Source: Verrucomicrobium spinosum (GTDB lineage Bacteria > Verrucomicrobiota > Verrucomicrobiia > JADLBR01 > JAIBCM01). Taken from it: a stretch of 41,550 bases of DNA. Below the pieces are notes generated by a model. The model made no database searches, was not told where the DNA came from, and was given only the letters and a program-made list of their open reading frames with translations. Shown piece after piece: positions 1-41,550 of the stretch (the stretch's first letter is position 1; every line of letters starts with the position of its first letter). The translations under genes were made by a program, and so were the position numbers. Location of the stretch: contig DYRQ01000009.1 in the NCBI GenBank assembly GCA_020718645.1, forward strand, positions 1 to 41,550. The letters are read 5' to 3'.

Positions 1-134
1 CCGACAATATGTTGCGCCATTTCCATCAACACAAAAATGCCTATTATGCCTAAATGTAGGAAGAGCGGGCTCGCCAAGCGTGCACGCAAAAGAGGCTGCA
101 TTCGGCAGCACAGAATGGGGGAATGTCGGGGCGA
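1..134. other. Window edge, no supported gene
   Basis: This stretch lies downstream of lysS. On the minus strand a possible start codon at 26 (a second ATG at 20) opens a frame that leaves the window after a few codons, without a clear ribosome binding site. That is too little to call a gene. No terminator hairpin with a T-run is visible after lysS. Confidence 0.4.
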
Positions 135-1553
135 TCAGCTTTGCCGGAGAAGCGGGAACAAGATGACATCACGGATGCTTTCGGCACCTGTCAGAGTCAT
201 CACTAAGCGGTCAATGCCAATGCCAACACCACCGGCCGGAGGCATACCATGCTCGAGGGCTGTGAGGAAATCTTCGTCGAGTTTGTGCTGCTCACCCCCG
301 GCTTGGTGCAGGAGGCGCTCACGCTGGACAACGGGGTCATTCAGCTCGCTGTAGCCAGGGGAGATTTCTGCGCCGTTGATGATGAGTTCGTAAACATCAA
401 CCAATGTTGGATCTTCGGCATTCTGCTTGGCTAAGGGGACTAGTTCGACCGGCAGATGCGTGTAGAAGACAGGGTTGACCGTTTTGGCTTCAACGAGCTT
501 TTCAAAAATCTGGTTGGTCACTTCAAAATCTTCGAGCCCTGGGATAATTTCGACACCGAGGCTTGTGGCTCGCTCTTTGCGTTGTTCCGGAGAAATATCG
601 AACCAGTCCGCACCGGCTACTTCGCGAATGACATCGCGGTATTTCTTGCGGGGCCAAGGGCGGGTCCAGTCAATCGACCCCTGATAGCCGGTCACCTCCA
701 CGAGATGGGAGATCAGACCCTCGACCAGATCGGCCATAATCTCGAAATCGGCGTAAGCCTGATAGATCTCGAGCATAGTAAACTCTGGGTTGTGCTTGCG
801 TGAGATACCTTCGTTGCGAAAATTGCGGTTGATCTCATAAACTTTCTCGAGCCCACCCACGAGGAGGCGTTTGAGGTAGAGTTCTGGGGCAATGCGCAGG
901 TAGAGCTTCATGTCGAGCGCGTTGTGGTGCGTCTGGAAAGGCTGCGCTGCCGCTCCGCCGGCCACAGGCTGCATCATGGGCGTCTCCACCTCGCTGAAGC
1001 CCTTGGCGTCGAGCTGGGCGCGAATTTCACGGATAATCTGGATGCGTTTTTTGAAGACATCCAACACCTGCGGATTGCTGACTAGGTCCAGGTATCTCTG
1101 GCGGTAGCGGACTTCGACATCTTCGAGCCCACACCATTTATCGGGCAGAGGCCGGATAGATTTCGCAAGCACCGAGAGAGAGGAAACACGGATGGAGTGC
1201 TCACCGGTTTTCGTTGTGAAAAGCGTGCCTTCGACCCCGAGGAAATCACCCATGTCCACCTGCTTGAGCATCTCGAAGGCAGCCTCACCCATCTCATTTT
1301 TATGGAGAAAAATCTGAACACGCCCCGTGCTATCTTGAAGGTGAGCAAACTGGGTTTTACCCATATCACGGCGGGTGATCATGCGCCCCGCATAGCGAAC
1401 CTGGCGCCCTTCCTGAAACTGGGAGAGACAGGTGGCAGCAGTATCGGTGGTATCGAATCGTCCCCCATAAGGGGTGGCTCCAGACTCCAGCAGCTTGGCA
1501 CGCTTGGTCAACCTTTGCTCGATCAGTGCATTCGTCTCATTCATCATAGTCAT
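135..1553 (-). CDS. lysS: Lysyl-tRNA synthetase, class II
   Basis: Charges tRNA-Lys with lysine in an ATP-dependent reaction in the cytoplasm. The 472-residue protein has the class II LysRS plan: an N-terminal OB-fold anticodon-binding domain (roughly residues 40-150, with RDMGKTQFAHLQD), then the catalytic core with motif 2 (RNEGISRKHNPEFTMLE) and the C-terminal motif 3 (GIGIDRLVM) close to the end. Length is normal for bacterial LysS. The open frame continues upstream to a GTG at 1607, but those 18 residues precede the usual LysRS N-terminus, so I prefer the ATG at 1553, followed by TMMNETNAL. No strong Shine-Dalgarno is seen at either start. It stands alone, 143 bases beyond the end of the HDOD gene. 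Identity is very secure; only the exact start is uncertain. Confidence 0.96.
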   Translation of the reverse strand: MTMMNETNALIEQRLTKRAKLLESGATPYGGRFDTTDTAATCLSQFQEGRQVRYAGRMITRRDMGKTQFAHLQDSTGRVQIFLHKNEMGEAAFEMLKQVDMGDFLGVEGTLFTTKTGEHSIRVSSLSVLAKSIRPLPDKWCGLEDVEVRYRQRYLDLVSNPQVLDVFKKRIQIIREIRAQLDAKGFSEVETPMMQPVAGGAAAQPFQTHHNALDMKLYLRIAPELYLKRLLVGGLEKVYEINRNFRNEGISRKHNPEFTMLEIYQAYADFEIMADLVEGLISHLVEVTGYQGSIDWTRPWPRKKYRDVIREVAGADWFDISPEQRKERATSLGVEIIPGLEDFEVTNQIFEKLVEAKTVNPVFYTHLPVELVPLAKQNAEDPTLVDVYELIINGAEISPGYSELNDPVVQRERLLHQAGGEQHKLDEDFLTALEHGMPPAGGVGIGIDRLVMTLTGAESIRDVILFPLLRQS

Positions 1554-1696
1554 GGATATGTAATGGCAGCGAGGCGCAAGGGCAAACAAGAATCCTCCGG
1601 AGGGCACAGGTTCTTGACCTACAACCTCACGGCGCCGGGATCAAACACAGTCCTATTGCAGGGGGCTCCAATCCATTGAGGAACCAAGACCTGAGG

Positions 1697-2596
1697 TTAT
1701 GACTTGGATTTTTTTGATGGTGCAGCGTGGGAATCGTTGGGCGAATCAGACGGCAACAGCACTGACACTGTGTCGAGGAATTTCGCTTGCAGCTCGTTGG
1801 CGATTACAGGGAGTTCTGACTCCTCCATGTCGAGTATGTCCCAGGCGCCCCCATTAATCGGGGGAACACAGAGTTCGCCACTGCTACCCAACTCAAGGGC
1901 ATGCACCAAGGCATCCGCGATGTGAACGGCGGCGCATTCGAATGGGTGATCCGTGATGGTGACCCACTTGTGATGATTGGCCATGCACTCTGCCAATCCC
2001 TGAGGCAACTTCCACAGCTCAAACAAAGCCCGGCCAACATCGGTGTGATCGAACCCGATCTCCTCTTTTTCAAGCTGGTAGAGCGGCTTGCAACTCTTGG
2101 GAGAGACACGAATGATTTCAGCCATTTTCTCTGGTAGCTGATGTAGCAGCACGAGGCGGCCCAGATCGTGCATCAGACCCATCAAGAAAAACCTTTCGCC
2201 CATCCCCTTGTCTCGGGCTTTGGCCAAAAGCTGCGTGCCCAAACCGACAGCGATGCTGTGGCGCCAAAAATCCTCAATGCGCAAAACTTTTTGAGGCAAG
2301 CCGCGGAAACGGGAAACTATCACTGTCGTCTGAACCAGATCTCCGACATTTTTTGTGCCCACCCGCATCACAGCCTCGGTCACGGTCTCCAGTGGGCTCG
2401 ACACGGCAAATAGGGGAGAGTTTGCGAGGCGTATGAGCCTTGCGGCAATCACAGGATCCTGACAGATAGCCGCAGAAATATCCTCGGCACTGGCTCCAGG
2501 ATTTTGGATCAGATCCATAACGGCATGGTAAACCGCTGGAGGTGAATAGAGCGACTCTGCTGCCTGAACCAGTTTGCGAGGAGTTACTTTTTGCAT
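1697..2596 (-). CDS. HDOD domain signalling protein
   Basis: A 299-residue soluble protein that is mostly a single HDOD domain (about residues 8-215), a relative of HD phosphohydrolases that usually acts in signal output or protein interaction rather than as an enzyme. Visible hallmarks are SPPAVYHAVMDLIQNP near the N-terminus, the alternating helical repeats, and an HD-like MGLMHDLGRLVLL around residue 145. The last 25 residues are polar and Ser/Lys-rich. The start overlaps the end of the upstream small gene by 13 bases, so the two are probably translated together. HDOD proteins often connect to two-component or c-di-GMP signalling and motility, but nothing here fixes the pathway. The family call is firm, the function is not known. 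Confidence 0.85.
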   Translation of the reverse strand: MQKVTPRKLVQAAESLYSPPAVYHAVMDLIQNPGASAEDISAAICQDPVIAARLIRLANSPLFAVSSPLETVTEAVMRVGTKNVGDLVQTTVIVSRFRGLPQKVLRIEDFWRHSIAVGLGTQLLAKARDKGMGERFFLMGLMHDLGRLVLLHQLPEKMAEIIRVSPKSCKPLYQLEKEEIGFDHTDVGRALFELWKLPQGLAECMANHHKWVTITDHPFECAAVHIADALVHALELGSSGELCVPPINGGAWDILDMEESELPVIANELQAKFLDTVSVLLPSDSPNDSHAAPSKKSKS

Positions 2597-2925
2597 GACA
2601 ACGCAAATTTTCTCGAGCTTTGTTGTTTGAACAAACTGATCTCGTAGAGAGCCTGGACAACACCCATGTCCTTATCGCAATGGCGAAAAAGAAAATCAGT
2701 ATATCTTTTCACCTGCTCCATCTGCTCGTCATCCACAGCGGATGGCTCATCCGCCTTGGCACAGGGAAAAATCTTAATGATAGAGATACCCCGTTTTTTT
2801 AAGGAAGAGATGATTTTGGCATTCAAAACAGCCCCAGCAAAAATGAGAGCCTGCCCTGACTCATCTACCACATCAGCAGCTACCACCTGTCCGGCAGCAG
2901 CCTCGGAGATCGGGATATCATGCAT
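2584..2925 (-). CDS. Small conserved-looking protein paired with HDOD gene
   Basis: A 113-residue soluble protein with no signal peptide or membrane segment. Residues 8-50 (pattern VVAADVVDESGQALIFAGAV followed by ISSLKKRGISIIKIF) resemble the short beta-rich segment found N-terminal to many HD-GYP phosphodiesterases. The second half is helical and acidic. An in-frame TTG four codons upstream (2937) is possible, but the ATG at 2925 is preferred. It overlaps the HDOD gene by 13 bases in a different frame, which makes an operon likely. One reading is that it is the detached sensory or regulatory half of a signalling protein whose other half is the HDOD protein. That is inference; I do not recognise the family with certainty. 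Confidence 0.7.
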   Translation of the reverse strand: MHDIPISEAAAGQVVAADVVDESGQALIFAGAVLNAKIISSLKKRGISIIKIFPCAKADEPSAVDDEQMEQVKRYTDFLFRHCDKDMGVVQALYEISLFKQQSSRKFALSCKK

Positions 2926-2975
2926 ACTATTATGCAAAGAGTCTTTGCCACAGAACGAGTGCTCGGCGCAAGCGC

Positions 2976-3001
2976 AAAAAAAGCTCCCTACTCGAGGGAG
3001 C
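2976..3001 (-). terminator. Rho-independent terminator after the secreted Q/N-rich gene
   Basis: Read on the minus strand, a GCTCCC / GGGAGC stem with a 7-base loop (2983-3001) is followed by seven T (2982-2976). It lies 32 bases after the stop codon of the gene ending at 3033 and upstream of the small gene at 2925. It therefore separates the two transcription units. Confidence 0.88.
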
Positions 3002-3032
3002 CATGATTTTCAAGAGGAAGGGTAACCCAAAC

Positions 3033-3788
3033 TCAAGACGCCGGTGGATTCGGGGTAGGCGACGTCACAGGATTTACTGGTGAAGCTGACGGCGCAGGCG
3101 TAGGAGACGCAGTAGCTTGACTGACTGGAAACATTGCTGAATCATTGATTCCACTATTCTGAGTATTAAAGAAATCGGTGTGCTGCTGGCGAATATCATC
3201 TAGTTCAAGTGCCGGGACTTGATCGTTATTATTCTGTTGGTTCTGTCCCGTAGCAGGCTGATTTGCTGGCGTGTTAGAGCCATTGACAGCAAAAGAAGCT
3301 CCAGGATTTACTGGTTGACCATTGACGCTCACGCCACCCGCCAGACCAGCGGACACTGTGGTCAACACTCCGTTTTGCATTCTCATGGTCGCTGTGCTGT
3401 TAGGTTGCAGAGCTACTTGTGTCACACGATTTCCAGTTTGTATATTAAGCGATACTCCACTGCTCCCTGGAGAAGGCGTCACGATGAGCGCTGGCTGGCC
3501 ATCTGCACCCCTACCAAAGCTCAGCACAAAAGATTGACCATTGACCTGCACGGTCTGACCAATCGTGCCAAGAGGAAATGTTTGCGGGGCACCTCCCTGT
3601 CCTTGAACAATGACTTGATCACCTTGAATCTGAATAGTCGGTGGGTTTTGACTTGCTGTAGGACTCGAATTAGCGACAGGCCGCTGATTCCCCTGAGGCT
3701 CCTGCCGAGGCTGCCGAGGCTGCTGCTGCGCCGAAACCATCATGACAGCACTAATCAGTGCCACACTAGCGAGTAAAATTCTTTTCAT
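3033..3788 (-). CDS. Secreted Q/N/P-rich low-complexity protein
   Basis: A 251-residue protein with a clear Sec signal peptide at the preferred start (MKRILLASVALISAVMMVSA, then QQQPRQ). The frame extends upstream to a TTG at 3818, but the signal peptide argues for the ATG at 3788. The mature part opens with a Gln/Arg/Pro-rich segment. A middle part (about 55-175) contains repeated short phrases built around VNGQ (QVNGQSFVLSF, GVSVNGQPVNPG), suggesting small beta-strand repeats. A tail of Ser/Pro/Thr/Ala follows. No enzyme motif is visible. It has its own terminator downstream and is 80 bases from the glucosaminidase gene. I do not recognise a family; a periplasmic or surface structural protein is possible. 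Confidence 0.75.
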   Translation of the reverse strand: MKRILLASVALISAVMMVSAQQQPRQPRQEPQGNQRPVANSSPTASQNPPTIQIQGDQVIVQGQGGAPQTFPLGTIGQTVQVNGQSFVLSFGRGADGQPALIVTPSPGSSGVSLNIQTGNRVTQVALQPNSTATMRMQNGVLTTVSAGLAGGVSVNGQPVNPGASFAVNGSNTPANQPATGQNQQNNNDQVPALELDDIRQQHTDFFNTQNSGINDSAMFPVSQATASPTPAPSASPVNPVTSPTPNPPAS

Positions 3789-3868
3789 AGCTTCATTAAT
3801 TTCTCGATTTTCTTTCAAATAGTCAAGTTTTTGTTCGTTTTTTTTTCAGGGGTTTATCCCTGCAAAAT

Positions 3869-4738
3869 CTACCCTTCAAAAAGGGTTTTAGCATTTTCGA
3901 CGACAGGCATTTCGTCTTTGCCGGCATCGAGGATAGCTTCCAGCTCCTTGAGTCCGTGACGATTCATGATGTTGCGAATACTGGGCAGGTAGCTGCTATC
4001 TGGGCAGTAGCCGGCATCGAGGAGACAGCGCACAAAACCTTCGCCACTTGGCTGGCGGAAGGCTTGGTCGTAGCGGTCACTGCGCTTCAGGAATTGGGAA
4101 AAGCCCAAGAACCCTTCGTAGAGATCGCTGTAGGCGCGAAAATTTGCACGGGTCAGCACCCCGCTATCACGGGTGGGCATACTCTCGGCGACATCGCCTT
4201 TCCAATCAGAAAACGCTTTCATGCCGAAATAATTGTGATGCTGCTTAGCTAGTTGGCTTTTCCCATAGCCACTCTCATGAATTGCCATGGCAACAACGGC
4301 GCTGGCAGGAATATTTTCTTTGATTTGCAGCCGCATGGCCTGGGGCAGTGCAGTCTCGAGAAACCGGCGCTCTTCGCCTGATGCCGTGGCCAATATCCGT
4401 GCAATGACCTTACCGATCCGCACGACATCGGCTGGGGATTTATCCTGAAACTCCACGAGACGGGAGATGGTGGAGTCCATCTCGCGAATTTTGTCCTGTT
4501 GCTCGAAGGACGACTGCATAAGCGAGTAGTTCACCGTGACGCTGGCTTGGAAAAAGCCCCATACGAGATAACCTATAGCCAAGGTGGCGACATTGGAAGC
4601 TGCCAGCACCCCAAAGAGCCCGAACCGCTTCCAGAATTGCTTCGCAGCGGAAGGCTCGTGGTGCCACATGCCGTCGCGGATGGCTCCAGTCAAATCAACC
4701 GGGCGATCCTGCGCTATTGCATAAAGTGGTTTATCCAT
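3869..4738 (-). CDS. Membrane-anchored glucosaminidase (FlgJ / LYZ2-type peptidoglycan hydrolase)
   Basis: A 289-residue protein expected to cut the glycan strands of peptidoglycan. It has a cytoplasmic N-terminus of about 40 residues, one membrane segment (about 42-64), a helical linker, and a C-terminal glucosaminidase domain (about 125-275). The family signature is visible: PASAVVAMAIHESGYGKS with the likely catalytic Glu155, then NYFGMKAFSDWKG. Two Cys residues in the RCLLDAGYCPDSSY segment could form a disulfide. The start at 4738 is an ATG with an AAGGA-like site in a purine-rich leader. The domain is shared with FlgJ, which makes a hole for the flagellar rod, and a flagellin gene lies 1.6 kb away. 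There are no other flagellar genes here, so a general wall-remodelling role is equally possible. Confidence 0.85.
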   Translation of the reverse strand: MDKPLYAIAQDRPVDLTGAIRDGMWHHEPSAAKQFWKRFGLFGVLAASNVATLAIGYLVWGFFQASVTVNYSLMQSSFEQQDKIREMDSTISRLVEFQDKSPADVVRIGKVIARILATASGEERRFLETALPQAMRLQIKENIPASAVVAMAIHESGYGKSQLAKQHHNYFGMKAFSDWKGDVAESMPTRDSGVLTRANFRAYSDLYEGFLGFSQFLKRSDRYDQAFRQPSGEGFVRCLLDAGYCPDSSYLPSIRNIMNRHGLKELEAILDAGKDEMPVVENAKTLFEG

Positions 4739-5163
4739 ATTCTTTTTTTCCTTTTTTCTCTTCTTGTCAGCCTGGGTTGCCCCTCCAAGTTCCCAAGAAG
4801 TTGGTGCCTTTGTAGGTTTGAACCAGCCTTTGACAATAAAAAAAATCGGTTTTTATCAATTCATGTGAAATAACAGATTTTGAAGAATTCGTATATGCCT
4901 CTCGCTCTAAGAGAAATATTTTTATGATTTAATTCCTTCATAAAAAAATTCATTTAAAAAAATCCCTCCCCTCCTAGGCATCTCCAGCAGGCCTTGCTGT
5001 CCCCCCCCCTGAAAAAATATTTTAAAAAAGTGAGATTATTTTGAACGATGTGGAGTGAACCTTTGTCTTAACCAGTAGAAAGTTTCATTCTCCTCCTTGA
5101 CCCGAGTCTCACCAACTCGGGTTTTTTTCTTTATACCTAGTTTGCCAGAGCTAAGGTGGCCGT
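4739..5163. other. 425-bp AT-rich gap with promoter-like site and terminator; possible small RNA or leader
   Basis: No protein-coding frame is supported. On the plus strand there is a perfect -35 (TTGACA, 4830-4835) with a weak -10 (TATCAA, 4854-4859) 18 bases later. An intrinsic terminator follows at 5101-5127. Between them are a CAGCA/TGCTG hairpin (near 4985-4999), a run of nine C (5001-5009), and a GTGAGA (5030-5035) that is complementary to the TCTCAC in the terminator loop (5107-5112). This would fit a transcript of about 260 bases, either a free small RNA or an attenuated leader of the exonuclease gene at 5164. It matches no RNA family that I recognise. Confidence 0.4.
5101..5127 (+). 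terminator. Intrinsic terminator upstream of the exonuclease gene
   Basis: A CCCGAG / CTCGGG stem with a 9-base loop is followed directly by seven T. No plus-strand gene lies upstream for it to terminate, so it implies an unannotated transcript from the preceding gap, or attenuation of the gene starting 37 bases later. Confidence 0.85.
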
Positions 5164-5697
5164 GTGGAAAATGTGATTTACTTTGACTTGGAGACCCAGA
5201 AAACCTTCCAGCAGGTAGGACAGGGACGACACGGCGACCTGAAAATATCGCTCGCAGTGACTCACACTCTCAAGGACAAGGCCTATCATATTTGGAAAGA
5301 GGAAGATGTGGACGAACTCGTCAGTCATCTTTTCAAGGCCGATCTGGTGGTGGGCTATAATCTGATCGAGTTCGACTACCGCGTGCTGGCCAGCTATACC
5401 ATCCTCGACCTGACCCAGATCCCGACACTCGACCTGATGCTCAAAGCTCAAGAGTCGCTGGGACACAGGGTCAAGTTAGACAGCATCGCCACGGCAACCT
5501 TTGGCTTTGGCAAAACTGGGGATGGACTCGATGCTGTGAAATGGTTCCAGCAGGGCAAGTGGCTCGAAATCGCTGAGTATTGCTGCTACGATGTCAAGGT
5601 GACCCGGATGGTGCACGAATTCGCCCAGCAGCATGGCAAGCTCTACTATTTCCCAAAAAACGACCCTCAACCGAGGTCTTTTCCAATCAGCCTGTAA
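5164..5697 (+). CDS. DEDDy-type 3'-5' exonuclease (ribonuclease H-like fold)
   Basis: A 177-residue single-domain nuclease of the DnaQ-like superfamily. The four metal-binding acidic residues can be placed: D8 and E10 in IYFDLET (exo I), D71 in GYNLIEFDYRVL (exo II), and D143 in AEYCCYDVKVT (exo III). Y139 four residues before D143 marks the DEDDy subtype. The start is a GTG with an in-frame stop 12 bases upstream and a good AAGGTGG site 4 bases before it, so this start is well fixed. Related stand-alone proteins resemble YprB and helicase-linked exonuclease domains. The DNA or RNA substrate cannot be told from sequence. The 3' end overlaps the convergent Nudix gene by 11 bases. Confidence 0.85.
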   Translation: MENVIYFDLETQKTFQQVGQGRHGDLKISLAVTHTLKDKAYHIWKEEDVDELVSHLFKADLVVGYNLIEFDYRVLASYTILDLTQIPTLDLMLKAQESLGHRVKLDSIATATFGFGKTGDGLDAVKWFQQGKWLEIAEYCCYDVKVTRMVHEFAQQHGKLYYFPKNDPQPRSFPISL

Positions 5698-6202
5698 TCG
5701 GATCAACACGGAACTCGGTCATGGTCTCCCCATCAAACCGAAACCAGCCGACAAACCCCCGCCCTGCTAGGAGGTGAGGAAACCAAAGTTGGTCGTCCTG
5801 CCACATCTGCTCATAAGGGATCGCATCCACAGAACACCACAGTGGCTTCGCTTCGTCAGTCTCAATAGGCTCGAGCAAACCATCAGGGCGAGCCGTAAAC
5901 ACAGAACACAGGAGAGAGTAACCGTCCGCAAACTGAAAATGCAGCTCGCCGGACCAGTCCACAGAGGGAATATCGAGACCGACCTCCTCGCGAGTCTCGC
6001 GAATCGCAGCTTGTGCCGGAGTCTCCCCTAGCTCAATCCGTCCGCCTGGCCCATTGATTTTTCCAGCGCCAAGCCCCCGTTTTTTGTGGATGAGTAACAC
6101 TTCTTCCCCCCTGAATACAAAAAGGAGCACGCCGCGCTCTTTCGGCTTCCAGTTGTGCCATCCAGTTGGCGGCAGAATATTCCTTACCCTGTCTTCAGTC
6201 AT
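5687..6202 (-). CDS. Nudix hydrolase, MutT/MTH1-like
   Basis: A 171-residue pyrophosphohydrolase. The complete Nudix box GX5EX7REUXEEXGU is present at residues 54-76 (GGRIELGE ... RETREEVGL), preceded by LGAGKINGPGG, a context typical of 8-oxo-dGTP and oxidised-purine diphosphatases of the MTH1 group. It probably cleans the nucleotide pool or cleaves another nucleoside diphosphate derivative in the cytoplasm. The start is unusual: AAGGAGG stands only one base before the ATG at 6202, which is too close for normal initiation. The frame continues upstream to a TTG at 6235, giving an 11-residue longer protein. I prefer the ATG because family members begin near it. It converges on the exonuclease gene with an 11-base overlap. 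Confidence 0.88.
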   Translation of the reverse strand: MTEDRVRNILPPTGWHNWKPKERGVLLFVFRGEEVLLIHKKRGLGAGKINGPGGRIELGETPAQAAIRETREEVGLDIPSVDWSGELHFQFADGYSLLCSVFTARPDGLLEPIETDEAKPLWCSVDAIPYEQMWQDDQLWFPHLLAGRGFVGWFRFDGETMTEFRVDPITG

Positions 6203-6312
6203 GCCTCCTTGTGCGACAAACGAGGAAACCGACAACTATTTTATTGCACCCCAGTGCAGATCGCAGAAAATGACAAGCGCTGCGAAACAGATCCAATTAA
6301 ACTTTTAGAAGT

Positions 6313-6328
6313 TGGCTTGCGGCTTGCT
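6313..6328 (+). promoter_or_regulatory. Sigma-54 (RpoN)-type promoter of the flagellin gene
   Basis: TGGCTTGCGGCTTGCT matches the consensus TGGCACG-N4-TTGCW at 12 of 14 fixed... informative positions apart from two bases (A and C at positions 5 and 6). The invariant GG and GC dinucleotides have the correct spacing. The predicted transcription start is near 6340, about 20 bases before the flagellin ATG at 6361. Sigma-54 control of late flagellar genes is common in other phyla. Caution: the site consists of two copies of GGCTTGC in tandem, so part of the match may be chance. Confidence 0.6.
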
Positions 6329-6360
6329 GAATGATTAAGAAATAGGAGTCACCACAAATT

Positions 6361-7158
6361 ATGGCAACCATCGGCACGAATGTAGCGGCGCTCAACGCCT
6401 CGTTTTTTCTCACGCTCAATAATGAGTCGCTCACGAAGAATATCAAAAAGCTCTCCTCGGGCTCGCGCTTGGCCGACCCTGTGGATGACGCGGCAGGTGT
6501 CGCTGTCAGCGGTAAGCTCGATGCCTCGGTAAGAAGGCTTATAGCCGCCATCGAGGGTTCCCAAAATGTGATTTCCTTCGCCCAAACTGCCGATGGCTTC
6601 CTCCAGACGATCCAGCAGCAGCTCACCCGCATGAGCGAGCTGGCACAGAGGGCAACCAATGGTGCTTTTGGTTCCGCTGACCGCGCCAACTACGCCACCG
6701 AATTCGAGATCCTCAAAACCCAGATCGCCTCCATTGCTAGCAATGCCTCGTTCAACGGCACCTCCGTTTTTGTCAACGACTCGATTACTGTTGCCATCAA
6801 CGCGCAAGGCGGCGTGGACTCCTTCGCCCTCAGATCCATCTCCCTCGGCTTGGACACAGTCTCGATCAACACACTCCCGGCAGCCCAAGCAGCCATCAGC
6901 TCACTGACCAGTGCCCTATCTACCATCACCACCCGTCGGGCCGAGGTGAACTCGGACATTTCTAAGTTCAACTTCCATATCCAGAACATCCGCACGGAAA
7001 GAATCAATGTAGAAGCTGCCAATTCGCGCATCAAAGACCTCGATATAGCCGCTGAAAGCACCAGCCTCTCGAAAAACAACATCCTCCTCCAAGCCGCTAC
7101 AGCCATGCTGGCCCAAGCCAACACCTCTCAACAAGCCGTGCTTTCTCTATTGCGGTAG
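6361..7158 (+). CDS. fliC: Flagellin, short form
   Basis: A 265-residue flagellar filament subunit, exported by the flagellar type III system. The N-terminal D0/D1 helices (residues 1-140) carry the classic LSSGSRLADPVDDAAGVAVS segment and TADGFLQTIQQQLTRMSELA. The C-terminal D1/D0 helices (about 195-265) carry the RAEVNSDISKFNF and ANSRIKDLDIAAEST regions and end in a normal flagellin tail (NTSQQAVLSLLR). Between them are only about 50 residues, so the surface-exposed D2/D3 domains are missing. That is short but intact for a flagellin. AGGAG lies 12 bases before the ATG, and a sigma-54-like promoter precedes it. A terminator follows. No other flagellar genes are nearby, so this is a stand-alone locus. 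Confidence 0.95.
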   Translation: MATIGTNVAALNASFFLTLNNESLTKNIKKLSSGSRLADPVDDAAGVAVSGKLDASVRRLIAAIEGSQNVISFAQTADGFLQTIQQQLTRMSELAQRATNGAFGSADRANYATEFEILKTQIASIASNASFNGTSVFVNDSITVAINAQGGVDSFALRSISLGLDTVSINTLPAAQAAISSLTSALSTITTRRAEVNSDISKFNFHIQNIRTERINVEAANSRIKDLDIAAESTSLSKNNILLQAATAMLAQANTSQQAVLSLLR

Positions 7159-7190
7159 GCACAGAGCACACTCTTACATTTTTTTAGCCA

Positions 7191-7215
7191 ACCCTCCGTG
7201 ACTGGAGGGTTTTTT
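7191..7215 (+). terminator. Intrinsic terminator of the flagellin gene
   Basis: An ACCCTCC / GGAGGGT stem (7 bp) with a 6-base loop is followed by five more T, 32 bases after the flagellin stop codon. Confidence 0.92.
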
Positions 7216-7346
7216 GTAGATTCTGGACGCCAAGCCTTTATGCCGTCGGCGCCCAATTCCAAAATCGAGCGCAAGGAAAAAAACATCAAAAAACGATTTT
7301 TTTTATCTTGCGAGACTACTACTCATCGGTATTTTCAGCTCCCTAC

Positions 7347-7392
7347 ATACAACAGAATGTGTTTATTAAGATTTTTTCACAGGTTATTCACA
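7347..7392 (+). promoter_or_regulatory. Possible NrdR and DnaA sites upstream of nrdJ
   Basis: ATACAACAGAATGTGT (7347-7362) matches 12 of 16 positions of the NrdR box as I recall it (ACACWATATWTWGTGT). Downstream, TTTTTCACA (7373-7381) and TTATTCACA (7384-7392) lie 11 bases apart; the second is a perfect DnaA box (TTATNCACA) and the first differs at one position. NrdR and DnaA both regulate nrd genes in other bacteria. The usual tandem second NrdR box is not convincing here. A larger A/T-rich inverted repeat (GCAAG ... CTTGC, 7271-7311) lies further upstream. Confidence 0.4.
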
Positions 7393-7444
7393 GAGTTTAA
7401 GTTAGATTAATTAAATTAGGGATACAGAATAAAAAGGAGCTAGG

Positions 7445-10400
7445 ATGGCAACAAACACGCAACACATTGGAGCAGCACAACATCGGGTGCAGCGCAAATC
7501 TCAGAATACTAAGGCAGCTAAATCTTCAGGTCGTGGTATGGCCTTCGAGCCGGTTTTCAGCACGCCTGGGGTTCATCCTTTTGAGCAGGTCGAATGGGAT
7601 CTGCGTTCCGCCAAGATCGCTGATGACAGTGGTAAAGTCATCTTCAAGCAAGACAATGTCGAAGTGCCCAAGTCATGGAGCGAACTGGCCACCAAAATCG
7701 CCGTTTCCAAATATTTCTACGGCGACATCGCCAACGGCACAGACCCCAAACGCAATGGGCGCGAATCCTCCGTGCGCCAACTCGTCCACCGCGTCACCCG
7801 CACCATCACCGATTGCGGCATCAAAGACGGCTATTTCGCCAGCAAAGCCGACGCCGAAACTTTTTACAGCGACCTGACTTGGCTCTGCGTGAACCAGTAT
7901 GGCGCCTTCAACAGCCCTGTGTGGTTCAATGTCGGCCTCTACCACCAATACGGCGTGGGCAAGGCGAGCGACAAAGGCAACTATTTCTTCAACCCGCGCA
8001 CAGGTAAAGCCGAGCGCGCCAACACCCAATACGAATATCCCCAAGGCAGCGCCTGCTTCATCCAGTCGGTCGAGGATAACATGGAGTCTATCATGGAACT
8101 CGCCCGCAGCGAGGCCATGCTGTTCAAATTCGGATCGGGCACCGGCTCCGACCTCTCCACCATCCGCTCCACCCGCGAAAAACTCAGCGGCGGAGGCAGA
8201 CCCAGCGGCCCTCTCTCCTTCCTCAAGGTTTACGACCAGATCGCCAATGTCGTCAAATCTGGCGGCAAAACCCGCCGCGCCGCCAAGATGAACACCCTCA
8301 AAGACTGGCATCCTGACATCGAAGAATTCATCGAAGCCAAAACCCGCGAGGAACAAAAAGCCTGGGCGCTCATCGAGCAGGGCTATGATGGCAGCTTCAA
8401 CGGCGAAGCCTACGCCTCGGTGATGTATCAGAACGAAAACCTCTCAGTGCGCACCAGCGACACCTTCCTGAACGCCGCCGTCTCGGGAGGCAACTTCTGG
8501 ACCCGCAAAGTCCAGACCGGCGAACTCTGCGAGGAAAAAGATGCTAAAACCATGCTACGCAAGATCGCCGATGGCACTTGGATCTGCGGAGACCCCGGCA
8601 TTCAATTCGACGATACCATTCACAAATGGCACACCTGCAAAGGCACCGATCGGCAGCACTCCACCAACCCGTGCAGCGAATACCTCTTCCTCAATGATAC
8701 AGCCTGCAATCTCGCCTCATTGAATCTGGTGAAGTTCAAGCGCGCCGATGGCTCGTTTGACACGCGCCGATTCAAGGCTGCCGTGCGCCTCTTCATCACG
8801 GCTCAAGAAATCATCGTGGACAACGCCAGCTACCCCACGGAGACCATCGCGACCAACTCCCACATCTTCCGCACTCTCGGCTTAGGCTACGCCAATCTCG
8901 GCTCCCTGCTCATGAGCTACGGTGTTGGCTATGACTCCGACGAAGCCCGCGGCATCGCGGGTGCCATCACCTCTATCATGACCGGCACGGCCTACGAGGT
9001 CAGCGCTGATTTGGCCAGCAAGATCGGCCCTTTCCCGGGCTACCTCGACTCCCGCTGCATCACGGTTCAGAACCCCGTGGCCAAAGACAATGTGGACTCC
9101 ATGCTCGGCGTCATCCGTTTGCACCGCGAGCATGTGGAAAAAATAGACCCCTCTTGCCCGGAATACCTCCTCAACGAAGCCCGCGCCTCGTGGGATGCCG
9201 CGCTCTCCAACGGAGAACGCTACGGCTACCGCAACGCCCAAGTCACCGTGCTCGCACCGACTGGCACCATCGGATTTCTGATGGACTGCGATACCACCGG
9301 CATTGAACCCGACATCGCCTTGGTGAAATACAAACTCCTCGCCGGCGGCGGCATGCTCAAGATCGTCAACAACACCGTGCCTGCCGCACTCAAAACCCTC
9401 GGCTACGATGGCCAAGCCATCGAGCGCATCGTCGAGCACATCAATAAATACGACACCATCGAGGATATTGAAGAAAACGGGCAGACCATCCGTAGCGGTC
9501 TGAAGGCCGAACACCTCCCTGTGTTCGACTGCGCCTTCAAACCCGCCCAAGGCACCCGCTCGCTTCACTACAGGGGGCACATCCGCATGATGGCCGCAGC
9601 CCAACCCTTCCTCTCGGGCGCCATCTCAAAAACAGTCAACCTACCCAATGAGGCCACGGTCGAGGACATCATCAACACCTATATCGAAGGATGGAAACTT
9701 GGCCTCAAAGCCATCGCCATCTACCGCGACGGCTCGAAACGCTCCGCCCCGCTCAACACGAAAAAAACCAAGGACATGGGCACCAAAGAAATGGAAGCTC
9801 CAAAAGCTATCCAAGAAAACCCTGCCCCCGAGCCGATTTCAGCGCCGGCCTTGGCCGCTGCCGGTGATAACGGCCCTGCCCGCCGACGCATGAGCGACAC
9901 CCGCTGGTCTATCACCCACAAGTTTGACATCGCCGGCCACGAGGGTTACCTCACCGTCGGTCTCTTTGATGATAAGCAACCGGGCGAACTCTTCATCACC
10001 ATGGCTAAAGAAGGCAGCACCATCGGCGGTCTCATGGACACCATTGGCACCTTGGTCTCGCTCTCGCTCCAGCACGGCGTGCCTATTGACGCCATGGTCA
10101 AGAAATTCGCTCATGTCCGCTTCGAGCCGAGTGGCTTCACCAAAAACCAGGACATCCCCGTGGCAAAATCCATCGTAGATTATATCTTCCGCTGGATGGG
10201 TATGCAGTTCGTCCTCGGCTACAAAGAAGCCAACTCCCCAAACCGCAACCAGCCCGAGCTGCCGCTTCGAGAGATTGAAGAGGTGGATCGTCGCGCCATC
10301 AATAAGTCGGTTCCCGATCTTGAGCGAACAGGTGAAGACGGCCCTGATGCCGACCTGCACCGGGCTAAGGAGCGCAGCCTCGGCCAAGCCCTCACATCGT

Positions 10401-10531
10401 CCCACGACAACCACCGGGGTGTTACCTACCGCGACGGCATGACCTGCCCCACCTGCGGTTCCGCGGACATCAAGCTCACGGGCACCTGCGCCACCTGCAT
10501 GAACTGCGGGTCATCGCTTGGTTGCTCCTGA
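7445..10531 (+). CDS. nrdJ: Class II (adenosylcobalamin-dependent) ribonucleotide reductase
   Basis: Makes deoxyribonucleotides from ribonucleotides using a B12-generated thiyl radical, independent of oxygen, in the cytoplasm. The 1028-residue length is typical for the large NrdJ form. Visible landmarks are GSACFIQSVEDNMESIM followed by the FGSGTGSDLSTIRS segment, NPCSEYLFLNDTACNLASLNL (Cys and Glu of the radical site), LAPTGTIGFLMDCDTTGIEPD, and a C-terminal zinc-ribbon-like tail with CPTCG and CATCMNCG ending in GSSLGCS, which carries the redox-active Cys residues. A linker rich in Pro/Ala/Glu (about 770-820) separates the catalytic core from the TSCPD-like domain. AAGGAG lies 5 bases before the ATG. 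There is no cobalamin riboswitch that I can recognise upstream. A terminator follows. Confidence 0.97.
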   Translation: MATNTQHIGAAQHRVQRKSQNTKAAKSSGRGMAFEPVFSTPGVHPFEQVEWDLRSAKIADDSGKVIFKQDNVEVPKSWSELATKIAVSKYFYGDIANGTDPKRNGRESSVRQLVHRVTRTITDCGIKDGYFASKADAETFYSDLTWLCVNQYGAFNSPVWFNVGLYHQYGVGKASDKGNYFFNPRTGKAERANTQYEYPQGSACFIQSVEDNMESIMELARSEAMLFKFGSGTGSDLSTIRSTREKLSGGGRPSGPLSFLKVYDQIANVVKSGGKTRRAAKMNTLKDWHPDIEEFIEAKTREEQKAWALIEQGYDGSFNGEAYASVMYQNENLSVRTSDTFLNAAVSGGNFWTRKVQTGELCEEKDAKTMLRKIADGTWICGDPGIQFDDTIHKWHTCKGTDRQHSTNPCSEYLFLNDTACNLASLNLVKFKRADGSFDTRRFKAAVRLFITAQEIIVDNASYPTETIATNSHIFRTLGLGYANLGSLLMSYGVGYDSDEARGIAGAITSIMTGTAYEVSADLASKIGPFPGYLDSRCITVQNPVAKDNVDSMLGVIRLHREHVEKIDPSCPEYLLNEARASWDAALSNGERYGYRNAQVTVLAPTGTIGFLMDCDTTGIEPDIALVKYKLLAGGGMLKIVNNTVPAALKTLGYDGQAIERIVEHINKYDTIEDIEENGQTIRSGLKAEHLPVFDCAFKPAQGTRSLHYRGHIRMMAAAQPFLSGAISKTVNLPNEATVEDIINTYIEGWKLGLKAIAIYRDGSKRSAPLNTKKTKDMGTKEMEAPKAIQENPAPEPISAPALAAAGDNGPARRRMSDTRWSITHKFDIAGHEGYLTVGLFDDKQPGELFITMAKEGSTIGGLMDTIGTLVSLSLQHGVPIDAMVKKFAHVRFEPSGFTKNQDIPVAKSIVDYIFRWMGMQFVLGYKEANSPNRNQPELPLREIEEVDRRAINKSVPDLERTGEDGPDADLHRAKERSLGQALTSSHDNHRGVTYRDGMTCPTCGSADIKLTGTCATCMNCGSSLGCS

Positions 10532-10562
10532 AAAAACTCCAAGTTCTCCTTGGTTACCAGAG

Positions 10563-10595
10563 GGCGCCGCGGCTTAAAAACCCGGCGCCTTTTTT
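10563..10595 (+). terminator. Intrinsic terminator of nrdJ
   Basis: A GGCGCCG / CGGCGCC stem (7 bp, 13-base loop) is followed by six T, 31 bases after the nrdJ stop codon. Confidence 0.9.
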
Positions 10596-10705
10596 GTGCC
10601 CAACCGCTGTTGTTGGAGAATGTTCTCGCCAGCAGCACGGCGCGCCTTTATGCCCTTCAATCAACTATTTTCATTTATAGAAATATCAGCTAGGCTGAAA
10701 GTGAT

Positions 10706-12685
10706 TTGGACTCACCGGAATACCAGACTGTTTCCTTCAGACTGACACGGATCAAGCCAGGCAAGATCCTGTTCGGGCGCTTCGAGTTGAAAAGACTCTT
10801 GGGCCAAGGGGGTATGGGCATCGTCTGGCTCGGGCGCGACCTGAGCCTCGACCAAGATGTTGCCCTGAAGTTTTTGCCCGAACTTCTCACCGGAGATCCT
10901 TTGGCTATCGAAGATCTCAAAAAAGAAACCAAGCGCAGCCTGGTGCTTACCCACCCCAATATCGTCCGGATTTTCGACTTCCTCCAAGATGATGACTCCT
11001 CTGCTATCTCCATGGAGTTTGTCGAGGGCTCCTCCTTGGCTCACCTGCTGCGGGAGGAAGCGCGGGGCTGTTTCTCTGTAACACAGATCATCCCTTGGGT
11101 CGGCCACCTGTGCGAAGCACTCGACTACGCCCATTTCCGCGCCAAAATCGTGCATCGCGACTTGAAGCCTGCCAACATGATGATCAGCCGTGAGGGCGAA
11201 CTCAAAGTGGCAGACTTCGGCACAGCGCGATCCATCACAGAATCCTACACTCGCGCCACGAGAGGACTGGCCAAAACTACTGTTGGCACCTTGGCCTACA
11301 TGAGTCCACAACAGGCACAAGGTGAGATGCCCACAGCCTCCGACGACATCTACGCCCTCGGCGTCTGTCTCTACGAACTGCTCACGGGCAAACCCCCATT
11401 CCACACGGGCAACATCCAGCACCAGCTCGAAACCGCCGAAGCCCCTCCCTTGATGATCCGCCGCAAGGAACTCGGCCACACGGGTGAAGAAATACCTGAA
11501 CAATGGCAGGACACCATCTTGGCCTGTCTAGACAAGGAATCCATCAACCGCCCCTCTTCAGCCGGCGAGGTGGCTATGCACCTTGGCATCCCGCTGCGAG
11601 GCGGTTCTTCCAGCACCACGGTTGCAGCACCGCCCAAACCAAAGAAAAAAAAGACGGGCAAGGGTCTCATGCTTGCCTCAGGTCTGCTCCTGTTGGCCAC
11701 TGGAGGTGCCATGGTCTGGATGCTCCAAGACAGCTCAAAGAAAACTGGGGAAACTCCAACCGCAGAAACCCCAGCAGCAGAAAGTTCCCCGACAAACACA
11801 CCTGCCCTACCACCTGCCCACGATGTGGCAACAACACCTGGGGAATCTGCACTCCCATCTGCCACTATCACTTCCGCAGAAACCGAGCACGAATCACTAT
11901 CTCCCACAAGGCATGCCACGGAACAGGGCAACCCGCTACAAGCCACAGAATGGGTCAACAGCCTCGGTGTCAAAATGCTCAAAGTCGGTTTAAAAAATGT
12001 CCTCTTCTCCACTTACGAAACACGCATCCGCGATTTCGAGCGTTTTGTGGACGAGACAGGCTACGATGCACTCAGTGGCAGTTCAGCTCAAAAAGACACC
12101 GAGGAAGGCTCAAATCTCAACTGGAAAGCTCCCGGCTTCCTCCAAGCTCCAGACCACCCCGTCTGCTGTATGAGCTGGGAAGACGCGACAGCTTTCTGCA
12201 AGTGGATGACCCAGCGCGAACGCAAGGCCGGAAAAATCTCAGACCAGTATGAATACCGACTCCCCACAGACATCGAGTGGAGTGTCGCAGCAGGACTTCC
12301 CACCGAAACCGGACGCACCCCTGAATCTCGCCATCTCAAAATCAAATCCTACTTCGTCTGGGGCTCTGAGTGGCCTCCCCCACCCAATGTTGGCAACTAC
12401 AGCGACCGCAAGAAAGTGGATCCCTACGACTACTCCTCTCCTGTCGGCCAGACCCAACCCAATATCCATGGACTCTACGACATGGGGGGCAATGTCTGGG
12501 AGTGGTGCCTCGATCCATGGAACTCCAAAACCCAATCTCGCGTTCTCCGCGGAGCCTCTTGGCAGAGCTACCCGACTGAAGATCTTCTGGCCATCTCCTA
12601 TCGCGACTTGAATCACCCGTGGATACGCCGCCCGACCTATGGCTTCCGGATTGTGCTCTCAGCCGTGAAACAGGCTATCTACTGA
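10706..12685 (+). CDS. Receptor-type Ser/Thr protein kinase with C-terminal FGE-like domain
   Basis: A 659-residue transmembrane kinase. The N-terminal Hanks-type kinase domain (about 24-295) has an intact glycine loop (GQGGMGIVW), Lys55 in VALK, the HRDLKPAN catalytic loop (150-157), and DFG at 170-172. One membrane segment (about 320-340) follows a basic stretch. After a Thr/Pro/Glu-rich linker (345-415) comes an FGE-sulfatase / SUMF1-type domain (about 416-655) with MSWEDATAFCKWM, YRLPTDIEWSVAA and GNVWEWCLD. That half should face the periplasm. The segment that carries the two copper-binding cysteines in true formylglycine-generating enzymes (here RVLRGASWQSY to YRD, about 615-637) has none, so the domain probably senses or binds rather than oxidises. 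The start is TTG, the only plausible start after an in-frame stop at 10691. The DUF4126 gene follows after 51 bases. Confidence 0.92.
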   Translation: MDSPEYQTVSFRLTRIKPGKILFGRFELKRLLGQGGMGIVWLGRDLSLDQDVALKFLPELLTGDPLAIEDLKKETKRSLVLTHPNIVRIFDFLQDDDSSAISMEFVEGSSLAHLLREEARGCFSVTQIIPWVGHLCEALDYAHFRAKIVHRDLKPANMMISREGELKVADFGTARSITESYTRATRGLAKTTVGTLAYMSPQQAQGEMPTASDDIYALGVCLYELLTGKPPFHTGNIQHQLETAEAPPLMIRRKELGHTGEEIPEQWQDTILACLDKESINRPSSAGEVAMHLGIPLRGGSSSTTVAAPPKPKKKKTGKGLMLASGLLLLATGGAMVWMLQDSSKKTGETPTAETPAAESSPTNTPALPPAHDVATTPGESALPSATITSAETEHESLSPTRHATEQGNPLQATEWVNSLGVKMLKVGLKNVLFSTYETRIRDFERFVDETGYDALSGSSAQKDTEEGSNLNWKAPGFLQAPDHPVCCMSWEDATAFCKWMTQRERKAGKISDQYEYRLPTDIEWSVAAGLPTETGRTPESRHLKIKSYFVWGSEWPPPPNVGNYSDRKKVDPYDYSSPVGQTQPNIHGLYDMGGNVWEWCLDPWNSKTQSRVLRGASWQSYPTEDLLAISYRDLNHPWIRRPTYGFRIVLSAVKQAIY

Positions 12686-12736
12686 CACTGAATCCCCAGA
12701 CACTCTCCCGCGTCCAAACCCTCGAAACAAACTTCT

Positions 12737-13792
12737 ATGGACACCATCAATCTCTTAGGAACCTCGCTCGGGCTTGGGCTCCTCTCCGGCATCAGCCTCT
12801 ACCTCACTGTATTCACCGTAGGCCTCTGCCTCGACTATGGCTGGATCACCCTGCATCCTGGTCTTGAGCCACTCCAAGTGCTCAGTGACCCCTGGATCTG
12901 GGGCATTGCCGGCACCCTCTACGCCGTCGAGTTTTTCGCTGATAAAACCCCTTGGCTCGATTCCGTCTGGGACTCATTCCACACTCTGATTCGCCCCGTT
13001 GGCGCCATCATGCTTGCCTCAGCCACACTGGGCCAATCGCACCCGGCCCTCGAAATCCTCGGCGCTCTCTTGGCTGGTAGTTTGGCGTTATCCTCGCATG
13101 TCACCAAAGCTGGCGCACGGCTGGTCATCAACACCTCCCCAGAACCCTTCTCCAATATAGCCGCCAGCGTGGCCGAGGACACCGTAGTTGTGTTTGGCAG
13201 CATGGTCGCCCTCCAACATCCTGAGTGGACCATTGTCGGCGTCATCCTTTTTGTCGCCCTCTTTTGCTGGCTGGCACCTATCCTATTGCGTCTGATCCGG
13301 GCTCACGCCCTCTTTTTGTGGGGTAAAGTCGCTACCTCAGTCCACGGTCAACAAGCCGACCGCCTACCCAATTTATTGCCCCACGAACTCGACATCCTCC
13401 TCCAAAAACATCAGGGCTCTACCACCCCTGTCGTGTGGGCTATCCCATGCATCTCCGGGCGTTTTCCCGGTGTCGAAGCCAACCTGAGCGGCTATCTCAT
13501 CGGCTACGGTGACCGCGCCACTGTCTCTTTTGTCGCCAAAGGAGTTTTCACTTCCTGCGTCATCCCGTGCAAGCTGCACGAAGCCCGAATCGAATCTCGC
13601 ACCCACTGGCTTTTCGACCAAATCACCCTCTATACCCCATCCAAAGGAGTGCTGGGGCAATGGCGGTTTCTTAAAAGCCATGCTGCATGGACTAATTTAG
13701 CGGCAGAATGGTTCGGCGGTTCTTTTGAAGAGCATTTCAGCCGCGAGACATCAGAGCGCACCAACTCAGGAAACTTGGCAGCACAAGCCTGA
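12737..13792 (+). CDS. DUF4126-type membrane protein with C-terminal extension
   Basis: A 351-residue protein. The first 190 residues have about five hydrophobic segments and match the DUF4126 pattern: LGLGLLSGISLYLTVFTVG at the N-terminus, YAVEFFADKTPWLDSVWDS, then GALLAGSLALSSHVTKAGAR and the SPEPFSNIAASVAEDT region. The last 160 residues are soluble and unusual for the family. They include a Trp/Pro/Gly-containing stretch (WAIPCISGRFPGVEANLSGYLIGYG, described here in pieces) that looks like a small beta-domain of unknown role. Function of DUF4126 is unknown. It lies 51 bases after the kinase gene on the same strand and may be cotranscribed. A weak ribosome binding site precedes the ATG. 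Confidence 0.75.
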   Translation: MDTINLLGTSLGLGLLSGISLYLTVFTVGLCLDYGWITLHPGLEPLQVLSDPWIWGIAGTLYAVEFFADKTPWLDSVWDSFHTLIRPVGAIMLASATLGQSHPALEILGALLAGSLALSSHVTKAGARLVINTSPEPFSNIAASVAEDTVVVFGSMVALQHPEWTIVGVILFVALFCWLAPILLRLIRAHALFLWGKVATSVHGQQADRLPNLLPHELDILLQKHQGSTTPVVWAIPCISGRFPGVEANLSGYLIGYGDRATVSFVAKGVFTSCVIPCKLHEARIESRTHWLFDQITLYTPSKGVLGQWRFLKSHAAWTNLAAEWFGGSFEEHFSRETSERTNSGNLAAQA

Positions 13793-13798
13793 CACCAG

Positions 13799-13833
13799 AA
13801 AAAATACTGCGGGAATATCTCCCAACAGCCCGC
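13799..13833 (-). terminator. Probable terminator of the lipoprotein operon
   Basis: On the minus strand a GCGGG / CCCGC stem (13833-13829 with 13813-13809, 15-base loop) is followed after four bases by six T (13804-13799). It sits in the 42-base gap between convergent genes. The stem is short, so strength is moderate. Confidence 0.6.
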
Positions 13834-13834
13834 C

Positions 13835-14395
13835 CTACTCAATCCGCTCGTATTGCACTGCACCCGCAGGAGCCATGGGCACATTCCCGCTCCGAGCAGA
13901 GGAACGCGAACCACGGGACGGCATATCTGCACCCACCGTGGGTGTCTTGAGAGGCAGCGGCTGCGCAGGCCCAATAGGTTCCACACCCTGTAAAACAAAA
14001 ACATCCAACAGCCGGTTCAGCACTGGCTCGTAAGCCCGCTGCTCCCAGAAATATCCATAGAGCTTGTATTGATAGTTATGGTCGGCAGAAGCCTTGGCTA
14101 ACTCGCGATGGGGCGCCATCACATCCTCTTCTCGCAGCAAGACAGGCACAGCCTCCTCCCAAGGCTCATCCGGCCTCTTGACCCACCCCCAGATCATCTG
14201 ATCTTGGATAAAGACCCTCTGACCCAGCCAATATTCACCCGGACGCGCATTGAGCTGCGCCGCCGACACCCTCTTCGAGCCAGAAGCCGAAGAGGGTTTA
14301 TCCGCCCCACCTTGAGTGGAACCCGTGCTCGAGCACGAGGTGAGCAACGCAACTCCTCCTGCTGCCACAACAGCCAAAATACGGCTCAAATTCAT
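13835..14395 (-). CDS. Predicted lipoprotein of unknown function
   Basis: A 186-residue protein with a lipoprotein signal peptide (ILAVVAAGGVALLTSC), lipidation expected at Cys21 after the lipobox LTSC. The mature part begins Ser/Thr/Gly-rich, then has a compact domain (about 45-140) with GEYWLGQRVFIQDQMIWGWV and YQYKLYGYFWEQR, and a Pro/Ser/Arg-rich tail. I do not recognise the family. The ATG at 14395 forms an ATGA overlap with the stop of the upstream gene and has a GGGAG site 9 bases away. Another in-frame ATG lies at 14404. It is the last gene of a three-gene coupled operon and is followed by a terminator. It probably sits in the outer or inner membrane facing the periplasm. Confidence 0.75.
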   Translation of the reverse strand: MNLSRILAVVAAGGVALLTSCSSTGSTQGGADKPSSASGSKRVSAAQLNARPGEYWLGQRVFIQDQMIWGWVKRPDEPWEEAVPVLLREEDVMAPHRELAKASADHNYQYKLYGYFWEQRAYEPVLNRLLDVFVLQGVEPIGPAQPLPLKTPTVGADMPSRGSRSSARSGNVPMAPAGAVQYERIE

Positions 14396-15084
14396 TGCGC
14401 CCATCTCCCGCCTTTGCCCGACAGCTCAGGCAGACCGCCTGCAGAATAATCCGTTTTTCCCACGGCACCCCACATCTTCACGCCTGTGCGCTCCATAAAT
14501 TTCTGTGTGTAATACTCACCCGAATGACACCCCCAACTCTGAGCCACGGCTCCCGAAGCAAAAATCGAGCGCTCTATCTGTGCCAGATCTCGCGTGTGCA
14601 AAAATACCACCGAACAACCGTCCACCTCATTGCTGTAATCGAACATCCAGTTCACCTTGTTACTGTGTCCAAAAAAATCGAGACCTGCTATCGGATGCGC
14701 AGTCCGATCCACCCCTTTATTCAAATAATTCACCAACTGCGCAGAAGTGTCGAACCAGTAGAGCAGCACCCCCATGGCATCTGCTTTTGCTTTGACATGA
14801 GCCACCAGATCCTCCCCCTGTTCCGCACTCCGGCGGCTGTAAGCGGGACGATATACAAGCCACGCGACACGATCGCCTTCTTGGACCATGGACTTCAAAG
14901 CCCCCAGTCGAATCAGCGCTGAGTCCACAAAATTTCCCCAATAAACATCGTGCGTTCGCACCTTGAATTTTTCGAACTTGCGCAGGGCCGGGCCTCCGCT
15001 CACCACGACATGCTCGACCGCAGCATGAGCCCCAGCGAGGGAAAGAGCACAGAGCACCAGCGCGACCATGAAAAACCGGTTCAT
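14392..15084 (-). CDS. Secreted protein with possible caspase-like (clan CD) His/Cys pair
   Basis: A 230-residue protein with a clear signal peptide (MNRFFMVALVLCALSLAGAHA). The ATG at 15084 overlaps the stop of the upstream gene as ATGA; the frame extends further upstream, but inside that gene and without a signal. The mature domain alternates predicted strands and helices. Two motifs stand out: LDFFGHSN with His140 and AQSWGCHSGEY with Cys186. A strand-terminal GH followed about 45 residues later by a strand-terminal GC is the arrangement seen in caspase-hemoglobinase fold peptidases and relatives. Activity is not shown by this, and I cannot name a family. Coupling to a cytoplasmic partner upstream and a lipoprotein downstream suggests a small envelope system. 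Confidence 0.75.
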   Translation of the reverse strand: MNRFFMVALVLCALSLAGAHAAVEHVVVSGGPALRKFEKFKVRTHDVYWGNFVDSALIRLGALKSMVQEGDRVAWLVYRPAYSRRSAEQGEDLVAHVKAKADAMGVLLYWFDTSAQLVNYLNKGVDRTAHPIAGLDFFGHSNKVNWMFDYSNEVDGCSVVFLHTRDLAQIERSIFASGAVAQSWGCHSGEYYTQKFMERTGVKMWGAVGKTDYSAGGLPELSGKGGRWAQ

Positions 15085-15629
15085 AGTAACCCCCGGTTCT
15101 TGAAGTCTGTGATATGCCCGCCAGCCGAGGCTGCCACGGTATCGAACATGAACTTCAAGAGGCACACTTCCCATGCGTCATCCACCCCGACCAGCACGGC
15201 AGACATCGGGTCGTTTTTTTCAACCACCCGCTCTTTGATCTTGTCCACCACCGATTCGAAAGGCTCATGCACCTCATACACTTGAATCTCGTTTTTGCGG
15301 ATGCAAAAACCGTATTTCAAGAAAGAGAAATGCTTCGATTGGCGGCTCAGATAATCCGCGTATCCTTGTGCTTCATCGCCGAAGCCCTCCAACAAGAGCC
15401 GCGCCATATTCATCGGCGTGATGATCTCGGGACGCTCAGCGTGAATCGTCCCCTCGCGCACCCTCGACTCGTTGGCGATGTCCATGTCTTCGGTGACAAG
15501 GTGGTAGTTCAGCACGGTCGTGCCAAATGTCGCCAAGCGGTTCTGCGGCGACAACACCACGCGTGTGTTCTCCATAGCATACTGAAAATCGTCTTCCGTC
15601 ACAGTAAAAGGGATCAGTTTATAACACAC
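15081..15629 (-). CDS. Conserved-looking cytoplasmic protein of unknown function
   Basis: A 182-residue soluble protein without signal peptide or membrane segment. Recognisable stretches are LSPQNRLATFGTTVLNYHLVTE, in the first third, then RVREGTIHAERPEIITP and GFGDEAQGYADYL. The C-terminal part (VLVGVDDAWEVCLLKFMFDTV) looks like a regular alpha/beta end. I do not know a function. The start is a GTG at 15629 with a poor ribosome binding site; the next ATG is at 15575. It is the first gene of a coupled three-gene set (ATGA overlap into the secreted gene). It follows the HtrA-like gene by 86 bases with no T-run terminator between them, so read-through from the sigma operon is possible. Confidence 0.7.
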   Translation of the reverse strand: MCYKLIPFTVTEDDFQYAMENTRVVLSPQNRLATFGTTVLNYHLVTEDMDIANESRVREGTIHAERPEIITPMNMARLLLEGFGDEAQGYADYLSRQSKHFSFLKYGFCIRKNEIQVYEVHEPFESVVDKIKERVVEKNDPMSAVLVGVDDAWEVCLLKFMFDTVAASAGGHITDFKNRGLL

Positions 15630-15715
15630 CGATGACTAGCGCAAGCCGTGATCTCCCAGTTTTTTCTTGCTCGGGATGAGGCAAGAGCACGCGATGGGTG
15701 CAGGGGTAGAGGCTC

Positions 15716-16822
15716 CTAAGGCTGGGCAGGTTCTTGGAGCGTCGTCGGTATTCCAGCCAGAGGCAAGGCCGTGTCCGTCGGCCTTTCCAGGACTGGCAAT
15801 TTATAGGAGAGCAATTTACCACCACGGCGCACAGCCACATCGAGCGTGCCACCCACGGGTATAGAAAATGTAGCATCTACTACATCCTCTCCTCGGCGAA
15901 TACTGTATCCCGCTATGCTCACAATCGTATCCCCAGCCTGAATGCCTGCCTGCGCAGCAGGAGCCTTCTCATGAACAGACTTGACCGCCACCGCCTCTTG
16001 CAGTCCCACACTCGAGCCCGCTTCGATGCTAATCCCGACCCACCCCGTGCGCACGGTGCCATGCTGGGTCAGGTCGCTGACTACTTTGCCCAAAGCTCGA
16101 GCTGGCAACGCATAAGTGGTAGCGCCGTTATCCATAGAGCCAGTCACCAGTCCTACGACAGTCCCCGAGCGATCAAGCAGCGGGCCACCGACCAGTCCAG
16201 GCAGCAGGCGGATATCTGATCGGATATGGGTGGTGCAAAAATATTTTCCTTGAGGTGATTTACTCTCGAAACCCAGCAGAGTGCCAAAAGTTGGTGAAGC
16301 ATCGAGATTGTAGGGAAATCCAGCCGCCACCAACTGTGTCCCCATGCCGGGCAACTCCCCTGTCGAGATAGGCAGTGGCACGCCCTTCAAATCCACCTTC
16401 AGCAGCGCCACGCAACTTCTGCGATCCACTCCCATGACTTTCGCAGAAGCTTTTTGGTCACCATACTCCACCCAGATACCATCGCCCACGACCACCATGT
16501 TCGATGAGGTCACTACCTGAGAACCATCACCGTAGAAAAATCCAGACCCTGTCAGCGTGCCGAGCGGACTAGCCACACGAATTTTAACGAGAGATGGGCT
16601 AGCCTGCTGGAAGATGCGTGAAACCTCCTGTGACAGAGGCGTGGCATCAAGAGAACCCTGAGAGCCACCTGCCGCCTGTAGAGAGACAGCACTCCAAAGC
16701 ACAGTAAGGAAGATTGAAAAACAACGGCTCACACTCACAAAACCTGTTAGCATCACCACTGATGCTAATATCGCGAAAGGAAGAAGCAAGAGGTTAATAG
16801 AGCCTCCAGCGAACAGCCTCAA
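15716..16822 (-). CDS. HtrA/DegP-like PDZ protein with inactivated protease domain
   Basis: A 368-residue protein (from the outermost TTG start) with a trypsin-like HtrA domain (about 65-240), one PDZ domain (about 255-345) and a short tail. It aligns well with DegP, but the catalytic triad is gone. The position of the His in TNNHVV reads TSSNMVV (N108/M109), the Asp in DLAL-type motifs is Cys137 (RRSCVALLKV), and the nucleophile Ser in GNSGGP is Val211 (PGLVGGP). It should thus bind peptides or sense, not cut. The TTG at 16822 overlaps the anti-sigma stop as TTGA. The ATG at 16753 gives a cleaner signal peptide (MLTGFVSVSRCFSIFLTVLWS, reduced here), so the start is uncertain. It is third in a sigma / anti-sigma operon, like mucD after algU-mucA. 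Confidence 0.85.
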   Translation of the reverse strand: MRLFAGGSINLLLLPFAILASVVMLTGFVSVSRCFSIFLTVLWSAVSLQAAGGSQGSLDATPLSQEVSRIFQQASPSLVKIRVASPLGTLTGSGFFYGDGSQVVTSSNMVVVGDGIWVEYGDQKASAKVMGVDRRSCVALLKVDLKGVPLPISTGELPGMGTQLVAAGFPYNLDASPTFGTLLGFESKSPQGKYFCTTHIRSDIRLLPGLVGGPLLDRSGTVVGLVTGSMDNGATTYALPARALGKVVSDLTQHGTVRTGWVGISIEAGSSVGLQEAVAVKSVHEKAPAAQAGIQAGDTIVSIAGYSIRRGEDVVDATFSIPVGGTLDVAVRRGGKLLSYKLPVLERPTDTALPLAGIPTTLQEPAQP

Positions 16823-17310
16823 AATGAGATATTCGCCTCGTCGTAAACAACAGGAACCGCCGAATAACCCTCGTAGGTCTGCGCTGCCGCAGCTTGCGAA
16901 GAAGGCATTTCCAGAGAACGAGAGAAATCCATAAACTCTTTGAGCGAGTCTGAAGTCCTAGAAGCCGAAACAGAAGAATCTCCAGCCCCTACATCAAGCT
17001 TAAATCCCGAGGCCACTTGAACCCCAGAAATCCCTGATCCCATCTGGCCGCTCACAACAAAGGCCACTACGATGCAAGCAGCCGCAGCCACTGGAACCAA
17101 ACCTTTGCCGAAACTCCAGCAGAAGGACGACCAAGCCTCAGAAATCTGGGAAAGGCGAGCAGAGAGAGAAGAGCTTTCACGGCGAAGCATCTCAGCCTGA
17201 AGACGACGATGAAACTCTCGTTCGACCCCAGCCATCAGAGCCGCATCCGGCTTCTCAAAACGCTTGAGGCTCACTATGTTGACTATCGCCTGTTCAGTGT
17301 GTCTGTCCAT
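16819..17310 (-). CDS. Probable anti-sigma factor, single-pass membrane protein
   Basis: A 163-residue protein with a helical cytoplasmic N-terminal part (1-65), one membrane segment (about 69-87: GLVPVAAAACIVVAFVVSG), and a Ser/Ala-rich periplasmic tail with no cysteine. It lacks the HXXXCXXC zinc motif of ZAS anti-sigma factors. Its call rests on topology and on its place 8 bases after an ECF sigma gene and overlapping the HtrA-like gene. AGGAG lies 5 bases before the ATG, the best ribosome binding site in this operon. By analogy with RseA/MucA it would hold the sigma factor at the inner membrane until an envelope signal releases it. This is inference; sequence similarity alone would not name it. 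Confidence 0.7.
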   Translation of the reverse strand: MDRHTEQAIVNIVSLKRFEKPDAALMAGVEREFHRRLQAEMLRRESSSLSARLSQISEAWSSFCWSFGKGLVPVAAAACIVVAFVVSGQMGSGISGVQVASGFKLDVGAGDSSVSASRTSDSLKEFMDFSRSLEMPSSQAAAAQTYEGYSAVPVVYDEANISF

Positions 17311-17318
17311 GCTGTCTC

Positions 17319-17936
17319 CTATTGATCTTGGTTTTTTACCAAGTATCCAAGTTTCTTTTTCAAGTTTTTGTGCGCATGAAAAAGGCGCGTTTTTACCGTG
17401 CCTTCAGGAATTTTTAGCACATCTGCAATTTGCACATGCGTCATTCCTTGGATGTCATGCATCACAACAACCGTTCTATGCTCTTCAGACAATCCTTGGA
17501 TCGCTTCGTTCAATTTTTTTTGCAGCTCTTGGATATCACTATTTCCAATAGTCTCATTACCAGTGTTTTGCACATCAGCAGCAACTAAAGATGCTTCAAA
17601 GTCTCCTTCCTCTGTCTCCATACGGTCGAGGCTCATCATGGTGGTTCTGCGACGCTGTTTGAGGTGGTTGATGGTCGTATTGACGGCTATGCGGTAGATC
17701 CAACTCGAAAATTTTGCATCGAGGCGAAACCGGGGGATGGCCTTAAACGCATTCAAAAATACTTCTTGGAGCAGATCGTAGGCATCTTCCCTCTGGGAAG
17801 TCATGTGGTAGATGGTGGAGTAAATTTTATCTTTATATCGGCGGATGAGTTCGTCAAAGGCTTCGGTGTCGCCCGCCTGCACTTGGGCGACCAAGCCCTC
17901 GTCACTCTCTTCGATGAGATGGTGGGAGTCGTCCAT
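17319..17936 (-). CDS. ECF-family RNA polymerase sigma factor (RpoE-like)
   Basis: A 205-residue sigma factor. Region 2 (about 22-95) shows AFDELIRRYKDKIYSTIYHM, the DAYDLLQEVFLNAFKAIPRF core, and the FSSWIYRIAVNTTINHLKQRRR DNA-contacting helix (positions 76-97). A linker of about 45 residues follows. Region 4 (about 145-195) carries LSEEHRTVVVMHDIQGMTHVQIA and IPEGTVKTRLFHAHKNLK. The frame runs on upstream through the tRNA gene, so the start must be internal: the ATG at 17936 (MDDSHHL) is preferred, with 17966 as alternative; neither has a good ribosome binding site. It directs transcription of an unknown regulon, probably envelope stress given the partners downstream. Confidence 0.93.
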   Translation of the reverse strand: MDDSHHLIEESDEGLVAQVQAGDTEAFDELIRRYKDKIYSTIYHMTSQREDAYDLLQEVFLNAFKAIPRFRLDAKFSSWIYRIAVNTTINHLKQRRRTTMMSLDRMETEEGDFEASLVAADVQNTGNETIGNSDIQELQKKLNEAIQGLSEEHRTVVVMHDIQGMTHVQIADVLKIPEGTVKTRLFHAHKNLKKKLGYLVKNQDQ

Positions 17937-18009
17937 GGTTTCAATCCAAAACGCAGTATGCAGCATCGTTGCACAAAAACAAGCGCTGGCACTCAGGAAG
18001 TTGAGAAAA

Positions 18010-18083
18010 TCGGAGCGACAGGATTTGAACCTGCGACGTCTTGCTCCCAAAGCAAGTGCTCTACCAAGCTGAGCTACGCTCCG
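18010..18083 (-). tRNA. tRNA-Pro (anticodon UGG)
   Basis: A 74-base cloverleaf on the minus strand. The acceptor stem is CGGAGCG / CGCTCCG, the D stem GCTC / GAGC, and the anticodon stem CTTGC / GCAAG enclosing the loop TTTGGGA, so the anticodon is TGG. The T arm is GCAGG-TTCAAAT-CCTGT with one G-T pair. The discriminator base is A and CCA is not encoded. It lies between the export operon and the sigma operon, with a promoter-like site just upstream. Confidence 0.96.
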
Positions 18084-18097
18084 GATAGGAGAAGACA

Positions 18098-18126
18098 ACT
18101 ATGCCATCATCTTCTGCTGACGCCAA
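18098..18126 (-). promoter_or_regulatory. Candidate sigma-70 promoter of tRNA-Pro
   Basis: On the minus strand, TTGGCG (18126-18121) and CATAGT (18103-18098) are separated by 17 bases. Each matches 4 of 6 consensus bases. The predicted start lies a few bases before the tRNA 5' end at 18083. The same transcript could run into the sigma factor gene 73 bases beyond the tRNA. Confidence 0.45.
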
Positions 18127-18163
18127 GAAGAATCAGACGCTGGGCAAGTATCCTGTCGTTTTT

Positions 18164-18898
18164 TTAGAAAATACTGCGACGCACCTCGACAGTGTCGCCA
18201 GCTTTCAAAGGCATGTCTTTTGAGGGGTCTTTGATGGCTCCTTTGCCATCCACCAAAACCACCTGCCCGCGACGCTGCACGCGCACCTTGGACTGGTCTG
18301 CATAATCTGTGAATCCACCACAGGCGGAGATGGCACCAAGCACCGTTATGTCATTGGTGTATTCAACCCGCTGAGGCTGCTTGACCTCGCCAATGACATT
18401 CACATAGCGATTTGCTACGAACACGGAGATAGAGGGGTTGCTAAAAATGCCCTTCGACTTGTATTGCGACTCCAAAGAGCGTTCAAGCTCGCCCGTCGTC
18501 AAACCTGCAGCCCTCGTCGGTGTCAGGTGCGGCATGGAGATCATACCGTCGTCCCCCACTCGAAACTCGTCTTCGCGCTGCTCCTCTTTGGGCACTCCAC
18601 TCAACGAAACCTTGATAAAGTCGCCAGGGCGAAGTGAATCACTATCACCACGAGCATCGTCTGCAGGGCGCTGACGGGCAGAGGTTGGTGATTCGTAGGC
18701 TTTACGAAGTGAACGACCGCCCGGCTTCGAAACAGAATCCACCTCATGCGCCACGGGGCTTGTGCCAGAATAATAATTAGCACCCTGTTCCGTGGAGGAG
18801 CAGCCGGACACCAGCAGCCCGAGGCAGGCCAGCGCGGAATTAATATTCCTGCCCAGCAGGGCGAATAGTTTTTTTGGAACCTTTGGATTTTTTGTCAT
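18164..18898 (-). CDS. Polysaccharide export lipoprotein, Wza-like
   Basis: A 244-residue outer-membrane polysaccharide transporter subunit. It has a lipoprotein signal ending in LVSGC (lipidation at Cys33). A polysaccharide export (PES) domain follows (about 85-175: LRPGDFIKVSLSGVP, VGDDGMISMPHL), then one SLBB-like domain (about 175-240: YVNVIGEVKQPQRVEYTNDIT, given in part, and DTVEVRRSIF at the end). This is shorter than E. coli Wza, which has extra C-terminal domains. The chosen ATG at 18898 lies 59 bases inside the end of the Wzc-like gene in another frame; ATGs further up would overlap by up to 101. Translational coupling to the kinase is therefore likely. Partners are the Wzc-like kinase and the porin upstream. 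Confidence 0.88.
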   Translation of the reverse strand: MTKNPKVPKKLFALLGRNINSALACLGLLVSGCSSTEQGANYYSGTSPVAHEVDSVSKPGGRSLRKAYESPTSARQRPADDARGDSDSLRPGDFIKVSLSGVPKEEQREDEFRVGDDGMISMPHLTPTRAAGLTTGELERSLESQYKSKGIFSNPSISVFVANRYVNVIGEVKQPQRVEYTNDITVLGAISACGGFTDYADQSKVRVQRRGQVVLVDGKGAIKDPSKDMPLKAGDTVEVRRSIF

Positions 18899-20999
18899 CT
18901 GTTTTGCCGTAGTAGTCATAATAGCTGTTGTAGTAACCATACATTTCGTGCTCTTTGGTGTTAACCTGGTTGAGGACCACGCCGATCAGCTTCCCGCCGA
19001 TTTCGACAACGGATTGCTTGACCCGCATGGTCACAGAAACAGGAAATCTCCTATGCTGGATCACCATCACAGTCGCATCCACCATACGCGCCAATATACC
19101 AGCATCGCTCACACCCAAGATAGGGGGCGCATCGAAAAACACCCAATCGTAGCGCGATTTTACATCTTCGAAGAACTCCTTCATTCTTGGCGAACTCAAG
19201 TAGCTTTTCAGACTGGGATGATTGCCGCTGGGAACAAAGTGCAGGCTCGGCAAAGAAGTCCCGTGAACCACCTCACTCAAACCTTTAGCTCCCGAGAGAT
19301 AATCGCTGAGACCCAAATCATTTTGGTATTCCATCACCTTATGGAGAGACGGTCTTCGTAGATCAGCATCTACCAATAGCGTGGACATACCACTCTGGGC
19401 ACAAGTCCATGCGAGATTAAAAAGCGTGGTGGATTTACCCTCGCCGGGACCGCCGCTGACCATGGTCACTGTGTTGGCAGTCGGCGAAGAGCGAAGGGAT
19501 TCAATTTTAGTGCGCAAGATGCGGTAGCCCTCGGCGTGGGGGGAATCTTCAATATCTTTATTAAGCGTGGGCACTCCAAGAGGAATCACGGCGAGCACTG
19601 GAATTTTGAGACGATTTTCGACATCGTCTATGGTTTTCACGCTGGTGTCCAAATACTCGATAAAGAAGGCGGCAGACACGCCGAGAATCGAACCGACCAC
19701 AAAGGCGAGCAGCAGGTTGAGCCACCACTTGGGTTTGACTGGTTTGATCCATGCCTCAGCCGGGCTCCGGATAATGATCGGCGTCGAAGGCATCTCGGAT
19801 TCAATCAAGTTCTGTTTGTAACGACCCATGGCAGCATCATAAACCATCTGGTGGGTTTCAAATCGCCGAACGGCATCGCGGAACACGCTGTATTTCTCGC
19901 TGTTTTCCTCGACGCTTTTTGTCTTGTATTGCTGGATGTCTTTTTCGATCTGTTCCACCTTGGCCTGCTCGGTCACGACATCAGCAATCAACCCCTGTCT
20001 CATACCGCCAAGCTGCTGTTCCAACTGCTCTTTGAGTTTTCGCACCACATTTTCTTGAGCCACCACGGTGGGATGATTTCCGCCGTAACCCTCTTTTTTA
20101 TATTGGGTCAGCAAGGCCTCTGCCTGGTTGAATTCAGACTGGGTCGAGACCAAGTTATCGTCCTTTAGATTTAATGCTGTCAAGGCGTTGAGCAGCTCAG
20201 AAGTTGGAAGATCTTTGATCTGCTCGAGCCGCTTTTGTTTGGTGATCAGCACGATTTTAGCATCGCTCAAATCCTGTTCTTTTTTCTGGAGAATGCTTTG
20301 CGAAAGAGGTGTGGCATCCGAGGCCCGGAGCCCACCGGTGCCAGCCAGTTCAGTAATGCCGAGTTCCCTGCGGAGGCGCTCGACTTCGTTCATCGCCTTG
20401 CTCCTCGCCTCCTCCTCGCGCTTGACCTCTTCCTGCAACCGATCCAAACCGCGCTTCGCTTGGTCGGTCGTCTGCCTCAGACGAGCTTCTACATAGGATT
20501 CCGACACTAATTTTGCAATCTGGACACCCTCCTCTTTACTGCGGTTTTCCACGCGCAATTCGATGAGGGAAGTATTGCGAACTTGGCGCACATCCATGCT
20601 TTTGACCAAAAGCTTGTAGGTGACTTCTTTGGGGTAAACAGGCTCTTCGTAATCATCGCGTTTGGCCCACTTTTCGCTGAGCTGCAGTCGCTCGATGACA
20701 GGGTAGAGGACATCCTTCTGCTGGATGTTATGAAACTGCGTTTGTTGAAAAAACGGGTCGTAATCTGGTTTGATATTCCGTTCGAAAACTTCAATATCCT
20801 TGCTCTCGCGGATGATTTCCATCATCACCGTGGCCCTGTAAATTTTCGGTAGCACCAGTGTGGTGATCACCGCAGCAACCATCACCAGAGAGAAGATAGA
20901 AAAAACGAGAGCCTTTCGGTTGGAAACGACTCTCCAGTAATCCCAGAGATGGAGTCTGACTTCGGCTGTGTCGGTGTTCATATCGCGGTGCTCAGGCAT
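18840..20999 (-). CDS. Wzc-like chain-length regulator and tyrosine autokinase
   Basis: A 719-residue inner-membrane protein that controls polymerisation and export of a polysaccharide. It has a Wzz domain with a first membrane segment (about 32-52) and a second near 430-450. Between them is a long periplasmic coiled-coil region (about 170-390). The C-terminal bacterial tyrosine kinase domain has Walker A GGPGEGKST (516-524), Walker A' LLVDADLRRPS, and Walker B WVFFDAPP. Seven Tyr lie at 687-697, the expected autophosphorylation cluster. About 22 charged residues follow the cluster. The start is either ATG 20999 or ATG 20981 (MNTDTAEV). A hairpin reaches the first base of the 20999 codon, which favours 20981. 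It overlaps the Wza-like gene at its 3' end. Confidence 0.93.
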   Translation of the reverse strand: MPEHRDMNTDTAEVRLHLWDYWRVVSNRKALVFSIFSLVMVAAVITTLVLPKIYRATVMMEIIRESKDIEVFERNIKPDYDPFFQQTQFHNIQQKDVLYPVIERLQLSEKWAKRDDYEEPVYPKEVTYKLLVKSMDVRQVRNTSLIELRVENRSKEEGVQIAKLVSESYVEARLRQTTDQAKRGLDRLQEEVKREEEARSKAMNEVERLRRELGITELAGTGGLRASDATPLSQSILQKKEQDLSDAKIVLITKQKRLEQIKDLPTSELLNALTALNLKDDNLVSTQSEFNQAEALLTQYKKEGYGGNHPTVVAQENVVRKLKEQLEQQLGGMRQGLIADVVTEQAKVEQIEKDIQQYKTKSVEENSEKYSVFRDAVRRFETHQMVYDAAMGRYKQNLIESEMPSTPIIIRSPAEAWIKPVKPKWWLNLLLAFVVGSILGVSAAFFIEYLDTSVKTIDDVENRLKIPVLAVIPLGVPTLNKDIEDSPHAEGYRILRTKIESLRSSPTANTVTMVSGGPGEGKSTTLFNLAWTCAQSGMSTLLVDADLRRPSLHKVMEYQNDLGLSDYLSGAKGLSEVVHGTSLPSLHFVPSGNHPSLKSYLSSPRMKEFFEDVKSRYDWVFFDAPPILGVSDAGILARMVDATVMVIQHRRFPVSVTMRVKQSVVEIGGKLIGVVLNQVNTKEHEMYGYYNSYYDYYGKTDDKKSKGSKKTIRPAGQEY

Positions 21000-21040
21000 T
21001 GCATCCGGGGCAGGTTAACACGGGAACCCGGGAGATGCAA
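20999..21040 (-). other. Hairpin between porin and Wzc-like genes
   Basis: On the minus strand TTGCAT, a CTC bulge, CCGGG, a 17-base loop, then CCCGG and ATGCAA form an 11-bp two-part stem in the 46-base gap. It has no T-run, so it is not an intrinsic terminator. It would lower or regulate translation of the Wzc-like gene relative to the porin, or protect the upstream mRNA end. Its 3' arm touches the ATG at 20999. Confidence 0.55.
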
Positions 21041-21045
21041 CAACC

Positions 21046-22233
21046 TTACCAAATACCGCGGAAACCGATGTAGTATCTGTTGCGGTCGTAGCTGCGAGCA
21101 ACAAAGTCCGAATCAAGTTCGGTGCGAATGTAGCCGAGTTCAGCGGAGTAGTGCTTATTGATCGTATAAACCACAGCCGTCTCAAAATTCAGCGCGTTGT
21201 CGTGCTGTGTGCCAGAAATATCTACGCCTTCAGCTGCATTGTTCGTGTCGAAGGAACTCATGCTGTAGGAACCACCAATTTTCAAAGCCAGCTTCGGGGT
21301 GAAACCGACCAACCACGACCATGTCAGAGCATGCGTGTCGGAAGAGTTGAAGGTGGAGAGATCTGTCAGATCGGAGGAGTAGGCATAACCGAATGTCACC
21401 GAGCTGAGAGGATTATAGCGCCAAGTGCTGTTGAGCGAGGCGTAGGGTCCAGTGCTGTTTCCACCCGAATCGTAGTCGCGCAGCTCGACGCCCGTGCGGG
21501 CTTCGATGATCCATTGATCGGAAAACTTGTGATCCACGCCGACGAGGAAGAAGTGCCCCTGCGAATCTTTGTTGATATCAGTGTAATCCACGATGTTATA
21601 GCGGTAGCCCACTACGCCGACCGTTGTCGGGAGGATGCTGATACGGTTCTCTAGGTTAAATGTATGGGACATGCGATCTTGGCTCAGGCCGACGAGCGCC
21701 TCGTCATAGGTCACATAGCTGTTGATATACTCCAAGGTATTGCCAAAGCGCGGGGTCCACTGAGCTGAACCGAAGAGGCTCAAATCGTTGGTCAGGTAGT
21801 CACCATTGACACGGCGGAAGGCACCACCCTCTTCCAGCGATGGCTCGTAAGCCATGCGGAAGCGGTCACGGAGATCTACTTCGAAACGAGGGGAAAATGT
21901 ATGAGCCGCACGGAAGGCAATGTCGTGAGTCATGTCGAGAATATCGTCACCAGGACGATCCGCCCACATGTTGAGACCCAAGTTGTAGCGTCCACTAATG
22001 AGCGTCTGCTCGGTAGGGTTGAAGTTCAGGATGATACCTGGCTCCACGAGGGTGCGCCAAGCCTGAACCTCGTCAATCCCACTTGTGAAGACATTGTCGT
22101 CATACTCTTCACGAACCTGAGCTGTGACCGTGATCAGCTTGCCCTTTTCCTCTTCAGGAACTGGTTGATATTGCGCGAACAGCGGTTGGCAGACTGCTGC
22201 CAAGCTCACCATGCTCACTACTAGATGTTTCAT
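21046..22233 (-). CDS. Outer-membrane beta-barrel protein (BBP2-type putative porin) of the export operon
   Basis: A 395-residue protein with a signal peptide (MKHLVVSMVSLAAVCQPLFA) and a mature part made of alternating amphipathic strands, ending in an aromatic residue (YYIGFRGIW), as expected for a BAM-inserted barrel. The N-terminal phrase VREEYDDNVFTSG is typical of the putative beta-barrel porin 2 group that often accompanies Wza/Wzc-like exporters. Strand motifs such as RFEVDLRDRFRMAYE and SSVTFGYAYSSDL recur. It probably forms or assists the outer-membrane exit of the polysaccharide. The ATG at 22233 is preferred to 22245 because the signal peptide begins there and a promoter lies just upstream. 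It is first in the operon with the kinase and the lipoprotein. Confidence 0.85.
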   Translation of the reverse strand: MKHLVVSMVSLAAVCQPLFAQYQPVPEEEKGKLITVTAQVREEYDDNVFTSGIDEVQAWRTLVEPGIILNFNPTEQTLISGRYNLGLNMWADRPGDDILDMTHDIAFRAAHTFSPRFEVDLRDRFRMAYEPSLEEGGAFRRVNGDYLTNDLSLFGSAQWTPRFGNTLEYINSYVTYDEALVGLSQDRMSHTFNLENRISILPTTVGVVGYRYNIVDYTDINKDSQGHFFLVGVDHKFSDQWIIEARTGVELRDYDSGGNSTGPYASLNSTWRYNPLSSVTFGYAYSSDLTDLSTFNSSDTHALTWSWLVGFTPKLALKIGGSYSMSSFDTNNAAEGVDISGTQHDNALNFETAVVYTINKHYSAELGYIRTELDSDFVARSYDRNRYYIGFRGIW

Positions 22234-22254
22234 TTCCCTAGTCATTTGAGCGAT

Positions 22255-22284
22255 CTTATTGGCGTGGAGTCTGAATTATGTCAA
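22255..22284 (-). promoter_or_regulatory. Sigma-70-type promoter of the export operon
   Basis: On the minus strand TTGACA (22284-22279) is followed after 18 bases by AATAAG (22260-22255), 6/6 and 4/6 matches. The predicted start near 22248 leaves a leader of about 15 bases before the ATG at 22233. It indicates that the exporter genes are transcribed separately from the dcw cluster, although no terminator is visible after ftsZ. Confidence 0.6.
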
Positions 22285-22328
22285 CATTTTCCATAAAATA
22301 ATTTGAACCACCACAATCAAGCGTCCGC

Positions 22329-23618
22329 TCATACTGAACACTGTCGGATATCAAATCCTTTTCTCATCCATGTGGGCTGGTCGAGATTCTCTCCTTTGTA
22401 GAGAGTGGCCTCCACCTTCTCAAATCTCCCGGCACTGGAGCTGGGACTTTCGAATTTCAAGGCCTCTTGACGAACTTCCACCTTGGTCGTGCGCTGCTGC
22501 TCTGACGCTTTGCGACCCCGCTCATTTTTATGTGACACCTGAACCATGGGCTCTGGAACACGGGTCATAGCTGGGAGAAGCGATGTTTCTACTGGCGTAA
22601 CTACATCAGCCTCAAGCGACGCGTCCGGGGTTGCCTCAGTTTCAGGCTGTGCAGGAAATGCCAGCACCAAAATGCGGGTTCGCTCCTCGAATGCCGGATC
22701 CATGGTAGCGCCGCCCAAGACATCGATATTTTGCGCGAATTCTTTTTTTACCCGTGCCTCAATGCTCCGAGTATCCGCTACAGTCAGTTTGCTGCCACCC
22801 GTGGTAAACACAATGCATCCCTCCCAGACATGCCTCGCTTCGTTAATGAATATCGAGGATTCCAGAACCTCATTCAAAGCGATCTCAGCGGAAATCTCAC
22901 CTTCTGCATCTCCCAAAGCCATACAACCGTCATCCAACACACCATAATATTGCAGTGTCTCAATCAGCTTCCTGCCGTCTAGAGTCTGTATTGCCTGCTG
23001 GGTGAGAATTTGGTTGAGGGATAATGCTATCTCGAGCAAGCGCGCATTAGCACATTCAAAGACTTCATAAGCTCCCCGCCCTTCGGCTTGGTGCCGGGCT
23101 ACAACATCGTTGCTTACAATAAACACCGGCACCCCGCTCTTTTTCAGGTCGCTGACAGCATCGCGGGCAGCGGCGTTTCTGAGCGGGCTCTCGAAATCAA
23201 ATGGACGAATAACCAAACAAATCACAGGCACTTGAGCTTCTTTGGCTATCTGGACAAACTCCTGCATCGCCCCTGTAGCAAATCCTCCACCGAGTCCGCC
23301 CACCAGAAATACAAGATCCGTGCCGCTGAGAAGCTCTTTGCAAAGGCTGGCGCTTTCACGGGTTGCCTTGCGTCCCATGGTGGCATCGCCGCCGCAGCTT
23401 AAACCCTTGAGAGTCGAGGGACCAAATAACTTCTGGCTGACCCCCTTATCGGACAGAGAGCCAAGCAGCTTGTGATCAGTATCACACATGAGCACCTCTA
23501 AGCTGTCGCTGTTCTGATTTGCCATGAGAGCCGCCACGGCGCAGCCCGCACCGCCGAGCCCGATGAACCGGGCTTTCTGGAAACTGGGAACTGTATTTTT
23601 GAGGGGTTTCACTGCCAT
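22329..23618 (-). CDS. ftsZ: Divergent cell division protein FtsZ
   Basis: A 429-residue tubulin-like GTPase that forms the division ring. The GTP-binding half (about 15-180) has FIGLGGAGCAV, CDTDHKLLG and GGLGGGFATGA. Compared with E. coli, the tubulin signature GGGTGTG is GGGFATG (110-116), and the T7 loop NxDxxD that completes the next subunit's active site reads TLDGRK with T212, D214 and K217, so the key second Asp is lysine. The C-terminal peptide DQPTWMRKG still resembles the FtsA-binding tail. The ATG at 23618 has AGGGAG 8 bases upstream and lies 10 bases after ftsA; the longer open frame overlaps ftsA and is rejected. The place at the end of the dcw cluster makes the identity firm despite divergence. 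Confidence 0.92.
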   Translation of the reverse strand: MAVKPLKNTVPSFQKARFIGLGGAGCAVAALMANQNSDSLEVLMCDTDHKLLGSLSDKGVSQKLFGPSTLKGLSCGGDATMGRKATRESASLCKELLSGTDLVFLVGGLGGGFATGAMQEFVQIAKEAQVPVICLVIRPFDFESPLRNAAARDAVSDLKKSGVPVFIVSNDVVARHQAEGRGAYEVFECANARLLEIALSLNQILTQQAIQTLDGRKLIETLQYYGVLDDGCMALGDAEGEISAEIALNEVLESSIFINEARHVWEGCIVFTTGGSKLTVADTRSIEARVKKEFAQNIDVLGGATMDPAFEERTRILVLAFPAQPETEATPDASLEADVVTPVETSLLPAMTRVPEPMVQVSHKNERGRKASEQQRTTKVEVRQEALKFESPSSSAGRFEKVEATLYKGENLDQPTWMRKGFDIRQCSV

Positions 23619-23628
23619 ATTTTTCTCC

Positions 23629-24855
23629 CTAAAATGCAAACATTCTGACTTGCTCCCAAGCCCGCTTGAACATGCCAAGGGGGGATTTGAGCTTCCGGGT
23701 TTTAGCTTCTTTGCGGGTGGCTGTGAGCAACATCCCCAGCACCGCCGACAACTCAGGACGCGATAAATCTTCGGCATCACCCGAAAGATGATGCATGCGA
23801 GCACACAGAGATGGTTTACCGAACACGGAGGATACAAGACTCTCCACGCCTTTGAGCCTCGACCCGCCCCCAGTCAATAGTATCCCGGCACCAAAGAGTT
23901 TCACCTGCTCTCCCAATTCCTCTCGTATAATTTCTAGCGTCTCCTCCACACGAAGCCGGCAGACAGTTGCCAAACTCTTGGCGTAGATATTTTTCCCTGC
24001 GAAACCATTCGAGGCAGGGACTTGGAGAACCTGTTCTGGATCGAGCCCATCATCATCCACTGTGGCCATGCTGCACTTGATCTGCTCCGACTGGCGCAAG
24101 GGCAAGTGGAAGGCGCGGCTGATATCTTGGGTGACATGGTCGCCGCCGATCCCGACGACGCCCATCTTCTCCAGTCGCCCGTCGCAGAAAAAGGCGTAGT
24201 GCGTGAGCCCGCCCCCCATATCAATCACCAAGGCCCCGCTCTGCTTCTGATCCTCGTTCAATATCGCCTCGGCAGCCACCACTGGGCCGAGAGCATAATC
24301 AACGATGGCGATACCAGGCTCATGCACGCATTTGACAAAGTTCTGCAATCGTCCCTGCACACCATGCACCACCATGAAAACAGCCTCCAGCCGACGCCCG
24401 ATCATCCCGACAGGATCCTGCACTGGCTCCCCGCCATCTATGCTATACGATCTAGGCATCTCCGTGACCCTGAACCGTCCGGCATTTTCGTGCTGTTCCT
24501 GCACCATGTGATGCACTTCAGCGACATCGGCCTCGATGATATGATTATCTTCACGCAGGATTTCTTTCACCGTAACGCGCTCTTCGCATTGCAGGTGAGA
24601 GCCGCTGAGCACGAGGTTGACCTCATCCACGGTCACCCCGATTTTTGTTTCCGCTGCCAGGATAGCATCCCGCAGTGCCACGGCGGCTGCCTTGGGATCC
24701 ACAATCTCGCCTTTGCGCACGCCCGCAGAGGCCGTCTCGCTCGTGCCAAGAATATTCATCCCTCCATCACTACCCAACGAGCCAACAGCCACAGCAATTT
24801 TGCAGGTGCCCACTTCCAGAGCTACCACATGTTTGTCTTTGCGCCAAAATCCCAT
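23629..24855 (-). CDS. ftsA: Cell division protein FtsA
   Basis: A 408-residue actin-like ATPase that anchors FtsZ to the membrane. It shows phosphate loop 1 (VVALEVGTCKIAVAVG), the SHS2/1C insertion (about 85-165), phosphate loop 2 (VIDMGGGLTHYAFF), and the adenosine motif LLTGGGSRLKGVE. The last residues (GMFKRAWEQVRMFAF) form a basic and aromatic amphipathic helix, the membrane-targeting tail. AAGGAG lies 10 bases upstream of the ATG and overlaps the ftsQ stop codon region, so it is cotranslated with ftsQ. ftsZ follows 10 bases later. The C-terminal tail is well kept even though FtsZ is degenerate, which suggests that the anchoring function persists. Confidence 0.95.
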   Translation of the reverse strand: MGFWRKDKHVVALEVGTCKIAVAVGSLGSDGGMNILGTSETASAGVRKGEIVDPKAAAVALRDAILAAETKIGVTVDEVNLVLSGSHLQCEERVTVKEILREDNHIIEADVAEVHHMVQEQHENAGRFRVTEMPRSYSIDGGEPVQDPVGMIGRRLEAVFMVVHGVQGRLQNFVKCVHEPGIAIVDYALGPVVAAEAILNEDQKQSGALVIDMGGGLTHYAFFCDGRLEKMGVVGIGGDHVTQDISRAFHLPLRQSEQIKCSMATVDDDGLDPEQVLQVPASNGFAGKNIYAKSLATVCRLRVEETLEIIREELGEQVKLFGAGILLTGGGSRLKGVESLVSSVFGKPSLCARMHHLSGDAEDLSRPELSAVLGMLLTATRKEAKTRKLKSPLGMFKRAWEQVRMFAF

Positions 24856-24868
24856 CTTCTTTCACTCC

Positions 24869-25783
24869 TTAACTCGGATCCGGGACGAAGGTCACCGGCA
24901 CATTTCTCGCCACAGTCAAATCCACTGTCATAACATCTTTTTTTAATCTCCCCGCCTGGAAGTAAATCTGCCGCAGGCGATCCATCTGTTCTTTGTGCCG
25001 CGTCGAGTCTCCGCTGAAACAGATATAGCCTCCGCCCCGGGTTGCCAGCCGCAGCACATTCTCCTTGGACACATCCACACTCAAGAGGCTGAACTCCACT
25101 TTCACCGGAGACATTTCAATCTGAGAAAGCAGGTTCAGCGCGCTAAAAATCTCGTTGGCGTCCGAGGCCACCTTGTTACCAGGCACGATCATTTCCCACG
25201 GCGCTCCACGGATCTCGGGCAAGTGCGATACTTTCTCCCCAGAGCGTGGCCGCATGATCATCCCCTCCCGATCCACCGTGAAAATCCCCGGGCTCGGCTC
25301 CTTGGAATCTTTGTCAGTCACCACCCGCGCCAACGGCACCCGCTCTTTGACTTCTATGCTCAGCCGGTTTGGCAACTCCCTGCGCACGACCACCCCTTCG
25401 ACACACGGCTGGTCTTGGATACGCTTTTGCACCGCCAGCAAATCCACCTTCATGAGATTGATCCCCTTCGGCACAGACGCCCACTTCAGCACTTGGTCTT
25501 TGCGGATGCGCCCGACCACCTCCACCCGTATCTCCTCCAAGACATACTTCGGATTCTCGTAGCACATCTTGTCCGAGAGCCAGTGGAGCGAATAATAGAT
25601 CGAAGCGCAGGAACCACCCAGCAGCAGCAGCGCCATGATCAACTTGATGTAAAATCGCACGCTGCGTTTGCGTTTAAGCGTCTCCTTCACTTCGACACGG
25701 AGCGAGGCCGTCGGCACACGCGCCTTCCGACCCGCCCCAAACAGCGTTGCCCAAGACCATGGACCATTACCACGATGCTTCAT
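24869..25783 (-). CDS. ftsQ: Cell division protein FtsQ (POTRA-domain)
   Basis: A 304-residue bitopic division protein. It has a basic cytoplasmic N-terminus of 44 residues, one membrane segment (about 45-66), and a POTRA domain (about 83-150: YVLEEIRVEVVGRIRKDQVL, shown in part, then VKERVPLARV). A beta domain runs to the end. It links early and late divisome proteins. Sequence is weakly conserved in this family, so the call depends on topology, POTRA pattern, and position between ddl and ftsA. The ATG forms an ATGA overlap with the ddl stop and has GAGGAGG 8-9 bases upstream. Confidence 0.9.
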   Translation of the reverse strand: MKHRGNGPWSWATLFGAGRKARVPTASLRVEVKETLKRKRSVRFYIKLIMALLLLGGSCASIYYSLHWLSDKMCYENPKYVLEEIRVEVVGRIRKDQVLKWASVPKGINLMKVDLLAVQKRIQDQPCVEGVVVRRELPNRLSIEVKERVPLARVVTDKDSKEPSPGIFTVDREGMIMRPRSGEKVSHLPEIRGAPWEMIVPGNKVASDANEIFSALNLLSQIEMSPVKVEFSLLSVDVSKENVLRLATRGGGYICFSGDSTRHKEQMDRLRQIYFQAGRLKKDVMTVDLTVARNVPVTFVPDPS

Positions 25784-26685
25784 CGCGTTGCCCCTCCTCG
25801 CGCTGCTACAGACAATTCCACAATACGCTCACAGAGAGGGCCAAACTCCATTCCCTCGGCTTTGGCCGCCTTGGGCAACAGGCTCGTAGCCGTCATCCCA
25901 GGGATGGTGTTCACCTCGAGCACCGATGGTTTTCCCTCGCCATCTATCAACACATCCACACGCGAATAAACCTCGCATCCGAGAGCGCGGTGCGCTGCCA
26001 GAGCGGCCTCCTGCACCGCGGCGGTGACACTATCCGAAAGCTCCGCCGGACAAAAATATTCCGACCCCCCCGCCGTGTATTTATGCGCGAAATCATAAAA
26101 CCCGCCCACGGGCCGTATCTCGACTACAGGCAGAGTGCGGTCGCCCAAAATCCCAACGGTCAATTCGCGGCCCACCACCATGGTCTCGGCTATGGCACAG
26201 TCGTCGTGGCGCAAGGCCTCCGCCACCGCCGCCTCCCAATCGCCTGCTGTATGCACACGGCTCACGCCCACGCTCGACCCTTGTTTGGCAGGTTTCACCA
26301 CCACGGGCAAAGGCAGCGTGCACGGGGCAGGGCTGCGCAGCACTTGGTAGCGCGGCGTCGGCACTCCGGCTCGCACGAAAAGTTCTTTGGTGATCTCCTT
26401 ATCAAAAGCTTTGCGGCTGGCGTCCTCGCCACAGCCAGTAAACGCCACCCCTTTCGAGGCGAGGTAGCGCTGCACACCGCCGTCTTCACCATAGGTTCCA
26501 TGCAGCGCGATAAACACCGCATCCGCTCCCTCAAAGCCTGAAAACTCCGTGCAGTCCACATCTACCTCGGACACTTCATGTCCTAGGTCTTTCAAAGCTC
26601 CGGCCACGGCTGAGCCCGAACGCAATGATACTTCCCGTTCCTCTGACACCCCACCTTTCAGCACGCAAATTTTCATCGTTTTCAT
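25780..26685 (-). CDS. ddl: D-alanine--D-alanine ligase
   Basis: A 301-residue ATP-grasp enzyme that joins two D-Ala in the cytoplasm to supply the dipeptide used by MurF. Visible motifs are CVLKGGVSEEREVSLRSG near the N-terminus, ALHGTYGEDG, VVVKPAKQGSSVGVS, and the C-terminal metal-binding VLEVNTIPGMT. Length is normal for the DdlB type. It starts at an ATG overlapping the murC-murB stop as ATGA (another ATG three codons later is possible), and ends overlapping the ftsQ start. It supplies the product needed by murF, 8 kb upstream in the same cluster. Confidence 0.96.
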   Translation of the reverse strand: MKTMKICVLKGGVSEEREVSLRSGSAVAGALKDLGHEVSEVDVDCTEFSGFEGADAVFIALHGTYGEDGGVQRYLASKGVAFTGCGEDASRKAFDKEITKELFVRAGVPTPRYQVLRSPAPCTLPLPVVVKPAKQGSSVGVSRVHTAGDWEAAVAEALRHDDCAIAETMVVGRELTVGILGDRTLPVVEIRPVGGFYDFAHKYTAGGSEYFCPAELSDSVTAAVQEAALAAHRALGCEVYSRVDVLIDGEGKPSVLEVNTIPGMTATSLLPKAAKAEGMEFGPLCERIVELSVAARGGATR

Positions 26686-28958
26686 TCATTGTCTCCCAAA
26701 ATAATAACTTCCGTCTCCATCTCTACCCCCCGTTGGGCACGCACTTCGGCTTGCACCTCGGCTATGAGCCCGAGCACATCTGCCGCTGTGGCACCGCCAT
26801 CGTTGACGATAAAATTTCCGTGCTCCACGCTCACGCGGGCACCGCCCCTGCGCCGGTTTTTCAGGCCTAGCTCATCCACCAACTTGCCGGCTGGACAACT
26901 CTCAGGGTTCTTAAAAATGCAACCCGCACTGGGCATGGCTGGCTGGCTCGTCCAGCGCTTGCCACTGTATTCTTTCAGGGTGGTAGCGATCTGCTCTTCT
27001 TTGGCGGGCAGCAGCTCGAATGATGCGCCCAGCGCGATCCGACCCACCATGCCGGGAACTTCGCGGTATTGCGCACCGAACTCATCCGTGGGTCTATCAT
27101 GGATCGTCCCATCCATCTCGGCCACGCGCACACTGCGCACTCTCTCGAAAGTCCATCCACCCATCGCCCCGGCATTCATGCGGAGCGCGCCCCCGACACT
27201 CGCGGGGATCCCTTCCATAAATTCGATTCCACCCAAGCCGGCCTTGCGTGCAGCAGCCACCAGTGCTCCGAGCCGGACACCCGCCCCGGCATCTACCCGG
27301 GTGCCATGGATGCTCACGCGTTGAAAATACTCCGATCCCAGGCTCAGCACGACGCCGCGGATGCCCCCATCTCTCACCAGCACATTCGACCCACGACCCA
27401 GCACGGTCAACGGTGTGCCGTGCGTGTGGCAATAGGAGAGAATGGCCGCAAGATCTCGCTCATCGGCAGGCTCACACCAAAGGTCGGCAGGCCCGCCAAT
27501 CCGGAATGTCGTGTGTTTCGAAAGCTCTTCCCCGGGGATCAGTTTGCTCGCCTCGCTCACCAGAGGTGTCAGCGCATCGTGCAGGGCTAGAGCGGATGCC
27601 ACTCGTTCCGCCACACGGTTGATATCACCGGCACCCATGAGCACGATCAGATCGCCTGGCTGGGACTCCCGCAAGAGCGCGCCGGCCATACTCCCGAGAT
27701 GCGGGTGATAGGTCACGCGATGCTGGCCTGAAACCCGCACGGCATCAGCTACCGTCTGGCCCGACACTCCAGGGATGGGCTTTTCTCCCGAGCTATAGAC
27801 ATCTGATATTACCAGACGATCAGCCTCTTGGAATGCGGTGGAAAACTCATCGCGCAACAGTTGTGTCCGCGAGTAACGGTGCGGCTGGAAGGCTGCCACC
27901 ACACGCCCGGCTCCTGTGCCCCGTGCCGCCAGTAGCGTGGCACGAATTTCACTCGGGTGATGAGCGTAGTCATCCACGACCACGCGGGATCCCCTGTAGC
28001 GGACATCAAAACGACGGCGAGCACCGCGGAATTTCGATAAGCCCGCTGCCACAGAGCTAAACTCCGCGCCAAGAGCGAGCGCCACGGCAACAGCCCCTGT
28101 AGCATTGCTCACATTGTGGCGGCCCGGCACCTCGAGGCGGATGACCCCGAGTTGAGCCCCCTCCTTTTCCACGCAAAATTCAGAACCGAAGGAATCCAAT
28201 ACTACGCCTGTCGCCCGCACCTCAGCACTCGAGCCCAAACCGTAGGAGATGCTGCGCCCTGCTTTGGCGCAGATCTCGGAAGCGTTATGATCCTCGATGC
28301 AATAGCAGACAGGCCCGCTCACACTGGCGACCCGCGCGGCAAACGCCTCTTTCACCGCCGCCTCATCCCGGAAATAATCCAGATGCTCCGCCTCGATATT
28401 GAGCACGATACACGCGTGGGCTGCCAGCTCAAGAAAGGAGCCATCACTCTCGTCCGCCTCGATAATAAAATGCTCTCCCCCACCCCAATCTGCACTCTCA
28501 CCCAGCGCTGGCACATCGGCACCGACATAGTAGGAAGGATCCATGCCCGCCTCCCGCAACGCAGAGGCCAGCATGGCAGTAGTCGTGGTCTTGCCGTGAG
28601 TGCCGCAGACCAGCACCGATTTTTTCTCGCGGGACAGGGCAGCCAGCAAAGTGGCGCGGCGGATTTCCGGGACACCAGCAGCCCGGGCGGCTTGGCGCTC
28701 GGGATTCTCCGGCCTGACAGCCGAGGAATAGACCAGCAGCGAGGAGCCCGACACCTGGGACATTTCATGTCCTAGGTAGAAGCCAAGGCCCTGGTCCCTG
28801 AGCCTGCGCACTGCGGCACTTTCCTTGAGATCAGAACCCGTGACACGGTGCCCCATGCGCAGCAGCAGGTTGGCCAGCCCGATCATGCCGCTACCCGAGA
28901 CGCCCACCAAATGAATCCGGCTGGGCAGGGTTTGCAAGAGGCGATGCACCGTATCCAT
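26682..28958 (-). CDS. murC-murB: Fused UDP-MurNAc--L-alanine ligase / UDP-MurNAc dehydrogenase
   Basis: A 758-residue bifunctional protein. The MurC half (1 to about 465) has the Rossmann start HLVGVSGSGMIGLA, the ATP loop CGTHGKTTTTAML (118-130), and DDYAHHPSEI. The MurB half (about 473-758) has the FAD-binding segment TVLGRGSNVLVRDGG, GIPASVGGALRMNAGA, and SAGCIFKNP, where Cys takes the place of the usual catalytic Ser proton donor. It thus performs the last step forming UDP-MurNAc and the first amino-acid addition. No frameshift or stop lies between halves, so this is one polypeptide. The ATG at 28958 sits one base after the murG stop; 17 extra upstream residues in frame overlap murG and are rejected. 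Confidence 0.95.
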   Translation of the reverse strand: MDTVHRLLQTLPSRIHLVGVSGSGMIGLANLLLRMGHRVTGSDLKESAAVRRLRDQGLGFYLGHEMSQVSGSSLLVYSSAVRPENPERQAARAAGVPEIRRATLLAALSREKKSVLVCGTHGKTTTTAMLASALREAGMDPSYYVGADVPALGESADWGGGEHFIIEADESDGSFLELAAHACIVLNIEAEHLDYFRDEAAVKEAFAARVASVSGPVCYCIEDHNASEICAKAGRSISYGLGSSAEVRATGVVLDSFGSEFCVEKEGAQLGVIRLEVPGRHNVSNATGAVAVALALGAEFSSVAAGLSKFRGARRRFDVRYRGSRVVVDDYAHHPSEIRATLLAARGTGAGRVVAAFQPHRYSRTQLLRDEFSTAFQEADRLVISDVYSSGEKPIPGVSGQTVADAVRVSGQHRVTYHPHLGSMAGALLRESQPGDLIVLMGAGDINRVAERVASALALHDALTPLVSEASKLIPGEELSKHTTFRIGGPADLWCEPADERDLAAILSYCHTHGTPLTVLGRGSNVLVRDGGIRGVVLSLGSEYFQRVSIHGTRVDAGAGVRLGALVAAARKAGLGGIEFMEGIPASVGGALRMNAGAMGGWTFERVRSVRVAEMDGTIHDRPTDEFGAQYREVPGMVGRIALGASFELLPAKEEQIATTLKEYSGKRWTSQPAMPSAGCIFKNPESCPAGKLVDELGLKNRRRGGARVSVEHGNFIVNDGGATAADVLGLIAEVQAEVRAQRGVEMETEVIILGDNE

Positions 28959-28959
28959 A

Positions 28960-30057
28960 TTACACGAATCGCGCCTCCACCGCACACGCGACATTTTTCG
29001 CAGCGTCACCGGGAGAAAATGCGCGGCAAGCCATGCTCATTTTCTCGAGCATGGCGCTATTTTCCAGAAGAGCACCCAACCCGTGAGCCAATCTTCCCTC
29101 CCCGATCTGCCCCTGTTCGACTACGACAGCAGCCCCAGCTTTCTCCAAAATTTTCGCGTTGTGATACTGGTGATTCTCCGCCGCGTGCGGATAAGGTATT
29201 AAAACACTGGGCACACCGGCGTTCCCAAGTTCAGCCAAGGTGCCGGCTCCACTGCGGGACAACGCCAAATCCGATGCCGAGTAAACCGGGGCCATGTCAT
29301 GACAGAATTCCAAGACTTTGGCTTTGAATTTTTCGCGGCGATAATTGTATTCCACAATCGCCAGATCTTCGCTGCCTGTCAGGTGGATGAACTGCCAGTT
29401 CTCCCGATGTTCTCCCCACGAAGGCAGACACTGGATCACGGCCTCGTTAATCCCATGCGCTCCTTGGCTCCCACCCATGACGAGCAAAGTTTTCCGGCCT
29501 GGCTCGAGTCCTAGCTGCTCGCAAGCCTTGCCACGGTCCACGCCCACCAGACCGGGTCTCACCGGGGTGCCCGTGAACACGCAGGAACGCGCGGCAGGCA
29601 ACTCTTTTTCACATTCATGAAACCCGACCAGCACAGCGCCGACATGCGGTGCGAGCTGGCGCGTGACCTTGCCTGGGATGGCATTGGATTCATGAATGAG
29701 CGACGGCACGCTCAGTTTCGAGGCGAGGAGCAGCGGCACCGCCGAAGTAAAACCTCCCATGCCGAGCACCGCCGAGGGCTTCCAATCTTTGAACAACCGG
29801 GCGCACTCGACTTGGGTCTTGAACAACTTCCACGCAAACAGGACCGCCTTCGGACCGATGCCCGGCCAGCCGATCGCTGACAGCGGGATAGACGGGAACT
29901 CGGGATATTTTGAAACCACCTGCGCGTCTATCGGTTTCGACGAAATGATCAGCTTGATCTCGTGTCCCCGTGCCAGCAGTTCACCCGCGACCGAAAGCCC
30001 CGGGAAAAGGTGCCCACCTGTGCCTCCGCACGCTATGGCTATTCTACCTGTTTTCAT
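28960..30057 (-). CDS. murG: UDP-GlcNAc:lipid I N-acetylglucosaminyltransferase
   Basis: A 365-residue GT28 glycosyltransferase that converts lipid I to lipid II on the inner face of the membrane. The N-terminal domain carries ACGGTGGHLFPGLSVA and the GGFTSAVPLLLA and HESNAIPGKVTR motifs. The C-terminal UDP-GlcNAc site has VMGGSQGAHGIN and SRSGAGTLAELGNAGVPSVLIPYPHA, given here in part. Start ATG overlaps the ftsW stop as ATGA; one base separates its stop from the murC-murB start. Length and motifs are standard. Confidence 0.97.
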   Translation of the reverse strand: MKTGRIAIACGGTGGHLFPGLSVAGELLARGHEIKLIISSKPIDAQVVSKYPEFPSIPLSAIGWPGIGPKAVLFAWKLFKTQVECARLFKDWKPSAVLGMGGFTSAVPLLLASKLSVPSLIHESNAIPGKVTRQLAPHVGAVLVGFHECEKELPAARSCVFTGTPVRPGLVGVDRGKACEQLGLEPGRKTLLVMGGSQGAHGINEAVIQCLPSWGEHRENWQFIHLTGSEDLAIVEYNYRREKFKAKVLEFCHDMAPVYSASDLALSRSGAGTLAELGNAGVPSVLIPYPHAAENHQYHNAKILEKAGAAVVVEQGQIGEGRLAHGLGALLENSAMLEKMSMACRAFSPGDAAKNVACAVEARFV

Positions 30058-31232
30058 GCCATACCTCCTTGGGGAAACGGGACATTCTGTGGTGACACCA
30101 CGCTACGCGGCGAGTGTTTCGCCACGCTAATCAGCAGCCCCACTAGCGCCATGCAGGCCACCATGTTGGAGCCACCAGCACTGATGAATGGCAACGCCAG
30201 ACCTTTATTCGGCAGCAGCTTGGTGACCACTCCGATGTTGATGAAAGCTTGGAACGATACCAGCGTGACGATGCCAGTAGCCAAAAGTGATCCCGTGGCA
30301 TCCTTCGCCATGACTGCGATATAGCCGCCCGTGGCTGCCACCACCACATAGCATAACACGATCATGAGCGTCGCCCGCATACCGAGTTCCTCCCCGATGA
30401 TAGAAAATATGAAATCCGTGTGCGCCTCGGGCACATAATACATTTTTTGACGGCTCTCCCCGAGCCCCAATCCCAGCGGCCCACCCGACCCCAACGCGAT
30501 CAGGGATTGCTGCTGCTGGTAATCCTCGCCCAAAGCATGTTTGTCTTTGGCCGCCTTGCCGCCACCGGGACTGCCGGCATGCTGTTGCTCAGTTTTTTTC
30601 TGAACATAGGCCTCGATACGCCGCATGCGTTCGGGGTCTTTCATAATCACTACAGAGACCAGTAGGCCAGCGGCCAGGCCAGATACTGCGAGATAGTGCC
30701 AGCGCACACCGGCCACAAACCAAACCACAAAGGTGACCCCGGCCAAGAGCAAGGTCGTGCCGATGTCTTTTTCAAAAAGAATCAACCCCAGCAATGCGCC
30801 CACCACGAGACCCGGCGCTAGGAATCCGATCCAGAAGGTGTGTATTTGCTTTGTGTTTTTCCCATACCACCAACCGAGAAATAGCAGGATCACGATCTTA
30901 GCAAACTCGCTAGGCTGCACGGTGAAACCGCCGAAGCCGATCCAGCGACTTGCACCTTTGATCCTGTGTCCGACACCTGGCACATAACAGAGGATCAACC
31001 CAACTGCACCCAAAGCCACCAGCACCCAGATGCACTGACCCCAGACACGGTAGTCCGTGCACGCCATCACCACCGCTGCCACCAGCCCAACTACCATGTA
31101 GAGGGACTGGCTTCTGACCAGCGAAGATTGGTCGCGCATCGAGCTGGCGCTCGTCAGCATCACAATGCCCACGCCTAGCAGTATGAACACTGCTAGGCTC
31201 AGCCAAAACGATGCGGACCGGCTATGGTTCAC
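30054..31232 (-). CDS. ftsW: Septal peptidoglycan glycosyltransferase FtsW
   Basis: A 392-residue SEDS-family membrane protein with about ten hydrophobic segments that polymerises lipid II at the septum together with FtsI. Typical features are YRVWGQCIWVLVALG, GFTVQPSEFAKIVILLFL (SEDS signature after TM4), EKDIGTTLLL, the large periplasmic loop ending in EAHTDFIFSIIGEELG, and the GLALPFISAGGSNMVACM segment near the end. The start is GTG, 4 bases after the stop of the LysM gene, without a strong ribosome binding site. Translation coupling with the LysM gene is likely. Confidence 0.95.
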   Translation of the reverse strand: MNHSRSASFWLSLAVFILLGVGIVMLTSASSMRDQSSLVRSQSLYMVVGLVAAVVMACTDYRVWGQCIWVLVALGAVGLILCYVPGVGHRIKGASRWIGFGGFTVQPSEFAKIVILLFLGWWYGKNTKQIHTFWIGFLAPGLVVGALLGLILFEKDIGTTLLLAGVTFVVWFVAGVRWHYLAVSGLAAGLLVSVVIMKDPERMRRIEAYVQKKTEQQHAGSPGGGKAAKDKHALGEDYQQQQSLIALGSGGPLGLGLGESRQKMYYVPEAHTDFIFSIIGEELGMRATLMIVLCYVVVAATGGYIAVMAKDATGSLLATGIVTLVSFQAFINIGVVTKLLPNKGLALPFISAGGSNMVACMALVGLLISVAKHSPRSVVSPQNVPFPQGGMA

Positions 31233-31236
31233 GGGC

Positions 31237-32136
31237 TCAGTGTTTGTTCATGGCCAGCTCTTCAGCCGAGCGGGCTTTGGTGTTTTTCTGGATGTTCTCC
31301 TGCTGCGCCGCGCTCGTGGGGCGGGGCAGAACCAGTTTGGTGCCAATGCCAAGCTTGGACGGGTCAGTGATATTATTGACCTGCATCAACTCGCCTGCAG
31401 TGGTTCCAAATTTTTTGGCGATACGCACCAGCGTGTCGCCCTTGGATACAGTATAGGTTTCTCCAGAATTCGCTACCGCAGAAGCTGCTGCAACTGGAGC
31501 CGAGGCGACAGGCGCCACCTCTTCCGATACGGGTAGGGGCGCTGGCGCAGAGGCCACAGCTTTCGGCGCTGATGCGCCACCGGGTATCTTGAGCACCTGT
31601 CCGATACGAAGTGCGTCGGTGCTCATCGCGTTCGCTGCACGGATCTGCGAGATGCTGACTCCACTCACGCGGGAGATTTTGCTCAGAGTATCGCCTTTCA
31701 CCACTTTGTAGCTGGCTGCGGTGCCTGAGGTTTTTGCCTGCGCGACTGCCGCAACAGGTTGCGTGGGCACCTTGCGCAAAGCCACTTCTGGCGCCGGAGC
31801 CGCCGCCACACCCTCACGGAGCATGGGCTGGTCGCCGCCGCGCATCTTGGTGGCCAACTGCACGCCTGGTTCCACCGAAGCATCCACTACCGGCTCGATT
31901 TCCTCGTCCTCCTTGGAGGCGAGTTCGTCGGACTCAGGTGCCATATCTTCGGGCGTCATCTTATCCACCGGATGTTCGGTGGGATTTTTTTGTGCTACCT
32001 GATCCATCTGGTCGGCGCGAACCCAGTGGAAGGCGAATGCGCCGCCTATGATCAGGACATGCAGGGCTAGGACTATGAGGAAGACATGCGACATGCGCAC
32101 GCCTTCTCCCAGTTCGTTGTTGGTTTCGGGTTTCAT
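31237..32136 (-). CDS. Membrane-anchored protein with two LysM domains in the dcw cluster
   Basis: A 299-residue protein with a short cytoplasmic N-terminus, one membrane segment (about 17-38), a long acidic and Ala/Pro-rich linker, and two LysM peptidoglycan-binding domains (142-185: YKVVKGDTLSKISRVSG; 226-270: YTVSKGDTLVRIAKKFG). There is no hydrolase domain. Its start overlaps the murD stop as ATGA and ftsW follows 4 bases after. LysM domains bind the glycan strands, so this protein probably tethers or positions the divisome against the wall. It is not part of the classical E. coli dcw cluster; its tight embedding argues for a division role. Confidence 0.88.
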   Translation of the reverse strand: MKPETNNELGEGVRMSHVFLIVLALHVLIIGGAFAFHWVRADQMDQVAQKNPTEHPVDKMTPEDMAPESDELASKEDEEIEPVVDASVEPGVQLATKMRGGDQPMLREGVAAAPAPEVALRKVPTQPVAAVAQAKTSGTAASYKVVKGDTLSKISRVSGVSISQIRAANAMSTDALRIGQVLKIPGGASAPKAVASAPAPLPVSEEVAPVASAPVAAASAVANSGETYTVSKGDTLVRIAKKFGTTAGELMQVNNITDPSKLGIGTKLVLPRPTSAAQQENIQKNTKARSAEELAMNKH

Positions 32137-33503
32137 GGCTTTCCTTTCGTGTCGGTATTTTTGTTTTTCTGAAGCATGATGCGGGAGCGGGCCATATCGA
32201 GGACCAGCTTTCGGAATTGGCTACCCCGATCCGCGTAATCTTTGAACATGTCGAAGCTGGCGCAGGCGGGAGAGAGCAGGACTGTATCGCCCGGAGCAGC
32301 CATGCCCGAGGCCAAGCGCACAGCTTCCGCCATATCTTTGGCCATCACACAGCGCTCGTCACCCCAGGCTTCGCGCATCAGCGGGGCACTCTCCCCGATC
32401 AGCACGACCCCCTTAGTTTTGGAATTTATAGTGGCACTGAGCGAGTCGAACGAGAGCCCTTTATTCTTGCCTCCCGCTATCAACACCACGGGACGAGTCT
32501 GGGAGATGAGAGCCACCTCCACCGCGTCGGGGTTGGTGGCTTTCGAGTCATTAATATATTCCACCCCACCGACCTCGGCCACTAGCTCGCACCGGTGTGC
32601 CGCAGGGCGATACTCCACGAGCGCCTCGATGATAAGTCTCTCGTCGAGCCCGTAGATGTGGCCCGCAGCCATGGCCACCATCGCGTTCTCCGCGTTGTGG
32701 AGACCTCGCAAACGGGTTTTGTGAAAGGGGAGCACGCAGCGCCCTTTCCAGCATATATCCCCACCTTCGTAGGTGTAATCCGCCGCATGGCCACGAGCAG
32801 AAAATGCGATCATTTTCGATGGTATTTTCACTGGCAGCAAGGAGGCATGCACGATGCCGTAGTCGGAGCTGTCCTGATTCAGAAAAATTCGCATCTTGGC
32901 CGCCCGATACTCATACATGTCGGGATAGCGATCCATGTGATCAGGCGTCAGATTCAAGAACGCGGCAATGCGCGGCTTGAACTCGATCACCCTCTCCAGT
33001 TGGAACGAGCTGGCTTCCACCACCATGACATCCATCTCGTGGCTGCGCTGCACCGCGTCGCTGAGCGCGTAGCCGATATTGCCCGCTGCACAACTCCGCT
33101 TTCCAGCAGCCTCGAAGACCGCATGGGTCAACTCTGTGGTCGTTGTTTTCCCGTTGGTGCCTGTGATGGCTACCACAGGACACTCGCAAAACCGGTAGGC
33201 CAACTCCAACTCGCTCCACACGGGCACGCCCATGCGCATGAAGTTTCCGACCAACGGCTTTCTCGGGTCAATCCCGGGACTCAGCACAGCCAGATCCACC
33301 CCGCTAAACGGAGCGAGTGCAGCCGACCCCACCAGCACTCTCGCGCCCAAGGCTTCCGCCTGCGACGCCCTCGCGCGCACCTGCGCGTTATCAAATTCGT
33401 CCATAACCGTCACCTCCACACCGCGCGGCACCAGAAGCCGGGTGGCGGATAATCCGCTCTCACCCAAACCCAACACCACGACTTTTTTTCCCTGCCAGTT
33501 CAT
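32133..33503 (-). CDS. murD: UDP-MurNAc-L-alanine--D-glutamate ligase
   Basis: A 456-residue cytoplasmic Mur ligase adding D-Glu. The N-terminal domain begins VVVLGLGESGLSATRLL. The ATP loop is ITGTNGKTTTTEL. Other Mur features are LNLTPDHMDRY, the HNAENAMVAMAA segment (RGLHNAENAMVA), and NDSKATNPDAVEVAL near residue 320. The C-terminal domain ends in LLSPACASFDMFKDYADRG, a MurD hallmark. Length is normal. It lies 3 bases after mraY and overlaps the LysM gene start. Confidence 0.97.
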   Translation of the reverse strand: MNWQGKKVVVLGLGESGLSATRLLVPRGVEVTVMDEFDNAQVRARASQAEALGARVLVGSAALAPFSGVDLAVLSPGIDPRKPLVGNFMRMGVPVWSELELAYRFCECPVVAITGTNGKTTTTELTHAVFEAAGKRSCAAGNIGYALSDAVQRSHEMDVMVVEASSFQLERVIEFKPRIAAFLNLTPDHMDRYPDMYEYRAAKMRIFLNQDSSDYGIVHASLLPVKIPSKMIAFSARGHAADYTYEGGDICWKGRCVLPFHKTRLRGLHNAENAMVAMAAGHIYGLDERLIIEALVEYRPAAHRCELVAEVGGVEYINDSKATNPDAVEVALISQTRPVVLIAGGKNKGLSFDSLSATINSKTKGVVLIGESAPLMREAWGDERCVMAKDMAEAVRLASGMAAPGDTVLLSPACASFDMFKDYADRGSQFRKLVLDMARSRIMLQKNKNTDTKGKP

Positions 33504-33506
33504 CGC

Positions 33507-34604
33507 TTACCGTAATTTCAAGCTCAGCAATGCCAACGAGGCAAACAGCAGGCTCAAAATCCAAAATCGCACCACTACCGTTGTCTCCCCCCACCCCAAC
33601 AACTCGAAGTGGTGGTGAATCGGCGCCATCTTAAACACGCGACGCCCGGTCAATTTAAATGAAAGCACTTGGAGTATCACCGAGAGGGATTCCATCACGA
33701 ACACCCCACCAATCACCACGAGTAGCAGCTCTTGGCCGATGCAGATGGCCACCGCGCCAAACGCTCCACCAATGGCGAGCGATCCCGTGTCTCCCATGAA
33801 TACTTTTGCGGGGTGACAGTTGAACCAGAGGAACCCCAAAGCCGCCCCCGTCAGAGCCGCCACGAATATCGAGAGTTCTCCCGCGCCCGCCACATACGGA
33901 ATTTGCAGGTAGAGAGAGAATTTCGCGTGCCCGGCCAAATAGCAAAACACGGAGAACACCCCGCTCACCACCACCGTGCAGCCAGCAGCCAGTCCATCCA
34001 AACCATCCGTCAGGTTGACCCCGTTGGAAGACCCCATGATCACCAGAGCAAAAAATGGGATCGCCAGCCAACCCAGATGCACCACGGGGAATTTCAAGAA
34101 CGGCACCTCAACCCCCGACGCTTGCTCAGCCGTCTTAGGGTCGCTGAGTAACACCACCCCTATCACGGCTGCCACCCCGATCTGCACGAGCAGCTTGAGA
34201 CGACCCGATATGCCATCGGATTTCTTGCGCTTCACTTTCAAAAAGTCATCGTAGAAACCGAGCCCGCCTAAGGCGAGTAACGAGAGCATCGAGAGCTGCA
34301 CAAACTTGTTGGACATCTGCGTCCAAAGCACACACGACACCACCACGGCAGCGATGATCATCACCCCGCCCATCGTCGGTGTCCCCCGTTTGCCTCCGTG
34401 CAATTCAGCCAATCTGTGCACCTCTTCCTTGGTTCTGATGGGCTGTCCGATTTTCAACTCCGTCAGCTTGCGGATGATCCACGGCCCGAACACGAGGCAA
34501 AACAACATGGAGGTGGCCACTGCACCCAGCGCACGAAACGATATGTAACCGAAGACGCGCATCGGGCCAAACCACTCTTCCAAACGACTCAAATATTCTA
34601 ACAT
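33507..34604 (-). CDS. mraY: Phospho-MurNAc-pentapeptide translocase
   Basis: A 365-residue polytopic enzyme that moves phospho-MurNAc-pentapeptide onto undecaprenyl phosphate, forming lipid I. About ten membrane segments are present. Active-site motifs are FYDDFLKVKRKKSDG (DDxxK), the NLTDGLDGLAAG segment, MGDTGSLAIGGAFGA and the IHHHFELLGW histidine triad. GTPTMGGVMI in the first third is also typical. The ATG lies one base after the murF stop and ends 3 bases before murD. Length is standard. Confidence 0.97.
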   Translation of the reverse strand: MLEYLSRLEEWFGPMRVFGYISFRALGAVATSMLFCLVFGPWIIRKLTELKIGQPIRTKEEVHRLAELHGGKRGTPTMGGVMIIAAVVVSCVLWTQMSNKFVQLSMLSLLALGGLGFYDDFLKVKRKKSDGISGRLKLLVQIGVAAVIGVVLLSDPKTAEQASGVEVPFLKFPVVHLGWLAIPFFALVIMGSSNGVNLTDGLDGLAAGCTVVVSGVFSVFCYLAGHAKFSLYLQIPYVAGAGELSIFVAALTGAALGFLWFNCHPAKVFMGDTGSLAIGGAFGAVAICIGQELLLVVIGGVFVMESLSVILQVLSFKLTGRRVFKMAPIHHHFELLGWGETTVVVRFWILSLLFASLALLSLKLR

Positions 34605-34605
34605 C

Positions 34606-35973
34606 TCAATGACCTCCAGAACCGCCGCCGAACCCGACAGCTTCCACTACTTGTTCCAACTTCGCAGAGCGCGATGCCTTAAATAGAACCACATCTCCCT
34701 TGCGCAGTTCGCGCTTGAGAAACTCGCCGGCCGTGGCGTTATCTGCATAAATTTCCACACGGCTGACCCGGTCGTAAGCACCCCTGGCATACTGCTGCCC
34801 AGATAGGCCTACCGCGACCAGCATATCCACACCGAGATCTGCCGCCTTGCGCCCGATATGCACATGCCAGCGCTCCGATTCTCCACCCAGCTCGCCCATA
34901 CCGCCGAGCACCGCTATGCGGCGTCCTTGTCGCGACACTAAATAGGCCAGCGCCGCCTCCATGGAACTCGGGTTGGCGTTGTAACTATCGTCAATCACCG
35001 TGATGCCGCCACGGGTGACCGAGCGCATCCGACCACCTGGGATTTTCAGACCCCGCAGGCGTTGAGCCATAGCCCACAGCGGGACTTCGAATGCCGCCCC
35101 TACTGCCACGGACAACGAGGCGTTGGAGGCCATGTGCGCACCGGGAACCGGCAACTCAAACTTCTCGTTCAAACCGGCATGTTCTATCGTGAAAAATTGT
35201 CCTGCTTCAGTGTCTTCGCGGCTCGAGACACGAATATCAGCCCCCTCTGCAAATCCCCCGGTCACGACACCACTACGGGCTCTCTGACGCATACGGGTAG
35301 TGTAGGGACAATCAGCGTTCAAAACCGCAAGACCATCTTTCGGTAACAGCTCCACCAACACGCCTTCCTCTTGGAAAACACCCTGCTGATCCATGAAAAA
35401 CTCGAGGTGCTCATTCCCGATATTGGTGACTACCGAGACATCCGGGCGGGCAATTTTCATGAGCAACTCAATCTCGCCAGGATGGTTGGTGCCAAGCTCC
35501 ACGACAGCGGCTTCTGTGCCCGCACCAATCCGAAGCAATGTCAAAGGAACCCCAATGTGGTTATTCAAATTCCCCTCCGTTTTGGAAATCTGAAACTTAG
35601 CTCCCAGAACACAGGCAATCTGTTCCTTCGTGCTCGTCTTGCCGTTGCTACCGCCCACGGCAATGATAGGAATTTTGAGAGAGGCGCGATACCGGGCTGC
35701 CGCCCGCTGCAACGCTGCCACTGTATCGTCCACGCGGATCAGGGGCAAACTGCGGGGCGCGGGTGCATCGCGATGCACCACGGCGATGGACGCGCCTTTG
35801 GCGGCCACCTCTTCCAAGTAATCATGCCCGTCGAATTTCTCCCCGGCCAACGCGACAAAACAGTCGCCAGGTGTCACCGAGCGGGAATCGGTGCAAACAC
35901 GGATATCCACGGGCTTGCCGTCCCGCACGGGGGACTCTTCGGCAAACAAGCGCAAGATCTCCGCCGGTGTCAT
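34606..35973 (-). CDS. murF: UDP-MurNAc-tripeptide--D-alanyl-D-alanine ligase
   Basis: A 455-residue Mur ligase that adds the D-Ala-D-Ala made by Ddl, finishing the pentapeptide. The N-terminal domain has VCTDSRSVTPGDCFVALAG. The ATP loop is VGGSNGKTSTKEQIA. ELGTNHPGEIELL, NIGNEHLEFF and DDSYNANPSSMEAAL are MurF hallmarks. The start ATG overlaps the murE stop as ATGA. mraY follows after one base. Length is normal and all motifs are intact. Confidence 0.97.
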   Translation of the reverse strand: MTPAEILRLFAEESPVRDGKPVDIRVCTDSRSVTPGDCFVALAGEKFDGHDYLEEVAAKGASIAVVHRDAPAPRSLPLIRVDDTVAALQRAAARYRASLKIPIIAVGGSNGKTSTKEQIACVLGAKFQISKTEGNLNNHIGVPLTLLRIGAGTEAAVVELGTNHPGEIELLMKIARPDVSVVTNIGNEHLEFFMDQQGVFQEEGVLVELLPKDGLAVLNADCPYTTRMRQRARSGVVTGGFAEGADIRVSSREDTEAGQFFTIEHAGLNEKFELPVPGAHMASNASLSVAVGAAFEVPLWAMAQRLRGLKIPGGRMRSVTRGGITVIDDSYNANPSSMEAALAYLVSRQGRRIAVLGGMGELGGESERWHVHIGRKAADLGVDMLVAVGLSGQQYARGAYDRVSRVEIYADNATAGEFLKRELRKGDVVLFKASRSAKLEQVVEAVGFGGGSGGH

Positions 35974-37454
35974 GCCGCCTCCTTCTGCGTCAACACTCGC
36001 GCAGCATGCTCAACATCATCAAACTGGTGCCGCACCCCAGCAATTTCTTGATAAGTCTCATGCCCCTTGCCCGCTAGCAACACGATGTCTCCCTCGGACG
36101 CACTCTCGAGAGCGAAGCGGATGGCACGGGCGCGATCAGGCTCAACCTCGACCTTGGTCATATCGGGGAAGCCCGTCATAACTTCCTCGAGAATTTTCTG
36201 CGGATTCTCGCTGCGAGGATTATCGGAAGTCAGAACCACGCGGTCGCACAACTCCCATGCGGCACGAGCCATGAGCGGGCGCTTGGCGCGGTCTCGGTCC
36301 CCACCACAACCAAACAGGCAGACCAGCTCGCGGTGTGGCATGGCTTTGGCTGCGGCCAACGCTTTGCGCAACGCATCGTCCGTGTGCGCGTAGTCCACCA
36401 GCACCGTGATACCGCGCTGGTTCGGCACGGGCTGCATGCGCCCCGGCACGGGTGGTATCTCCTGGGCCAGTTCCGCCACTTGTCGAAAATCAGCGCCTGA
36501 AGTCAGCAGCGCCAGCACAGCGCCAGCGATGTTCTGTATGTTGTAAAGCCCGTGCACCGGGACTCTCACCGGCACCGTTTGTCCACCATAGGTCAACTCG
36601 ACAGAAGCGCCTTCAGCCCCCCACTCCACCAGTCTCCACGCGAGGTCTCCACCGGCTTGTGCAAACGAGAATTTTTGTGCGTTCACCTCTGGATCGTTGA
36701 CCAGACGACGCCCAATAGCATCGTCACCATTGATGATAGCAGCACCCGACTTACTCCCTGAACCGAGCCCTGTAAACAGTGACCGCTTAGCCTGAAAATA
36801 ACTCTCCATGTCACCGTGGTAATCTAGGTGATCCTGAGTCAGATTGGTGAATATCGCCGCGTCGAACTCGAGCCCCCCGACCCGGTGTTGGACGAGGGCG
36901 TGCGAAGAGACTTCCATAGCTACTGCACGGCAACCTGCCGCCACCATGCGACGCAACAAGGAATACACCTCGGGTGCTTCAGGCGTCGTATGCGGCGCCG
37001 GCAAGTGGTCTTCTCCCACTTCATAGCGAATCGTGCCGATGACACCGCAGGAAGTGCCACTGCGACGGAACAGGTGTGCGCAGTTAAATGAAGTTGTCGT
37101 TTTACCGTTGGTGCCTGTGACCCCAATGACGCGGAGTTGCAAGTCGGGTTTGCCGTAGTATTCCCGGGCGACCAGAGCCATCGCCTCACGGGCATCTGAT
37201 ACTCCCACAACAGGCACTCCTCCGTCTGCTAAAGCCTGTGCTACTCCGTGTTCTGCCACGATAGCACTGGCGCCTTGGGCTGCTGCCTGTTGGACAAAAC
37301 GAGCTCCATCGTCTTGGCTCCCTTTGAGGGCGAAAAACAAGTCGCCTGGTGAGACCTTTCGAGAATCCCAACGGAGTTCGCTAACGGCAATGTCGCCCCG
37401 CCCATGTAGGAGGGATCCGGGCACGGCTTCCGCCACTTGAGACAGTGTCATCAT
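35970..37454 (-). CDS. murE: UDP-MurNAc-dipeptide--meso-DAP ligase
   Basis: A 494-residue Mur ligase that adds the third amino acid. The N-terminal domain carries LRWDSRKVSPGDLFFALKG. The ATP loop is VTGTNGKTTTSFN. NLTQDHLDYHGDMESY follows, and the specificity motif DNPR (411-414, in LTSDNPRSENPQ) indicates meso-diaminopimelate rather than lysine. This agrees with a Gram-negative wall. The start is the first of two ATGs (37454), overlapping the ftsI stop as ATGA; its own stop overlaps the murF start. Confidence 0.97.
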   Translation of the reverse strand: MMTLSQVAEAVPGSLLHGRGDIAVSELRWDSRKVSPGDLFFALKGSQDDGARFVQQAAAQGASAIVAEHGVAQALADGGVPVVGVSDAREAMALVAREYYGKPDLQLRVIGVTGTNGKTTTSFNCAHLFRRSGTSCGVIGTIRYEVGEDHLPAPHTTPEAPEVYSLLRRMVAAGCRAVAMEVSSHALVQHRVGGLEFDAAIFTNLTQDHLDYHGDMESYFQAKRSLFTGLGSGSKSGAAIINGDDAIGRRLVNDPEVNAQKFSFAQAGGDLAWRLVEWGAEGASVELTYGGQTVPVRVPVHGLYNIQNIAGAVLALLTSGADFRQVAELAQEIPPVPGRMQPVPNQRGITVLVDYAHTDDALRKALAAAKAMPHRELVCLFGCGGDRDRAKRPLMARAAWELCDRVVLTSDNPRSENPQKILEEVMTGFPDMTKVEVEPDRARAIRFALESASEGDIVLLAGKGHETYQEIAGVRHQFDDVEHAARVLTQKEAA

Positions 37455-39217
37455 CGGGCTGCCACCTCCATGGCTGCTGGTGCTGGTCTTAGATCCAGAT
37501 GGTTTGCGATGCGTTTTGCCGCTGCGGAAAAAACAGGGGCCGCCACTTTGCCGCCGTAAAATGATTTGCCGCCAGTGGGCTCATCCACCATCACGAGCAT
37601 CACAAACTTCGGTTTGTCGGCTGGTAGAAATCCGATGAACGAGGCTAGGTAGCGTTCGCGGGAGTAACACTTTTTTTCGGCATCCCACTTACGGGCTGTG
37701 CCTGTCTTGCCCGCCACACGAAAGCCAGGGACTTTGGCGGCAGCCGCAGTGCCTTCTTTGCTGACTACCCCCTCGAGACCTTCCAGCACGCGGGCCGCAG
37801 TCTCAGGACGGATCACTTGCCGCAATTCTTTAGGCTCGTAGCGGAACTGCTCTTTGCCATCGGCATCACGCACTTCGCGCACGATAATCGGACGCATGTA
37901 GGATCCACCGTTGGCTATGACAGACATAGCTGACACCACTTGGATCGGAGTAACACCAACTTCGTAGCCTATAGGGATGCGGGTGATGGAAATTTTCGAC
38001 CAACGATCAACGGAAGCCAGTTTGCCTTTCGCCTCGCCGCCCAGATAGCCGTCCATAGTGCGACGCCCAAAACCGAAGGCTCGGATGTAGCTGAAGAGAC
38101 GCTCTTCGCCAACCCCAATGGCGATTTTTGCAAATCCGATGTTACTGGATTTTTGGAGTATTTGGCGCACGGACAAATCCCCATAACTCCCGTGGTCGTG
38201 CAACGGAACCCGGTAGTATTCCCATGAACCATTTTCGCAGAAAAAGACAGTGTCGAGATTGGCGACCTCTTCGTTGAGGGCGGCTGCCGTGGTGACGATT
38301 TTGAAGGTAGAGCCCGGCTCAACCACATCTGCCACGCAGCGATTGCGCATGGATTTGATGTCCATCTGCCCGCGGCTATTGGGATCATAGCTAGGGCGAT
38401 TCGCCATCGCCATGATCTCGCCCGTATCGGGTTTCATGACGATCGCATACACACCGCTCGGGTTGTAAGTTTGCATGGCTGCATCCAGCTCTTCTTCGAC
38501 AATATGCTGGATGGTCTGATCAATGGTGAGACAAATGTTGTATCCATCCTTGGGCTGCTTGTCTTGTGATCGGTAAACGCGCATCTCCACCTGACGCGCA
38601 TCTTTTTCAGTGACATAGAATCCATCAGTGCCGAGGAGGTAGCTGTTCATGGAACGCTCCACCCCATCCATGCCCACTCCCTCATTACTCACATAACCCA
38701 GCACATGCGCCGCCCCGCGCCCTTCCGGATAGGAACGAATGTAGGTCTCCTCCCCTTTGATGCCCGGCAGCTTGGCTTCCATAATCGTGCCCCACTGATC
38801 GAGACCAATGCGTTTGGCGAGGATCACATCGCCTTTGGACTCCCTCATTTTTGCTGCTATTTCTTTGGGGTTCATCGCGAGGATACGCCCGAGCTCGCGC
38901 GCCACCTCATCTTCGCTGACCTGCTGAAATTTCTTTTTTCCGGCAGCCGCCAGCTTGCGGCGATCGGCCAAAATCTGGCGCATGCGGATGGTGTCGGCCA
39001 CTATATTGCGGCACGGCACACTGGTGGCCATGATATTACCACTAGCATCGAGGATGTCGCCACGACGGGCTTTGACAATCATCTGCAGCGTGTGGTTTTT
39101 GGCGGCCTGCTGAATAAAATTTCGGGCATTGACATACTGTATGTCAATGAGTCTGACCGAGAGAGTGCTCAGTAACAGCACCAGCACGAACACCACTGCG
39201 ATAATGCGCCCCTTCAT
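37451..39217 (-). CDS. ftsI: Septal transpeptidase, class B penicillin-binding protein (FtsI / PBP3)
   Basis: A 588-residue bitopic enzyme that cross-links septal peptidoglycan with FtsW. It has a short cytoplasmic tail, one membrane segment (about 4-24), the PBP dimerisation/pedestal domain (about 50-220: KARRGDILDASGNIMATSV, shown in part), and the transpeptidase domain (about 255-570). The catalytic motifs are STFK (Ser303-Lys306), SSN (357-359) and KTG (504-506, in VAGKTGTARKW). There is no PASTA domain. Starts as ATGA overlap with ftsL and ends as ATGA overlap with murE. All catalytic residues are intact. Confidence 0.96.
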   Translation of the reverse strand: MKGRIIAVVFVLVLLLSTLSVRLIDIQYVNARNFIQQAAKNHTLQMIVKARRGDILDASGNIMATSVPCRNIVADTIRMRQILADRRKLAAAGKKKFQQVSEDEVARELGRILAMNPKEIAAKMRESKGDVILAKRIGLDQWGTIMEAKLPGIKGEETYIRSYPEGRGAAHVLGYVSNEGVGMDGVERSMNSYLLGTDGFYVTEKDARQVEMRVYRSQDKQPKDGYNICLTIDQTIQHIVEEELDAAMQTYNPSGVYAIVMKPDTGEIMAMANRPSYDPNSRGQMDIKSMRNRCVADVVEPGSTFKIVTTAAALNEEVANLDTVFFCENGSWEYYRVPLHDHGSYGDLSVRQILQKSSNIGFAKIAIGVGEERLFSYIRAFGFGRRTMDGYLGGEAKGKLASVDRWSKISITRIPIGYEVGVTPIQVVSAMSVIANGGSYMRPIIVREVRDADGKEQFRYEPKELRQVIRPETAARVLEGLEGVVSKEGTAAAAKVPGFRVAGKTGTARKWDAEKKCYSRERYLASFIGFLPADKPKFVMLVMVDEPTGGKSFYGGKVAAPVFSAAAKRIANHLDLRPAPAAMEVAAR

Positions 39218-39609
39218 CGCCGCGCCTCCGTCCCGATGACCTTAGCACCTACCGAGGCCACACCGCGTATGGGTTCAGCTTTATTCGGAGCGAGGTTGGG
39301 CAATGCCAATGCGTCTTGGCGGAGGATCTGCTCTTCGCGAATCTCTTGCAAAGGAAGCTGGAGTTCGGCGATGCGCTTGCGGAGAGTGTCCGAGTTCTTC
39401 AACAACGCCACATTAGCCGTCAGACTCTGCGCCTCTTGCTTGAGCTGCGCCAGTTGCTTTTCTTTGATGCGAATCTGCTCACTGATGTCCTTGTTGGTGG
39501 TATTCTGCACCACATAGCCCAGCGCAATCAGAGTCACCGTGGCGACCATCATGAGCACCTGTAACAGGGAGATCAGACCAAAAGTAGGGGTAGGAGCCGC
39601 TGTTCTCAT
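39214..39609 (-). CDS. ftsL: FtsL-like division protein
   Basis: A 131-residue small bitopic protein: a short cytoplasmic N-terminus, one membrane segment (about 12-34), and a periplasmic coiled coil (about 38-80: IRIKEKQLAQLKQEAQSL), then a Pro/Ala-containing tail. Sequence is little conserved in FtsL, so the call rests on topology, size, coiled coil and place between rsmH and ftsI, where FtsL is found in most dcw clusters. It would activate FtsWI in complex with FtsB and FtsQ. Both ends overlap the neighbours by 4 bases. Confidence 0.85.
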   Translation of the reverse strand: MRTAAPTPTFGLISLLQVLMMVATVTLIALGYVVQNTTNKDISEQIRIKEKQLAQLKQEAQSLTANVALLKNSDTLRKRIAELQLPLQEIREEQILRQDALALPNLAPNKAEPIRGVASVGAKVIGTEARR

Positions 39610-40526
39610 TGGATCTCCAATTTTTCCACAGCCCGCAGTTTGGCGCTGCGACTCCGGGGGTTGGACTCGAGTTCACCCTCGGAGGCGGTCACAGCTTTAC
39701 GCCCCATGAGTCGCGCACTGCGGTGCGGATTCGGAACACTGTTGGGCCATGCCGGGGTATCTTCAAATTCGCGAGCGGCATCCCGCATGAAAGTTTTTAC
39801 CATGCGATCTTCAAGAGAATGGAAGCTGATCACTGCCAGCCGCCCACCCGGTTTGAGAGCCCGCACTGCGGCTGGGAGACCACGGCGGAGACTCCCCAGC
39901 TCATCATTCACAGCAATACGGATCGCTTGAAAAGTGCGGGTCGCCGGGTGATGGGAACGCTGACGGGCGTGGCCGATCGCTTTTTCCACAGCGACCACCA
40001 ACTGCGAGCAGCTCACGAAGGGTTCGCGGCTGCGGCTGCGTATAATCTCGCGCGCCACGCGGCGGGCTTGCGGCTCTTCGCCGTATTCAGCGAGCCAGCG
40101 CACAATCTGTCCCTCCTCCGCATGATTCAACAAGTCTGCTGCCGTGGAGCCACACGAGGTGTCCATGCGCATGTCCAGAGGTCCATCCCATCGAAAACTG
40201 AACCCGCGCTCCGGCGTATCGAGCTGATGCGAAGACACCCCTAGATCGAGGAGCACACCGTCGAGCGGCACCACACACGCTTCCAGAAGAGAGTCGAAAG
40301 TCCCGTGTTTCTTCTCGAATACCGAGCCGTATTTCGCCAACCGCTCCCCGGTCGCTTGCAAGGCATCCATGTCGCGATCGCACCCGATCACCACAGCCCC
40401 GCGCTCGAGCAGAGCCTCGCTGTGACCACCCCCGCCCAAGGTTCCATCGAGATACACCTTGCCCTCGGAGGGTTGGAGTATCTCCAAAACCTCTTGCAAC
40501 AAAACTGGCTGGTGGTGAAATCTCAT
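39606..40526 (-). CDS. rsmH: 16S rRNA (cytosine-1402-N4)-methyltransferase
   Basis: A 306-residue SAM-dependent methyltransferase (also called MraW). HHQPVLLQEVLEIL is the typical N-terminus. The SAM site shows YLDGTLGGGGHSEALLERG (given in part) and IGCDRDMDAL. The mid-part has LLDLGVSSHQLDTPERGFSF and the C-terminal domain FQAIRIAVNDEL and GRLAVISFHSLEDR. All are RsmH hallmarks and length is normal. The ATG at 40526 lacks a good ribosome binding site and follows a small GC-rich hairpin (40538-40551). The downstream ftsL gene overlaps it by 4 bases. Confidence 0.97.
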   Translation of the reverse strand: MRFHHQPVLLQEVLEILQPSEGKVYLDGTLGGGGHSEALLERGAVVIGCDRDMDALQATGERLAKYGSVFEKKHGTFDSLLEACVVPLDGVLLDLGVSSHQLDTPERGFSFRWDGPLDMRMDTSCGSTAADLLNHAEEGQIVRWLAEYGEEPQARRVAREIIRSRSREPFVSCSQLVVAVEKAIGHARQRSHHPATRTFQAIRIAVNDELGSLRRGLPAAVRALKPGGRLAVISFHSLEDRMVKTFMRDAAREFEDTPAWPNSVPNPHRSARLMGRKAVTASEGELESNPRSRSAKLRAVEKLEIQ

Positions 40527-40537
40527 TCATGCTTATT

Positions 40538-40551
40538 GCGGCTCTGGCCGC
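40538..40551 (-). other. Small hairpin before rsmH
   Basis: GCGGC / GCCGC with a four-base loop, 11 bases ahead of the rsmH ATG on the minus strand and without a T-run. Since rsmH has no clear Shine-Dalgarno, this stem may influence initiation or coupling to the small gene upstream. Chance formation is possible. Confidence 0.35.
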
Positions 40552-40562
40552 TTATCCGAAAA

Positions 40563-40745
40563 TTAACCCACGGGTCGCACGCGGGGCAGAGGGCGAAAAG
40601 TGGGACGCCGCAGTCCGATCGCCTCAAAGGCCCCCCGGCGAGGCAGCTTCAATACCGACCAACCCACTGTTTCTCCCGTGTCATCCTTCTGATTGGTAAA
40701 ACCGTAAACCAAACTTTTTCTGCATCCTACGCGTTGTGCTATCAT
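40563..40745 (-). CDS. Unrecognised 60-residue small protein between mraZ and rsmH
   Basis: A 60-codon open frame on the operon strand. Its ATG at 40745 is preceded by AAGGGAGGT with 6 bases between, one of the best ribosome binding sites in the window, and the frame ends 36 bases before rsmH. The protein is basic (Arg-rich C-terminus: GLRRPTFRPLPRVRPVG), lacks a signal peptide or membrane segment, and has no cysteine pair beyond a single Cys near residue 8. I do not recognise it. The evidence that it is real is the initiation site, strand and position; there is no homology evidence. Conservation in related dcw clusters would decide. Confidence 0.55.
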   Translation of the reverse strand: MIAQRVGCRKSLVYGFTNQKDDTGETVGWSVLKLPRRGAFEAIGLRRPTFRPLPRVRPVG

Positions 40746-40878
40746 GTGCTACCTCCCTTGGGGGTTGATGTTTGGTGGCGCCGTTTCATCATCCGAAGGA
40801 GAGGTTGCGCCATTTAACCTTTCCCTGCGGAACCCCACCCTTTCAGGCGAGGCGGAAGCGAAGTGCGGAACAAGAAAG
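40746..40878 (-). other. Gap between mraZ and the small gene
   Basis: A 133-base non-coding gap, large for this otherwise tightly packed cluster. It holds the ribosome binding site of the small gene at one end. No terminator with a T-run and no clear promoter is visible, so transcription from the mraZ promoter probably continues through. Confidence 0.4.
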
Positions 40879-41328
40879 TCATAGGCCTATATCCTCCACT
40901 GTGGCCTCAGTGCCTGCTACTTGCTCAAACCGTCTTGCGTCCCAAATCTCAAAATAATCGCCTTGCCCGCGTAGAACCGCCTCTTTCTTGATATCGGCCT
41001 TTTTGCGCAGTTCCTCGTTGAGCACGACCCGCCCCTGACCATCCCAGGTAGCTTGTTTGCCGATGGCTGCAATCGTGCGGAAGCGGATCGCTTTTTCATC
41101 CGTGGGGGCGAGTTCGGTGATCTCCTTCATTTGTTCGGCGAACCACGAACCTGGATAGACACGCACGCACTGTCTGGCGGGCAGGATCACCATCTGACTT
41201 TCGAAATCTTCCCGGCGCCACTCCGCAGGCACAGTCACACGCCCTTTATCGTCCACGGAATAGTGGCTGGTCCCCAAGTAATAGGGCCGCTTTTGTTCAA
41301 CAACAGGAATGGAGGGCTCGTTTGCCAT
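40879..41328 (-). CDS. mraZ: Transcriptional regulator MraZ
   Basis: A 149-residue DNA-binding protein with two AbrB/SpoVT-like half-domains, each with the DxxxR core of the family: SVDDKGRVTVPAEWR (about residue 24) and TWDGQGRVVLNEELR (about 95). MraZ forms oligomeric rings and represses the dcw operon in other bacteria. It is the first gene of the cluster. The ATG at 41328 gives the usual N-terminus; the open frame extends ten codons further to 41358, but into the repeat operator. GGGGAG lies about 11 bases upstream and belongs to the last repeat of that operator, so MraZ binding may also block ribosome access. Confidence 0.95.
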   Translation of the reverse strand: MANEPSIPVVEQKRPYYLGTSHYSVDDKGRVTVPAEWRREDFESQMVILPARQCVRVYPGSWFAEQMKEITELAPTDEKAIRFRTIAAIGKQATWDGQGRVVLNEELRKKADIKKEAVLRGQGDYFEIWDARRFEQVAGTEATVEDIGL

Positions 41329-41342
41329 CTTGTTTATTTTCT

Positions 41343-41367
41343 CCCCACTTCTTGCCACTTTCCCCCA
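41343..41367 (-). promoter_or_regulatory. MraZ operator: three TGG repeats with 10-bp period
   Basis: On the minus strand TGGGG (41367-41363), TGGCA (41357-41353) and TGGGG (41347-41343) follow one another with an exact 10-base period, 15 to 40 bases before the mraZ ATG. In E. coli MraZ binds three TGGGN repeats separated by five bases upstream of its own gene, and this array has the same geometry. The middle repeat has C in place of the last invariant G. Confidence 0.75.
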
Positions 41368-41426
41368 AAACTGTCAACTGCCCATTTGTGAATTTTTCTC
41401 TCTGGAAGTCACTTTTTAGATCGACT

Positions 41427-41455
41427 AATACATTTGTTTTACTACTGAATGGTAA
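41427..41455 (-). promoter_or_regulatory. Candidate promoter of the dcw operon
   Basis: On the minus strand TTACCA (41455-41450) and TGTATT (41432-41427) are 17 bases apart, each matching 4 of 6 consensus bases. It would start transcription near 41420 and place the MraZ repeats in the leader. A TTGACA at 41377-41372 has no good -10 partner. No gene is visible between 41368 and the window end. Confidence 0.35.
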
Positions 41456-41550
41456 TGCATGTTAATATTTTTGATTCTAGGTCATGACAAAGCTGCGGTT
41501 TTGAGGTGGTATGGGCTCAACCCAAATTTCTCAACTGCACGCCGATGCGC

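Follow-up and report, generated by a model that had tools for sequence, protein, structure and literature searches.

A catalytically dead HtrA-like protein fixed beside an ECF sigma/anti-sigma pair, and a possible role for it as the binding module of an envelope-stress switch

Results

The three-gene operon and its surroundings

Between positions 15716 and 17936 on the reverse strand of the window, by which we mean the whole analysed stretch of 41,550 nucleotides, lie three genes which encode an ECF sigma factor, an anti-sigma candidate and a protein with the HtrA fold and a PDZ domain (Table 1), all of them where the original prediction had placed them. The sigma protein possesses sigma regions 2 and 4 and lacks region 3 in Pfam, as is characteristic of ECF sigma factors, and it scores above the cut-off of the NCBIfam model sigma70-ECF TIGR02937; RpoE/SigW-like models are its top NCBIfam matches, below cut-off. 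Since its open frame, which extends to 18098, reads through the tRNA-Pro gene, the N-terminal extension of the listed frame is false, and the ATG at 17936 is likely the start of the gene. The tRNA itself was considered as a conserved upstream neighbor of the operon and rejected, as none of 20 ECF loci inspected in relatives, mostly orthologs of the window sigma gene, has a tRNA. At the other junction the anti-sigma stop and the TTG start of the HtrA gene share 4 nt. Further upstream, window 18164-39217 on the same strand is occupied by a run of genes starting with a Poly_export/SLBB protein and then a Wzz/tyrosine-kinase-like protein, which suggests an exopolysaccharide cluster.

Table 1. Positions of the genes and features of the operon in the window.
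Feature	Position	Strand	Details
ECF sigma factor gene	17319..17936	-	205 aa from ATG at 17936; Sigma70_r2 and Sigma70_r4_2 (Pfam)
Putative anti-sigma factor	16819..17310	-	163 aa; N-terminal helices, one membrane helix, disordered exported tail; predicted model and family alignment
Predicted anti-sigma membrane helix, residues 72-90	17041..17097	-	model; hydropathy maximum 2.35
Anti-sigma C-terminal Ile-Ser-Phe-COOH (hydrophobic-x-aromatic, family-conserved)	16822..16830	-	family alignment
Catalytically dead HtrA-like protein	15716..16822	-	368 aa from TTG; alternative in-frame ATG at residue 24
Probable signal peptide or N-terminal anchor, residues ~24-50	16673..16753	-	hydrophobic segment read from sequence
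N108 codon, catalytic His position	16499..16501	-	profile alignment
C137 codon, catalytic Asp position	16412..16414	-	profile alignment
V211 codon, catalytic Ser position	16190..16192	-	profile alignment
PDZ domain, residues ~260-345, starting with carboxylate-binding loop GWVGI	15788..16045	-	Pfam PDZ_2, PDZ_6, PDZ
tRNA-Pro (TGG)	18010-18083	-	directly upstream of sigma gene

An HtrA fold without the catalytic triad

The third protein shows the domain order of HtrA proteins, a trypsin-like domain (Pfam Trypsin_2, 1.8e-13) followed by a PDZ domain (PDZ_2, 1.2e-10), and its AlphaFold model has a mean pLDDT of 89.7. The best match in the PDB is DegS in complex with an activating peptide ending in YQF (E 2e-24), followed by MucD and DegP. 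The His-Asp-Ser triad of active HtrA/Deg serine proteases (S1C) is absent, with N108, C137 and V211 in its place. For the His position the prediction had offered 'N/M108-109', and the profile alignment settles on N108; the same alignment, together with comparison with the active paralogues, rules out a triad elsewhere in the fold. The protein is also far under the cut-offs of the NCBIfam equivalogs for DegS, DegP and HtrA (for DegS, TIGR02038, 80 bits versus 422.95), and it has no fold homology to RseB, as both fold and Pfam matches are those of HtrA and PDZ. A degenerate triad on an HtrA scaffold is the hallmark of MamO-type proteins and is present here, but the match to MamO is weak (24 bits versus a cut-off of 800) and the Pfam scan detected no C-terminal transporter domain of MamO type. 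The PDZ loop GWVG(I/V/L) is kept across the dead family, and the GWVGI of the window protein resembles GWLGV of AlgW. Elsewhere the genome of the window encodes three other HtrAs, all with intact triads, and gives one strong match to a site-2 protease and three matches to S41 proteases.

Conservation of the dead HtrA

A search with the dead HtrA protein recovered 30 clear orthologs, the one in the window included, and all 30 lie directly downstream of a homologous sigma gene and an anti-sigma gene. Once 388 genomes of the phylum had been searched with a profile and further loci extracted, the set had grown to 55 sigma-linked dead HtrAs, in which the catalytic His and the catalytic Asp were replaced without exception (55/55 each) and the Ser was retained in eight. 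The sigma factor was searched for as well, and an ortholog was found in 133 of the 141 genomes of the class at E <= 1e-50. Sixty further sigma loci were then fetched: 21 carry a dead HtrA, 38 do not, and one (L252), situated at a contig end, was set aside. None of these 21 proteins has an intact triad; the His and Asp positions are replaced in 16, and five have a protease core so eroded that these positions cannot be aligned. The total is therefore 76 sigma-linked orthologs with the HtrA gene directly 3' of the sigma/anti-sigma pair, none with an intact triad, 71 with both His and Asp replaced and five eroded. These operons come from about 33 groups at family level, almost all of them within the class containing Methylacidiphilum, whose own loci came from a narrow pattern search of named genomes; one operon (G059) is from a different class of the same phylum. 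In contrast, all 17 HtrAs without a sigma neighbor, among them the three others of the window genome, are intact, with His/Asp/Ser or His/Glu/Ser.

In a tree built without the triad columns the dead HtrAs are split from the active ones by a single branch with an SH-aLRT of 100. The dN/dS of the HtrA gene, calculated for close pairs in which dS is not saturated, is approximately 0.07-0.26, and the dead clade is under purifying selection. The identities of the residues at the His, Asp and Ser positions differ between lineages of the dead family, as might be expected of a decaying gene or of an alignment artefact, but 76 orthologs in one clade with intact frames, a dN/dS well below one and a high-confidence model make such an explanation extremely improbable, and recent decay is rejected by the number of orthologs and the low dN/dS. 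Selection for a non-proteolytic role and a design conserved throughout the lineage, both anticipated in the original prediction, are thus well supported by none of 76 intact triads in sigma-linked copies versus 17 of 17 in unlinked ones and by the dN/dS values; the observations it had named as counter-evidence, intact homologues in sister genomes and a triad situated elsewhere, were looked for and did not appear.

Two observations on individual copies can be added. Extremely eroded versions of the dead HtrA are found in L246, L248, L249 and L250 (group f5/g6) and in L217, and three of their anti-sigmas end in LIEM. The locus L105 (CAMCYL010000053.1) carries a dead HtrA at 45% identity.

The anti-sigma protein and its C-terminal end

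The model of the anti-sigma candidate contains helices at residues 3-17, 23-66 and 72-90 and is of low confidence beyond residue ~90. The protein has no significant match in Pfam or NCBIfam, and the zf-HC2 motif H-x3-C-x2-C is absent from it. The claim that the anti-sigma lacks the zinc motif is consequently right for the window protein and wrong for the family: zf-HC2 is matched by 10 of 30 family anti-sigmas, so its absence is lineage-specific, and zinc-free sensing was rejected as a defining feature of the system. Among the anti-sigmas of the loci L020-L031 some have an N-terminal zf-HC2 and others, that of the window included, do not. The presumed sigma-binding end of the anti-sigma has thus changed within one orthologous system.

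The anti-sigmas are in general poorly conserved, with a mean column identity of 23%, and the final Phe is among only three nearly invariant columns. In the 76 operons the last residue is Phe in 58, Tyr in 14 and Met in 4, i.e. aromatic in 72 (the end of L247 was read by hand and is included), and position -3 is hydrophobic in 61. The anti-sigmas which end in Met despite the presence of the HtrA belong to three loci of group f5/g6 and to L069. As a control we took membrane proteins whose genes follow other ECF genes in eight of the same genomes, and only two of 18 have an aromatic end, a difference with a Fisher p of 1.5e-12 that is uncorrected for relatedness. BamA proteins of this lineage end in Phe (22 of 24) or Tyr (2 of 24), mostly as YQF. 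The aromatic end of anti-sigmas encoded beside a dead HtrA, matching the ends of BamA, is a new finding of this work.

Sigma loci without the dead HtrA

The 38 sigma loci without an adjacent HtrA are almost equally divided between those whose anti-sigma has a non-aromatic end (20, of which 18 are one clade) and those in which the end is aromatic (18). The latter consist of one clade of 14 (group f15: L223, L228 and L233-L244) and of L197, L227, L229 and L232. Anti-sigmas of the clade of 14 are longer (~270-300 aa) and have ends such as SIKF or LTLKF; the next gene in several of its loci resembles a fumarase-type enzyme. HtrA presence changes about six times over the sigma tree, and in about two of these changes the aromatic end is lost along with the HtrA. 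With so few independent changes, an independent-pairs test of the association of the aromatic tail with the HtrA, which corrects for phylogeny, falls short of significance. Because 18 of the 38 HtrA-less loci keep the aromatic end, something else has to read the tail in some lineages; the simplest candidates are active HtrAs and Prc-type proteases, and both kinds are present in the window genome.

Discussion

The dead HtrA and the end of the anti-sigma that resembles those of outer-membrane proteins (OMPs) suggest, taken together, a stress sensor which would work by binding and not by cutting. It has been shown that the PDZ domains of AlgW and DegS bind C-terminal ends of the WVF and YxF kinds (PMC8545111). 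Our preferred reading, which we hold tentatively at slightly less than an even chance, is that the operon forms a switch for envelope stress, with an inactive DegS-like protein as a binding module that caps the anti-sigma tail until unassembled OMPs compete it off. The anti-sigma would tether the sigma factor to the inner membrane, while its flexible tail would reach into the periplasm and present there an OMP-like end (hydrophobic-x-Phe/Tyr-COOH). This end would be bound by the PDZ domain of the dead HtrA, and the anti-sigma, thus capped, would be out of reach of an active site-1 protease. Unassembled OMPs, on building up, would compete for the PDZ domain with their own ends of the YQF type. 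The freed tail could then be cut, either by an active HtrA or by a protease of the Prc type, after which an RseP-like site-2 protease would cut next and the sigma factor would be released. The original prediction had proposed a sensor of protein C-termini or a guard of the anti-sigma like RseB, and both roles would agree with an OMP-like tail. We advance with somewhat more caution the broader form of the hypothesis, i.e. that a near-universal switch of the Methylacidiphilum-containing class senses OMP assembly by ligand competition, the PDZ domain of a dead DegS holding the anti-sigma's mimic of an OMP end, unassembled OMPs displacing it and the receptor being a pseudoprotease.

The persistence of the aromatic tail at the 18 loci that have no dead HtrA could be attributed to a tail whose main reader is an active protease, either a DegS/DegP-like HtrA or Prc, for which it is a degron or an activating ligand. 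To that protease the dead HtrA would be a cofactor or a partner in a hetero-oligomer, bringing it into position or activating it in the manner of MamO with MamE. This main rival is somewhat unlikely in our estimation, but it has precedent and candidates: MamO, a degenerate protein of HtrA type, promotes MamE-dependent proteolysis without catalysis of its own (PMC4794232), and the three active HtrAs and three S41 proteases of the window genome could be the partners. What we observe, however, is a dead HtrA linked to the sigma operon and to none of the active HtrAs.

The dead family has also acquired conserved residues of its own, namely an Arg ten columns before the Ser position in 49 of 55 dead HtrAs, where all 17 active enzymes have Gln, and YALP where the active enzymes have FAIP. 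These hint that a new surface may have formed close to the former active site, and it is conceivable that the dead HtrA itself recognises misfolded proteins of the periplasm, with its PDZ domain and the groove of the pseudo-protease, and signals to the anti-sigma via another surface, the anti-sigma end not being its ligand. We regard this as unlikely, as it leaves the conserved last residue of a fast-changing tail unexplained and as the most eroded copies (L217, L246 and L250) are those in which Pfam still finds the PDZ domain and no longer the protease domain.

Proteolytically inactive HtrA variants can still be chaperones (PMC11642142), and an operon arrangement by itself permits co-expression, so that the dead HtrA could be a periplasmic chaperone of the regulon with no signalling role, the operon giving co-regulation only. 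Strict linkage to the same sigma/anti-sigma pair over some 33 family-level groups and the matching chemistry of the anti-sigma tail speak against it, and its probability is in our view low.

In the known OMP-sensing pathways an active HtrA (DegS, AlgW) is receptor and cutter in one. If the preferred reading of a capped tail is true, a lineage-wide switch which keeps the receptor without the cutter would separate sensing from cleavage, would show a protease scaffold turned into a signalling module, and would be a concrete starting point for the study of envelope-stress sensing in a phylum for which we found none described. The predicted contact is small, consisting of the last three residues of the anti-sigma and one PDZ domain. 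Separately, the parts are already known: dead HtrA-type proteins (MamO, plant Deg16), HtrAs in ECF operons (MucD, mycobacterial sigE-rseA-htrA) and sensing of OMP ends (DegS, AlgW). In the open-access literature we found no description of an ECF/anti-sigma operon in which a dead HtrA is fixed throughout a lineage and the anti-sigma has an OMP-like end, which is not proof of absence.

Comparison with known systems

Plant Deg/HtrA proteins with lost triad residues are known, e.g. AtDeg16 (PMC3473262); these inactive proteins are eukaryotic and have no known sigma partner. MamO of magnetotactic bacteria is likewise of HtrA type with a degenerate triad and has non-catalytic functions (PMC4794232), but unlike the protein described here it binds metal, has a transporter domain and a role in biomineralisation, and is not part of a sigma system. 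With RseB and MucB, the guards of RseA and MucA, the dead HtrA would share, by analogy, the role of a periplasmic binder which shields the anti-sigma, though they have a LolA-like fold and a lipid/LPS signal while here the fold is that of HtrA and the proposed signal an OMP C-terminus.

The operon algU-mucA-mucB-mucC-mucD, of the algU-mucA-mucB-mucD type with which the original prediction had drawn its comparison, is also an ECF sigma/anti-sigma operon that contains an HtrA gene; MucD is an active protease, whereas in the window operon the triad is missing and no mucB or mucC gene lies between. What that comparison missed is the closer gene order of mycobacterial sigE-rseA-htrA, in which ECF sigma, anti-sigma and HtrA follow one another in the same way. 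The differences are that HtrA of mycobacteria is regarded as a serine protease, that RseA belongs to the zinc anti-sigmas, and that the phylum is not that of the window.

DegS of E. coli and AlgW of P. aeruginosa, the site-1 proteases of the RpoE and AlgU pathways, resemble the dead HtrA in the HtrA fold with one PDZ domain, of which DegS is the top structural match, in the similar PDZ loop and in the tie to an ECF sigma/anti-sigma pair, and the YxF and WVF ends which are their ligands are matched here by both the anti-sigma tail and the ends of BamA. Unlike them, the dead HtrA has no catalytic triad and is encoded inside the sigma operon, and the OMP-like end is carried by the anti-sigma itself.
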